Assembly (NCBI GenBank): GCA_027082955.1
Contig: JALWTA010000034.1
Span: 1 to 47,744, forward strand
Reading direction: 5' to 3'
From: Sulfurovum sp.
Lineage (GTDB): Bacteria > Campylobacterota > Campylobacteria > Campylobacterales > Sulfurovaceae
Length of the DNA: 47,744 bases
Below are positions 1 to 47,744 of the stretch, piece after piece. The position numbers and the translations under genes were made by a program. Numbering within the stretch: position 1 is the first letter of the stretch; the number at the start of each line of letters is the position of its first letter. The notes below the pieces were generated by a model, which ran no database searches, had not been told where the DNA came from, and worked only from the letters and a program-made list of their open reading frames with translations.

Positions 1-10
1 CAAGTTCCAT
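1..10 (-). CDS. Start of a minus-strand gene cut by the window edge
   Basis: An ATG at 10-8 on the minus strand (first residues M-E-L) has a good Shine-Dalgarno AAGGAG eight bases upstream. It follows the two exported-protein genes on the same strand after an 86-bp gap. Only three codons are inside the window, so the product cannot be named. The start codon lies inside an inverted repeat (7-19 with 62-73), described separately. The start call rests on the ribosome binding site alone. Confidence 0.45.
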
Positions 11-73
11 AAAACAGGCTCCTTTATACAATGTGTGTGGTAACAAATTGTACGTAAATCTGCCTGTTTATGG
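7..73 (-). promoter_or_regulatory. Inverted repeat able to hide the start codon of the edge gene
   Basis: GCCTGTTTATGG (plus strand 62-73) and CCATAAAACAGGC (7-19) are complementary over 12 bp with one bulged A. In the minus-strand transcript the distal arm contains the ATG at 10-8 and the bases between it and the Shine-Dalgarno. Folding would therefore pair the start codon. A role in translational control is inference from this geometry. Confidence 0.4.
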
Positions 74-95
74 GCTTTCGTAGATGGATTTTCCT

Positions 96-791
96 TTAGA
101 ATTTATGTGCGAAAGTTGAGTTACTATAAAACGTAATACTCTTAATAAATGCCTGTGCCCCACCACTGGTATCTTTGGTATTCATTTGAAACCCAAACGC
201 TGTTACCGGCGGGGGTGCTTTGTGAAACTCCTGTCTGTATTTTGCATCTATATCAAAATGTGTCGTCACTGCACCCTTTTTATTTGCCACACAGTAGTAG
301 CGTCCTCCCTTCTTGTAGAGTTTCCCAAGATAACGTTTCCCAACCTGTTCTTTCTCTCCGATAAACGGACCCAAAAACGGAGGTGCGGCATTGATGCCTA
401 GTGGCAGACCGGAGCTTAGTGTTTGTGTACCCAAAGCAATGAGTGCACCAATGGCAAGACGGTTGTTTCCGGCAGCCCAGTTGGCTCCATTTGGGAATTT
501 GTCCACACCCCAGACAATCTTGACAGAGCCGACATTGTCAAGATACCTGCCTTCAGGCAATCTGATCCCAAAAAGCCCGGCTTTTTCTCCAGATGTCCGT
601 ATTACAAGTTTGCCACTTTTAAATTGCATAGAAAGTTCCGGGGCATCTAGCATCATTTTAAACCCTTTAGCCCGAAGCCATGCTTTTGCATCGCCGTCTT
701 TCTGCTTCGTAAAATCCAGCGAGTAAAGTACTTTGCCTCCGCCAAAAGAGAAAACAGCAGTCACAAACAAGAAGAAAAATAACTTTTTCAT
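96..791 (-). CDS. Exported protein of unknown function
   Basis: 231 residues from the ATG at 791, chosen because it overlaps the stop of the upstream gene as ATGA and has a GGAGG ribosome binding site nine bases upstream. The N-terminus (MKKLFFFLFVTAVFSFGGG) is a Lys-rich, hydrophobic signal peptide, so export to the periplasm or envelope is likely. The mature part has no motif I can name. It is rich in Gly and Phe, with a segment around NWAAGNNRLAIGALIALGTQ and a single Cys. Translational coupling with the upstream exported protein suggests related roles. The function is unknown. Confidence 0.7.
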   Translation of the reverse strand: MKKLFFFLFVTAVFSFGGGKVLYSLDFTKQKDGDAKAWLRAKGFKMMLDAPELSMQFKSGKLVIRTSGEKAGLFGIRLPEGRYLDNVGSVKIVWGVDKFPNGANWAAGNNRLAIGALIALGTQTLSSGLPLGINAAPPFLGPFIGEKEQVGKRYLGKLYKKGGRYYCVANKKGAVTTHFDIDAKYRQEFHKAPPPVTAFGFQMNTKDTSGGAQAFIKSITFYSNSTFAHKF

Positions 792-1204
792 TGCCCCTCC
801 TCCCATCTGCATGTACCGTATATTGCAAAACTCTCAAGCGCTTCATTGGTTGCAAGCAGATCCATTTTTTGACTCTTCCTGTCTATTCTCAGTATCCAGT
901 CATATTTAGAGTCCGCATGGGTACCAAAAAAGATAAACGTATTGGCATTTCCGTGTCTACTGACAATATTTTCAACATCCACAACAGCATTGCCTATCTT
1001 GCCTGCAAGGGTTTTCTTTTCAAGATCTATATTGAAATATTGTCTATCTTCTTCATCTATATTCACCACGTCGATACTTTTGCACCCCAGTATGGTACAT
1101 TTGTAAAGTATAGTGGGTTCACACGATATGGTTCTCACTTTGCTCTCCAAAGCATAGGTATGTACTGTCAGCATAAACAAACCGGTCAAAATAGTGCGTA
1201 ACAT
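788..1204 (-). CDS. Small exported protein of unknown function
   Basis: 138 residues with an N-terminal hydrophobic stretch (LRTILTGLFMLTVHTYA) that reads as a signal peptide. The mature part has four Cys (CEP, CTI, CKS and CRW near the end), which could form disulfides in the periplasm. Start at 1204 is supported by AAGGAG six bases upstream, and an A/T-rich TATAAA-like stretch lies further upstream. The stop overlaps the next gene's start by four bases. No known domain recognised. Confidence 0.65.
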   Translation of the reverse strand: MLRTILTGLFMLTVHTYALESKVRTISCEPTILYKCTILGCKSIDVVNIDEEDRQYFNIDLEKKTLAGKIGNAVVDVENIVSRHGNANTFIFFGTHADSKYDWILRIDRKSQKMDLLATNEALESFAIYGTCRWEEGQ

Positions 1205-1508
1205 TTCTTCTCCTTATCTATTAAGGAATCTTTTGGGATACCATTCTTTTATATTATCTTAATTTTCGTCAAAAGTGAAGCCTAAAAAGTGGGGGAAATA
1301 AGCCATTTTTTTATTTTTTTCATACCAAGAGAAGGGTAAATAGGTAAAATGCTTTATTTTGGCTGCTAACGTATTTAAATAGGGTTTTCTATTTTTTACT
1401 ATGTTTCAGAGTGAGAAAGTGAAAATGTAAAGCTTTTTTAATAGTCTTTTGGTTTTATGTAGATTTCACCAAACGGGACAAAGCCATTTGGCAAAGGGTG
1501 CAATAACA
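1205..1508. other. Intergenic region without a recognised gene
   Basis: 304 A/T-rich bases between nrdA (stop at 1509) and the exported-protein pair. The only signals seen are the ribosome binding site of the gene starting at 1204 and an A/T-rich stretch (about 1240-1260) that could hold its promoter. No open reading frame with a credible start, and no strong terminator hairpin, was found. Confidence 0.5.
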
Positions 1509-3878
1509 TTATTGACAGCCGACACACTCCTGACTTCTGTCTTCTACATCATTCGTACTCTCCGGAGACTGTGAACGCAGATAGTAAGTGGACTTGAGTC
1601 CAAACTTCCATGCATTCATATAGATCTCATTCAGATACCGTCCGCTGGCTTTGTCAAGCGTGATGAAAATATTCAGTGACTGTCCCTGATCAAGCCACTT
1701 TTGACGAATGGCACCGGCTTTGATCAACAGGTTCTGGTCAAGGTCGTATGCCGGTGTATAGTACTGCCATGTATCTGGTGAGAGATTTGGCACAACGACA
1801 GGGATGAGTCCTGAGAGATTCTCTTCAAACCACTTGCGCTTGTAGACCGGTTCGATCGCCTGTGTGGTTCCAGTAAGGATAGAGATGGAACTTGTCGGTG
1901 CCACTGCCATGAGGTAGCCGTTTCGCATACCGTCTTTTTTGACCTTCTCACGCAGTCGCTGCCAGTCATGGGTATAGCCAAAGAGTCCGCCTCTGTCAAC
2001 CAGTTTGCAGGCATTTTCGTTTGCCTTATCAATCGGCAAAATCCCTTTTGACCAGTCCGAACCTTCAAAGTTAGGATAGGTACCCTTTTCAAGCGCAAGG
2101 TTGCTGGAGGCTTCTATGGTGTAGTAGGAGAAGGACTCCATCACCTCATCAATCTTTTCAAGATGTTCCGGGCTTCCCCACTCTATTTTGTGCTCTGCCA
2201 GCATCTGTGCTTCCCCCATGACACCCAGACCGATGGAGCGGGACTTCTCGTTGGTCTTCTTGACCTTCGCCAACGGGTAGAAGTTCAGGTCGATCACATT
2301 GTCAAGCATACGCACCGCTACAGGAACGACCCGCTCAAAGTCCTCTTTGGTGTTGATCTTGGAGAGGTTGACAGAGGCAAGGTTACACACGGCTGTATCG
2401 CCATCGATCTTCTCTTTGTCAACAATCCATATCTGTCTGCCGTTGAGGCTGTCAAGCGCTGTCACTTTCTTAGCCGGCTTGGTTACGCCGCTGTCAACTG
2501 TCAACAGCTCATTCTCTTCATACGACTCGGTTGTGCCGTCTTCAAAAACAAAGCGTATTTTGTAGTGGTTGGGGCTTGTGTTCTGGAAGATCTCCGTACA
2601 GAGGTTCGTACTGCGGATGATACCGGCATGCTTGTTGGGGTTGGCACGGTTTGCCGTATCTTTGAAGGTCAGGAACGGGTTTCCTGTCTCAAAATAGGAA
2701 CGAAGAATCTCCTTCCAAAGCCCTTTTGCAGAGATGCGCTCTCTGGTGATTTCATCATCACTGTTCTCAAGTTCTATGTAACGTTTCTCGAACTCCTCAC
2801 CGTACAGTTCTGTCAACTCTTTGACTTCAAACGGGTCAAAGAGTGTCCACATCTCGTCATTGGCGACACGCTCCATGAAAAGGTCGTTGATCCAGAGTGC
2901 AGGGAAAAGGTCGTGTGCACGTCTTCGCTCCTCACCGGAGTTCTTTTTGAGATCGAGGAAATCTTTCACATCCACATGCCACGGCTCAATGTACACAGCA
3001 ATCGCCCCTTTACGGGTACCAAGCTGATCGACCGCAATGGCAACGTCGTTGGCGATCTTAAGGAATGGGACAATACCCCCTGCAGCATGTTTGTGCCCGT
3101 CAATGAAAGAGCCCATGCCCCTTACCTGTGTCCAGTCCCAGCCGATACCGCCGCCAAATTTGCTCAGTAACGCCATCTCTTTGTAGCCGTCAAAGATCCC
3201 TTCAATGTTGTCAGGCGTAGAACCGATGTAGCAGGAGCTAAGCTGGTGTCTTGGAGTACGTGCATTGGAGAGTGTCGGTGTTGCCGCCATCACTTCAAAC
3301 TTGCTCAAGATGTCATAGAACTTCTTCGCCCATGTCTGACAGTCAAACTCGTTTTGCGCAAGGAACATCGCCACCGCCATAAAGAGCTGCTGCGGCAGTT
3401 CTATCGGCACGCCCTGTCTGTCTTTGATAAGATAGCGGTCATAGAGCGTACGGATACCAAGGTAGGTAAACTGAAGATCACGCTCAGGTTTGATATAGTC
3501 ATTGAGGTCATCGAGGTCATACTTGTCCTTAAGTCCCAGTACGATACGCCCCTCTTTCTCCCCTCTTTCAAAGTACTCTCTGAGGTGGTTGTAGCCTGTA
3601 AATCCGGTGACTTTATGATAGAGATCGTACAGGAAAAGACGCGCAGCGACAAATGTCCAGTTTGGACGGTCAATGTCAATCTTGTCAACCGCTGTCTTGA
3701 TAAGGGTTGTCTGGATCTCCTCAGAGGTGATCATGTCACGAAACTGCAGTTTTGCATCGACCTCCAGCTCGCTCTGGCTGACCCCTGCAAGCCCCTCTAC
3801 CGCTGCTGAGGTGTACTTTTGGATCTTGGTAACATCCAAGGTCTCTACTCTACCGTTTCTCTTTACAACTCGAATCAT
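1509..3878 (-). CDS. nrdA: Ribonucleoside-diphosphate reductase, alpha subunit
   Basis: 789 residues. It reduces ribonucleoside diphosphates to deoxyribonucleotides and needs a radical-generating beta subunit (NrdB), which is not in this window. An ATP-cone-like region fills roughly residues 1-90. Catalytic residues visible are C216 (SSCYIGS), N425-C427-E429 (NLCTE) and C498 (AVCNLASVN). The C-terminal CVGC pair (785-788) is the thioredoxin-reducible shuttle. About 50 extra residues lie between NLCTE and CNLAS compared with the E. coli enzyme, an insert I associate with Campylobacterota NrdA. The start at 3878 is chosen for its AGGAGT ribosome binding site; a frame start 11 codons upstream lacks one. 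Confidence 0.96.
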   Translation of the reverse strand: MIRVVKRNGRVETLDVTKIQKYTSAAVEGLAGVSQSELEVDAKLQFRDMITSEEIQTTLIKTAVDKIDIDRPNWTFVAARLFLYDLYHKVTGFTGYNHLREYFERGEKEGRIVLGLKDKYDLDDLNDYIKPERDLQFTYLGIRTLYDRYLIKDRQGVPIELPQQLFMAVAMFLAQNEFDCQTWAKKFYDILSKFEVMAATPTLSNARTPRHQLSSCYIGSTPDNIEGIFDGYKEMALLSKFGGGIGWDWTQVRGMGSFIDGHKHAAGGIVPFLKIANDVAIAVDQLGTRKGAIAVYIEPWHVDVKDFLDLKKNSGEERRRAHDLFPALWINDLFMERVANDEMWTLFDPFEVKELTELYGEEFEKRYIELENSDDEITRERISAKGLWKEILRSYFETGNPFLTFKDTANRANPNKHAGIIRSTNLCTEIFQNTSPNHYKIRFVFEDGTTESYEENELLTVDSGVTKPAKKVTALDSLNGRQIWIVDKEKIDGDTAVCNLASVNLSKINTKEDFERVVPVAVRMLDNVIDLNFYPLAKVKKTNEKSRSIGLGVMGEAQMLAEHKIEWGSPEHLEKIDEVMESFSYYTIEASSNLALEKGTYPNFEGSDWSKGILPIDKANENACKLVDRGGLFGYTHDWQRLREKVKKDGMRNGYLMAVAPTSSISILTGTTQAIEPVYKRKWFEENLSGLIPVVVPNLSPDTWQYYTPAYDLDQNLLIKAGAIRQKWLDQGQSLNIFITLDKASGRYLNEIYMNAWKFGLKSTYYLRSQSPESTNDVEDRSQECVGCQ

Positions 3879-4090
3879 ACATACTCCTGAATTATCGGCA
3901 AAAAACAACATGCCAGTGACATTTGCATACCCACTTTTTAAGGGTAAAAGATTACCCGATTTTACTCAAATTATTGTTAAGTGTGTTTGAAATTCTGTAT
4001 CATTTTTCAACAATATTTTTATAAGAAAACGTGATATTTTTGCAAGCGCAGTGCTGCAGGGCATTTGCAAAAATATAAGCAGATTTTTTA

Positions 4091-4139
4091 GTGATGAGCG
4101 TTTAGCGTTGAGTGCTAAGGGTTAAGGATTAAGTACTAA
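4091..4139. repeat. Degenerate heptanucleotide array (7 units)
   Basis: Seven consecutive 7-mers in register: gtgatga, gcgttta, gcgttga, gtgctaa, gggttaa, ggattaa, gtactaa. Looser 7-mers may continue to about 4167. Each unit mostly begins with G and ends with A. The array lies upstream of nrdA and directly before the palindromic repeats downstream of purB. Similar arrays at 6854, 44352 and 47598 show this is a recurring repeat class. Confidence 0.6.
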
Positions 4140-4180
4140 GGGTATGATTAGGGACGTAGGGTTATAGATTATCTCCAAAG

Positions 4181-4507
4181 CCAAATAGGCGGAGTGCGCT
4201 GTAGATTTGAGGGTTGTGCCGAAGGAGCTTACGAGCAGTAAGTGACCGAGCACATCTCCCTCAAAGATGCAGTGCAATCATACACCAAAACCAAATAGGT
4301 GGAGTGTGCCGCAGATTTGGAGGTTGTACCGAAGGAGCTTGCTACAAGCAAGTAACTGAGCGTACCCCTCCAAAGATGCGGTGCAATCTTGCAATAAGAC
4401 CAAATAGGCGGAGTGTGCCGCAGATTTGGAGGTTGCACTGAGGGAGCTTACTAAAAGTAAGTGACCGAACGTGCTCCTCCGAAGATGCGGTGCAATCCGC
4501 CTATTTG
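4181..4507. repeat. Three tandem ~110-bp imperfect palindromes downstream of purB
   Basis: Units begin at 4181, 4291 and 4400 with CCAAATAGG and have periods of 110 and 109 bp. Each unit folds into a long hairpin with a 3-5 nt loop: 4233-4237, 4344-4346 and 4453-4455. Pairs change together between copies. TTTGAGGG with CCCTCAAA in unit 1 becomes TTTGGAGG with CCTCCAAA in unit 2. GTGC/GCAC becomes GTAC/GTAC and then GCAC/GTGC. The outer stem CAAATAGGCGGA (4401-4412) pairs perfectly with 4496-4507, which contains the purB stop codon. The arrangement resembles ERIC-type intergenic palindromes but the sequence is not one I know. Confidence 0.85.
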
Positions 4508-5829
4508 AAGACGCGATCGAAGATTTTGTCTACGTTTTTAGTGTAATAGTCGTAGTTAAAACACTCCCTGATCTGCTCTTCGCTTAGCTTCTCTCTGAGC
4601 TCTTTGTCTTCGAGCAGATACTGCAGGTAGAGCGATTCGCCTTTTTCATTGAGGGTTGGTTTGCCCTGCTGGATCTCTTCCCATACTTTCATGGCGTTGC
4701 GCTGTACGATCTTGTAGGCATCTTCACGGCTGACACCTGCTTTTGGCAGTTCGAGCAGGACACGCTGGGAGAAGACCAGTCCACCGGTGAGGTTGAGGTT
4801 TTTCATCATATTTTCAGGCATGACGGTCATGTTGGCGATGACACCGTTCATACGGTGGAGCATAAAGTCTGTGGTAATGAAAGAATCCGGTAGCCAGAAG
4901 CGTTCCGTGGAAGAGTGGGAGATGTCACGCTCATGCCAGAGGGCGACATTTTCCATCGCAGGGGTTGCGTAGGCTCTGATAATACGTGCGAGTCCTGTGA
5001 TGTTTTCTGTGAGGATCGGGTTACGCTTGTGCGGCATAGCAGAAGAGCCCTTCTGTCCTTTGGCGAAATACTCCTCTACCTCATAGACCTCTGTACGCTG
5101 CCAGTGGCGTACCTGTACAGCGAACTTCTCTACCGAAGATGCCAACAGTGCCAGTGCGGAAGCAAGACGTGCATAGCGGTCACGCTGGATGACCTGATTG
5201 GAGACGGGTGCGGGCTTGAGTCCGAGCTCCTCCATCGCATACTCTTCAAGCTCAAGCGGGGCATGCGCGAAGTTACCCATCGCACCACTGATCTGCCCTA
5301 CTCTGATGACTTCCATCGTCTCTTCGAGATTCTTGAGATGTCTTGCCATCTCATCATACCAAACTGCTAGCACCAAACCGAAGGTAATGGGCTCACCGTG
5401 AATCCCATGGCTGCGTCCGACCATGAGTGTCTTTTTGTGTTCAAAGGCTCTTTTTTTGATCGACTCCATCATCATTTTGACATCTTCGATGATGATCTTA
5501 AGCGAGCGTACCATCTGCAGTGCAACAGCGGTATCGACTGTATCGGAACTGGTCATCCCGTAGTGGAACCAGCGGCTCTCCTCTCCCAGCGTCTCGGAGA
5601 CCGATGTGGTAAAGGCGATCAGGTCGTGACGCGTGACCGCTTCGATCTCATCGATACGTTCTACCGAGAAGCCCGCATTCTCTACGATCTTTTTGGCATC
5701 CTCATCGGGAATGAGCCCCAGCTTGTTCCATGCTTTGACAACTGCCAATTCAACATCCAGCCATGCCTGATACTTCGCCTGCATAGTCCAGTTGTCTGCC
5801 ATCTCTTTACGTGAATAACGTTCTACCAT
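4501..5829 (-). CDS. purB: Adenylosuccinate lyase
   Basis: 442 residues. It catalyses two steps of purine synthesis: release of fumarate from SAICAR and from adenylosuccinate. The fumarase/aspartase signature is at 262-271 (SSAMPHKRNP). The TSSDTVDTA stretch (93-101) and the H141 region (GRSHGIHGEP) match the family's active-site blocks. The length is typical. The last codons and the TAG stop lie inside the outer arm of the adjacent palindromic repeat, so the end of the mRNA would fold into that hairpin. It is the only purine gene in its neighbourhood; purM is 14 kb away. Confidence 0.96.
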   Translation of the reverse strand: MVERYSRKEMADNWTMQAKYQAWLDVELAVVKAWNKLGLIPDEDAKKIVENAGFSVERIDEIEAVTRHDLIAFTTSVSETLGEESRWFHYGMTSSDTVDTAVALQMVRSLKIIIEDVKMMMESIKKRAFEHKKTLMVGRSHGIHGEPITFGLVLAVWYDEMARHLKNLEETMEVIRVGQISGAMGNFAHAPLELEEYAMEELGLKPAPVSNQVIQRDRYARLASALALLASSVEKFAVQVRHWQRTEVYEVEEYFAKGQKGSSAMPHKRNPILTENITGLARIIRAYATPAMENVALWHERDISHSSTERFWLPDSFITTDFMLHRMNGVIANMTVMPENMMKNLNLTGGLVFSQRVLLELPKAGVSREDAYKIVQRNAMKVWEEIQQGKPTLNEKGESLYLQYLLEDKELREKLSEEQIRECFNYDYYTKNVDKIFDRVFK

Positions 5830-5924
5830 ACTAACCCTTTAGAGGGTACCTCAAATAACCGTAGGCACCCTTTATAAATTTTTGATAGTATTCTATCTAA
5901 ATAGCTGTTACAAAGAGGTAAGAG

Positions 5925-6869
5925 ATGCCGTTCGTCAAAGAGAAGTTTCACGTGAAACAAACCATGCCTGCCTTTCTGTTTGTCATGCGTACGTTCAACC
6001 TGACGCAAGGACAGGCACAGCGTCTTGTCTGCAAAGGACGTCTGCTCATTGACGGAGCGTCCATCTACAATCCCGGCACAAAGTTACAGCCCGGAGAAGT
6101 AGAGGTTGTCCATTTTAAGCCTTCCGGAACCGGTGTAAAACCCCTCTTCCAAAACAAGGACTTCATGGTATTTGAGAAACCCTCAGGCGTACTCGTACAC
6201 CCCAACAAGATGGAAACCCCCTACTCCATGCTTGATGAGATTCGTGCTCTGCATGGGGAGAATGCCAATGCCACACACCGCATCGATATGGAGACGTCAG
6301 GATTGCTGCTTGCAAGCAAACACAAAAAAGCGGAACACTATTTGAAGAATGCATTTGAGCGGAAGATCATACAAAAGAGCTATCTTGCATGGGTAGACGG
6401 AAAGCTTGCAGAGCCCTTTTCTGTAAGCAAGCCTATCAAGATCAACGATGACTATTCGGAGTGTAAGCATAAGGTGTTTATTGACGATGAAGGCAAGTCT
6501 GCGCACACAGACTTCACCCCTCTGCATTACGATACCAAGCTCGATGCCACACTGGTTGCATGTTACCCTCTTACAGGCAGAACCCACCAGATCAGAGTCC
6601 ATTTGTTTCACGTGAAACACCCTATTTTGGGTGACCCCATTTACGGTACCACATTCCAGAGTGCCAATCATTACCTAGAAGATACCCTCACCCCGCAACA
6701 ACGCCTTGAACAAACAGGTGCCACACGGCTGATGCTTCATGCGCAGACTCTGAAATTTCCTTATGGGGCAACCTATTTTATTGAAAGCAAAGTAGATTTT
6801 GCAGGGATGAAAGAGGAGATTTGTCCGAAAGAAAAGCGAAAATTTAATGAGGGAATAGGTGATAGGTAG
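5925..6869 (+). CDS. RluA-family pseudouridine synthase
   Basis: 314 residues. It isomerises specific uridines to pseudouridine in rRNA or tRNA. An S4-like N-terminal segment (about 20-65) precedes the catalytic domain. The motif HRIDMETSG (118-126) carries catalytic D121, and LTGRTHQIRVH (216-226) is the second family block. The start has an AGAGG ribosome binding site. Two parS sequences are read as the tetrapeptide FHVK, at residues 8-11 and 228-231. The C-terminus EGIGDR and the stop are encoded by a heptamer array that runs into the gene. Which RNA position it modifies cannot be read from sequence. Confidence 0.9.
   Translation: MPFVKEKFHVKQTMPAFLFVMRTFNLTQGQAQRLVCKGRLLIDGASIYNPGTKLQPGEVEVVHFKPSGTGVKPLFQNKDFMVFEKPSGVLVHPNKMETPYSMLDEIRALHGENANATHRIDMETSGLLLASKHKKAEHYLKNAFERKIIQKSYLAWVDGKLAEPFSVSKPIKINDDYSECKHKVFIDDEGKSAHTDFTPLHYDTKLDATLVACYPLTGRTHQIRVHLFHVKHPILGDPIYGTTFQSANHYLEDTLTPQQRLEQTGATRLMLHAQTLKFPYGATYFIESKVDFAGMKEEICPKEKRKFNEGIGDR
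5944..5959. promoter_or_regulatory. parS site 1 (ParB binding), one mismatch
   Basis: AGTTTCACGTGAAACA matches the widely conserved bacterial parS palindrome TGTTTCACGTGAAACA at 15 of 16 positions, and the 14-bp core is a perfect palindrome. It lies inside the 5' end of the RluA-type gene. parA and parB are not in the window. Confidence 0.8.
6604..6619. promoter_or_regulatory. parS site 2 (ParB binding), perfect
   Basis: TGTTTCACGTGAAACA matches the parS consensus at all 16 positions. It lies inside the RluA-type gene, 660 bp from site 1, and is read as F-H-V-K. ParB loading here would mark the origin region for segregation. Confidence 0.9.
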
Positions 6870-6895
6870 CAAGTAGTAGGTTGTAGGGATGAAGG
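6854..6895. repeat. Degenerate heptanucleotide array overlapping a gene end
   Basis: Six 7-mers in register: aataggt, gataggt, agcaagt, agtaggt, tgtaggg, atgaagg. The first two overlap the final codons of the pseudouridine synthase, and its TAG stop (6867-6869) falls across units 2 and 3. Confidence 0.6.
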
Positions 6896-6913
6896 ATTTG
6901 TATATTCATTATT

Positions 6914-6922
6914 GGGGGGGGG
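6914..6922. repeat. Homopolymeric G9 tract
   Basis: Nine consecutive G between two convergent genes. G tracts of this length are slippage-prone and underlie phase variation in Campylobacter. Here the tract is not in a reading frame or an evident promoter. Confidence 0.7.
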
Positions 6923-6932
6923 ATTGGTTCGC

Positions 6933-7027
6933 GTAGGGTGCGTAGTCACGCACCTTCAAACCGTTGATCGAAAATACACATTACTATTACAACCAGATGA
7001 TTGAAAGGTGCGTGATTACGCACCCTA
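6933..7027. repeat. Inverted pair of REP-like hairpins (BIME-like)
   Basis: The left arm 6933-6959 and right arm 7001-7027 are inverted copies with two differences (one substitution, one extra A). Each arm is itself a hairpin headed by GTAG: GGTGCGT, a 4-base loop, then ACGCACC. A GTAG tetranucleotide before a small palindrome is the hallmark of REP elements mobilised by RAYT (IS200-like) transposases. The 41-bp centre encodes nothing evident and no transposase gene is in the window. Confidence 0.75.
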
Positions 7028-7038
7028 CTCCCTGCTCC

Positions 7039-7143
7039 TTATTCCCTATCGTCATCTCGGTTTGCATCATAGATGAACCACCCGCCACCGACACCGACTA
7101 CCAATACAATAAAGACCAACAACGCAATCTGTACATCAGGCAT
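7039..7143 (-). CDS. 34-residue single-pass membrane protein
   Basis: The frame from the ATG at 7143 reads MPDVQIALLVFIVLVVGVGG followed by GWFIYDANRDDDRE and a TAA stop. Residues 5-25 form one hydrophobic span with a Gly-rich VGVGGGW end. The acidic/basic tail would follow. AAAGGAG lies nine bases upstream, inside the last codons of rlmN, and the ATG is one base after the rlmN stop, so coupled translation is likely. It is too short for ordinary gene calling. Function unknown. Confidence 0.7.
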   Translation of the reverse strand: MPDVQIALLVFIVLVVGVGGGWFIYDANRDDDRE

Positions 7144-7144
7144 A

Positions 7145-8215
7145 CTACACCTCTCCTTTGGCTCCCTGCTCACGTAACTGGCCGCAGGCAGCAGAAATAT
7201 CAAGTCCTTTGGACTCTCTGATGGTGCAATGTAGTCCTCTTTTGGTTAAATACTCCTGAAATTTTTTCATATCAGCTTCACTTGGACGCTTAAACTCTGT
7301 ACCGCCGTAGGGGTTAAAGTAGATGAGATTGACTTTGGCTTTGATGCCGTCAAGGAGTTTCAACAGTTTTTTTGCCGCACTGATATCATCATTGACATCT
7401 TTGATGACAAGATACTCAAACATCACCCGTTTGCGGTCATTGACAGGGAAGTTTTTAACCGCGGTGATAATTGACTCGATATTGTAGGCTTTGTTGATCG
7501 GCATCAGCTTCGCTCTTAGCTCATCATCGACGGCATGCAGTGAGATGGCAAGGTTGATGCCAAGCTCCATCTTTCCAAGCTTCTCTATCTTGCTGCTGAG
7601 CCCGGAGGTTGAGATGGTCTGACGGTGTGGTGCGATCGCCATCCCCTCTTCATCGGCAAATATTTTTACCGACTTGGCAACCGCATCAAGGTTGTCAAGC
7701 GGTTCCCCCATCCCCATAAAGACAATATTGACACGGCGGTTGGCAGCGATATCATTGTCCTTTTTGATCAGACGCAGCTGCTCGACAATCTCACCGGGTG
7801 TTAAATTTCGCATGAAACCGCCCTTTGCAGTCAAACAAAAAGCACACCCTACCTTGCACCCTACCTGAGAGGAGATACAGACTGTATAGCGCTCCTGATG
7901 CTTTAAGGAGCCATCTTCGTGGTACTCTTTGTTGCGCATCAGCAGCAAGACCGCTTCAACAGTATGTCCGTCATGCAGCTCAAAGAGATATTTTCTGCTG
8001 CCGTCTTTGGAATTTTGTACCATCACCGTTTTGAGCGGAGTAAGAGTATATTTTGCTTCGAGTTCAGAACGCATCTCTTTGGGAAGATTTTTCATCTCCT
8101 CAAATGAGGTAGCATATTTGTGATAGATCCATTGATAGATCTGTTTTGCACGAAATGCCGGTTTGATCTCTTCTGCAAGCTCTTGTTTTGTCAGGTCTTG
8201 AATGATTTTTTTCAT
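7145..8215 (-). CDS. rlmN: Dual-specificity 23S rRNA/tRNA adenine-C2 methyltransferase
   Basis: 356 residues. A radical-SAM enzyme that methylates C2 of A2503 in 23S rRNA and of A37 in some tRNAs. The iron-sulfur cluster motif CxxxCxxC is at C120, C124 and C127. The resolving cysteine near the C-terminus is C344 (AACGQL), as expected for RlmN. The start has a GAGGA ribosome binding site eight to nine bases upstream. It is fourth in a tight minus-strand operon beginning with hisF, 12 bp after the excalibur gene. Confidence 0.95.
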
Positions 8216-8227
8216 ATTATCCTCATT

Positions 8228-8611
8228 TTAATATCCACACCACTGTCTTTCACAGGGTATACCATCTCTATCACCATCCATATGTGTATCTGGGCAATGC
8301 TGTAAAAAATATGTTGCCTCTTCACATGAATGCATTTGACTACAATACTGCCTACCATCACATTGATACAATTCTATTTTATACTCTTCTTTCTCTGTAT
8401 GTGCAGGAATATATCTTGTATGCTGTGCAATAAAGTCATCTGTATCTGATTGAAAACTTTTTATATCTGTTGTTTTTTCTGAGATATATTCTTTTGTATT
8501 TTCTATATCATGTGAAGTTACTATTACCGAATATTTATTAATACCTATAATCATTACTCCTACAATTAGAATAAAGATATACCTTTTATTCAAAATTTTT
8601 TTATTGCTCAT
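8228..8611 (-). CDS. Membrane-anchored excalibur-domain protein
   Basis: 127 residues. One hydrophobic span (about 11-30) anchors it, followed by a linker and a C-terminal excalibur domain (84-125). That domain has six Cys (84, 90, 96, 106, 120, 125) and the Ca-binding-type motif DGDRDGIPCE (112-121). Excalibur domains are found in extracytoplasmic, often wall-linked proteins. Its start overlaps the end of the upstream phosphorylase gene by 11 bp. The stretch is more A/T-rich than its neighbours. The precise role is unknown. Confidence 0.85.
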   Translation of the reverse strand: MSNKKILNKRYIFILIVGVMIIGINKYSVIVTSHDIENTKEYISEKTTDIKSFQSDTDDFIAQHTRYIPAHTEKEEYKIELYQCDGRQYCSQMHSCEEATYFLQHCPDTHMDGDRDGIPCERQWCGY

Positions 8612-9179
8612 TTAAATACCTATTGATATACCAAGACAACCTTTCCATCGCCTCTTGGTGATTTTTCATAAAATCACTATGCGCATGTTTGTTACAGTAA
8701 TTCGTAACAATGAACAGACCCGCGGCAGGAATGTTGAATGCTTTGGCTACTTTGAGCACTGCATAAAATTCCATATTTTCCAAATCAATGCCTCTTTCTC
8801 TATACCATGCTCCTGCTGCCTCATTGGTCGTAATGTAGTTGGAGGAGTTGACAACAGTTTCACGTGAAACATTTTGGTCTTTGAAAAAAGAGTGGATTTC
8901 AGCCATCTCATCCAAAGATGTTATGCCTTTCAGTGCCTCTTCAAGGGGTGTGTAGGCATCTTCTGTGATAACACTCTGCTCTATCTGTGTTGCCTTTTGT
9001 GATGTGACAATCTCAAAAATCTCTTTGTCACCGTAACTGCCTGCTGTTCCTACAAAAAAAAGAAACTCCGGTTTTTCAAGCATACAGATACGGGTCAGGT
9101 TGATCGCCACATTCTCAAGCCCTATGCCCACTGGTTTGGCAAAATCAAACTGCTCGATATTGCCCGCACAGACAATCAT
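8601..9179 (-). CDS. Nucleoside phosphorylase-superfamily protein
   Basis: 192 residues, resembling the PNP/MTAN (PNP_UDP_1) fold. Visible are a Gly-rich [10 protein letters not shown] block (41-50), a middle [17 protein letters not shown] block with the ENMEF substrate-binding signature, and a [10 protein letters not shown] segment near the end. It probably cleaves a purine nucleoside or a methylthioadenosine-type substrate, which sequence does not fix. It is shorter than the usual 230-240 residues. The start overlaps the hisF stop as ATGA. A parS site is embedded in codons for V-S-R-E-T. Confidence 0.8.
8856..8871. promoter_or_regulatory. parS site 3 (ParB binding), one mismatch
   Basis: AGTTTCACGTGAAACA matches parS at 15 of 16 positions, with a perfect 14-bp palindromic core. 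It lies inside the nucleoside phosphorylase-like gene, 2.25 kb from site 2 and about 22.6 kb from dnaA. Confidence 0.8.
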
Positions 9180-9943
9180 CCAAGTCTCACTGGAATATTT
9201 TCAGACTTGAGATAACGCTTCAGATCCATAATATCGATCTCTCTGAAGTGAAAGATCGATGCTGCCAGTGCCGCATCAGCATGACCCTCGGTAAATGCCT
9301 CTTTCATATGTTCCATTGTTCCTGCACCGCCACTGGCAATCACAGGGATGTTCACCACTTCGCCGATTTTCCGGTTGAGCTCGTTGTCAAATCCCGCTTT
9401 GGTACCATCGGCATCCATCGAGGTAACCAGCAGCTCTCCCGCCCCTCTCTCATACGCCTCTTTCGCCCATGCGATTGCATCAATGCCGGTGTCGTTACGC
9501 CCACCGTGGGTAAAGATGTGCCATCTGTCTTCATCTACCCGTTTGGCATCGATGGCAACCACAATACACTGCGAACCGAAACGTTTGGCACCCTCTTCGA
9601 TAAATTCAGGACGTTTAATGGCAGCAGAGTTGATGCTTACTTTGTCGCACCCGACATTGAGCAGCGCATAGATGTCTTCAAGTTTGCGGATACCTCCGCC
9701 GACAGTCAGAGGGATAAAGACCTCCTGTGCAACTTTTTTCACCACATCGACGATGGTATCACGCCCCTCATGGCTTGCACCGATGTCAAGAAAGGTAAGC
9801 TCATCTGCTCCCTCTTCGTTGTAACGGCGTGCTACCTCAACCGGATCACCCGCATCGCGGAGCCCCACAAAGTTGACCCCTTTGACGACACGTCCGCCAT
9901 CGACATCGAGACAGGGAATAATACGTTTTGCAAAATAGTCCAT
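9176..9943 (-). CDS. hisF: Imidazole glycerol phosphate synthase, cyclase subunit
   Basis: 255 residues. With the HisH glutaminase (not in this window) it makes imidazole glycerol phosphate and AICAR in histidine synthesis. The N-terminal [13 protein letters not shown] block carries the catalytic Asp. The VVAIDAKR strand supplies the second one. Phosphate-binding Gly motifs (VGGGIR, ASGGAG) complete the (beta/alpha)8 barrel. The start has a GGAGC ribosome binding site. It is first in the operon that ends with the 34-aa membrane protein. A strong hairpin sits 34-95 bp upstream. Confidence 0.96.
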
Positions 9944-9977
9944 AATTGCTCCATAATCTTACGGTAATATTACAATA

Positions 9978-10038
9978 TGTGTTGGCTCGATACCTCTGGC
10001 AGTCGCAAACGCTCCTTTGTCGCCATCGAGCCAACACA
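9978..10038. repeat. 14-bp perfect inverted repeat upstream of hisF and rsmA
   Basis: TGTGTTGGCTCGAT (9978-9991) and ATCGAGCCAACACA (10025-10038) are exact complements around a 33-nt G/C-rich centre. It lies between the divergent hisF and rsmA genes, much richer in G/C than its A/T-rich flanks. It could be a hisF leader hairpin, a small structured RNA or the remnant of a miniature inverted-repeat element. No T-tract follows on the hisF strand, so it is not a typical terminator. Confidence 0.6.
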
Positions 10039-10149
10039 AAAGTTGTTCAGTTAACCTATTGTACCGCCAAATATGGTAAGATTATACAAAAATTATCCCA
10101 AATAGGGGTTGAGTGCCTACATATAGGCAGTATAAAGGTTTATTATAGT

Positions 10150-11010
10150 ATGATTATCGATAATTTGGCAGCATTCGCTTCAAAGAAGTTTGGACAGAAC
10201 TTTCTAAAGAACAATGTCTATCTGCACAAAATCATCCAAGCGATGCCCGACGATGACCTGAAGGTCGCCGAGATCGGACCTGGCTTAGGTGATTTAACCA
10301 AAGAGCTTGTAAAAGCTCGAAATGTCACAGCATTTGAGGTTGATAAAAGATTATGCGAGCATCTTACCACGGCGTTTGAGGACCCTATCTCACAAGGGCG
10401 TTTTGAACTTCGGTGCGGAGATGTGCTTGAGCGTTGGGGGGAAGGCACTCTACTGGATGAGCCTTATCATCTGGTAGCGAACCTCCCCTACTATATAGCA
10501 ACCAATATCATTTTAAAAGCATTCAAAGATGAACAGTGCCGGTCCATACTGGTCATGGTTCAGAAGGAAGTTGCCGACAAGTTCGCTGCAAAACCGGGAG
10601 AGAAAGCGTTTTCTGCACTCTCTGTACTGGCTTCCAGCGTAGGCAGCGCTACGCTCTGCTTCGAGGTAGAACCCGAAGCGTTCGTGCCGCCGCCAAACGT
10701 CACTTCTGCCGTGCTTTTGATTGAAAAAGACCGCAGTCTGGATGATGAGAAGTTTGAAGCGTTCCTCAAGATCGCTTTTGCGCAGCCGCGTAAAAAGCTT
10801 TTCAAAAATCTCACTGCCGCCTTTTCCAAAGATAGGGTTGCACAAACCTTCGCAACACTGGATCTCGATCCAAACTTGCGGCCTCATGAAGCTGTGACAT
10901 CGATGTATCATCTGCTATATAATGAATTAAAGGATATGTTAGATGGAAAACAGCAAAACACAAAACGAAAACAGTCAAAATCAAGGGCAAAAAACGCAAG
11001 AAGGCAGTAA
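10150..11010 (+). CDS. rsmA: 16S rRNA dimethyladenosine transferase
   Basis: 286 residues. It dimethylates A1518 and A1519 in the 3' hairpin of 16S rRNA during small-subunit assembly, using SAM. The SAM-binding motif VAEIGPGLGD is at 39-48 and the catalytic NLPY at 111-114. The N-terminal KKFGQNFL block is diagnostic. I start at 10150 because family similarity begins at MIIDNLAAFASKKFGQNFL; the upstream open frame reads through intergenic DNA. A short hairpin (10114-10129) lies just upstream. Its 3' end overlaps the RNase J gene by 68 bp, which gives it a basic, Lys/Arg-rich tail. Confidence 0.94.
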   Translation: MIIDNLAAFASKKFGQNFLKNNVYLHKIIQAMPDDDLKVAEIGPGLGDLTKELVKARNVTAFEVDKRLCEHLTTAFEDPISQGRFELRCGDVLERWGEGTLLDEPYHLVANLPYYIATNIILKAFKDEQCRSILVMVQKEVADKFAAKPGEKAFSALSVLASSVGSATLCFEVEPEAFVPPPNVTSAVLLIEKDRSLDDEKFEAFLKIAFAQPRKKLFKNLTAAFSKDRVAQTFATLDLDPNLRPHEAVTSMYHLLYNELKDMLDGKQQNTKRKQSKSRAKNARRQ

Positions 11011-13051
11011 ACCGCAGCGCAACCGACGCCCTAACCCGCACAGACAGCACAACAACCCCAACCGCCAGCCGCAAGAGAACCGAGAAAACAAAAATACGGA
11101 AGCTTCCGGCAACAACAACGGTAACAGAAACCGTAACAGAAACAGAAAACCAAACCCCAACCGTCAAGGTGGACAGCAACAGCGTCAAGAGGGGCAAAAC
11201 AACCGCAATCAGGGGCAGAACAACAGGAAGCCAAACAGCAATGCCAACCGTAACGGCGGAGGCAACAAAGGACGTGGCAACAAGCGCAAAAATGTCACTA
11301 CAGTAAATGATACCATGCGCGCTTCCATAGAGGAGAACAGACGGGTACAGGAAGCCCGTATGGCACCATGGAAGCAGATCGATCTCAACTCCAAGGGCAA
11401 AGTACGCTTCACTCCGCTTGGAGGCCTTGGAGAGATCGGTGGAAACATGGCCGTACTTGAGACTGAAACCACTGCAATTGTCATCGATGTGGGGATGAGC
11501 TTCCCTGATGAGACGATGCATGGTGTAGACATCCTTGTACCGGACTTCAGCTACCTGCATACCATTAAAGACAAAATCAAAGGTATTGTCATCACCCATG
11601 GTCACGAAGACCACATCGGTGCGATGCCCTACCTCTTCAAAGAACTCAAATTCCCAGTTTACGGCACACCGCTTGCACTGGCAATGATAGAGAACAAGTT
11701 CAACGAACACGGACTGAAAGCTGATGCCAAATATTTCCGATTTATTACCAAGCGAAAGCAGTATGAGATCGGTGATATGAAGATCGAGTGGATCCACAAC
11801 ACCCACTCTATTATCGATGCCTGTTCTCTTGCCATTGAAACACCGGCAGGTATTTTGATGCATACTGCAGATTTCAAGATCGATCATACACCGGTTGACG
11901 GCTATACTATGGACCTTCGCCGCTATGCACATTACGGTGAAAAAGGGGTACTTTGTCTCTTCTCCGACTCGACCAACTCTCACAATCCAGGCTTTACCAA
12001 AAGTGAAACCGTTGTAGGTAAAACCTTCGATCAGCTCTTTGAGATGGCAAAAGGACGGGTGATCATGTCTACCTTCTCCTCCAATGTCCACCGTATCTTC
12101 CAGGCGATGCAGCGCGGGGTAAAACACAACAGAAAGATCTGTGTCATTGGACGTTCCATGGAGAGAAACGTCGAGACAAACCGGGCACTGGGCTACGTCG
12201 ATATTGATGACAGACACTTCATCGAAGTACATGAAGTACCCAAATATGCTGACCATGAAGTACTCATTGTCACCACAGGTTCACAGGGTGAGACCATGGC
12301 AGCACTTAACCGTATGGCAAGTGATGAACATCGTCACATCAAGCTTAAGCCAAGCGACACTGTTATTATCTCCGCTTCCGCTATTCCGGGCAATGAGGCA
12401 AGCGTTTCCAAACTGATGAACCTGCTGATGAAAGCCGGCGTAACCGTACGCTACAAAGAGTTCAGCGATATTCACGTCTCCGGACACGCCGCACAGGAGG
12501 AGCAAAAGCTCATCCTCAGACTGGTACAGCCAAAATTCTTCCTTCCTGTACACGGTGAGTACAACCACATCGCCAAACATGCGCGTACTGCGGTAGAGTG
12601 TGGTGTGGATGAGCGCAACATTCTGCTCATGAGCGACGGTGACCAGGTGGAGATCACCCCAAAATACCTCAAAAAGGTTAAAACAGTCAAATCAGGCAAA
12701 ACCTACATTGACAACCAGAACAACATGACCATCGAAAACGATGTGGTACTTGACAGACAGAAGCTTGCAGAAGACGGCATTGTAACCATCGTTGCGCAGG
12801 TTTCACAGAGTGAAGGAAGACTGGTAGGCAAACCGGTTGTCTATACGCACGGTCTGGTACCGGACAAAGAAGACAAAAAGTTTGCCAAAGAGATCGAGCA
12901 TCTACTGGAGACCATGCTGCTGAACATGAAAGCAAAAGGGATCCCTGAACATACAGTCATTGAAGATGAGATACGCAGTGCTGTGCGTAAACACGTTGTT
13001 CGTACCAAAAAACGCTATCCGCTCATCATCCCTACCGTTTTTGTCATATAA
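10943..13051 (+). CDS. rnj: Ribonuclease J with a long Asn/Gln/Arg-rich N-terminus
   Basis: 702 residues. RNase J is a metallo-beta-lactamase/beta-CASP ribonuclease with endo- and 5'-3' exonuclease activity; it replaces RNase E as the main mRNA decay enzyme in this phylum. The zinc motif HGHEDH is at 219-224. Residues 1 to about 150 are low complexity (repeated NRN, GQNN, RQ), and the conserved core starts at GKVRFTPLGGLGEIGG (152-167). H. pylori RNase J also has an N-terminal extension. The start has AAAGGA upstream and lies inside rsmA. Confidence 0.93.
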   Translation: MENSKTQNENSQNQGQKTQEGSKPQRNRRPNPHRQHNNPNRQPQENRENKNTEASGNNNGNRNRNRNRKPNPNRQGGQQQRQEGQNNRNQGQNNRKPNSNANRNGGGNKGRGNKRKNVTTVNDTMRASIEENRRVQEARMAPWKQIDLNSKGKVRFTPLGGLGEIGGNMAVLETETTAIVIDVGMSFPDETMHGVDILVPDFSYLHTIKDKIKGIVITHGHEDHIGAMPYLFKELKFPVYGTPLALAMIENKFNEHGLKADAKYFRFITKRKQYEIGDMKIEWIHNTHSIIDACSLAIETPAGILMHTADFKIDHTPVDGYTMDLRRYAHYGEKGVLCLFSDSTNSHNPGFTKSETVVGKTFDQLFEMAKGRVIMSTFSSNVHRIFQAMQRGVKHNRKICVIGRSMERNVETNRALGYVDIDDRHFIEVHEVPKYADHEVLIVTTGSQGETMAALNRMASDEHRHIKLKPSDTVIISASAIPGNEASVSKLMNLLMKAGVTVRYKEFSDIHVSGHAAQEEQKLILRLVQPKFFLPVHGEYNHIAKHARTAVECGVDERNILLMSDGDQVEITPKYLKKVKTVKSGKTYIDNQNNMTIENDVVLDRQKLAEDGIVTIVAQVSQSEGRLVGKPVVYTHGLVPDKEDKKFAKEIEHLLETMLLNMKAKGIPEHTVIEDEIRSAVRKHVVRTKKRYPLIIPTVFVI

Positions 13052-13055
13052 TCTT

Positions 13056-13073
13056 TGGAGCGCTCCCGCTCCA
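13056..13073 (+). terminator. Hairpin after RNase J
   Basis: TGGAGCG and CGCTCCA form a 7-bp G/C-rich stem with a 4-nt loop, five bases after the RNase J stop. No T-tract follows, so it may be a weak or Rho-assisted terminator or an mRNA-stabilising hairpin. Confidence 0.45.
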
Positions 13074-13084
13074 GTCCACTTCTA

Positions 13085-13093
13085 TGCTATAAT
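13085..13093 (+). promoter_or_regulatory. Extended -10 promoter for the sugar isomerase gene
   Basis: TGCTATAAT, an extended -10 element, lies 30 bp upstream of the ATG at 13124. The same TGCTATAAT occurs before the lipoprotein genes (16118) and the SpoIIAA-like gene (45745). No clear -35 box is visible. Confidence 0.5.
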
Positions 13094-13123
13094 ACACTCT
13101 ATTTCAACAACAAAAGCAGTATT

Positions 13124-14092
13124 ATGAACCTGATCGACATTGCAAAAGAGACCCTTCAAATCGAAATAGAAGCACTCAAACGCCTACACTCCCGTATTGA
13201 CGGGAATTTTCTCGATGCTGTGGCACTTATTGAACACACAAAGGGAAAACTGATCATTACCGGTGTAGGCAAATCGGGGCTTGTCGGAGCAAAGATGGCT
13301 GCCACTTTCGCCTCTACCGGTACTTCAAGCTTTTTTCTCCATCCTACCGAAGCGCTGCATGGCGACCTTGGGATGATCGGCAAGGAAGATACTCTGCTTG
13401 CCATCAGCAACAGCGGAGAGAGTGAAGAACTGACCAAGATCTTGCCACATATCAAACGCTTTGAGATTCCGCTTATCGGTATGACGGGGAACAAAGATTC
13501 ATCACTGGGACGCTATGCAGATGTCTGGCTCGATATCTCTGTAGAAAAAGAGGCGTGTCCGCTCAACACGGCACCGACTGCTTCAACCACCCTAACCATG
13601 GCACTGGGAGATGCATTGGCGGTGGCACTGATGCAGAAAAGAGGATTTAGAAAAGAGGATTTCGCCTCTTTTCACCCCGGTGGCTCTCTTGGTAAGAAAC
13701 TTTTTGTCAAAGTCAAAGACCTCATGCGTACCGAGAACTTGCCCATCATCGATGATAAAACACCGCTCAAAGAGGCGATTGTGGTTATGAGCGAGGGCAA
13801 ACTCGGCAATGTGCTCATTACCAACAGCAGCGGACAACTGACAGCCCTGCTTAGTGACGGTGACCTTCGCCGTGCCCTGATGCAGGAGGACTTCAGCATG
13901 GATGAACCGGCTTTCACCTATGCCACCAAAGATCCCAAACGCTACCACAATACCGAACTGCTTGCCAGCGAAGCGCTGGAGATCATAGAAAATGCACGCA
14001 TACAGCTGCTGCCTATCACCACCCAACATGATGAGATCGTCGGCGTACTGCACATTCACGATCTTGTCAATGCGGGTATCAAAAGTACCTAA
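13124..14092 (+). CDS. kdsD: KpsF/GutQ-type arabinose-5-phosphate isomerase (SIS + CBS)
   Basis: 322 residues. It interconverts ribulose 5-phosphate and arabinose 5-phosphate, the first step towards Kdo for lipopolysaccharide or capsule. The SIS sugar-phosphate domain occupies about 35-180 (GVGKSGLVGAKMAATFASTG; ISNSGESEE). Two CBS domains follow to the end. The start is placed at MNLIDIAKE because 23 upstream codons belong to the intergenic hairpin and promoter. A weak ribosome binding site precedes it. The next gene starts nine bases after its stop. Confidence 0.9.
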   Translation: MNLIDIAKETLQIEIEALKRLHSRIDGNFLDAVALIEHTKGKLIITGVGKSGLVGAKMAATFASTGTSSFFLHPTEALHGDLGMIGKEDTLLAISNSGESEELTKILPHIKRFEIPLIGMTGNKDSSLGRYADVWLDISVEKEACPLNTAPTASTTLTMALGDALAVALMQKRGFRKEDFASFHPGGSLGKKLFVKVKDLMRTENLPIIDDKTPLKEAIVVMSEGKLGNVLITNSSGQLTALLSDGDLRRALMQEDFSMDEPAFTYATKDPKRYHNTELLASEALEIIENARIQLLPITTQHDEIVGVLHIHDLVNAGIKST

Positions 14093-14101
14093 GAGAGAAC
14101 C

Positions 14102-14908
14102 ATGAGACTGAACAAATATATCGCGCACAATACCAAATACTCAAGACGGGAAGCCGATGCACTCATCGAAGCGGGAGAGGTAACGCTCAACAAACATCCC
14201 ATCAAAGAGTTTGGCTACGACGTGCAGCCGGGCGACCGCATCTTTGTCAAGGGGCGCATGGTCAAGGAAAAGGGCAATGAAGTGACCGTCATTGTCTACA
14301 ACAAACCCAAAGGGGTGCTGGTGACCAAAAAAGATGACAGAGGAAGAGCTACCATCTATCACAAGCTACCGGGAAAATTCAGACACTTTATCCCTGTAGG
14401 CAGGCTCGACTATGCCTCAGAGGGACTTTTGCTGCTTACGGACAATGTAGAGGTTGCTACGGCGCTTATGGAGAGCAATCTCGACCGAACTTACAACATA
14501 AAGATTGACAAACCGCTCACGCAGGAGATGGTCGATGCCATGCGGGAGGGGCTGGTGCTCGATGATGCCCGTGCCGGCGCACACGAAAAGAGCAAAATCC
14601 ATAGCATGACATTTGCACCCTTTGTCGGTTTTGAGATCCGTTCCGAAGGCAAAAGCTATACCAAACTGCGTGTGACTATCAACGAGGGGAAAAACCGTGA
14701 ACTTCGCCGCTTTTTCGGACACTTCGATGCCAAAGTGCTTGACCTGAAACGGGTAGCATTTGGCGGCATTGAGCTCAACAACCTGCCAACCAATAAGACG
14801 CGCTTCTTCACCAAACGTGAATATGATGACCTACACGCTTTTCTCAAGCAGCGTAAAAAAGAGCAGAAACGTACCCGCAAAGCGGCATCGAAGGCAGAAG
14901 AGGACTAA
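14102..14908 (+). CDS. RluB/RsuA-family pseudouridine synthase
   Basis: 268 residues. It makes pseudouridine in rRNA. An S4 RNA-binding domain (about 1-60, MRLNKYIA...SRREADALI) is followed by the catalytic domain with GRLDYASEGLLLLT, whose Asp is catalytic, and by NEGKNRELRR. The RsuA/RluB/E/F branch is clear; RluB is the likeliest member, but the target site is inferred. The C-terminus is basic (KQRKKEQKRTRKAASK). It overlaps rarA by one base (TAATG). Confidence 0.9.
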   Translation: MRLNKYIAHNTKYSRREADALIEAGEVTLNKHPIKEFGYDVQPGDRIFVKGRMVKEKGNEVTVIVYNKPKGVLVTKKDDRGRATIYHKLPGKFRHFIPVGRLDYASEGLLLLTDNVEVATALMESNLDRTYNIKIDKPLTQEMVDAMREGLVLDDARAGAHEKSKIHSMTFAPFVGFEIRSEGKSYTKLRVTINEGKNRELRRFFGHFDAKVLDLKRVAFGGIELNNLPTNKTRFFTKREYDDLHAFLKQRKKEQKRTRKAASKAEED

Positions 14909-16095
14909 TGGGCACACTGGCACTAAAGTACCGTCCTGCGCATCTTGATGACATGATAGGACAAACTCATCTGCTTGGCAAAGAGGGTGTGCTGCGAAAG
15001 CTGATTGAAAACGATAAACTCGGGCACACCTTTCTCTACGGTCCTCCCGGATGCGGTAAAACCACCCTCGCCCGCATTATCGCCGGTGCGACTGGAAGAC
15101 CTTTTTATGACATGAATGCCACTTCTCTTAAGATAGAGGAGCTGCGCAAGATCTTCAAAACCTATGCCAATGCACTGCAAAAGCCGCTTGTTTTTATCGA
15201 TGAGGTACATCGTCTCAGTAAAAACCAGCAGGAGGTACTGTTGCCCTTTATGGAGAACAACGATGCACTGATCATCGGGGCTTCGACTGAAAACCCCTAC
15301 TACTCTATGACAGCAGCCATGCGCTCGCGCTCCCACCTCTTTGAACTCCGTGCCATCAATGCAGAAGCAATGCGTACCTTTTTGGAGAGCGTACTTGAAA
15401 AGGAACATATTGAAGCCGATGATGATGCCAGAGCATACCTCGTATTCTCAAGCGGCGGAGATGTCCGTGCTATGCTCAATCTGCTTGAGAGTGCATCTGC
15501 GGTTGCCACACCGGTAACACTTGACATCCTCAAATCCATCCGCCCCCATGCCATGCAGGCAGGCAGCAGCGAAAGTGAAAGCCACTACGAACTGACATCT
15601 GCTATGATCAAAAGTATACGCGGATCAGACATCGATGCAGCACTCTACTACCTTGCCAGACTCATCGAAGGAGGAGAGCCTGCAGAATTCATCGCAAGGC
15701 GGCTTGCCATCCTTGCCAGTGAAGATGTGGGCAATGCCAATCCAAATGCCCTTACCATTGCCGCTTCCACACTTGAGATCGTCAAACACATCGGCTATCC
15801 GGAGGCTCGTATCAGCCTTTCACAGCTTGTCATTTACCTCGCCTCTTCTCCAAAGTCAAACAGTGCCTATATGGCGATCAACAAAGCCCAAAAAGCGGTC
15901 AAAAACGGTGAAATATATCCTGTACCAGACCACATCAAGACCCATGCCAAAAACTACCAATATCCACACGATTTTGGCGGATGGGTCGCACAATCCTATG
16001 CCACTGCTCCCCTGCACTTCTACGAAACCCGAAAGATAGGATTTGAAAAAACACTTTGGGAGTGGCACCAGAAAATCATACAGAAAGATACTTAG
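14908..16095 (+). CDS. rarA: Replication-associated recombination protein RarA (MgsA)
   Basis: 395 residues. An AAA+ clamp-loader-like ATPase that acts at stalled replication forks, where relatives bind SSB and unwind fork ends. Walker A GPPGCGKT is at 45-52 and Walker B VFIDEV at 95-100. The STENPYYS sensor block and the SDIDAALYYLARLIEGGE C-terminal block are typical of RarA rather than DnaX or RuvB. Start and previous stop overlap in TAATG, so it is translationally coupled to the pseudouridine synthase. Confidence 0.94.
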   Translation: MGTLALKYRPAHLDDMIGQTHLLGKEGVLRKLIENDKLGHTFLYGPPGCGKTTLARIIAGATGRPFYDMNATSLKIEELRKIFKTYANALQKPLVFIDEVHRLSKNQQEVLLPFMENNDALIIGASTENPYYSMTAAMRSRSHLFELRAINAEAMRTFLESVLEKEHIEADDDARAYLVFSSGGDVRAMLNLLESASAVATPVTLDILKSIRPHAMQAGSSESESHYELTSAMIKSIRGSDIDAALYYLARLIEGGEPAEFIARRLAILASEDVGNANPNALTIAASTLEIVKHIGYPEARISLSQLVIYLASSPKSNSAYMAINKAQKAVKNGEIYPVPDHIKTHAKNYQYPHDFGGWVAQSYATAPLHFYETRKIGFEKTLWEWHQKIIQKDT

Positions 16096-16117
16096 TCACA
16101 ATTCTGACACATTCATA

Positions 16118-16126
16118 TGCTATAAT
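16118..16126 (+). promoter_or_regulatory. Extended -10 promoter for the lipoprotein pair
   Basis: TGCTATAAT lies 39 bp before the ATG at 16166, in the gap after rarA. An AAAGGAG ribosome binding site precedes that ATG. Confidence 0.5.
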
Positions 16127-16165
16127 CATCCTAGAGCCAAGAAAAAATGACAAAAGGAGCACATT

Positions 16166-16435
16166 ATGAAACATACACTGAATCTGTTTTCGATCGTTGT
16201 TGCCCTGCTGCTTTCAGGGTGTACCGGCAATGAAGTACTTCCTGCAAATGCTACCCAAACAGGTGTTGCTACGGGTGCAATTGCCGGGTCGGTTATCGGA
16301 TACAATGCCGGAAGCCATAGCGGTACAGATGCCGCACTTGGTGCTGTTGCAGGTGCGGCAGTAGGCGGACTGATCGGCAACGCCGTTGATCAAAACAACC
16401 CTCAGCCTGTACAAACTGGCGGATGGCACGAATAG
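16166..16435 (+). CDS. Small glycine-zipper lipoprotein
   Basis: 89 residues. The signal peptide ends in a lipobox LLSGC, so C19 would be lipidated. The rest is a glycine zipper (GVATGAIAGSVIGYNAG, then AALGAVAGAAVGGLIGNAVD), a pattern that packs membrane helices. It lies nine bases before a second lipoprotein whose N-terminal part is clearly homologous. It is probably an outer-membrane or envelope protein; no specific function is known. Confidence 0.8.
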   Translation: MKHTLNLFSIVVALLLSGCTGNEVLPANATQTGVATGAIAGSVIGYNAGSHSGTDAALGAVAGAAVGGLIGNAVDQNNPQPVQTGGWHE

Positions 16436-16444
16436 GAGAGAACA

Positions 16445-17158
16445 ATGCTACATATAAAACGAACACTTATGGTCTCAGCAGCTGCACTTCTGCTGCTGAG
16501 CGGATGTTACCAGCAACCCGGACTGGTAGAAGATCAAAGCTATGACCGCACCAAAACAGGTGCGCTGACGGGTGCACTCGCCGGAGCTGCCATCGGCTAT
16601 AACACCAAAGGTCATCATAGAGGTGAACGGGCCGCCATTGGTGCCCTGCTTGGTGCGGCACTTGGTGGTGCAATAGGATACAGTCTGGATGAACAGGCCA
16701 ATGCAGTTGCCCGAGCCTTGGGTACCAGGGTCAATAACGATCCGCTTGCGGCACTTGACCCGCAAAACAGTATTATCGTTTCCAAATATCCTGACCATGT
16801 ACGCATCATGTTCCGTGACGATATGATGTTCGCTACCAATTCAGCCTACATTCAACCCCATGCCCGCAGAAAAGTGGAAAAGATCGCATATCTACTGCAG
16901 CGTTATCCACAAACTGTGGTTGGGGTTGCCGGTTTTGCAGATGATAGAGGAAGCTATGAGTATAATCTCGGTCTCTCAGAGCGCCGGGCAAGAAGTGTGG
17001 CGAACCTTTTGGCAGTCAACGGTCGCCCTCTGGTCAAGGGATGTTCATGGGAAAAACCGATCGCACCAAACAACAGTGCCAGGAACCGTGCGCTTAACAG
17101 ACGTGTAGAAGTGTACCTGTATGCAGACAGAAATGCGATGAGCGATCCCTGCCGCTAA
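16445..17158 (+). CDS. OmpA-family lipoprotein with a glycine zipper
   Basis: 237 residues. The signal peptide has lipobox LLSGC (C21). A glycine zipper (about 38-85) matches the preceding small lipoprotein almost block for block (TGALTGALAGAAIGYNT; AAIGALLGAALGGAIGYSLDE). The C-terminal OmpA-like domain (about 110-230) carries the peptidoglycan-binding Asp and Arg in GFADDRGSYEYNLGLSERRA and NRRVEVYLY. It likely tethers the outer membrane to peptidoglycan. It converges on the next gene with only seven bases between stops and no terminator hairpin. Confidence 0.87.
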   Translation: MLHIKRTLMVSAAALLLLSGCYQQPGLVEDQSYDRTKTGALTGALAGAAIGYNTKGHHRGERAAIGALLGAALGGAIGYSLDEQANAVARALGTRVNNDPLAALDPQNSIIVSKYPDHVRIMFRDDMMFATNSAYIQPHARRKVEKIAYLLQRYPQTVVGVAGFADDRGSYEYNLGLSERRARSVANLLAVNGRPLVKGCSWEKPIAPNNSARNRALNRRVEVYLYADRNAMSDPCR

Positions 17159-17165
17159 AATTTAA

Positions 17166-17579
17166 TTAGTGGAGGGTTTCGAGCGCACGTTTCGCCTGCT
17201 CGGCATCCATGGCACCCGAAAAGAACTTATCTTCTACCATATTGATTTTGGCAGTCAGTTTTTTCACAAGCTGCTCACCTCTGACACGGTTTTTTACAAA
17301 TGTTTTCATCGTGTCAAAATCTGGGTAAAGCCCTAAAAACTCTTCCTTCAAGGTACTATGGTTCCATGCTTCTACCTGAGTTTGTGGATCAGCTGTCGTT
17401 ACATCGAGAATATCCTGCCCTATGCTGTCTTTCGTTTTATACTGATCATATTTATGTTCTTTTTCATATTCACTATTCTGATATACATCATCTTCTTTCT
17501 GAATATCTCCGACATAGGTCGTTACCACATAAAAAAACGCTATACCTACAGCCAAAAATATCATAAACGATTTATCCAT
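17166..17579 (-). CDS. Small single-pass membrane protein of unknown function
   Basis: 137 residues. One N-terminal membrane span (FMIFLAVGIAFFYVVTTYV) is followed by a charged region (QKEDDVYQNSEYEKEHKYDQYKTKD) and a mostly helical C-terminus ending AEQAKRALETLH. No family recognised. It lies between the OmpA lipoprotein and the tRNA cluster, on the strand of the tRNAs but about 74 bp beyond them. Confidence 0.6.
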   Translation of the reverse strand: MDKSFMIFLAVGIAFFYVVTTYVGDIQKEDDVYQNSEYEKEHKYDQYKTKDSIGQDILDVTTADPQTQVEAWNHSTLKEEFLGLYPDFDTMKTFVKNRVRGEQLVKKLTAKINMVEDKFFSGAMDAEQAKRALETLH

Positions 17580-17653
17580 AGAGTTACCCTCTGTTAAAAT
17601 TGATTTTAATTATACTATGATTTTTCGAAAAAGTATGAAGAATTTAGAAAAAG

Positions 17654-17738
17654 TGGTGCGGATGAGAGGACTCGAACCTCCACACCGTTAGGCACCAGAT
17701 CCTAAGTCTGGCGTGTCTACCAATTCCACCACATCCGC
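17654..17738 (-). tRNA. tRNA-Leu (UAG)
   Basis: 85 nt with encoded CCA. The acceptor arms GCGGATG and CATCCGC pair, the anticodon loop reads TAG between CCAGA and TCTGG arms, and the long variable arm is typical of Leu. It is last in the five-tRNA cluster. Confidence 0.93.
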
Positions 17739-17774
17739 ATGTGATTGTTTTACGAAACAATAAAAAATAAGGGG

Positions 17775-17851
17775 TGGTACACCCGTCAGGATTCGAACCT
17801 GAGACCGCCCGCTTAGAAGGCGGGTGCTCTATCCAGCTGAGCTACGAGTGC
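17775..17851 (-). tRNA. tRNA-Arg (UCU)
   Basis: 77 nt with encoded CCA. The acceptor stem runs from GCACTCG, the anticodon stem is CCCGC/GCGGG, and loop CTTCTAA gives anticodon TCT. The T arm contains GGTTCGAATCC. The first pair is G-U. Confidence 0.93.
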
Positions 17852-17930
17852 ATCAAAAATAAAAAGCTACCAAATATCTGCAATCACAATGTGACCAGTC
17901 ACATGAGCCGACTGCTGAAGTCGTCCATAA

Positions 17931-18007
17931 TGGTACGCCAGAGAGGAGTCGAACCCCTAACCCTCAGATCCGAAGTCTGATGCTCTATCCAATTGAGCTA
18001 CTGGCGC
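17931..18007 (-). tRNA. tRNA-Arg (UCG)
   Basis: 77 nt with encoded CCA. The acceptor stem runs from GCGCCAG, the anticodon stem is TCAGA/TCTGA, and loop CTTCGGA gives anticodon TCG. The T loop is TTCGACT. Confidence 0.93.
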
Positions 18008-18031
18008 TTCGGCAGGGCTACTGATTAATAA

Positions 18032-18108
18032 TGGGGTAGGCGACGGGACTCGAACCCGCGACAACCAGTGCCACAAACTGGCGCTCTACCAACTGAACTA
18101 CGCCTACC
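18032..18108 (-). tRNA. tRNA-His (GUG)
   Basis: Anticodon stem CCAGT/ACTGG with loop TTGTGGC gives anticodon GTG. The extra 5' G (-1, position 18108) and the C73 opposite it are both encoded, the identity elements of tRNA-His. CCA is encoded. Confidence 0.94.
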
Positions 18109-18182
18109 ATATACCGTATCAAAACGCTATTTGAACAAAAATTGTATTCAAAATGTTAGCTGATTGATGAAAATAAAAAAAA

Positions 18183-18259
18183 TGGTCGGAGTGAAAGGAC
18201 TCGAACCTTCGACCCCCTGGTCCCAAACCAGGTGCGCTACCAGACTGCGCTACACTCCG
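18183..18259 (-). tRNA. tRNA-Pro (UGG)
   Basis: 77 nt with encoded CCA. The acceptor pair is CGGAGTG/CACTCCG, the anticodon stem CCTGG/CCAGG, and loop TTTGGGA gives anticodon TGG. It is first in the cluster, so the promoter should lie between it and the divergent transporter gene. Confidence 0.94.
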
Positions 18260-18370
18260 TCTCAAAAAGGACTGCAATTATAGTCGAAACTTTTTTAAAT
18301 GTCAATAGCTTTTTGACAATTTGTATCATTTTTTTGTTTATTTGCCAAATTTATGGGAAATTCTGCCGAT

Positions 18371-18399
18371 TTGACATATATTTTCCCAACCTGTGATAA
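18371..18399 (+). promoter_or_regulatory. Probable sigma-70 promoter of the transporter gene
   Basis: TTGACA (18371-18376) and TGATAA (18394-18399) are separated by 17 bp and lie 37 bp before the ATG at 18436. An AAGGAG ribosome binding site precedes that ATG. Confidence 0.6.
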
Positions 18400-18435
18400 A
18401 ATCATACAATCTAATCTTTCGCTCAAGGAGCATGT

Positions 18436-19788
18436 ATGGCAAAAGCACGGTTTAGCCGGATCGGATTTATTTTGGCTGCAGCAGGTGCAGCAGTCGGTCT
18501 GGGGAATATTTGGAAGTTTCCGTATATTACGGGTATGTATGGTGGCGGTGCATTTGTCTTTGTCTATCTGATCACTGTGATGATGATCGGTTTTTCTATT
18601 TTGGCTGCCGAGATGTTCATCGGATACAAAGGCGGCAAAGATGCTGTGACAAGTTTTGAGCTCGTGTCACCTGAAGGTAAAAAAGGGTGGAAATACGCCG
18701 GATTTATGTTTATCAGCGGTATGATCATCATGACCTTTTATTCGGTAGTCATTGGATGGATATTTCACTATATCTATCTCTCGGCAACAGGCAGCCTCCC
18801 CTCTACGATGGAAGCAGCCAAAAACACCTTTGACGGACTGGTTGGACTCTCTCCAGTAACTGCCACCCTTTGGCATCTGCTTGCCACCCTGTTCGTGGCT
18901 GTGGTGCTTATGGGAGGGATCAAAGCCGGTATTGAAAAGGCAAACCTCATTCTGATGCCGATGCTAATGGCAATTTTACTTGGGCTGCTGGTCTATGCCA
19001 TGCAGTTTGACGGATTTGGCAAGGCACTTGCATTTATGTTCGAGCCAGACTGGAGCAAACTTACCTCTTTGGCGATCGTAAGGGCGGTAGGACATGCTTT
19101 CTTTACCCTCTCCATAGGTCTGGGTACCATGATCACCTACGCGGCTTCTATGAGCCATAAACAGTCTGTTTTCAAAGCGGCCTTCTGGGTCACTTTTCTT
19201 GATACTCTCATTGCCCTCATTGCCGGGGTCATGCTCTACAGTTTTATCTTCCAGTTCAATGCAGAGCCGGGACAGGGACCGGGACTGGTGTTTAAAACAC
19301 TCCCTATTGTCCTCTCACAGCTTGGCACAACCGGTACGATCCTTGCTGCCGTATTTTTCATAGGACTTGCCTTTGCCGGACTGACATCCGCCATTTCACT
19401 GACAGAACCTGCTGTTGAATATTTCATCCAGCGGTTCCACTGGAGCCGTCCCAAAGCGGTGATTGTCAACACTTCACTCTACTTTATCGTCGGTATCGGT
19501 GCTATTTTGAGCTATACCAAAGCCTACGGTGCTACCTTTAGCATAGGCGGTACACCGCTCTTTGATGCACTGGAGTTCTCAACAGACTCCATTTTGCTGC
19601 CCGTAGGAGGGCTTCTGATCGCCCTCTTTGTCGGATATGTCCTGCCTGAACATACCCGTGAAGAGATGCGAAAGCACCACCGCGTACCCGTTACTCTGTA
19701 CAACATATGGCGATTTAGCCTGCGTTACATCGCACCGGCTGCCATTGTCTTTATGATGCTGAACAATTTTGGGATTATCAAGATATAG
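18436..19788 (+). CDS. Sodium-dependent transporter, NSS (SNF) family
   Basis: 450 residues. A LeuT-fold secondary transporter that uses the sodium gradient to import amino acids or related solutes across the inner membrane. The first helix carries AAAGAAVGLGNIWKFPY, the sodium- and substrate-binding signature of the family. About eleven or twelve hydrophobic spans follow. It starts seven residues before the conserved core. The substrate cannot be deduced. It stands alone between the tRNA cluster (divergent) and purM (convergent). Confidence 0.92.
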   Translation: MAKARFSRIGFILAAAGAAVGLGNIWKFPYITGMYGGGAFVFVYLITVMMIGFSILAAEMFIGYKGGKDAVTSFELVSPEGKKGWKYAGFMFISGMIIMTFYSVVIGWIFHYIYLSATGSLPSTMEAAKNTFDGLVGLSPVTATLWHLLATLFVAVVLMGGIKAGIEKANLILMPMLMAILLGLLVYAMQFDGFGKALAFMFEPDWSKLTSLAIVRAVGHAFFTLSIGLGTMITYAASMSHKQSVFKAAFWVTFLDTLIALIAGVMLYSFIFQFNAEPGQGPGLVFKTLPIVLSQLGTTGTILAAVFFIGLAFAGLTSAISLTEPAVEYFIQRFHWSRPKAVIVNTSLYFIVGIGAILSYTKAYGATFSIGGTPLFDALEFSTDSILLPVGGLLIALFVGYVLPEHTREEMRKHHRVPVTLYNIWRFSLRYIAPAAIVFMMLNNFGIIKI

Positions 19789-19801
19789 AAGAGGAAAAGA
19801 A

Positions 19802-19821
19802 CCTCCTGCAAGAAAAGGAGG
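19802..19821. terminator. Possible bidirectional terminator between convergent genes
   Basis: CCTCC and GGAGG flank a 10-nt loop in the 44-bp gap between the transporter and purM, with a short T run after it on the plus strand. The stem is only 5 bp, so this is tentative. Confidence 0.35.
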
Positions 19822-19832
19822 CTTTAAAAGGG

Positions 19833-20828
19833 TTAGATAAGCTCTACCCCTTTTTCACCGGCAGCAAGTTCACCAATGACATAACCGTCGGTATTGGCAA
19901 GTACGCTATCGACATCTTCAGGTTCTACAACCCATACCATTCCGACACCCATGTTAAAGGCTCTGTACATCTCTGCCTCATCGACATACTGGCTCATAAA
20001 CTCAAAGATAGGCAATACTCTGATATCATCCTTTTTCACAACCGCCCTAATACCCTCGGGAAGGACTCTTGGCAGGTTCTCTACAATCCCGCCGCCTGTG
20101 ATGTGGGCTAAGGCTTTGATGTACTGCTTGTTGGCTTTATACTCTTTGACATAGATACGGGTAGGCTCCAATAGAGTCTCCAGCAGCGGCTTGCCCTCAA
20201 ACTCTGTCTCAAGGCTCATACCAAGTTTGTCAAAAAAGAGTTTTCTCACCAGTGAGTACCCGTTGGAGTGTACCCCTGAGCTTGGCATCGCGATGAGTAC
20301 CTGACCCGGCTTGACATTGGCAACCGTATCCATCTCGCTGCGCTCTGCGATCCCTACGGCAAAACCGGCAAGGTCAAAGTCATCTTCACTGTACATTCCG
20401 GGCATCTCAGCAGTCTCACCGCCGACAAGGGCACACTCTGCCCTGCGGCACCCCTCTGCAATACCGGCAACGACATCTTTGGCATTTTGCGGCAGAAGTT
20501 TGCCTGTGGCGTAGTAGTCAAGGAAGAACATCGGCACACCATTGTTGCAGATAAGGTCATTGACACACATCGCAACCAGATCGATACCTACTGTGTCGAG
20601 TTTGCCGCTCTCAATAGCGATCTTGAGCTTGGTTCCTACCCCATCCGTTGCAGAAAGAATCACCGGCTCTTTGTAGCCACTTGGCAGTGCATAAGCACCG
20701 GCAAAAGAGCCAATACCGCCGATGACATTGGCATCGAATGTTGATTTGACATCCGCTTTGATCGCCTCTACAAACTCATTTCCGGCATCAATATCGACGC
20801 CTGCATCTTTATAAGATATATTGGACAT
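19833..20828 (-). CDS. purM: Phosphoribosylformylglycinamidine cyclo-ligase (AIR synthetase)
   Basis: 331 residues. An ATP-dependent enzyme that closes the imidazole ring to make AIR, the fifth step of purine synthesis. The YKDAGVDIDAGNEFV N-terminal signature, GIGSFAGAY, LSATDGVGTKLKIA and ALVGGETAEMPGMY blocks are those of PurM. The length is typical. The ATG follows directly after the TAA of the upstream membrane-protein gene, with no base between, so they form one transcript. Confidence 0.96.
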   Translation of the reverse strand: MSNISYKDAGVDIDAGNEFVEAIKADVKSTFDANVIGGIGSFAGAYALPSGYKEPVILSATDGVGTKLKIAIESGKLDTVGIDLVAMCVNDLICNNGVPMFFLDYYATGKLLPQNAKDVVAGIAEGCRRAECALVGGETAEMPGMYSEDDFDLAGFAVGIAERSEMDTVANVKPGQVLIAMPSSGVHSNGYSLVRKLFFDKLGMSLETEFEGKPLLETLLEPTRIYVKEYKANKQYIKALAHITGGGIVENLPRVLPEGIRAVVKKDDIRVLPIFEFMSQYVDEAEMYRAFNMGVGMVWVVEPEDVDSVLANTDGYVIGELAAGEKGVELI

Positions 20829-21044
20829 TTATGCATCCTTCTCTTCGCACTTACACGGCGGAAATATTTTTTTCAGGATCATCAGACCCGGACAGAAACC
20901 GGTCAAACCGGCAATAAAAAGCATCGCCATCATGGCAAAGGTCACAACAAACGCAGCAGCGAACATCTTTGAGCCTGCCAGTCCCATGATCAGCCCCAAA
21001 ATAATCGCCTGTATGATACGTTGCATTCTTTCAGCACATAGCAT
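20829..21044 (-). CDS. DUF2892-like small inner-membrane protein
   Basis: 71 residues from the ATG at 21044, chosen because a TATAAT promoter and an AGGA ribosome binding site precede it. The longer open frame (to 21128) runs through that promoter. Two hydrophobic spans (IIQAIILGLIMGLAGSKMF and FVVTFAMMAMLFIAGLTGF) and the closing GFCPGLMILKK block match the YgaP-like transmembrane family. The tail has a CKC motif. Co-transcribed with purM, though a functional link is not evident. Confidence 0.75.
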   Translation of the reverse strand: MLCAERMQRIIQAIILGLIMGLAGSKMFAAAFVVTFAMMAMLFIAGLTGFCPGLMILKKIFPPCKCEEKDA

Positions 21045-21071
21045 CTGAAATCCTTGTGTCAATTTGACGGT

Positions 21072-21101
21072 ATTATAGCCAAACTTAACTTCTATCTGAA
21101 A
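21072..21101 (-). promoter_or_regulatory. Promoter of the DUF2892-purM unit
   Basis: On the minus strand, TTTCAG (21101-21096) and TATAAT (21077-21072) are separated by 18 bp, 27 bp before the ATG at 21044. Confidence 0.5.
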
Positions 21102-21119
21102 GGACGCATACCGAGCAAA

Positions 21120-21331
21120 GCCCGTCATTGCTGCGCTAACGCTGTGTTCTCCTCAGCGGAGGGCTCTCGCGACTGGTCGCTCTAATTGTATATCAGGTAT
21201 GCAATTTTCGCCCGAGTTTCGCTTCCACTGAGGCGGTTTTCTTGTTCAGTCTGCCGATGGGACCTTCACGCCAGTCGATCTTGATGGAGCTGTTTTTTTC
21301 GGATGATAACAGATTTGGGCTACAAAAGTGG
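21120..21331 (-). pseudogene. Possible gene remnant and G/C-rich palindromes in an intergenic gap
   Basis: From 21310 to 21193 the minus strand reads IKIDWREGPIGRLNKKTASV then EAKLGRKLHT and a stop, with codon use like neighbouring genes. No credible start or ribosome binding site lies upstream; the only ATG in frame overlaps the promoter of the next plus-strand gene. This could be the tail of a decayed gene or a very short gene. Between 21126 and 21185 lie G/C-rich palindromes, GCGACTGGTCGC and CCTCAGCGGAGG. Function unknown. Confidence 0.3.
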
Positions 21332-21337
21332 TATAAT
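21332..21337 (+). promoter_or_regulatory. -10 element before the small lipoprotein
   Basis: TATAAT lies 26 bp before the ATG at 21364. No clear -35 box. GGAGAA follows as the ribosome binding site. Confidence 0.4.
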
Positions 21338-21363
21338 CTCATAAATATCTGTATTGGAGAAGT

Positions 21364-21573
21364 ATGCATCGAAACATACTGTTTGTTGTTTTTATTGGTT
21401 CCATCATCTTTTCCGGTTGCCATGAAGTCGACAAAGTACTTGTACCCATAGAAAGAACTACAGAAGAACTCAATACAACAACATCAAACCTTACTATACC
21501 TGTACTTGACGAACTTCCTTATGCCGATGTGCATTTTAGAAGAAACAAGATCATAATGGAAAAACATTTTTAA
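21364..21573 (+). CDS. Small lipoprotein of unknown function
   Basis: 69 residues. The signal peptide ends in lipobox IFSGC, so C19 would be lipidated. The mature part (about 50 residues) is polar, with a Thr-rich stretch (ERTTEELNTTTSNLT). A GGAGA ribosome binding site supports the start. The following flavoprotein gene starts 12 bp after its stop, so they are probably co-transcribed. No family recognised. Confidence 0.65.
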   Translation: MHRNILFVVFIGSIIFSGCHEVDKVLVPIERTTEELNTTTSNLTIPVLDELPYADVHFRRNKIIMEKHF

Positions 21574-21585
21574 AAAGGTAATGAT

Positions 21586-22827
21586 ATGATCATCATAGGC
21601 GGTGGTGCAGCAGGGTTATGTGCAGCTATTATTGCGGGAAGAAAAGGATTAAATGTCACCCTGCTCGAACAGAACAACAAGGTGGGTAAAAAGATCCTGG
21701 TTTCAGGCAACGGAAAATGCAACATCACCAACCGTCACATCACACCCCACCGGTTTCACTCACAAAATCCGGACTTTGTCGAAGCGCTTCTTGACAACTA
21801 TGGGTTCAAAGCCGTAAAAGCCTTTTTTCACACTGTCGGTCTTCCGCTTGTCGAAGGGAAAGAGGGAAAGATGTTTCCCATGTCCATGCAGGCATCCTCC
21901 GTAGTGGATATCCTGCTTTATGAAGCGCAGCAGGCAGGTGTCAAGATCATCTGCAACTGTCGTGCTGAACGTATAGAAAAAAACGGTGAGGTATTTCGTA
22001 TAGAGACCTCTCAAGGTGTATTCAGCTCCACAAAACTACTGATAGCATCCGGTTCGGTAGCGGCACCGAAACTTGGCGGCAGTGATGCAGGATATGCCTT
22101 TGCCACCCGTATGGGGCATTCTCTTGTGGCACGCCGCCCTTCCCTTGTACAGCTCTGTTCTGAAGAGCAGTGGGTCAAGGCGTGTGCCGGAGTAAAAATA
22201 AAAGGACATGCCACCCTTTTTGCCAATGGTGAAACGGTTGCACAAAAAGAGGGAGATCTGCTCTTTACAAACTACGGCATCAGCGGACTGGCTATACTTG
22301 ATCTCAGCCGTCAGGCAGCACACCATCTGGCACAGTTTGACTACTGTGAACTCTCGCTTGATCTCATGCCCAATTTCAGCAAAGAGAGACTGACCAATCT
22401 GCTGCTGCAAAACCTCCATGCCGAGAGTAACAAACCCCTTTCGCTTTGGCTGCAGGGGATACTGCCCAAAAAACTCATCCCACATATTCTCAATGTCTCG
22501 GGATGCAAGGCAAATACGGAAAAGTTTTTGAACAGAAAAGAGATAGGCAAACTCGTTTATGCTATCAAACATCTCAGGCTCAGCATCAGCGATACCCGGG
22601 GATTTGCCTATGCGGAAGTAGCTGCAGGCGGCGTAGATACGACAGAGATCGATCCTGTAACCATGGCATCAAAATATGTACCGGGACTTTACTTTGCAGG
22701 GGAGATTCTTGATGTAGATGGTGATAGAGGCGGATTTAACTTTCATTTTGCATGGGTCAGTGCCATGCGTGCAGCCGCCGCAATTACATCAGACCGCGCA
22801 TCATCAGATACCAGTACATCGGCTTGA
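21586..22827 (+). CDS. BaiN/HI0933-type NAD(P)/FAD-dependent oxidoreductase
   Basis: 413 residues. The N-terminal dinucleotide-binding motif GGGAAGLCAA (5-14) and the signature GNGKCNITN (about 41-49) identify the HI0933-like flavoprotein family. The C-terminal DVDGDRGGFNFHFAWVSA block is the second FAD-contact region. Family members are cytosolic flavoproteins of largely unsettled substrate. The last 15 codons overlap the 3' end of the convergent SQR-like gene by 44 bp, which gives it a Ser/Thr-rich tail. Confidence 0.88.
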   Translation: MIIIGGGAAGLCAAIIAGRKGLNVTLLEQNNKVGKKILVSGNGKCNITNRHITPHRFHSQNPDFVEALLDNYGFKAVKAFFHTVGLPLVEGKEGKMFPMSMQASSVVDILLYEAQQAGVKIICNCRAERIEKNGEVFRIETSQGVFSSTKLLIASGSVAAPKLGGSDAGYAFATRMGHSLVARRPSLVQLCSEEQWVKACAGVKIKGHATLFANGETVAQKEGDLLFTNYGISGLAILDLSRQAAHHLAQFDYCELSLDLMPNFSKERLTNLLLQNLHAESNKPLSLWLQGILPKKLIPHILNVSGCKANTEKFLNRKEIGKLVYAIKHLRLSISDTRGFAYAEVAAGGVDTTEIDPVTMASKYVPGLYFAGEILDVDGDRGGFNFHFAWVSAMRAAAAITSDRASSDTSTSA

Positions 22828-24229
22828 GCATATAAAGATCGAAAGCCCACCACATCCATCGTGGTTTTGCAGGATCAAGGAACGGAATGGTAGGAGAAAG
22901 CCCATCATAATTGAATTCCGCCATGACAATATGACCATAATCTGTTTTGAGGGGACAGACGGTATAGCCATCGAATTTTGCTGTGGGTTTTTTCCCTTCG
23001 ATCACCGCTACGATATTCTCCGCAATGACAGGTCCGTGGTGTCTTGCCGAACCCCCTGTTTTTCCCTTGGGAATCCCCAATACATCTCCGATACCAAAAA
23101 TATTGGGGTAGCGTCTGTGTTGAAGCGTATGCATATCGACCTCCAACCACCCTTTCGCCGAACCTTTCTGCCAACCTAGTTTAGAGTCTACCACAGCTTT
23201 TGGCGGTGACATCGGCGGTACAACATGGATGAAATCATACTTTATTTTCACCTGTCGCTTTTTCGTGATCATATCGTACTCTTGAAGATCCTCATCATAC
23301 TCACCTTTGACTTCATAGGTCTCTTCAAAAGTAGCTACTCTGTTTTTTACATCTATCGCAACAAGGTTATGTTTAAACTTGTTGGTAATGGTATCGTACT
23401 TTTTCTGGGTCTCTTCAAGTGATTTGGCAATGGAAGGGATACCAAAAAGTTTTCCGCCGCTGGTAGCGAAAATATAGTTTGCTCCCAACCCCTCTTTTTT
23501 GAGATGATCTGCACTCAGGTAGAGAATCTTCTGCGGTGCTCCACCACATTTGATAGGTGTAGCGGGTTGGGTATAAATGACGGTTGGTTTTTTGCCTGAA
23601 GCAGCGGCAGCTTTAAGTTCATTGAACCATTTCCATGTAACCTCTCCCCCTTTGGTCGTTCCTTTCTCAAGATCATTTAAATAAACACTGGAGATACCAT
23701 TGGTACCGATATCGGCTTCAGTAAGCCCCTTGATCCAGTCATAGTGGTAAACAATACCTGTTGCAACGACCATGTAGTCATATTCTACCTCTTTTCCACT
23801 GCGTGTAACTACCTTGTTGTTATCAGGATCAAAAGTCGCTACCTCATCCTTGATCCAATTCACATCATCAGAAATGAACTCCTTGTTAGAACGAATAACA
23901 TCATCATGTACATAGAGTCCCGCAGCCATAAATACCTGACCGGGTTGATAAATATGTATCTCATTGGGTGCAATGATGGTAATATCGGCATTGGGCAGTG
24001 CACGTTTCAGACGTGCCAGCGCCATAATACCTCCCGCACCCCCGCCGACAATAAGCAGTTTTACTTTTTTCTCACTGCTTGGTCCTGCCTGGGCAGGTGT
24101 AGGGGCACCTATCATCATGGCTGCCCCGCCGGTAAGCCCCATCACTTTCAGGGCATCCCTTCGGCTCATACCGCACTGACACTGCATCGTTTTAAAAGCA
24201 ACAACACTACTTTTACTATTACTCTCCAT
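22784..24229 (-). CDS. Sulfide:quinone oxidoreductase-like flavoprotein with Tat signal
   Basis: 481 residues. The N-terminus carries a twin-arginine motif (SRRDALKVMG, 22-31) and a hydrophobic stretch ending PAQAG, so a folded flavoprotein would be exported to the periplasm. The FAD-binding motif is VGGGAGG (61-67). C228 (IKCGGAP) and C425 (VCPLKTD) match in spacing the two redox cysteines of SQR. The third SQR cysteine near residue 125-160 is not seen. The C-terminal MWWAFDLYMLKPMYWYLMM helix could bind the membrane. It likely passes electrons from sulfide or a related sulfur compound to quinone. An unusual CQC precedes the Tat motif. Confidence 0.82.
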   Translation of the reverse strand: MESNSKSSVVAFKTMQCQCGMSRRDALKVMGLTGGAAMMIGAPTPAQAGPSSEKKVKLLIVGGGAGGIMALARLKRALPNADITIIAPNEIHIYQPGQVFMAAGLYVHDDVIRSNKEFISDDVNWIKDEVATFDPDNNKVVTRSGKEVEYDYMVVATGIVYHYDWIKGLTEADIGTNGISSVYLNDLEKGTTKGGEVTWKWFNELKAAAASGKKPTVIYTQPATPIKCGGAPQKILYLSADHLKKEGLGANYIFATSGGKLFGIPSIAKSLEETQKKYDTITNKFKHNLVAIDVKNRVATFEETYEVKGEYDEDLQEYDMITKKRQVKIKYDFIHVVPPMSPPKAVVDSKLGWQKGSAKGWLEVDMHTLQHRRYPNIFGIGDVLGIPKGKTGGSARHHGPVIAENIVAVIEGKKPTAKFDGYTVCPLKTDYGHIVMAEFNYDGLSPTIPFLDPAKPRWMWWAFDLYMLKPMYWYLMMRGLM

Positions 24230-24298
24230 CGGTTTATTCCTTTAGGTGAATAGACCTATGATACTGTAATATACATCAAATGTAAATACTATAAGAAC

Positions 24299-25543
24299 CT
24301 ATAAATGCTCGTTAAGCGTATGGTTTTCAAATGCCCTGCTCTCATCTGCAAAACGTATTACTTTGACCAGACTTCCTTCCTTGAGATGGTCAATAGACTC
24401 TCCAAAAAATGCAACCGCATTGCTTTCACATAAAGGCGTTAGCATCCCCGAACCAATCTTATTATTGCGTGTTGGGCTAAAAGAACCGTTCTCAAGTGTA
24501 CCGATAACCATATTGGTTCTTCCTCCACGCAGTTTCAAGTCCTGAGAAAAACGGGCATACACTGCATTGTGATAGCATGCATTGGCACCACTGATTGCAT
24601 AGAGCACAGGGATACAGAGAGCATGCACCGTCAGCATCGTTGTCAAGGGATTGCCCGGCATCGCCATAACAAATGTGCTTTCCATCTCGCCCATCATTAC
24701 TGCACGTCCCGGTTTGAGATTGATCCCATGAAAAAAGGATTTCAGTCCATTACGCACAAACGCATCATAAAGAAAATCAGCATCCCCCTGAGAGATACCT
24801 CCTGTTGTCAGTATAACATCGTATGATTTCAGTTTGGCAATAAATGCAACCGTTGCTTCCAAATCATCAGGAATCGCCCCTATATAGGTACTGTCAAATC
24901 CAAACTCTTTAAGCAGTGCTCCTATACCAAACGCATTGGCATTATATATCTCATCCTCACTGGCACACACCCATGGCTCTTTAATCTCATTACCAGTTGC
25001 AATAACGGCAATTCTCGGTTTTGCCATAACCTTTACAGCAACGATTCCCTGTGCTGCAAGCAGAGCAATCTGTCCGGCACGTAAAACTGTTCCTTTGGTA
25101 AGTACTATATCACCTGCCCTTACCTCTTCTCCCTTTTTCCGAAAGTTGGCACCTTTTGCAACACCCTCAGGTATGGTCACTGTTGTGTCACTTACATCAC
25201 TGCACATTTCTATCGGAACGACCGTATCGACATCTGAGGGCAGTTGTGCACCGGTCATGATTTTGTAGCACTCTCCCTCTTTAAGAACCGGTTTAGGAAC
25301 ATCTCCGGCAAAGATGCGTCCGGCAATATGCAGCGTTTTGCCGCCATCCGTATGCTTATAGGCAAATCCATCCATGGCTGAATTGTTGAAAGAAGGAAGA
25401 TTTTTGCATGCTGTAACATCTTCAGCAAGCACCCTTCCGTGCGCTTCATTCAGCATGACCACTTCATATTCATGTTTAGGTACTGCCTTCTCCACTGCAA
25501 GTGCTATCGCATCTTTTAGCGCTATAACATCAAACTCTTTCAC
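24299..25543 (-). CDS. moeA: Molybdopterin molybdenumtransferase
   Basis: 414 residues. It inserts molybdate into adenylylated molybdopterin to finish the molybdenum cofactor. The ordered blocks are LPSFNNSAMDGFA (about 44-56), the MoaB/MogA-like domain with TTGGISQGDADF, and MAMPGNPLTTM. The start codon is GTG with AAGGAA seven bases upstream. It lies 89 bp after recJ on the same strand. A Mo enzyme is not present in the window. Confidence 0.94.
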   Translation of the reverse strand: MKEFDVIALKDAIALAVEKAVPKHEYEVVMLNEAHGRVLAEDVTACKNLPSFNNSAMDGFAYKHTDGGKTLHIAGRIFAGDVPKPVLKEGECYKIMTGAQLPSDVDTVVPIEMCSDVSDTTVTIPEGVAKGANFRKKGEEVRAGDIVLTKGTVLRAGQIALLAAQGIVAVKVMAKPRIAVIATGNEIKEPWVCASEDEIYNANAFGIGALLKEFGFDSTYIGAIPDDLEATVAFIAKLKSYDVILTTGGISQGDADFLYDAFVRNGLKSFFHGINLKPGRAVMMGEMESTFVMAMPGNPLTTMLTVHALCIPVLYAISGANACYHNAVYARFSQDLKLRGGRTNMVIGTLENGSFSPTRNNKIGSGMLTPLCESNAVAFFGESIDHLKEGSLVKVIRFADESRAFENHTLNEHL

Positions 25544-25632
25544 AATCGTTCCTTATAAAGCATATTTGCTGGTAATTATCTCTGATAATGCATTAGATTC
25601 ACTTGAAGTTTCCATACGCCATGAGATGTGTC

Positions 25633-27216
25633 CTAATGTACCCTGACCTCTTCTACCATTAACTGGAGTGTGACATTGCCCCTGAAGTGGTTTTCATTGA
25701 CGGTATAGACAATATCAGCTGTTGTACCCGAAGCATAGTCTGCCTCGGTTTTGAACTGTACCCCCTGGTGTGAAATACCATCCTGTTCAAACAAAAAACG
25801 CAAATGATTTCCCTCTTTGCCCATTTTGTTTGCCTGAAGGATATTCACATTGCGTGTCAAAAATTTTGGTACCGGATTGCCATGACCATAAGGCTCAAAC
25901 TGTTTCAAAAGCCCTGTAAGAGAAAAAGAGATATCCTTAAAGTGCAATACACCTACTATATCAGGATCTTCCTCTGCTGTTTGCTTTTCCATCGTATCGT
26001 AGTACTTCTGAAGTGCGTCAATAAATGGCTGAAGATTTGTCTCTTCCAGACTCAAACCAACGGCTGCTGCATGACCGCCGAATTTTTCAAGTAGATGGCG
26101 CGTTTTATCTACCAATGCAAACAAATCACAGCTGCCAAAACTTCTGCCGCTGCCTTTCAAGATACCCTCTTCATTTTTGCTTAGAACAATACAGGGCTTT
26201 TTCATTGCTCTAGCCACCCTTGCAGCAACGATACCTACAACCCCTTCATGCCATGCTTCGGCTGCTACAACGATCACTGAGGCATGCCTATCGGCTTTGG
26301 CAAGTGCCTCTTTGGTTATTTCCGATTCAGTCGCTTTCCGTGCTTCATTAAAATCGACAAGCCGCTGAAGGCGCACTCTGGCATCATATATATTTGCAGC
26401 TGTCAGAAAATCAACTGCATAGGAAGCATCGTCCATACGTCCTGCACTGTTAAGCAAAGGAGCAAGGAAAAAACCGATATCTTCTGAATTCAATGACTCC
26501 TTCTGTGCATATTCCCGATAGGCTCTGATTGCGGGACGGTTGCTTTTTGACAATAACTGCAATCCTGCGATGACCATCGTACGGTTGATATGTCTCAGAG
26601 GCATCATATCTGCAATAATAGCAATAGCAGCCAATTCCAGGTAGGACATCATATCGATTTTCACCTGCAGTGCATTCTTAAGTGAGGCAATCAAATACCA
26701 GGCAATCTGCGCACCGCATACATCATCATAAGGAAACATACACTCAGGCTGCTTTTGGTCAATAATCGCATACGCTTCAGGCAATTTTGGTGGAAGCAAA
26801 TGATGATCGGTAATAATGAGATCGATGCCTATTTCAGCACAAAGTTTTGCAGCATAGGTCGCAGATATGCCATTATCCACCGTAATGGCAAGATCTGTCT
26901 CTTCAATACGCGGAATGATATTTGCAGAGAGTCCGTAACCATCCTTGAAACGATTTGGAATGATCCATGATACAGGATAACCAATCTCTTCAAAAAAAAG
27001 CCTCATGAGTGTGGTTGATGTAACTCCGTCTACATCATAATCACCGATAACAGTGATTTTTTCATTATTGCGGATCGCTCTTACAATACGCTCCGTAGCT
27101 TTCTGCATATCTTTAAACATATGCGGTTTTGGGAGATCTTTGAGTGTAAGAAACCCCTCTTCAAACCGTGACTCTAAAAGAGAAGAGAGGGTATTTAGCG
27201 TAAGGGGATCAAGCAT
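25633..27216 (-). CDS. recJ: Single-stranded-DNA-specific exonuclease RecJ
   Basis: 527 residues from the ATG at 27216. It degrades single-stranded DNA 5' to 3' in recombination and mismatch repair. The DHH-family motifs [12 protein letters not shown] and IITDHH bind the metal ions, and the DHHA1 domain has [11 protein letters not shown] and [11 protein letters not shown]. The start is chosen because ATG-CTT-GA overlaps the pyrG stop by eight bases. The frame further upstream is antisense-free but reads inside pyrG and lacks family similarity. Confidence 0.94.
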
Positions 27217-28846
27217 CTTCAACAGATGCAGCTGCCGCTTTGACAAATGCCAAAATGGCCGGATTTGGATTTTGCAGTCTTGAAGTAAATTCAGGATGGA
27301 ACTGTACGCCAAGGAACCATGGATGATCTTTTACTTCTACAGCTTCGATCAATCCGTGAGATTCTCCTGTGATCTCCATACCGTGTGATTCAAATTCCCC
27401 TCTATATGCAGGATTTGCTTCATAACGGTGTCGATGTCTTTCATAGATCGTTGGAGATCCGTATGCTTCACGTAGTCGGCTGCCTTCTTTTGTTTCACAC
27501 TCATACTCACCGAGTCTGAGTGTTCCTCCCATCGGAGAGGTTGTCGTACGTACCTGTCTTGAACCGCTGGCATCGATAAATTCATCGATCAGATAGATAA
27601 TGGGGTCAGGCGTATTTTCATTGAATTCAACAGAATTCGCTTCTTCAAGTCCCAAAACATTTCTGGCAAATTCTACCATACTCAGCTGCATTCCAAGACA
27701 AATACCTAGGAATGGAATTTTATTTTCTCTTGCATATTGAATAGAAAGTATTTTTCCCTCTACTCCCCGCTCACCAAAACCGCCGGCAACCAGTACCCCG
27801 GCAACATCGTTCAGGAACTTAGCGGCACCCTCTTCCTCTACTTTTTCAGAATCAACCCATTTGATATTGACACGACTGTCAAGATGTGCTCCAGCATGGA
27901 TCAGCGCCTCTGTCAGTGATTTATAAGACTCTTTAAGATCGAGATATTTCCCGACAAACGCAATTTTAACCTCATCCTGAGGCATGATGATTTTGTGTAC
28001 CAAATCGGTCCATTCATCCATTTTAGGCTGGCAATCTTCCAGTTCTAGCTGTTTGCAAATAGGAGTAAGGATATCCTGTCTGAGGAAATTGAGCGGTACC
28101 TGATAAATAGTAGCTGCATCTTCTGCTACGATCACAGAATCTTCATCGACATCACAGCTATAGGCTATTTTTCGTTTGATCTCACTGCTGACAGGGACTT
28201 CTGCACGCAATACCAGCATGTGCGGTGCGATACCAATACGACGAAGCTCCTGAACAGAATGTTGGGTCGGTTTTGTTTTTAACTCCCCTGCCGCTTTAAT
28301 ATAAGGCAACAGGGTCACATGTACATTCATAACCCTGTTTTTTCCCAATTCGTGTTTGATTTGCCGAATGGTTTCAAGAAAAGGCAGTCCCTCAATATCA
28401 CCTGTTGTTCCGCCAAGTTCTACAATAAGAATATCTTTCCCTTCTCCTGCACGAAAAATACGCTCTTTGATCTCATTGACAATATGGGGTACCACCTGAA
28501 TGGTTTTACCAAGATATTTCCCTTTTCTCTCATTTTCAATAACTGTTTTATAAACCTGTCCGGTTGTAAAGTTGTTGTTCTGTGTCAAAGAAGTGTCAAG
28601 AAAGCGTTCATAATGTCCAAGATCCAAATCGGTTTCTGCACCGTCTTTGGTAACAAAAACCTCTCCGTGTTCCAAAGGGGACATCGTACCCGGATCGACA
28701 TTGATGTATGGATCAAGCTTAAGTACACCCACTCTCTGACCTGTATGTTTAAGCAGTGTACCTATACTTGCAGCTGTTATTCCTTTTCCCAGAGAACTGA
28801 GTACTCCTCCTGTAACAAAAATATATTTTGTCATTCTTTCACTCAT
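27209..28846 (-). CDS. pyrG: CTP synthase
   Basis: 545 residues. It aminates UTP to CTP using ATP and glutamine. The N-terminal synthetase domain starts [24 protein letters not shown]. The C-terminal glutamine amidotransferase has the nucleophile Cys in GICLGMQ and the His-Glu pair in GVQFHPEF. Start at 28846 has GAGG about ten bases upstream; the internal MTKYIF four codons later is an alternative. It follows dnaN by 19 bp and overlaps recJ by eight bases, so dnaN-pyrG-recJ form a unit. Confidence 0.96.
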
Positions 28847-28865
28847 TGGTATCTATCCTCTTTTT

Positions 28866-29933
28866 CTATGCCACAATAGGCATGATAATTGTTATGAAAT
28901 TGTCGTCTTTGACGATAAACGGCAATGTAGATTCGTTGAATTCCATAAGAAATTCGTTTTTGTCAATATGGGAGATAAAATCAAGAATATAACGACTGTT
29001 GAACGAAATTTCGAATTTTTCATCCAACCCTGTAGAGAGTTCTATTTCAGTTTTTGCTTCCACATTATCAGCACTGAGAGAGTTAAAAACAATAACATCG
29101 GAATGGAGTGTCATTTTAATCTCATGAGAGATTGTAGTGATCATTTTGATAGCATCGATCATCTCTTTTTTTGGAAGAGATACCCTGTGTTTGACACTGG
29201 AAGGAATGATACGCTGATAGTCAGGAAATTTTCCGTTAATCAGACGTGTATAGAAAAAGTAATTGTCATTGGAGATAATGAGATTGGTTTGGTCATAGTA
29301 CATATTGATTTCATCAAGAAAGAGCTTTTGAATCTCCAGTATTGCTTTTTTGGGGACAATTAAGGAAAGTGCTTCTGTATTTGCACTCTCAATTGTAGCA
29401 ATGGCAAGTCTTCGTGTATCGGTACCAACCAGATCTGTAGTTCCCTCTTTAATATTGATCAAAGCACCATTGAGTTCAAATTTAGGGTTGTTTGTGTCAA
29501 TTGCCGGAGAGATTTTTTTCAGGTTTTGTATCAGACTTAGAGAATCAAGTGTAATTTGCGGTTTATCTTCTATTCCAGGGAAAGATGGATATCCTGAAGG
29601 ATCGAATGTCGGCAATTTGAATTTGGAATGATTTTGTTTAATGACTAAAGTATCATTGAGCAGTTCAAGTGTGATTTCATCATCTTTAAGAATACGAATG
29701 ATGTCTAAAAGTTTTTTCCCATTGGCAGTAAAACTTCCTTCCGATTCAATAAGAATGTGATCTGTAGTGATACTCAAACCTATCTCACCGTCACTGGCTT
29801 TAACGATACAGGTATCCTGTTGTGACTGGAATAAAATATGGGATGTGATCTGGGTTGCATCTTTTTTTTCAAGAAAAGGCTGTAGATTGATTAATATCGA
29901 CTCGATGATCTGTTTTTGTGCTTTGATCTTCAT
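28866..29933 (-). CDS. dnaN: DNA polymerase III beta subunit (sliding clamp)
   Basis: 355 residues. The dimeric ring that holds the replicative polymerase on DNA. Three repeated clamp folds are visible by length and by blocks such as GTDTRRLAIATI and INGKFPDYQRIIP. The C-terminus FIVKDDNFITIIMPIVA closes with the family's characteristic strand. It is downstream of dnaA on the same strand with a 187-bp gap that looks like part of the origin. Confidence 0.96.
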   Translation of the reverse strand: MKIKAQKQIIESILINLQPFLEKKDATQITSHILFQSQQDTCIVKASDGEIGLSITTDHILIESEGSFTANGKKLLDIIRILKDDEITLELLNDTLVIKQNHSKFKLPTFDPSGYPSFPGIEDKPQITLDSLSLIQNLKKISPAIDTNNPKFELNGALINIKEGTTDLVGTDTRRLAIATIESANTEALSLIVPKKAILEIQKLFLDEINMYYDQTNLIISNDNYFFYTRLINGKFPDYQRIIPSSVKHRVSLPKKEMIDAIKMITTISHEIKMTLHSDVIVFNSLSADNVEAKTEIELSTGLDEKFEISFNSRYILDFISHIDKNEFLMEFNESTLPFIVKDDNFITIIMPIVA

Positions 29934-30128
29934 TGACTCTCCTTATTTATTTTATATTTTAGTACGTAGCAGTAGTTTCGCATGAATATGTGAAAAACTG
30001 TCCAAACGCTTTCTATACCATTCATTGCCGTGATATTGCCGAGGTGAAGGAGTTCACCTTTGTTCACTTGTATAATTATATCTTTTTTTTATTCAACTTT
30101 TTAGAGATGTTTTTTATCTTCTATTCAC
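29934..30128. other. dnaA-dnaN intergenic region, probable part of oriC
   Basis: Five TTCAC cores, the core of Campylobacterota DnaA boxes, lie at 29990 (as GTGAA), 30044 (GTGAA), 30053, 30063 and 30124. A perfect 7-bp inverted repeat, AGGTGAA with TTCACCT (30042-30059), joins two of them. An A/T-rich tract (about 30068-30120, with a T8 run) follows and could be the unwinding element. Origins located between dnaA and dnaN are known in non-Helicobacter Campylobacterota. Confidence 0.6.
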
Positions 30129-31452
30129 TTTGTATTGTGTTTGTGTGTATTTTGTTGGAGAGCTCTTCAAGGAGCACTTTGAAGTTTTCGTCATTTTCAA
30201 TGATTTCATTGATCTTTTTCATCGCATGAGAGATAGCGGTATGGTCTTTCATGCCAAAGTAGAGTGCAATCTGTGGCATGGAGTTTGGCGTAAGGTTTCT
30301 GGCAAGATATATCGCCGTACGTCGTGCATTTACTACATTTTTAGTGCGTTTTTTCGATTTGATGTCGCTTGGCTTGACATTGAGTTCACGTGAGACGATC
30401 TTGACGATATCATCGATGGTGACATGTTCTTTTTTCTCTTTGAGCTGGTCTTTGATGGCATTTTGTGCAAAATCAAGGGTGATTTCCTGATTAAGCATGG
30501 AGCTCATGGCATTGAGACGGATGAGAGCGCTTTCGATCTCACGGATATTGTCTCCCATATGGGTAGCGATAAACTGGATGATCTCCTGATCGAGCCGTAT
30601 ACCGTCAAGTTCACATTTTTTTTGGATAATGGCGATTTTGGTCTCAAGACCCGGAGGCTGGATATCTGCCATAAGTCCCCACTCAAATCGTGTACGCAGT
30701 CTGTCTACCAGCCCGGCGATCTTTTTGGGAGGTCTGTCGGCTGTCATGACGATCTGTTTATTGGCATTGTGCAGTTCGTTGAAGGTGTGAAAGAACTCCT
30801 CTTGTGTCTGTTCTTTTCTGCTGAGAAACTGGATATCGTCTATCAAAAGAAGGTCACACTCCCTAAACTTGTCTCTGAAACGGTCCATTGTCTGTGAACG
30901 CAGGTGTGAGGTGAAAGAGTTCATGAACTGTTCGAGTGTGGTATAGATGACGGTATCACCCATTTCGATACGGTAATTACCGATAGCTTGAAGCAGATGG
31001 GTCTTTCCAAGACCGACACCGCCGTAGATAAAGAGGGGATTGTATTGTCTTCCCGGTTTCTCTGCTACAGATTTTGCCGTTGTATATGCAAACTGGTTGG
31101 AGTCACCGACAATAAAACTTTCAAAGGTCAAAGAGGGGTTGAGATGGGTACTTTTAGCCTGGGTTTTTTCAGGAATGGATTTTGTTGGTGTAAGTCCCTG
31201 TTTTCCCTTAGGACGTTCAATATTGATCTCTATTTTTGGTTTTACTTCATTTTGGATTTCAAAAAGATGGGCGATTTTATCAGCATACTTTGTCTTGACC
31301 CACTTTGCAATGAGCATATTGGGGGCATTGAAACAGGCAATGTTGCTGCGGGAATGTTTGGTATCGTAGACCAGTTTTTTGATATAACGCTCATATTCTG
31401 TTTGCGTGATCTCTTTTTTCAGTTCGAAAAGTACTTTTTGCCCAATATTCAT
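30121..31452 (-). CDS. dnaA: Chromosomal replication initiator DnaA
   Basis: 443 residues. It binds DnaA boxes and unwinds the origin. Domain I (1-80) interacts with helicase loaders. The AAA+ domain III has Walker A GGVGLGKT (144-151) and Walker B LLLIDDIQF. The C-terminal DNA-binding domain contains NARRTAIYLARNLT and the signature DHTAISHAMKKI. Start is the ATG at 31452; the preceding TTG codon is less likely. Box-rich spacers flank the gene on both sides, which suggests autoregulation. Confidence 0.97.
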   Translation of the reverse strand: MNIGQKVLFELKKEITQTEYERYIKKLVYDTKHSRSNIACFNAPNMLIAKWVKTKYADKIAHLFEIQNEVKPKIEINIERPKGKQGLTPTKSIPEKTQAKSTHLNPSLTFESFIVGDSNQFAYTTAKSVAEKPGRQYNPLFIYGGVGLGKTHLLQAIGNYRIEMGDTVIYTTLEQFMNSFTSHLRSQTMDRFRDKFRECDLLLIDDIQFLSRKEQTQEEFFHTFNELHNANKQIVMTADRPPKKIAGLVDRLRTRFEWGLMADIQPPGLETKIAIIQKKCELDGIRLDQEIIQFIATHMGDNIREIESALIRLNAMSSMLNQEITLDFAQNAIKDQLKEKKEHVTIDDIVKIVSRELNVKPSDIKSKKRTKNVVNARRTAIYLARNLTPNSMPQIALYFGMKDHTAISHAMKKINEIIENDENFKVLLEELSNKIHTNTIQSE

Positions 31453-31598
31453 CAACGTATCCAGAGAGAGATTTTCACATTGTCATCAGAGGCGAAACCT
31501 TAATGTGAATAACTTGTGCAATTTTAGCCAAGTTAAGCTAAAATGCGGGTAGTAAGAGATAGTGAACTTTTTTATTCACTATGTGAACAAAGGTGTGA
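31453..31598. other. dnaA upstream region with DnaA-box cluster, probable part of oriC
   Basis: Six TTCAC/GTGAA cores in 126 bp, at 31474, 31505, 31562, 31575, 31583 and 31595. The one at 31505 extends to TGTGAATAA, a full match to the TTATNCACA consensus on the minus strand. The last extends to TCATTCACA, the Helicobacter-type box. Divergent promoters for dnaA and ruvC must also lie here. Confidence 0.65.
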
Positions 31599-32075
31599 AT
31601 GAATATTTTAGGAATTGACCCGGGAAGCCGAAATCTCGGCTATTGTATCCTCAAGTGGGACGGGAAAAACTTTTCACTTGTAGAAGCCGGTTTGCTTAAG
31701 ATCAAAACCAAAGAGCTACAGGAGCAGATCGTAGAGTTGGTAGAGGGGATTGATGTGATTTTAAAGTCCCATACCGTTGATGAAGTGGCTATTGAGGATA
31801 TCTTTTATGCCTATAACCCCAAGACAGTCTTGAAACTGGCACAGTTTCGGGGAGCACTCTCTTTGAAGATTTTACAGGAGATCGGGTATTTTTACGAATA
31901 CACGCCGCTTCAGGTCAAAAAGGCAGTTACTGGGAACGGCAAGGCTGCAAAAGAACAGGTGGCTTTTATGGTCAAGAGGCTTTTGAAGATCAAAAAGGAG
32001 ATCAAACCGCTCGATATTACCGATGCAATGGCGATCGCCCTGACCCATCTGCAGCGTGTAAAGATGAGAAAGTAA
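31599..32075 (+). CDS. ruvC: Crossover junction endodeoxyribonuclease RuvC
   Basis: 158 residues. It cleaves Holliday junctions during recombination. The four acidic catalytic residues are D7 (GIDPGS), E66 (AIEDIF), D139 and D142 (DITDAMAIA). It is transcribed divergently from dnaA. Its start codon overlaps the last DnaA-box-like core, so DnaA binding could influence expression. Its stop codon abuts the stop codon of the convergent L,D-transpeptidase gene with no spacer. Confidence 0.96.
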
Positions 32076-33791
32076 TCAATTACTCAGCGGTTTGCGTTTT
32101 GCTTTCTGCTCTTTGATAGTAATGAATCGCTTTTTAGGGACAGTAAAGGTCTCTTTTCTGTTGCCTGCTGTTGACTCTTCGATGATTTTGTCATACATGT
32201 AGATATCGTGTTTGAAGTAGGCTAGCCCGTCCTCCTCATAGACTGTAAAATAGACAATATGAACCGGTACCGGTTCTTTAAGCATGATTGTAGTTGGTTT
32301 GTCTGTTGCGATGATAGCATCGATATCTTCGCTGCTATAGTGTTTTTGGGCATGTTTTAAGAGCATGGCAGCAAGTTCGAACGGATGTTGTATCCGCATA
32401 CATCCGGATGAATAGACCTTGTAACGGCGATTAAGCAGACTTTTATTGTCGGTATCGTGCAGATAGACAGCATATTTGTTGGGAAACATGAATTTAACAC
32501 GTCCAAGTGCATTGTTGTCTCCCGGAAGCTGCACAAAACGCCATGGTACCTTTTTGTCACTGTGTTCATAGGGGTCAAGCATCTCCTGAGTTACTTCCAC
32601 CTCTTTATTGCCACGATATGCATGAATATTGTGATCTATCATATAGGTTGGATCTTCTCTTAGCACATGAATAAGATCACGTTTGATAAGGTTGTCAGGA
32701 ATTGTCCATGTCGGATTGATGACCATGTATTCTATTTGATCATCAAAAATAGGAGTAGGGCGGTCGATACGTCCCACAACGACACCCATTTTCATGATTT
32801 TCTGTCCGTCTTTGTAGTATCGCAGGTTAAAGTCAGGGATATTCACTTCAACATATTCTTTTTCAAAATGTTTAGGATAGAGTTTGGTCTTGTCAAGATT
32901 GGTGATGATTGCCTGAATATTTTTGCTTACAGGCTGGTTGAGGTACCAGGTCATCGTTGTGTCTACCTCTCCGGTCACTTTCAGCAAGTAACGTTTTTGG
33001 TACGTAATAACAGCCTTGCGTAGGGTTTCATCAAAATGTTTGTCAACAGGCGCATCTTTGGGGTAGTCACCGGAAATCTGAAGCCGTCTTTTGATCTCTT
33101 TGATCCGTGAACCGTAATCACCGACTTTAAGTGGCGTGCTGCTGTACCGGATCTTTGGAAATTTATCCATACGCTCATAGTTTTTCAATAGGGTTACCAG
33201 TTTTCTGTATCGTGTTTCAAGCGGAATCAGAGAAGTGAGATAGGTGCGTATATTTCCTTTTTTGAGTGCATTGGAGAGTGAGTTGACAGAGGGGAGAGAG
33301 TGTGGTTTCATTTCCCACACCGACTTGATGTCATTGTTGGTTTCAAGGGCTTTGAATTTTTTTTGTACCAGCGCCCAGTCAACATCTCCTTCGGTAATAA
33401 ACCGCACAAGTCTGACATAGGAGTTTGTCAGCAGCAGATCGAGTCTAGCATAGACAGGTGCTCTTTTTTCAACAGGGATGGTGTTGTTGTCAAGATAGTA
33501 GAGCAGTTTTTTGATCGCTTTCTGATCAAACGGTTTGCGTTTGTAGTTAAAGAGAGGATCTTCCAGTGCCTGTATCATCTGGCTCATCTTCTCTCTGTTC
33601 TGTGCACCGATCCAGAGCGGTGTGTTGCTGTTGAGTCTGTAGATCTCTCTGATAATCGGGGCATTTTTGCCTTTGAGTTTAGTCTGTATCGCCTGTTTAA
33701 GATCAGCGGTAATGCTCTCCATGGTCAGGGGCTGTGCCCATAAGATGTGTTGAAACAGGAATAAAAATAGAAAAAGTTTTAATGTACGCAA
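32076..33791 (-). CDS. Exported L,D-transpeptidase with peptidoglycan-binding domain
   Basis: 571 residues. It probably forms 3-3 crosslinks or attaches proteins to peptidoglycan in the periplasm. A signal peptide (MRTLKLFLFLFLFQHILWAQ) is followed by a mostly helical region (about 25-210). A peptidoglycan-binding domain follows (about 219-275, LKVGDYGSRIKEIKRRLQ). The YkuD catalytic domain (about 310-505) has H445 and the S-x-G-C-x-R motif with C464 and R466. The architecture and length match the YcbB/LdtD type. It ends immediately beside ruvC with no terminator, and starts 12 bp after thyX. Confidence 0.92.
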   Translation of the reverse strand: MRTLKLFLFLFLFQHILWAQPLTMESITADLKQAIQTKLKGKNAPIIREIYRLNSNTPLWIGAQNREKMSQMIQALEDPLFNYKRKPFDQKAIKKLLYYLDNNTIPVEKRAPVYARLDLLLTNSYVRLVRFITEGDVDWALVQKKFKALETNNDIKSVWEMKPHSLPSVNSLSNALKKGNIRTYLTSLIPLETRYRKLVTLLKNYERMDKFPKIRYSSTPLKVGDYGSRIKEIKRRLQISGDYPKDAPVDKHFDETLRKAVITYQKRYLLKVTGEVDTTMTWYLNQPVSKNIQAIITNLDKTKLYPKHFEKEYVEVNIPDFNLRYYKDGQKIMKMGVVVGRIDRPTPIFDDQIEYMVINPTWTIPDNLIKRDLIHVLREDPTYMIDHNIHAYRGNKEVEVTQEMLDPYEHSDKKVPWRFVQLPGDNNALGRVKFMFPNKYAVYLHDTDNKSLLNRRYKVYSSGCMRIQHPFELAAMLLKHAQKHYSSEDIDAIIATDKPTTIMLKEPVPVHIVYFTVYEEDGLAYFKHDIYMYDKIIEESTAGNRKETFTVPKKRFITIKEQKAKRKPLSN

Positions 33792-33803
33792 AAGTGACTG
33801 TCC

Positions 33804-34643
33804 TTAGAGGGTTTTGTACTGTTTGTCGATCAGTTGCAGATACTTCACAGGCGTAACTGCCTTCATCGCTTCGGCAAGCCAGCGTATCTGGAACCATGCC
33901 GCACCGCTGTCACGCAGATCGAAATAGTTTTTGAGACTGCGGATGTTGAACGTAACGACCATATCGACCTTCCAGTTGTCCGAGACAATGTGCTTGAAGG
34001 CATCACCGACGTTGCGTTTCTTCTTGCCGCACTCGAGTGCTTCGTAGAGTGCCTGTGCATTGTTTTTGTGTTGTTCAAGCAATGGCAGAGAGGATTTGGC
34101 AACGGCATTGGTGATGAAATCGCTGTCTCTTTCGTACTGAAAACGGAGTTTGTCGTAGATGGCACGGATCTCGATGGCAAGGTAGGCTTCATCGGCAATG
34201 ACGAAAAGATCGAGCGCGAGCAGTTTTTCAAGGAAAAAGTCGAACCCTTCTGCTGTTTCAAGCGAAGCGACAAACGCATTGATGACAGAGGACATCGTAT
34301 AGCGGGTGGAGCGTACCGATATGGCCTGAATACGGTGGCGGGCATGTTCCTGCAGTACCCCGCGGGAGGTACCGCGGATGAGGTAACTGAGCGTGGCGTG
34401 TTCAATGATGGAGTGGTGGTGATGTACCCATGCAAGGTTGGCAAGCAGGTCAGAGCGTTCAATGGCATTGATCGCATCGGTATCGAGCTGCTTGGGAGCG
34501 GCTTTGATACATGCGTTTTCGGAGTTTTCGAAACTGTCGTAGCAGGTACGTGCAGCGATCTCGGCAACGCCCAGACCGCTTTCCTGTAAGAGGGTCACTT
34601 CCGGTTTGGTGTAGGTGATGTGGTACTTTTCAACGGTTTCCAT
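33804..34643 (-). CDS. thyX: Flavin-dependent thymidylate synthase
   Basis: 279 residues. It makes dTMP from dUMP using methylene-tetrahydrofolate and FAD, independent of ThyA. The motif RHR-x7-S is at R102-H103-R104 and S112 (ARHRIQAISVRS). The HHHHSIIEH block (74-82) is also typical. It is somewhat longer than many ThyX proteins (about 220-250). GGAGC precedes the start. It lies beside the dGTPase gene (divergent), so two dNTP-pool enzymes share a 83-bp promoter region. Confidence 0.94.
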   Translation of the reverse strand: METVEKYHITYTKPEVTLLQESGLGVAEIAARTCYDSFENSENACIKAAPKQLDTDAINAIERSDLLANLAWVHHHHSIIEHATLSYLIRGTSRGVLQEHARHRIQAISVRSTRYTMSSVINAFVASLETAEGFDFFLEKLLALDLFVIADEAYLAIEIRAIYDKLRFQYERDSDFITNAVAKSSLPLLEQHKNNAQALYEALECGKKKRNVGDAFKHIVSDNWKVDMVVTFNIRSLKNYFDLRDSGAAWFQIRWLAEAMKAVTPVKYLQLIDKQYKTL

Positions 34644-34726
34644 AATGATGCTCCGACTGCTTCTATTAAAGATTTTGGGTACAATTATATCAAAATAAAA
34701 TAATCTCTATATTCTTAAGGATATCC

Positions 34727-35830
34727 ATGCATCCGTATGAACGCTTCCATGCTTTTGAAGATGATTTTCGCCACCCGTATGCCCGTGACCGTGACAGGGT
34801 GATCCACTGCAGTTCGTTTCGCAGACTGGAGTACAAGACACAGGTATTCCTGAACCATGAGGGGGACTACTTCCGTACACGTCTGACCCATTCACTGGAG
34901 GTAAGCCAGATTGCCCGGACACTTTCACGTCAGCTTGGACTGAATGAAACACTTGCCGAAGTGATCGCTCTCTCACATGATCTTGGACATACCCCTTTTG
35001 GGCATGTGGGGGGTGACGAGCTGGATCGTCTGCTCAAAGCTGACGGGCATCCGCTTGGCTTTGAGCACAATTTTCAGTCTTTCCGTGTTTTGACAAAACT
35101 GGAAAAACGCTACAAAGACTTTGACGGGCTCAACCTGACATTCGCAACGCTTGAAGGGGTGCTCAAACACTCCTATCCGTACCAAAAACCGTTTCTTAAA
35201 GCGCTCGATGCCCGGTTCGCGCTTGACAAACACCCCAGTCTTGAAGCGATGGTGGTAGACCATGCCGATGAGATTGCCTACACCTCCCACGATATCGATG
35301 ACGGGATCAAATACGGGCTTATTGCCTTTGATGATTTATTCCAAGAGCCTTTGTGTCAACGAGTTGATAAGATGGTGCGTCAGGAGGGGGTAGCGCAGGG
35401 TGAACCGCTCTACCGTCACCGTTTTGTTGCCGGCATGATCAAACTGCTGGTGGAGGATTTCATTGCCTACTCCAAAGCAGGTGCGGCACAATACAGAAAA
35501 GAACAGCCCATTGCAGCGACACTCGACGCTGATTTACCGCTTCCTGTCGGCTTTTCCAAAGAGACGGCAACTCAGCTTAAGCGGCTTAAAAAACGGCTTT
35601 TCCAAACACTCTACACCCATGAAAAGATCGCCAGAAAGATGTATGCGGGCAAGCAGTGTATGAAGGGGCTTTACCGGGCGTTCAACGATGATCATGACCT
35701 GCTTCCTGCCCATCAGAAGGCCCTTTTTGAGGTACGTTCGCCACATCGTGTCATTGCCGACTATCTTGCTGCCATGACCGACCGTTATGCGATGAAAACC
35801 TACCATGAAATTTACGGATTATCCCTATAA
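34727..35830 (+). CDS. dGTP triphosphohydrolase family HD protein
   Basis: 367 residues. It hydrolyses dNTPs, classically dGTP, to the nucleoside and triphosphate. The HD metal motif is H55, H84-D85 (LSHDLGHTPFGH) and the later D in DHADEIAYTSHDIDDG. The N-terminal CSSFRRLEYKTQV block is the dGTPase signature. The length matches the dGTPase-like type 2/3 branch rather than the 505-residue E. coli Dgt. The actual substrate range is not readable. Confidence 0.92.
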   Translation: MHPYERFHAFEDDFRHPYARDRDRVIHCSSFRRLEYKTQVFLNHEGDYFRTRLTHSLEVSQIARTLSRQLGLNETLAEVIALSHDLGHTPFGHVGGDELDRLLKADGHPLGFEHNFQSFRVLTKLEKRYKDFDGLNLTFATLEGVLKHSYPYQKPFLKALDARFALDKHPSLEAMVVDHADEIAYTSHDIDDGIKYGLIAFDDLFQEPLCQRVDKMVRQEGVAQGEPLYRHRFVAGMIKLLVEDFIAYSKAGAAQYRKEQPIAATLDADLPLPVGFSKETATQLKRLKKRLFQTLYTHEKIARKMYAGKQCMKGLYRAFNDDHDLLPAHQKALFEVRSPHRVIADYLAAMTDRYAMKTYHEIYGLSL

Positions 35831-35897
35831 TAGTAACTTTTGGATATAATGCGCGAAAATTAGAGGGGCAAATGCCCTTGAAACGATAGGAATTTTC

Positions 35898-37715
35898 ATG
35901 CAAAAAATCAAAAATATCGCTGTTATCGCACACGTCGACCACGGCAAGACCACACTCGTAGACGAACTGCTCCAGCAGTCAGGAACCTTTGCCGCACACC
36001 AGCAGGTGGATGAGCGTGTCATGGACAGCAATGACATCGAAAAAGAAAGAGGCATCACCATCCTCTCCAAAAACACCGCTATTACCTACGGTGACCACAA
36101 GATCAACATTATTGACACTCCGGGTCACGCCGACTTTGGTGGTGAGGTAGAACGTGTTCTGAAGATGGTTGACGGCGTTTTGATGCTTGTCGATGCACAG
36201 GAAGGTGTTATGCCACAGACCAAGTTCGTACTTAAAAAGGCGATAGAGCTGGGACTTATCCCTGTTGTTGTCATCAACAAGATCGACAAGGACGGTGCAG
36301 AACCTGACCGTGTGCTTGATGAGATGTTTGACCTGCTTGTGGCACTCGATGCAAACGAAGAGCAGCTTGAATTCCCGGTACTTTATGCCGCTGCGCGTGA
36401 CGGGTATGCCAAGTGGAACCTTGAGGATGAGAACAAAGATATGACACCGCTTTTTGAAGCGATTTTGGAAAAGGTACCGTACCCGGAAGGATCACCGGAC
36501 AATGATACGCAGGCGCAGGTATTTACACTTGACAGTGACAACTTTGTCGGACGTATAGGGGTTACCCGTATCTTTAACGGCAAGATCAAAAAAGGTGATG
36601 AGTATGTGCTTATCAAAGCGAGCGGAGAGAAGAGTAAATCACGTGTCAGCAAGCTGATCGGATTTAAAGGGCTTGACCGTATCGAGATCGAAGAAGCTGA
36701 AGCGGGTGACATTGTTGCAATCGCCGGTTTTGCCGATATTGATGTAGGAGACTCCATCTGTGATGTAGCCAATCCGGTACCGCTTGATCCGATGCATGTT
36801 GAAGAGCCGACACTCTCTGTTATCATGTCGGTCAATGATGGACCTTTGGCTGGAACGGAAGGGAAGCACGTCACCTCCAACAAGATACGCGAGCGTCTTG
36901 AAAAAGAGATGGAGACTAATATCGCTATGCGTATGGAGCCGATGGGAGATGCCTCTTTCAAAGTCTCCGGCCGTGGTGAGCTTCAGATCGGTATTTTGGC
37001 GGAGAACATGAGACGTGAAGGGTTTGAATTCCTGCTGGCGCGTCCGGAAGTGGTTGTCAAAGAGGAAAACGGTGTGAAGATGGAACCGTTCGAACATCTT
37101 GTGGTTGATGTGCCTGAAGAGTTCCAGGGAGTTGCCATTGAAAAACTTGGAAAACGTAAAGCGGAGATGACAAGTCTTACACCGATGCCGGACGGTACGG
37201 TACGTATTGAGTTTGAGATTCCTGCGCGTGGGCTCATCGGGTTCCGTTCAGAGTTTCTGACCGATACCAAAGGAGAGGGGATCATGAATCACTCATTCAT
37301 CGAGTACAGACCCTATACAGGTATGGTTGTCAGCCGAACACCGGGTGCACTCATTTCGATGGATGACGGTGAGGCGGTTGCCTTCTCCTTGTACAATCTT
37401 CAGGCACGCGGTACGCTCTTTATCCATCCTCAGGACAAAGTGTACAACGGAATGGTTATCGGTGAATCCGCACGTCCCGGCGATCTGGAAGTCAATCCGC
37501 TCAAAGGAAAACAGCTGACCAACATGCGAAGTGCAGGAAGCGAAGATGCCATCAAGCTGGTACCGCCAAGAGAGATGACACTCGAACATGCGATGGAGTG
37601 GATTGAAGATGATGAACTGATTGAAGTGACTCCTGAAAATATACGTATCAGGAAAAAGCACCTTGACCCAACAATGAGAAGACGTGTACAACGTGATAAA
37701 AAGAATGCAAAATAG
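35898..37715 (+). CDS. typA: Ribosome-associated translational GTPase TypA (BipA)
   Basis: 605 residues. An EF-G-like GTPase that binds the ribosome under stress or cold and aids subunit assembly. G1 AHVDHGKTT (11-19), G2 ERGITI, G3 [15 protein letters not shown] and G4 NKID are all present. The C-terminal domain [20 protein letters not shown] and the long tail are typical of TypA rather than LepA or EF-G. A short gap of 67 bp follows the dGTPase gene. Confidence 0.96.
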
Positions 37716-37769
37716 TTTTTATCAAATTTTGGATAAAATCACGCAATTTATTATGTAAAAAGGATTACA

Positions 37770-39062
37770 GTGAAAGTTGAAGTAAAAAAGATTGATGACG
37801 CGAACGTAGCCGTTTCCGGTCAGATCGAAAACAGTGCCATCGAAACGAATATCGACAGATTGGCAAGAGAAGCCGGGAAACAAATGAAGGTTGACGGTTT
37901 TAGAAAAGGGAAAGTACCACCGCATATTGTCAAAAAAATGTACGGTGATAAACTCCAACAGGATGCCGAAGCCGATGCGCTTAAAGCACTGGTCGATCTG
38001 GGTATTACCGAGGCAGGTATCAATACTGCAGATATCATTGGCGAGCCGGCATTTACAAAATATGACAAAAAAGAGAACGGAATAGATGTGGAACTTGAGA
38101 TCTCATTGAGACCTTCTGTTGATGTCAGTGGCTACGAAAAAACCATTCCTTCTTTCGAAAAGCCTGAAGCGACCGATGAAGAGGTAGAAGCAAAACTTGA
38201 AGAGGTTGCACAGCAGCAGGGAAGTATGCAAAAGATCAAACGCAAAAGAATGGTCAGAGACGGTGATACTGCACTGATCGATTTTGAAGGCTTTGTTGAC
38301 GGTGAAGCATTCGAGGGCGGCAAAGCGGAAAAATTCGCTCTCAAGATCGGTTCCGGGCAGTTCATTCCAGGATTTGAAGACCAGATCATCGGTATGAAGT
38401 ATGATGAAGAGAAAGAGATCACTGTCACTTTCCCTGAAAACTACGGTGCTGAGAACCTTGCAGGGAAAGAGGCAATGTTTAAAGTGAAGCTGCACGAAAT
38501 TCAGGAGCAGGTACCTGCAGAGCTGAATGATGAGTTGGCACAGAAACTGCTCAATGACGAGAAAGCGACACTTGATGATCTTAAAGCAAGACTCAAAGAT
38601 CAGGTACTCAACGAGAAGCTCTCCAAACTTTATCAGGAAGAGCTGAAACCGAAAATGGTAGAAGCACTGGTAGAAGCATTTGATTTTGCACTGCCAAACA
38701 ACATTGTTGAGCAGGAGATCGATGCGAAGATCAATGCCAAAGCACAGCAGATGAGCGAGGATGAACTTAAAGAGTACAAAGAAAATCCAGACAAAGTAGA
38801 AGCATTGAGAGATGAAGTCAGAGAAGAGGCACAAAACTCTGTGAAAGCAACCTTTATCGTTGATGCACTGGCAAAAGAGCAAGGGGTGACAGTAGATGAT
38901 CAGGAAGTCTCTCAGGCGATCTACTATGAAGCGCTGATGAGCGGACAGGATCCTCAGGCAGTGATCAAGTACTATCAGGAGAACAATCTGCTCCCGGCAG
39001 TCAAGATGGGTATGATTGAAGACAAGCTCTTTAGCAAACTGCTTGGACTCGACGAAAAGTAA
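37770..39062 (+). CDS. tig: Trigger factor
   Basis: 430 residues. A ribosome-bound chaperone and peptidyl-prolyl isomerase. The ribosome-binding domain (about 1-115, with the tail signature GFRKGKVPPHIVKK), the FKBP domain (about 150-240, GDTALIDFEGFVDGEAFEGG) and a helical C-terminal arm are in order. Start is a GTG with AAGGA upstream. It precedes clpP, the common tig-clp arrangement linking folding to proteolysis. Confidence 0.95.
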   Translation: MKVEVKKIDDANVAVSGQIENSAIETNIDRLAREAGKQMKVDGFRKGKVPPHIVKKMYGDKLQQDAEADALKALVDLGITEAGINTADIIGEPAFTKYDKKENGIDVELEISLRPSVDVSGYEKTIPSFEKPEATDEEVEAKLEEVAQQQGSMQKIKRKRMVRDGDTALIDFEGFVDGEAFEGGKAEKFALKIGSGQFIPGFEDQIIGMKYDEEKEITVTFPENYGAENLAGKEAMFKVKLHEIQEQVPAELNDELAQKLLNDEKATLDDLKARLKDQVLNEKLSKLYQEELKPKMVEALVEAFDFALPNNIVEQEIDAKINAKAQQMSEDELKEYKENPDKVEALRDEVREEAQNSVKATFIVDALAKEQGVTVDDQEVSQAIYYEALMSGQDPQAVIKYYQENNLLPAVKMGMIEDKLFSKLLGLDEK

Positions 39063-39071
39063 GCCATAATT

Positions 39072-39095
39072 GGCCGTCAATGTGCGGCCTGTTTT
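39072..39095 (+). terminator. Possible terminator after tig
   Basis: GGCCG and CGGCC flank an 8-nt loop, followed by TGTTTT. The stem is short but G/C-rich, and the next gene has its own -10 elements 30-50 bp downstream. Confidence 0.4.
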
Positions 39096-39126
39096 CTCCG
39101 CATTAACTTTTTTAATGTATATTCCC

Positions 39127-39132
39127 TATAAT
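39127..39132 (+). promoter_or_regulatory. -10 element upstream of clpP
   Basis: TATAAT at 39127-39132, with a second candidate TATAGT at 39146-39151, 33 and 14 bp before the clpP ATG. No clear -35 box. The second is closer than a usual start-site arrangement. Confidence 0.4.
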
Positions 39133-39164
39133 CCAATTTATATTCTATAGTACAAAGGCAACTT

Positions 39165-39752
39165 ATGAGTTACATTCCATACGTGGTAGAACAGACCGGT
39201 AGAGGCGAAAGAAGTTACGACATCTACTCAAGACTGCTCAAAGACCGTATCATCATGCTCAGCGGTGAGATCAATGATGCTGTAGCATCTTCCATCGTTG
39301 CACAGCTGCTCTTCCTTGAAGCACAGGATCCGGACAAAGATATCTATTTCTATATCAACTCTCCAGGTGGTGTCATCACCAGTGGCTTTTCTATCTTTGA
39401 CACGATGAACTATATCAAACCCGATATTGTCACCATCTGTATCGGTCAGGCAGCATCAATGGGTGCATTTTTGCTGGCATCCGGAACAGAAGGGAAGCGC
39501 TATGCGCTGCCAAATGCACGTATTATGATCCACCAGCCACTTGGCGGTGCACAAGGGCAGGCGACGGATATTCTCATTCAGGCTGAGGAGATCAAGCGTC
39601 TGAAAGATACCCTTAATCACATTCTGTCGGAAAAGACCGGCAAAAAGGTCAAACAGATCGAAAAAGATACCGACCGTGACAACTTTATGTCTTCCAAAGA
39701 GGCGGTAGAGTACGGTCTGATCGATCAGGTATTGACAAAAAGCTTTACATAA
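39165..39752 (+). CDS. clpP: ATP-dependent Clp protease proteolytic subunit
   Basis: 195 residues. The barrel-forming serine protease that works with Clp ATPases. Catalytic S98 (GQAASMGAF) and H123 (MIHQPLGG) are visible, with the Asp in [11 protein letters not shown] near 172. The [17 protein letters not shown]-terminal block is typical. It lies 11 bp before def, so the two are co-transcribed. Confidence 0.97.
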
Positions 39753-39763
39753 AAGGCAGTTTT

Positions 39764-40291
39764 ATGGTGAGAGAGATCGTTGTCTATCCGGACAAGCGCC
39801 TTAAACTGGTATCAAAACCTGTAGAGACTTTCGATGAGGAGCTGCACACTCTTTTGGACGATATGTACGATACCATGCGTGCAAAAAACGGTGTGGGGCT
39901 TGCTGCTATTCAGGTAGGCATTGACCAGCGTGTGCTTATCATCAATATTCCGCTTGAAGATATTCCTGAAGGGGAGGATGAACAGCCTCGTGAAAATACG
40001 CTGGAGATGATCAACCCTGTTATCATTGAAAAGGATGGTTCTACCAAGTTTCAGGAGGGGTGTCTCTCTGTTCCGGGCATTTACGAAGAGGTTGAACGTG
40101 CCAAGCATGTCAAAGTCGAATATTGTGACAGACACGGTGAAAAACACGTTATAGAAGATGATGACTTCCTTGCTATTGCTATGCAGCATGAGATAGATCA
40201 TCTTGAAGGACGGGTATTTATTGAAAAACTTTCGTTCATAAAGCGCAAAAAATTTGAAAAAGAGTGGAAAAAAAGGAGAAAGGCATCATAA
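39764..40291 (+). CDS. def: Peptide deformylase
   Basis: 175 residues. It removes the formyl group from nascent proteins. Motif I GVGLAAIQ (43-50), motif II EGCLSVPG with metal ligand C100, and motif III QHEIDHLEG with H142 and H146 are intact. Clustering with tig and clpP groups three nascent-chain and quality-control functions. Confidence 0.96.
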   Translation: MVREIVVYPDKRLKLVSKPVETFDEELHTLLDDMYDTMRAKNGVGLAAIQVGIDQRVLIINIPLEDIPEGEDEQPRENTLEMINPVIIEKDGSTKFQEGCLSVPGIYEEVERAKHVKVEYCDRHGEKHVIEDDDFLAIAMQHEIDHLEGRVFIEKLSFIKRKKFEKEWKKRRKAS

Positions 40292-40324
40292 GATGCGTTC
40301 TCTAAAAAAGATTTTTTACTCTCA

Positions 40325-40347
40325 AAATATGTCAATTTGACATATTT
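40325..40347. terminator. 11-bp palindrome after def (terminator or operator)
   Basis: AAATATGTCAA and TTGACATATTT are exact complements around one T, followed by two more T on the plus strand. As RNA it would be a hairpin of about 9 bp with a 5-nt loop and a short U tail. As DNA it is a near-perfect operator-like dyad 20-40 bp before the next gene. Confidence 0.5.
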
Positions 40348-40383
40348 TTCTTCCTTCTTTCCAAAATGCATCATAATTACAGT

Positions 40384-41973
40384 ATGAATGCAAAACAGAA
40401 TACACCAAACAACACAAAACAGGTCAAAGTCAAACAAAAACCCAAAGAGGAAGCCATTGTCAACAGGCTGCTGTGTGCAACACTGGAGGGGGTTAATGCA
40501 CATGTGGTTGAAGTGGAGGCTACTTTTACCAAAGGCTTACCGGGATTTGCAATAGTAGGATTGGCAAGCTCGGATATACAGGAGGCAAAGGAGCGTGTCA
40601 AGTCGGCACTCCTGACCAATGATTTTGTCTTTCCTCCGTTAAAAATCACGATTGGACTTTCACCATCAGAGCTGCGTAAATTTGGTAGTCAGTTTGACCT
40701 GCCCATCGCATTGCTGATTGCATTGAACAAAAAAGCGTTCGATGAACCGAAACTTTATGTGTTTGGCGAATTGGGACTGGACGGGCGCATTAAAAGCTCT
40801 TCCATGCTTTTCCCGCTTATCCTTTCTCTTAAACAGCAAGGATGCATAGAGAAGGCGATCGTACCCAAAGAGGCGATGGCATATCTGAAGCACATCTCCG
40901 GAGTGAAGTTCATTTCGGTTGAGACCCTGAGCGAAGCCATTGCGCTGATGCAAAATGGCAAAATGGAAGGAGAGAGCACGACATTTTCGTATCATGCCCA
41001 AAAAGTGGAGATAGAGGGTGTTCCCTATTATTATGTAAGAGAGTACAGGGCAGATTTTAAAGAGGTAAAAGGGCAGATGGTAGCCAAACGTGCTGCGCTA
41101 ATCGCAGCTGCCGGGATGCACAACTTCTTTATGGAGGGTAACCCCGGCTGCGGTAAGAGTATGATAGCCAAAAGGCTGTGTGATATTTTGCCGCCAGTGA
41201 GCGAAACGGAACTGCTCAGTATTGCCAAACACCAGTTTCTTGACGGTCAGACTCCTACATTCACACCCATACGACCGTTTCGATCACCCCACCATACGGC
41301 AACATCCGCTTCTATCTTTGGCGGTGGTTCAGGCACTGCAAAAATTGGAGAAGTCGCCCTCGCACATGCTGGCATGCTTTTTTTTGATGAGATTCCACAC
41401 TTCTCAAAGGGCGTCCTTGAAGCGATGCGTGAGCCGCTTCAGGACAGGAGAGTACTCATTTCACGTGTCAACAGCAAAATAGAGTATGAGGCAGATATCA
41501 TGTTTGTCGCAGCACAAAACCCCTGCCCATGCGGCAACCTGCTCTCCAAAAACCCTGCAAAAGTCTGCCGCTGTTCGGATGTGGAGATCAAACGCTACAA
41601 AAACAAACTCTCAGATCCGTTTCTTGACCGTATCGATCTTTTTGTGGTGATGCAGGAGGTAGAGCAGGGTGACAAAGCAGATGTAAGTTCCCGTGCAATG
41701 CACGATGCCGTGCTGAATGCTTTTAAGTGTCAAAAGCAAAGAGGACAGCAGCGTCTTAACGGTAAGTTAAAAGAGGAAGAGATAGAGAAGTACTGCATAC
41801 TTGATGCAGAGGCACAGAAAATTCTTGATGGGGCAATAGAACGGTTTGCTCTTTCACACCGTTCCATAGCATCAGTGAAGAAGGTAGCCCGTACCATCGC
41901 CGATATTGAGGGGCATGAGCAGATAGAAAAGCGCGATATGCTCGAAGCACTAAGTTACCGGCGAAGGAGATAG
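40384..41973 (+). CDS. comM: YifB/ComM-type Mg-chelatase-related AAA+ ATPase
   Basis: 529 residues from the ATG at 40384; an ATG six codons earlier is equally possible because neither has a clear ribosome binding site. ComM relatives are hexameric helicases that promote branch migration in natural transformation. A Lon-like N-terminal domain (NRLLCATLEGVNAHVVEVEATFTKGLPGF) is followed by the AAA+ domain with Walker A GNPGCGKS, the HHTATSASIFGGG block and the AAQNPCPCG Cys motif. The first 25 residues are Lys/Gln-rich and not conserved in relatives. The name follows the family; transformation competence is not shown. Confidence 0.88.
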   Translation: MNAKQNTPNNTKQVKVKQKPKEEAIVNRLLCATLEGVNAHVVEVEATFTKGLPGFAIVGLASSDIQEAKERVKSALLTNDFVFPPLKITIGLSPSELRKFGSQFDLPIALLIALNKKAFDEPKLYVFGELGLDGRIKSSSMLFPLILSLKQQGCIEKAIVPKEAMAYLKHISGVKFISVETLSEAIALMQNGKMEGESTTFSYHAQKVEIEGVPYYYVREYRADFKEVKGQMVAKRAALIAAAGMHNFFMEGNPGCGKSMIAKRLCDILPPVSETELLSIAKHQFLDGQTPTFTPIRPFRSPHHTATSASIFGGGSGTAKIGEVALAHAGMLFFDEIPHFSKGVLEAMREPLQDRRVLISRVNSKIEYEADIMFVAAQNPCPCGNLLSKNPAKVCRCSDVEIKRYKNKLSDPFLDRIDLFVVMQEVEQGDKADVSSRAMHDAVLNAFKCQKQRGQQRLNGKLKEEEIEKYCILDAEAQKILDGAIERFALSHRSIASVKKVARTIADIEGHEQIEKRDMLEALSYRRRR

Positions 41974-42039
41974 TGTCCTGTTTTAGAAATAATACTGTAT
42001 GATATGCCTTAGCGTACCTGTGAGGAGCAATAAGTCATA

Positions 42040-43218
42040 ATGGAAAGGAAGCGTGGTATGAGGGCATTTTTTAAAAGTGAATCGGCAACGGGGGTTTTGC
42101 TTATTATCGCGACAGTCTTGGCGATGATCGCTGCCAATACAGGGATGAACAGATACTATACAGCACTTCTTGACATTCCGGTTGTTGTCAGTTTCAATAC
42201 ATTTGTTATAGCAAAACCCTTGCTGCTATGGATCAATGACGGGTTAATGGCAATCTTCTTTTTTATGGTAGGTATGGAGATCAAGCGTGAATTGCTTGAT
42301 GGGAGTCTGCAGGAGCGTTCCCGTATTGTTGTTCCAGCTATGGCGGCATTGGGGGGCATGGTTGTGCCTGCACTGATTTATATGACATTTAATCATGCAG
42401 ATGCTTTGGCGATGCGCGGATGGGCTATCCCTATGGCAACAGATATCGCCTTTGCATTAGGCATTCTTTCGCTGCTGGGCAATCGTGTACCTCCCGGGCT
42501 AAAACTCTTTTTGCTTGCTTTGGCGATCATTGATGATCTTGGTGCAATTATTGTTATTGCACTTTTCTATGGGAAAGGGCTTTCTCTTTTCTCGCTAGGG
42601 GTTTCAGGTATTTTGATAGCACTGTTGGTCGTGATGAATCGTATGGGGGTTCGCAACCAGGCTCTCTATATCATTATCGGTATTTTTATGTGGGTAGCTG
42701 TCCTTAAGTCGGGAGTGCATGCTACAATAGCCGGTGTTATCTTGGGACTGCTAATCCCTTATAAAGGGAATGCAGAGGCATTCAAAATGCTTGAACATTC
42801 GCTTCATGCACCAGTGAACTATTTTATCTTGCCACTTTTTGCTTTTGTGAATACCGGTGTCAGTTTTGGCAATGTCACGGTGAATGATTTTTCACATCCT
42901 GTGATCATGGGGATTGCAACGGGGTTGATGGTCGGAAAAAGTGTTGGCATTTTCTTCTTTAGTATGATTGCAGTTAAACTTGGATGGGGAAAATTGCCTG
43001 AAGAAGTTGACAAACGGGCACTTTTTGGTGTTGCAATGCTTGGAGGGATAGGTTTTACAATGAGTCTCTTTATTGGTACATTGGCATTTTCATGCAGCAG
43101 TGAGAACTGTATGAATATGGCAGATGAACGTATAGGGATTTTGCTTGGATCATTTTTTTCTGGTCTTGCAGGGTTTATATATCTTAAAAAGGTTATAAAG
43201 GCGGATAAAAAAGTATAA
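42040..43218 (+). CDS. nhaA: Na+/H+ antiporter NhaA
   Basis: 392 residues. It exchanges cytoplasmic sodium for protons across the inner membrane. About twelve hydrophobic spans are visible. The ion-binding pair D165-D166 is in LALAIIDDLGAI, and D135 is in ATDIAFALG. MVGMEIKRELLDG (76-88) is a strong family signature. The ATG at 42058 (MRAFFK) has an AAGGAAG upstream and is an alternative start. It stands alone between comM and the convergent nifU. Confidence 0.95.
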   Translation: MERKRGMRAFFKSESATGVLLIIATVLAMIAANTGMNRYYTALLDIPVVVSFNTFVIAKPLLLWINDGLMAIFFFMVGMEIKRELLDGSLQERSRIVVPAMAALGGMVVPALIYMTFNHADALAMRGWAIPMATDIAFALGILSLLGNRVPPGLKLFLLALAIIDDLGAIIVIALFYGKGLSLFSLGVSGILIALLVVMNRMGVRNQALYIIIGIFMWVAVLKSGVHATIAGVILGLLIPYKGNAEAFKMLEHSLHAPVNYFILPLFAFVNTGVSFGNVTVNDFSHPVIMGIATGLMVGKSVGIFFFSMIAVKLGWGKLPEEVDKRALFGVAMLGGIGFTMSLFIGTLAFSCSSENCMNMADERIGILLGSFFSGLAGFIYLKKVIKADKKV

Positions 43219-43280
43219 AAGAAGGTGCAGATTACACCATGATGACCTGTCAGGTTGTGCATACCTGACAGGCAATAAAG

Positions 43281-44255
43281 TTAGATAGGAAGCACTCTGA
43301 TGTTCGGGTCGAGCTTCTCTTTGAGAATGTTCTCAATGGCAAAGAGTGTACCCGTACTTGAACTTGCACAGCCACTGCATGCACCAAGGTAGCGGATGTA
43401 GATGTCGATATGCTCACCGTTCTCTTTGATATCCAGAATCTCCATATCACCGCCGTCCATGACTAGCATCTGGCGGATATTCTCATCGATCACTTTATCG
43501 ACCGCTTTGATCTTCTGAACGATGGTCATCTCTTTGAACGAGCCTGCACCGCCATTTTCGTTACCGATGGTGGCTACCGCTGCCATCTTCTCTTTTTCGT
43601 ACTCTTCAAGCAGGTCGACAAGGTAGATGTCTTTCTCTTCGTGACCACCTGGTTTGATACAAGACTTACAGAAAGCCCCTGCCTTGGTATAGTCGGTGAT
43701 CTGCTCAACAGTGGTAAGATCATTGAGACGGATCACTTCACGCAGTGTTGAGAGGCTCACACGGGCACATTCACAGACGATGATATCTTCTTCAAACGAC
43801 TCCATATCAACACCCTTGTACTGGGCTGCCGCTTTCTTGATGACATCGTATGCCATGACCGAGCAGTGCATCTTCTGAGGCGGCACGGCAGGGGTGTCCG
43901 GCTCGTCACGCATCGCTTTTTCAACATCGATGTTGGTGATCTTGACTGCTTCATCAACCGTTTTGCCTTTACAGAGCTCTGCCATCGTGTCAGATGAGGC
44001 GATTGCCGTTCCACAGCCAAAACTCTTGAACTTGCTCTCCAAAATGACATCGGTTTTAGGGTCAACCGCCCAGTAGAGACGCACCGCATCCCCGCAGCTC
44101 TCCGCACCGAAGTCTGCTACGATGAGCTTCGCGCCCATCGCCTCTGCCTGTTCTTCGGTAATCTCACCCATATTCTTGGGGTTGTTCATCAACTCCGTTA
44201 CTTTGTTGCTGTACTCATCCCAAATGGTACCGCCGATCAAACTGTCAAATCCCAT
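43281..44255 (-). CDS. nifU: NifU iron-sulfur cluster assembly scaffold
   Basis: 324 residues. It builds iron-sulfur clusters from sulfur delivered by NifS. Three modules are in order: an IscU-like domain with C54, C81 and C131; a central [2Fe-2S] domain with C161, C163, C196 and C199; and a C-terminal NfuA-like domain with C293-x-x-C296. The start at 44255 has AAAGGAA upstream; 24 further upstream codons are intergenic. In Campylobacterota this NIF-type pair is the general assembly system, not a nitrogen fixation marker. Confidence 0.94.
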   Translation of the reverse strand: MGFDSLIGGTIWDEYSNKVTELMNNPKNMGEITEEQAEAMGAKLIVADFGAESCGDAVRLYWAVDPKTDVILESKFKSFGCGTAIASSDTMAELCKGKTVDEAVKITNIDVEKAMRDEPDTPAVPPQKMHCSVMAYDVIKKAAAQYKGVDMESFEEDIIVCECARVSLSTLREVIRLNDLTTVEQITDYTKAGAFCKSCIKPGGHEEKDIYLVDLLEEYEKEKMAAVATIGNENGGAGSFKEMTIVQKIKAVDKVIDENIRQMLVMDGGDMEILDIKENGEHIDIYIRYLGACSGCASSSTGTLFAIENILKEKLDPNIRVLPI

Positions 44256-44351
44256 ATTATTTCCTTTGCTTCTATATTCATCACGGGAGTCAGGTGATTC
44301 ATGATTCATTGCTTTGCAACAAATCACCAGATCCCTTACTTTCTATATTTC

Positions 44352-44385
44352 TTACTTCTCAACGCTCAACACTCAGCGCTCAACA

Positions 44386-44386
<1 letters not shown>
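44352..44386. repeat. Degenerate heptanucleotide array after nifS
   Basis: Five 7-mers in register, read on the minus strand: gtgttga, gcgctga, gtgttga, gcgttga, gaagtaa. It begins at the nifS stop codon and fills part of the 130-bp nifS-nifU gap. The unit gcgttga is also present in the array at 4091. Confidence 0.65.
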
Positions 44387-45615
<1,229 letters not shown>

Positions 45616-45744
45616 TTAATTAAGACATGATTTGTCTGAATTGATTTTCTGCATCATACGTGCTTTTTCTTAAAATCAGATAAAATAGCTCCTAATTAAG
45701 AGAAAAAGTATCCTATTTATCTGTACGATCGGTTAATTGTCGGG

Positions 45745-45753
45745 TGCTATAAT
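45745..45753 (+). promoter_or_regulatory. Extended -10 promoter of the SpoIIAA-like gene
   Basis: TGCTATAAT lies 31 bp before the ATG at 45784, with an AAGGAGC ribosome binding site between them. The same extended element occurs at 13085 and 16118. Confidence 0.5.
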
Positions 45754-45783
45754 GGTTAAAACACCATAATCAAGGAGCACAGT

Positions 45784-46176
45784 ATGGCAGTGAAAATCAA
45801 AGAACACGGTATTGGTATAGCGATCAAAAGAGCAAAAAAACAGTTGCTCATAGAGGTATCGATGTTGGGTAAACTGACACATGAGGATTATGAGACCTTT
45901 GTGCCTATGATCGACAGAGCCCTGAAAGAGGCTAAAGGTCTGGAGGTGGATCTGTTGGTTGATATGCGCCACTTCAAAGGCTGGGAGATGCTTGCGGCAT
46001 GGGATGACATGAAGTTTGGGATCAAACACCGCAACAGCTTTGACAAAATGGCGATCGTGGGCGACAAGAAGTGGGAAGAGGTCTCTGTAGAGATGTTCTC
46101 CCACATGATGAAGGGTAAATCGAAGTTCTTTAAAGACCGCCAAAAGGCGCTGGAGTGGTTGTTGAAAACTTCCTGA
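45784..46176 (+). CDS. SpoIIAA-like (STAS-type) protein
   Basis: 130 residues. The alternating strand and helix pattern, with VDLLVDMRHFKGWEMLAAWDD and FDKMAIVGDKKWEE, matches the SpoIIAA-like family (STAS/SEC14-like fold). Members are small cytosolic proteins whose role is not settled. No phosphorylation-site Ser of true SpoIIAA is evident. It has its own promoter and converges on the HEPN gene with a 23-bp gap. Confidence 0.75.
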   Translation: MAVKIKEHGIGIAIKRAKKQLLIEVSMLGKLTHEDYETFVPMIDRALKEAKGLEVDLLVDMRHFKGWEMLAAWDDMKFGIKHRNSFDKMAIVGDKKWEEVSVEMFSHMMKGKSKFFKDRQKALEWLLKTS

Positions 46177-46199
46177 TACATTTAATCCGAAAACATGGA

Positions 46200-46586
46200 T
46201 TACGATAGATATTGCAGTACATCTTTTTTAAGATTTTTTGCTATCTCAAGACATTGTCTGCATATTTGAATATCGGGCTCAAAGTCAGCAAGTACAGATC
46301 CAAAAGGATACTTTGATGTCAGGTAGATGGAGTCTATCAGATCGATTTCATCGTCGTTGATGGAGAGCTCAAACCCATTGACACGCACAATTTCTGCCAA
46401 AACGGCAATACTGTGTGTCTTTTGAAGCTTGATACCATTCTCAATGAAAAGGGCTTTCAAAAACTTCTCTATCGCCTGTTGGGCATTTTGTAAAGAGGGA
46501 TTGTAGAGGTGGCTCTCCAAGAGAATTTGTGCTGAGAGCAGATTGTCGTCTGCATAGTTGAGCCAAATGGTGGTCTCATTTTTCAT
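46200..46586 (-). CDS. HEPN-domain protein, partner of an MNT nucleotidyltransferase
   Basis: 128 residues, all helical. The LQNAQQAIEKFLKALFIENG and KTHSIAVLAEIV blocks place it in the HEPN family. The R-x4-6-H motif of the RNase-active HEPN toxins is not visible, so nuclease activity is doubtful. Its start overlaps the upstream nucleotidyltransferase by 11 bp. Such MNT-HEPN pairs act in many cases as toxin-antitoxin modules in which MNT adenylylates HEPN. Confidence 0.82.
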   Translation of the reverse strand: MKNETTIWLNYADDNLLSAQILLESHLYNPSLQNAQQAIEKFLKALFIENGIKLQKTHSIAVLAEIVRVNGFELSINDDEIDLIDSIYLTSKYPFGSVLADFEPDIQICRQCLEIAKNLKKDVLQYLS

Positions 46587-46875
46587 AAATGACCTGCCCG
46601 TTCTCTATCTCTTGGGCAAAGGCACCCTGAAAGTTTTCTTTTATCGGTACGATATCGATAGGGATCTTTTTGGAGAGTTCTCTGAGTGCTTTTCTGTATT
46701 TCAGTGAAAGTGTTAAAAAGTTGCTGTGCGAATCCTGAATGATAGCCACATCAATATCGTTTGGGTTTTGCGCGTGAAAAAAGGATCCGAATATAATAAT
46801 TTTATGAACCTCTTCAAATGGCTGTAACTGCTTTTTGATATAGTGTGTATATGCTTTTTTTACTGCAGTATCCAT
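46576..46875 (-). CDS. Minimal nucleotidyltransferase (MNT), HEPN partner
   Basis: 99 residues. The polymerase-beta-type motif is GSFFHAQNPNDID, G-S followed by eight residues and D-x-D, where ten residues are more usual. A later acidic strand IDIVPI supplies the third carboxylate. It lacks other domains. It overlaps the HEPN gene and is transcribed first. By family it would transfer a nucleotide to the HEPN partner to silence it. Confidence 0.82.
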   Translation of the reverse strand: MDTAVKKAYTHYIKKQLQPFEEVHKIIIFGSFFHAQNPNDIDVAIIQDSHSNFLTLSLKYRKALRELSKKIPIDIVPIKENFQGAFAQEIENGQVIYEK

Positions 46876-46971
46876 TTCGAATGCCTTTTGGAAGTTATGG
46901 GTTATCTGGATAATTCTACCATAAAAGTTTAGTGCATTTCAATATTTTGTGCCTCCAGTGAGGGAGGTATC

Positions 46972-47550
46972 CTAAAAATTCGACGGCGTAGGCGTATTGA
47001 TAAGGTTGTAAAACTCGTTGCGGGTACGTTCATCACTTTTGAAAAGCCCACGCAGTGCGGAGCTGACAGTAGTGGAGTTGATCTTCTGCACCCCTCGCAT
47101 CTCCATACACATGTGTCGGGCGTGTACCACGACGGCAACCCCTTTGGGTTTGATAGTCTCCAAAATCGCATCGGCAATCTGCTCGGTCATCTGTTCTTGG
47201 ATCTGTAAGCGTCTAGCATAGACATTGACAATGCGCGGTATTTTGCTCAGTCCTACCACCTTGCCGTCTGGGATATAAGCGACATGTGCACGTCCGATGA
47301 TCGGCAGCATATGGTGTTCACACATGGAGTAAAACTCGATATCGCGTACCAGTACCATCTCATCATTGCTGGTTGTAAAAAGTGCCTGATTGAGGATCTC
47401 TTTGGGGTCTTGGTGATACCCCTCGGTTAGAAACTCCAGTGCTTTGGCGACACGGTGCGGGGTCTTTTGCAGTCCCTCACGGTCGGGGTCTTCCCCCAAA
47501 AGCTCCAGCATCCGACTCACTAACTGTTCAAACTCTTGTTCCTTATCCAT
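46972..47550 (-). CDS. folE: GTP cyclohydrolase I
   Basis: 192 residues. It converts GTP to dihydroneopterin triphosphate, the first step of folate and related pterins. The zinc ligands are in MCEHHMLP and HMCMEMRG, and the GLSKIPRIV block is diagnostic. The length is normal. Folate supply ties it to thyX elsewhere in the window. The gap to the MNT gene (46876-46971) shows no recognised feature. Confidence 0.95.
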
Positions 47551-47597
47551 CTGTAATCCATTTAATAAAAGCTTTTCGATAAGAAAAGCATACCAAA

Positions 47598-47625
47598 ACT
47601 ATTCACTATTCACTCTTAACTCCCT
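47598..47625. repeat. Short heptanucleotide array upstream of folE
   Basis: Four 7-mers in register: actattc, actattc, actctta, actccct. Read on the minus strand they begin with a G or A and end with T/A, like the other arrays. It lies in the gap between folE and the window edge. Confidence 0.45.
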
Positions 47626-47691
47626 AAAATCGAAATAGAAAAAATGTAAATAAGCGGGAGTGTCGTAAAATACGAAGAAACCAGAGAAAAA

Positions 47692-47744
47692 AGTGCACTT
47701 GATTCTTTCACCCATCGGGTGCACTCTTTCCCCAAGGAGTGAAA
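47692..47744 (+). promoter_or_regulatory. Possible switch-like leader of a gene beyond the right edge
   Basis: AAGGAG (47734-47739) looks like a ribosome binding site just before the window ends. AGTGCAC (47692-47698) can pair with GTGCACT (47719-47725). Alternatively CACTC (47722-47726) can pair with GAGTG (47737-47741), which would cover part of the AAGGAG. A third stem, CACCC with GGGTG (47709-47721), competes with the first. The mutually exclusive stems suggest translational control, but the gene itself is not visible. Confidence 0.35.

Follow-up and report, generated by a model that had tools for sequence, protein, structure and literature searches.

A GTAG-headed REPIN family in Sulfurovum and the probable loss of its cognate RAYT transposase

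The element and its locus

The window analyzed here, a stretch of 47,744 nt, is contig 34 of a Sulfurovum sp. draft genome (G000; 2.10 Mb, 48 contigs, 95.6% complete). Direct reading of the sequence identifies at 6933-7028 an inverted pair of GTAG-headed hairpins flanking a 52-nt core, located between two convergent ORFs (table 1). The left neighbor encodes an RluA-family pseudouridine synthase (PF00849, E 1.5e-29, above the cut-off; TIGR00005, E 6.8e-49, under that model's cut-off), and the short hydrophobic ORF on the right, which precedes rlmN in the table, had no match in either of two family profile searches. Farther left, a tandem repeat of 109 bp in 2.9 copies (4176-4497) lies just 3' of an ORF (4501-5829) that is adenylosuccinate-lyase-like by eye.

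Table 1. Features of the REPIN locus (window coordinates)
Feature	Position	Strand	Evidence
RluA-family pseudouridine synthase gene, convergent left neighbor	5925..6869	+	TIGR00005, PF00849
Left REP: GTAG head (6933-6936), hairpin GGTGCGT-AGTC-ACGCACC (6937-6954)	6933..6954	+	sequence, genome matches, arm census
REPIN core, 52 nt, ends partly complementary	6955..7006	.	inverted versus same site in G050, G023
Right REP: minus-strand reading, GTAG head (7028-7025) and hairpin GGTGCGT-AATC-ACGCACC; plus-strand reading, hairpin GGTGCGT-GATT-ACGCACC (7007-7024) and CTAC (7025-7028)	7007..7028	-	
34-aa hydrophobic ORF, convergent right neighbor	7039..7143	-	sequence reading; no family match
rlmN (RNA methyltransferase)	7145..8215	-	TIGR00048, E 1.9e-134, above cut-off

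The unit reads GTAG-GGTGCGTAGTCACGCACC, core, GGTGCGTGATTACGCACC-CTAC. An earlier note on this DNA had described an inverted, BIME-like pair of GTAG-headed REPs with hairpins of the form GGTGCGT-4 nt-ACGCACC, and the sequence bears out both the layout and the two hairpins. The start at 6933 also stands; the unit runs to 7028 rather than 7027, and the stretch between the hairpins measures 52 nt instead of the 41 bp given for the center. The exact sequence GTAGGGTGCGT occurs twice in the window, where the pair is the only one of its kind, and perfect palindromes that have a GTAG head and arms of 6 bp or more comprise the two REPs and an unrelated sequence at 19603. Folded as single-stranded DNA, the 96-nt unit (the window copy alone) forms one long hairpin of -26.6 kcal/mol, with a z score of -8.1 relative to 200 dinucleotide shuffles. 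No T run was seen by eye 3' of the hairpin on either strand, and Rfam returned nothing above gathering score for 6700-7300, its two miRNA-family matches both being below theirs.

Distribution and context of the repeat family

When two mismatches or fewer are allowed, GGTGCGTNNNNACGCACC matches the genome of the window at 52 places and a reversed control pattern at 3, and requiring the GTAG head and zero mismatch leaves 21 forward and 22 reverse copies (control 0 and 0). This copy number excludes chance. The window copy is therefore not alone: there are about 50 copies and three genes for Y1_Tnp proteins in the genome, the opposite of the single copy without a RAYT gene that the earlier note had set against its own reading.

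Pairs and singles were enumerated in the stretches around the listed matches (50 of the 52 in G000) and in two relatives, G050 and G041, admitting matches with at most two mismatches that also had at least three of the four head bases or at most one mismatch in the body; this census omits three two-mismatch matches of G000 (C4, C14:11006 and C30:126316). It comprises 12 pairs and 25 singles in G000, 31 and 34 in G050, and 15 and 15 in G041, singles being at least as frequent as pairs in all three, and one G000 single (window 19719, head TTAG, within a gene) is probably a chance match. An exact GTAG heads 182 of the 190 arms, the heads face outward in 56 of 58 pairs, and start-to-start spacing is 63-71 nt in 42 of the 58 (66-70 nt in 9 of the 12 G000 pairs). 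With arm, loop and stem base counts conditioned on the mismatch limit, the loop of singles starts with A (73/74) and ends with C (70/74), and stem position 7 of paired arms is A, not T, in 23 of 116, with T at the partner position in 21. A short palindrome with GTAG at one end and many dispersed, mainly extragenic copies are the hallmarks of GTAG REPs, and inverted REPs at near-constant spacing that fold into a single hairpin (as the window copy does) those of REPINs or BIMEs; the window element belongs, as a REPIN/BIME, to the known GTAG-REP class.

The headed zero-mismatch pattern (A:T or T:A at the loop) is present in 27 of 78 Sulfurovum genus genomes, with 0 occurrences of the reversed control in each. 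A stricter form with the loop ANNC was found in 11 of 396 genomes sampled from the order, all belonging to this genus, one of 85 covered, and within the order, which was the scope of the search, only the Sulfurovum genus group showed the family. GTAG and CGTC repeats have been reported to coexist in one Sulfurovum strain (Di Nocera et al. 2013, PMC3733652), so the window family belongs to a known class, and the remark in the earlier note that Campylobacterota are not a classic REP group is only half right. The parts of the 2013 account drawn on here describe GTAG REPs that resemble the window family in their GTAG tag, a stem range (6-13 bp) that includes ours, dimers with GTAG outside (HH) and REPs beside RAYT genes (REPtrons), a comparison with the Sulfurovum GTAG family by description, not by consensus; those parts hold neither the cognate RAYT nor the orphaning in sister species found in this study. 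In the open-licence PMC literature, this was the only paper on RAYT or REP in Sulfurovum; no title on an inverted REPIN and no REPIN/RAYT study of Epsilonproteobacteria surfaced.

Neighboring genes were classified with a crude ORF caller, pooling G000, G050 and G041 and counting each orthologous copy. Neighbors are convergent at 16 of 58 pairs and 13 of 74 singles and co-directional at 30 and 46, respectively, while 5 pairs and 8 singles fall inside a predicted ORF. A location between convergent genes, raised in the earlier note, thus applies to the window copy but is not a rule. Applied to the window, this caller scores 7 neighbors as convergent, 7 as divergent and 28 as co-directional, by which measure convergent sites are somewhat enriched among the pairs. 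Of the 46 singles between co-directional genes, 38 have their GTAG head toward the upstream gene, and many singles end, by eye, a few nucleotides before a purine-rich stretch and an ATG. From their position, singles may be candidates for a leader or intercistronic RNA role.

RAYT genes and their repeats

A cognate RAYT gene flanked by exactly the window repeat was found in 2 of the 78 genus genomes, G003 and G061, so the RAYT link proposed in the earlier note is real, by way of relatives whose RAYTs have this repeat on both sides. In G003, the gene (154 aa; NF047646 REP_Tyr_transpos, E 4.6e-47) lies between an upstream REP of the window family and a full REPIN of the family, and its TAG stop codon sits in the GTAG head of the downstream REPIN. 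Like the E. coli-type TnpAREP (PDB 4er8, "TnpArep for protein"), with which it is homologous over residues 1-152 (E 2.7e-24), it has both HxH histidines aligned, H58 and H60 of the HUH motif being invariant in 17 aligned rows; unlike that system, the cognate RAYT comes from sister species, none having been found in the genome of the window. The G061 protein is 70% identical to that of G003, and four REPINs (eight arms) of the window family occupy its 3.5-kb locus. Loci were fetched and flanks inspected for 30 of 48 RAYT rows, and these two alone of the 30 have the window repeat; other RAYTs adjoin other arms (GGTGTGC, GGTGTTGT, GTTTGGC, GGTGGGC and more), and some have no perfect headed palindrome. 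In a RAYT alignment scan of named genomes, most of the best 80 of at least 367 confirmed matches bear Sulfurovum, Sulfurovaceae or other Campylobacterota titles, the remoter matches among these 80 being Melainabacteria/Gastranaerophilales and Gammaproteobacteria.

RAYT phylogeny and repeat arms co-vary. Removal of stop-containing, shorter than 125 aa and identical sequences reduced 110 rows to 81 distinct RAYTs, and in their tree the G003 and G061 proteins are sisters (support 99/95). Arm type, defined by the first six bases (23 rows scored "none"), changes 32 times on this tree compared with a mean of 54.9 when shuffled, with 0 of 200 shuffles as low and near copies adding to the clustering; the summary table of the 81 RAYTs has no arm type that forms a single clade, apart from the G003/G061 pair on the tree. 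GTAG-headed perfect palindromes occur on both sides of 45 of the 75 RAYTs having at least 200 bp on each side, and 34 of the 81 distinct genes have a TAG stop that forms part of a GTAG, in many cases the head of the REP downstream (L098-L124, L263-L342).

G000 itself encodes three Y1_Tnp proteins, one of them under the Pfam cut-off, which answers the earlier note's question of whether a Y1 transposase is present. The window repeat family is absent from the stretches read around all three genes, and none of them falls in the cognate RAYT clade. Three Y1/RAYT-like genes of this genome (L016, L017 and L018; C29, C33 and C30) each adjoin, by eye, their own different repeats, in that order TCAGGTGATAATGATAA with AAAGCTTTAGG-like, GGAACCGACAGCTTCAGC with GGGGCTGAAGCCTCCGA, and TTCCACATC-4-GATGTGGAA; a run of N at L016 2395-2494, inside a stretch where the RAYT 3' end is present a second time, is possibly a scaffolding artefact.

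Queried with the G003 RAYT, G000 yielded nothing of its clade, the best match (26% identity, E 5.6e-9) being the gene at C30 with other repeats, and no cognate RAYT was thus found with the repeats in this 95.6% complete draft. A weak RAYT-like match beside a REP on C14 (E 0.18), a 99-aa ORF of other look, was judged to be chance. The same query found no clade member in G050, G054, G023, G048, G053 or G069, and in G041 it met a relative (48%) whose reading frame holds a stop and whose flanks carry the GGTGTTGT family. G050 has 41 + 42 headed copies at 99% completeness yet yielded no cognate RAYT, suggesting that the repeats outlive the RAYT, that its loss was recent or that the gene lies in draft gaps; it is possible that an assembly gap also holds the cognate RAYT of G000. 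A repeat-flanked cognate RAYT was found in 2 of the 27 repeat-bearing genomes (30 of 48 RAYT rows inspected), and G003 has no exact headed copy beyond those adjoining its RAYT, indicating that RAYT presence and copy number are uncoupled.

Many copies occupy orthologous sites in two to four species among G000, G050, G041, G023 and G048, amid flanking sequence of about 70-99% identity, which indicates that they were inherited and not freshly moved; no movement of copies was observed. Arms are intact in most carriers, where no RAYT was found (counts conditioned on at most two mismatches), and simple decay therefore fits less well. Given that the Y1 genes of G000 are without the repeat, that a repeat-flanked RAYT is present in only 2 of the 78 genomes and that RAYTs and arms co-vary, the window copy is most likely a REPIN orphaned by RAYT loss and vertically inherited.

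Site history and interpretation

Most genomes of the genus keep the rluA-rlmN arrangement, and 30 loci, 27 with the rluA end present, were compared at the window site. G000, G023 and G050 carry the pair, and G041 carries it with one arm decayed; in G002 and G004 a single of the window family, with one or two mismatches, lies close to the rluA end, and the family is absent at the other 21 loci, including G054 and G048. Core orientation is kept in 16 of 17 site clusters with both flanks aligned (two with some unclear comparisons). The exception is the window cluster, where the G000 core scores 28 and 30 against G023 and G050 in direct and 64 and 66 in inverted orientation, as opposed to a direct score of 87 between G023 and G050. 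Among 64 other cores, none matches the window core better than these two, and 1000 shuffles of the G050 core score at most 41. Judged from these alignments, the window REPIN is inverted in place relative to G050 and G023. The loops in G041 (AATC left, AGTC right; right arm truncated) are those of G000 after inversion, an agreement that is weak because G050 and G023 have AGTC on both sides. Inversion in place and excision followed by opposite reinsertion would fit equally.

Other repeat families occupy some of the same intervals. Among 379 comparisons of 135 elements with orthologous intervals, the window family is present in 277, and 24 of the remaining 102 (18 elements) hold another GTAG-headed perfect palindrome, with 0.2 expected from dinucleotide shuffles; the 102 are non-independent, some sites and loci being repeated, and RAYT loci account for two of the 24. 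At the window site itself, other GTAG-headed palindromes are present in G001, G015 and G012, and G019 has a GGTGCTGT hairpin followed by CTAC. The exact register is clear in few cases, as where, directly after the TAG that ends a gene, G050 has GGTGTGTAACCACACACC and G041 has GGTGTTGTCCCCGGACAACACC. Differing REP families were also noted in orthologous intergenic intervals on G000 C1, C44 and C45, G050 C9, C63 and C34, and G041 C130. The GGTGTTGT family numbers 6 + 6 copies in G000, 23 + 21 in G041, 17 + 15 in G050 and 11 + 9 in G023 and was not found in G048. Independent insertion at shared GTAG sites and replacement could both place other families at shared sites.

We consider it tentatively, and as an idea with the odds against it, that GTAG docking sites are reused, with RAYT families swapping hairpins or REPINs, and that the window REPIN was flipped where it stood, together with its hairpin loops, in this way or by template switching at the palindrome. 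A pre-existing GTAG target would leave GTAG in empty sites, of which few are usable and the answers mixed: G054, REP-free at the window site, has CAGGGAGTAG at the position of the G000 right head (minus strand), and a G053 gene has a terminal TAG at the place where, in G050 and G041, a TAG stop is directly followed by different hairpins, but the comparison of G000:C38 with G050:C80:7594 gave no GTAG. In the 60 bp outside the heads, GTAG occurs 18 times on the left side of pairs (shuffle mean 9.5, maximum 16), 25 times at singles (19.0, maximum 26) and 7 times on the right side of pairs (6.7), a weak signal overall. In 21 of 178 heads, the TAG serves as the in-frame stop codon for an ORF of 70 codons or more, with a spike at offset 0 that an element-supplied stop would explain as well.

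Taking these observations together, we regard the window element as very probably a REPIN of a GTAG-REP family that was spread by a RAYT since lost, with its copies now vertically inherited. The element is nonautonomous, and in the mechanism envisaged a single-strand HUH/Y1 transposase (RAYT) would recognize the GTAG head and hairpin in single-stranded DNA, cut at GTAG and insert copies mainly in intergenic DNA. We infer this chemistry, the past activity, and loss in preference to other histories; the RAYT would have been lost from, or be missing in the assemblies of, G000 and several close relatives, and the remaining copies would now pass vertically. Weighing against this explanation are the mixed answers from empty sites, the small number of carriers in which a repeat-flanked RAYT was found and the intact arms in carriers where none was found. 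Compatible with this explanation, though improbable at perhaps one chance in a few, is that the repeats are now selected host elements, acting as bidirectional terminators, mRNA 3'-end protectors or leader hairpins, for which the RAYT origin is historical. Arms that stay intact in species where no cognate RAYT was found, the upstream-side heads of co-directional singles and the purine-rich stretch with ATG seen by eye after many singles would suit such a role. The missing T run and the patchy occupancy of the window site, with pairs in three relatives (one arm-decayed), singles in two remoter ones and no window family at the other compared rluA-rlmN loci, G054 and G048 among them, speak against it. 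A present host function could be, for example, that of an RNA hairpin at gene ends.

Mobilization in trans by another Y1 enzyme, such as the long type (256-270 aa), seems to us distinctly improbable. Genes of this type do occur in G000, G050, G041, G048, G054 and G064, several of them repeat-rich, but the window repeat was within about 1.5 kb at 0 of 18 mostly long-type loci (L081-L097, L016), at 0 of 11 other Y1 loci (L069-L079) and not at L080 (~1.5 kb), and G001 has long-type genes but no headed copy. The inverted-repeat layout by itself would also be compatible with an ordinary MITE of a DDE transposase or with a chance or terminator palindrome, an origin to which we give almost no credence: RAYT genes flanked by the repeat argue against both, copy number rules out chance, and an exact GTAG in nearly all arms together with singles at least as common as pairs is unlike terminal inverted repeats.

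REPINs and their RAYT linkage are established; unusual here are the details beyond them, in-place inversion and re-occupied intervals. Inverted REP doublets constitute dispersed, RAYT-linked REPINs in Pseudomonas fluorescens SBW25 (Bertels and Rainey 2011, PMC3116915). As far as the portions of that paper used here describe them, they resemble the window family in being dispersed inverted doublets that form one hairpin and are linked to a RAYT, but the window family differs in its arm sequence, in the lack of a cognate RAYT found in most carriers and in having singles at least as numerous as pairs in G000, G050 and G041. RAYT loss leaving REPs behind and a switch of REP class ("orthoswitch") are known from pseudomonads and stenotrophomonads (Nunvar et al. 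2013, PMC3686654). In the sections of that work available, REPs left after RAYT loss and different REP classes at orthologous RAYTs are likewise described, whereas here other REP-like palindromes fill orthologous intervals away from RAYT genes.

The present data tie a REP family of Campylobacterota to its transposase through direct flanking and co-variation, and the species with and without the RAYT are a natural set for measuring REPIN persistence. On the mechanism of REP class replacement, Nunvar et al. state, in the part of their paper drawn on here, that only speculation is possible (PMC3686654); re-occupied intervals and in-place inversion provide a sequence-level handle on this replacement.
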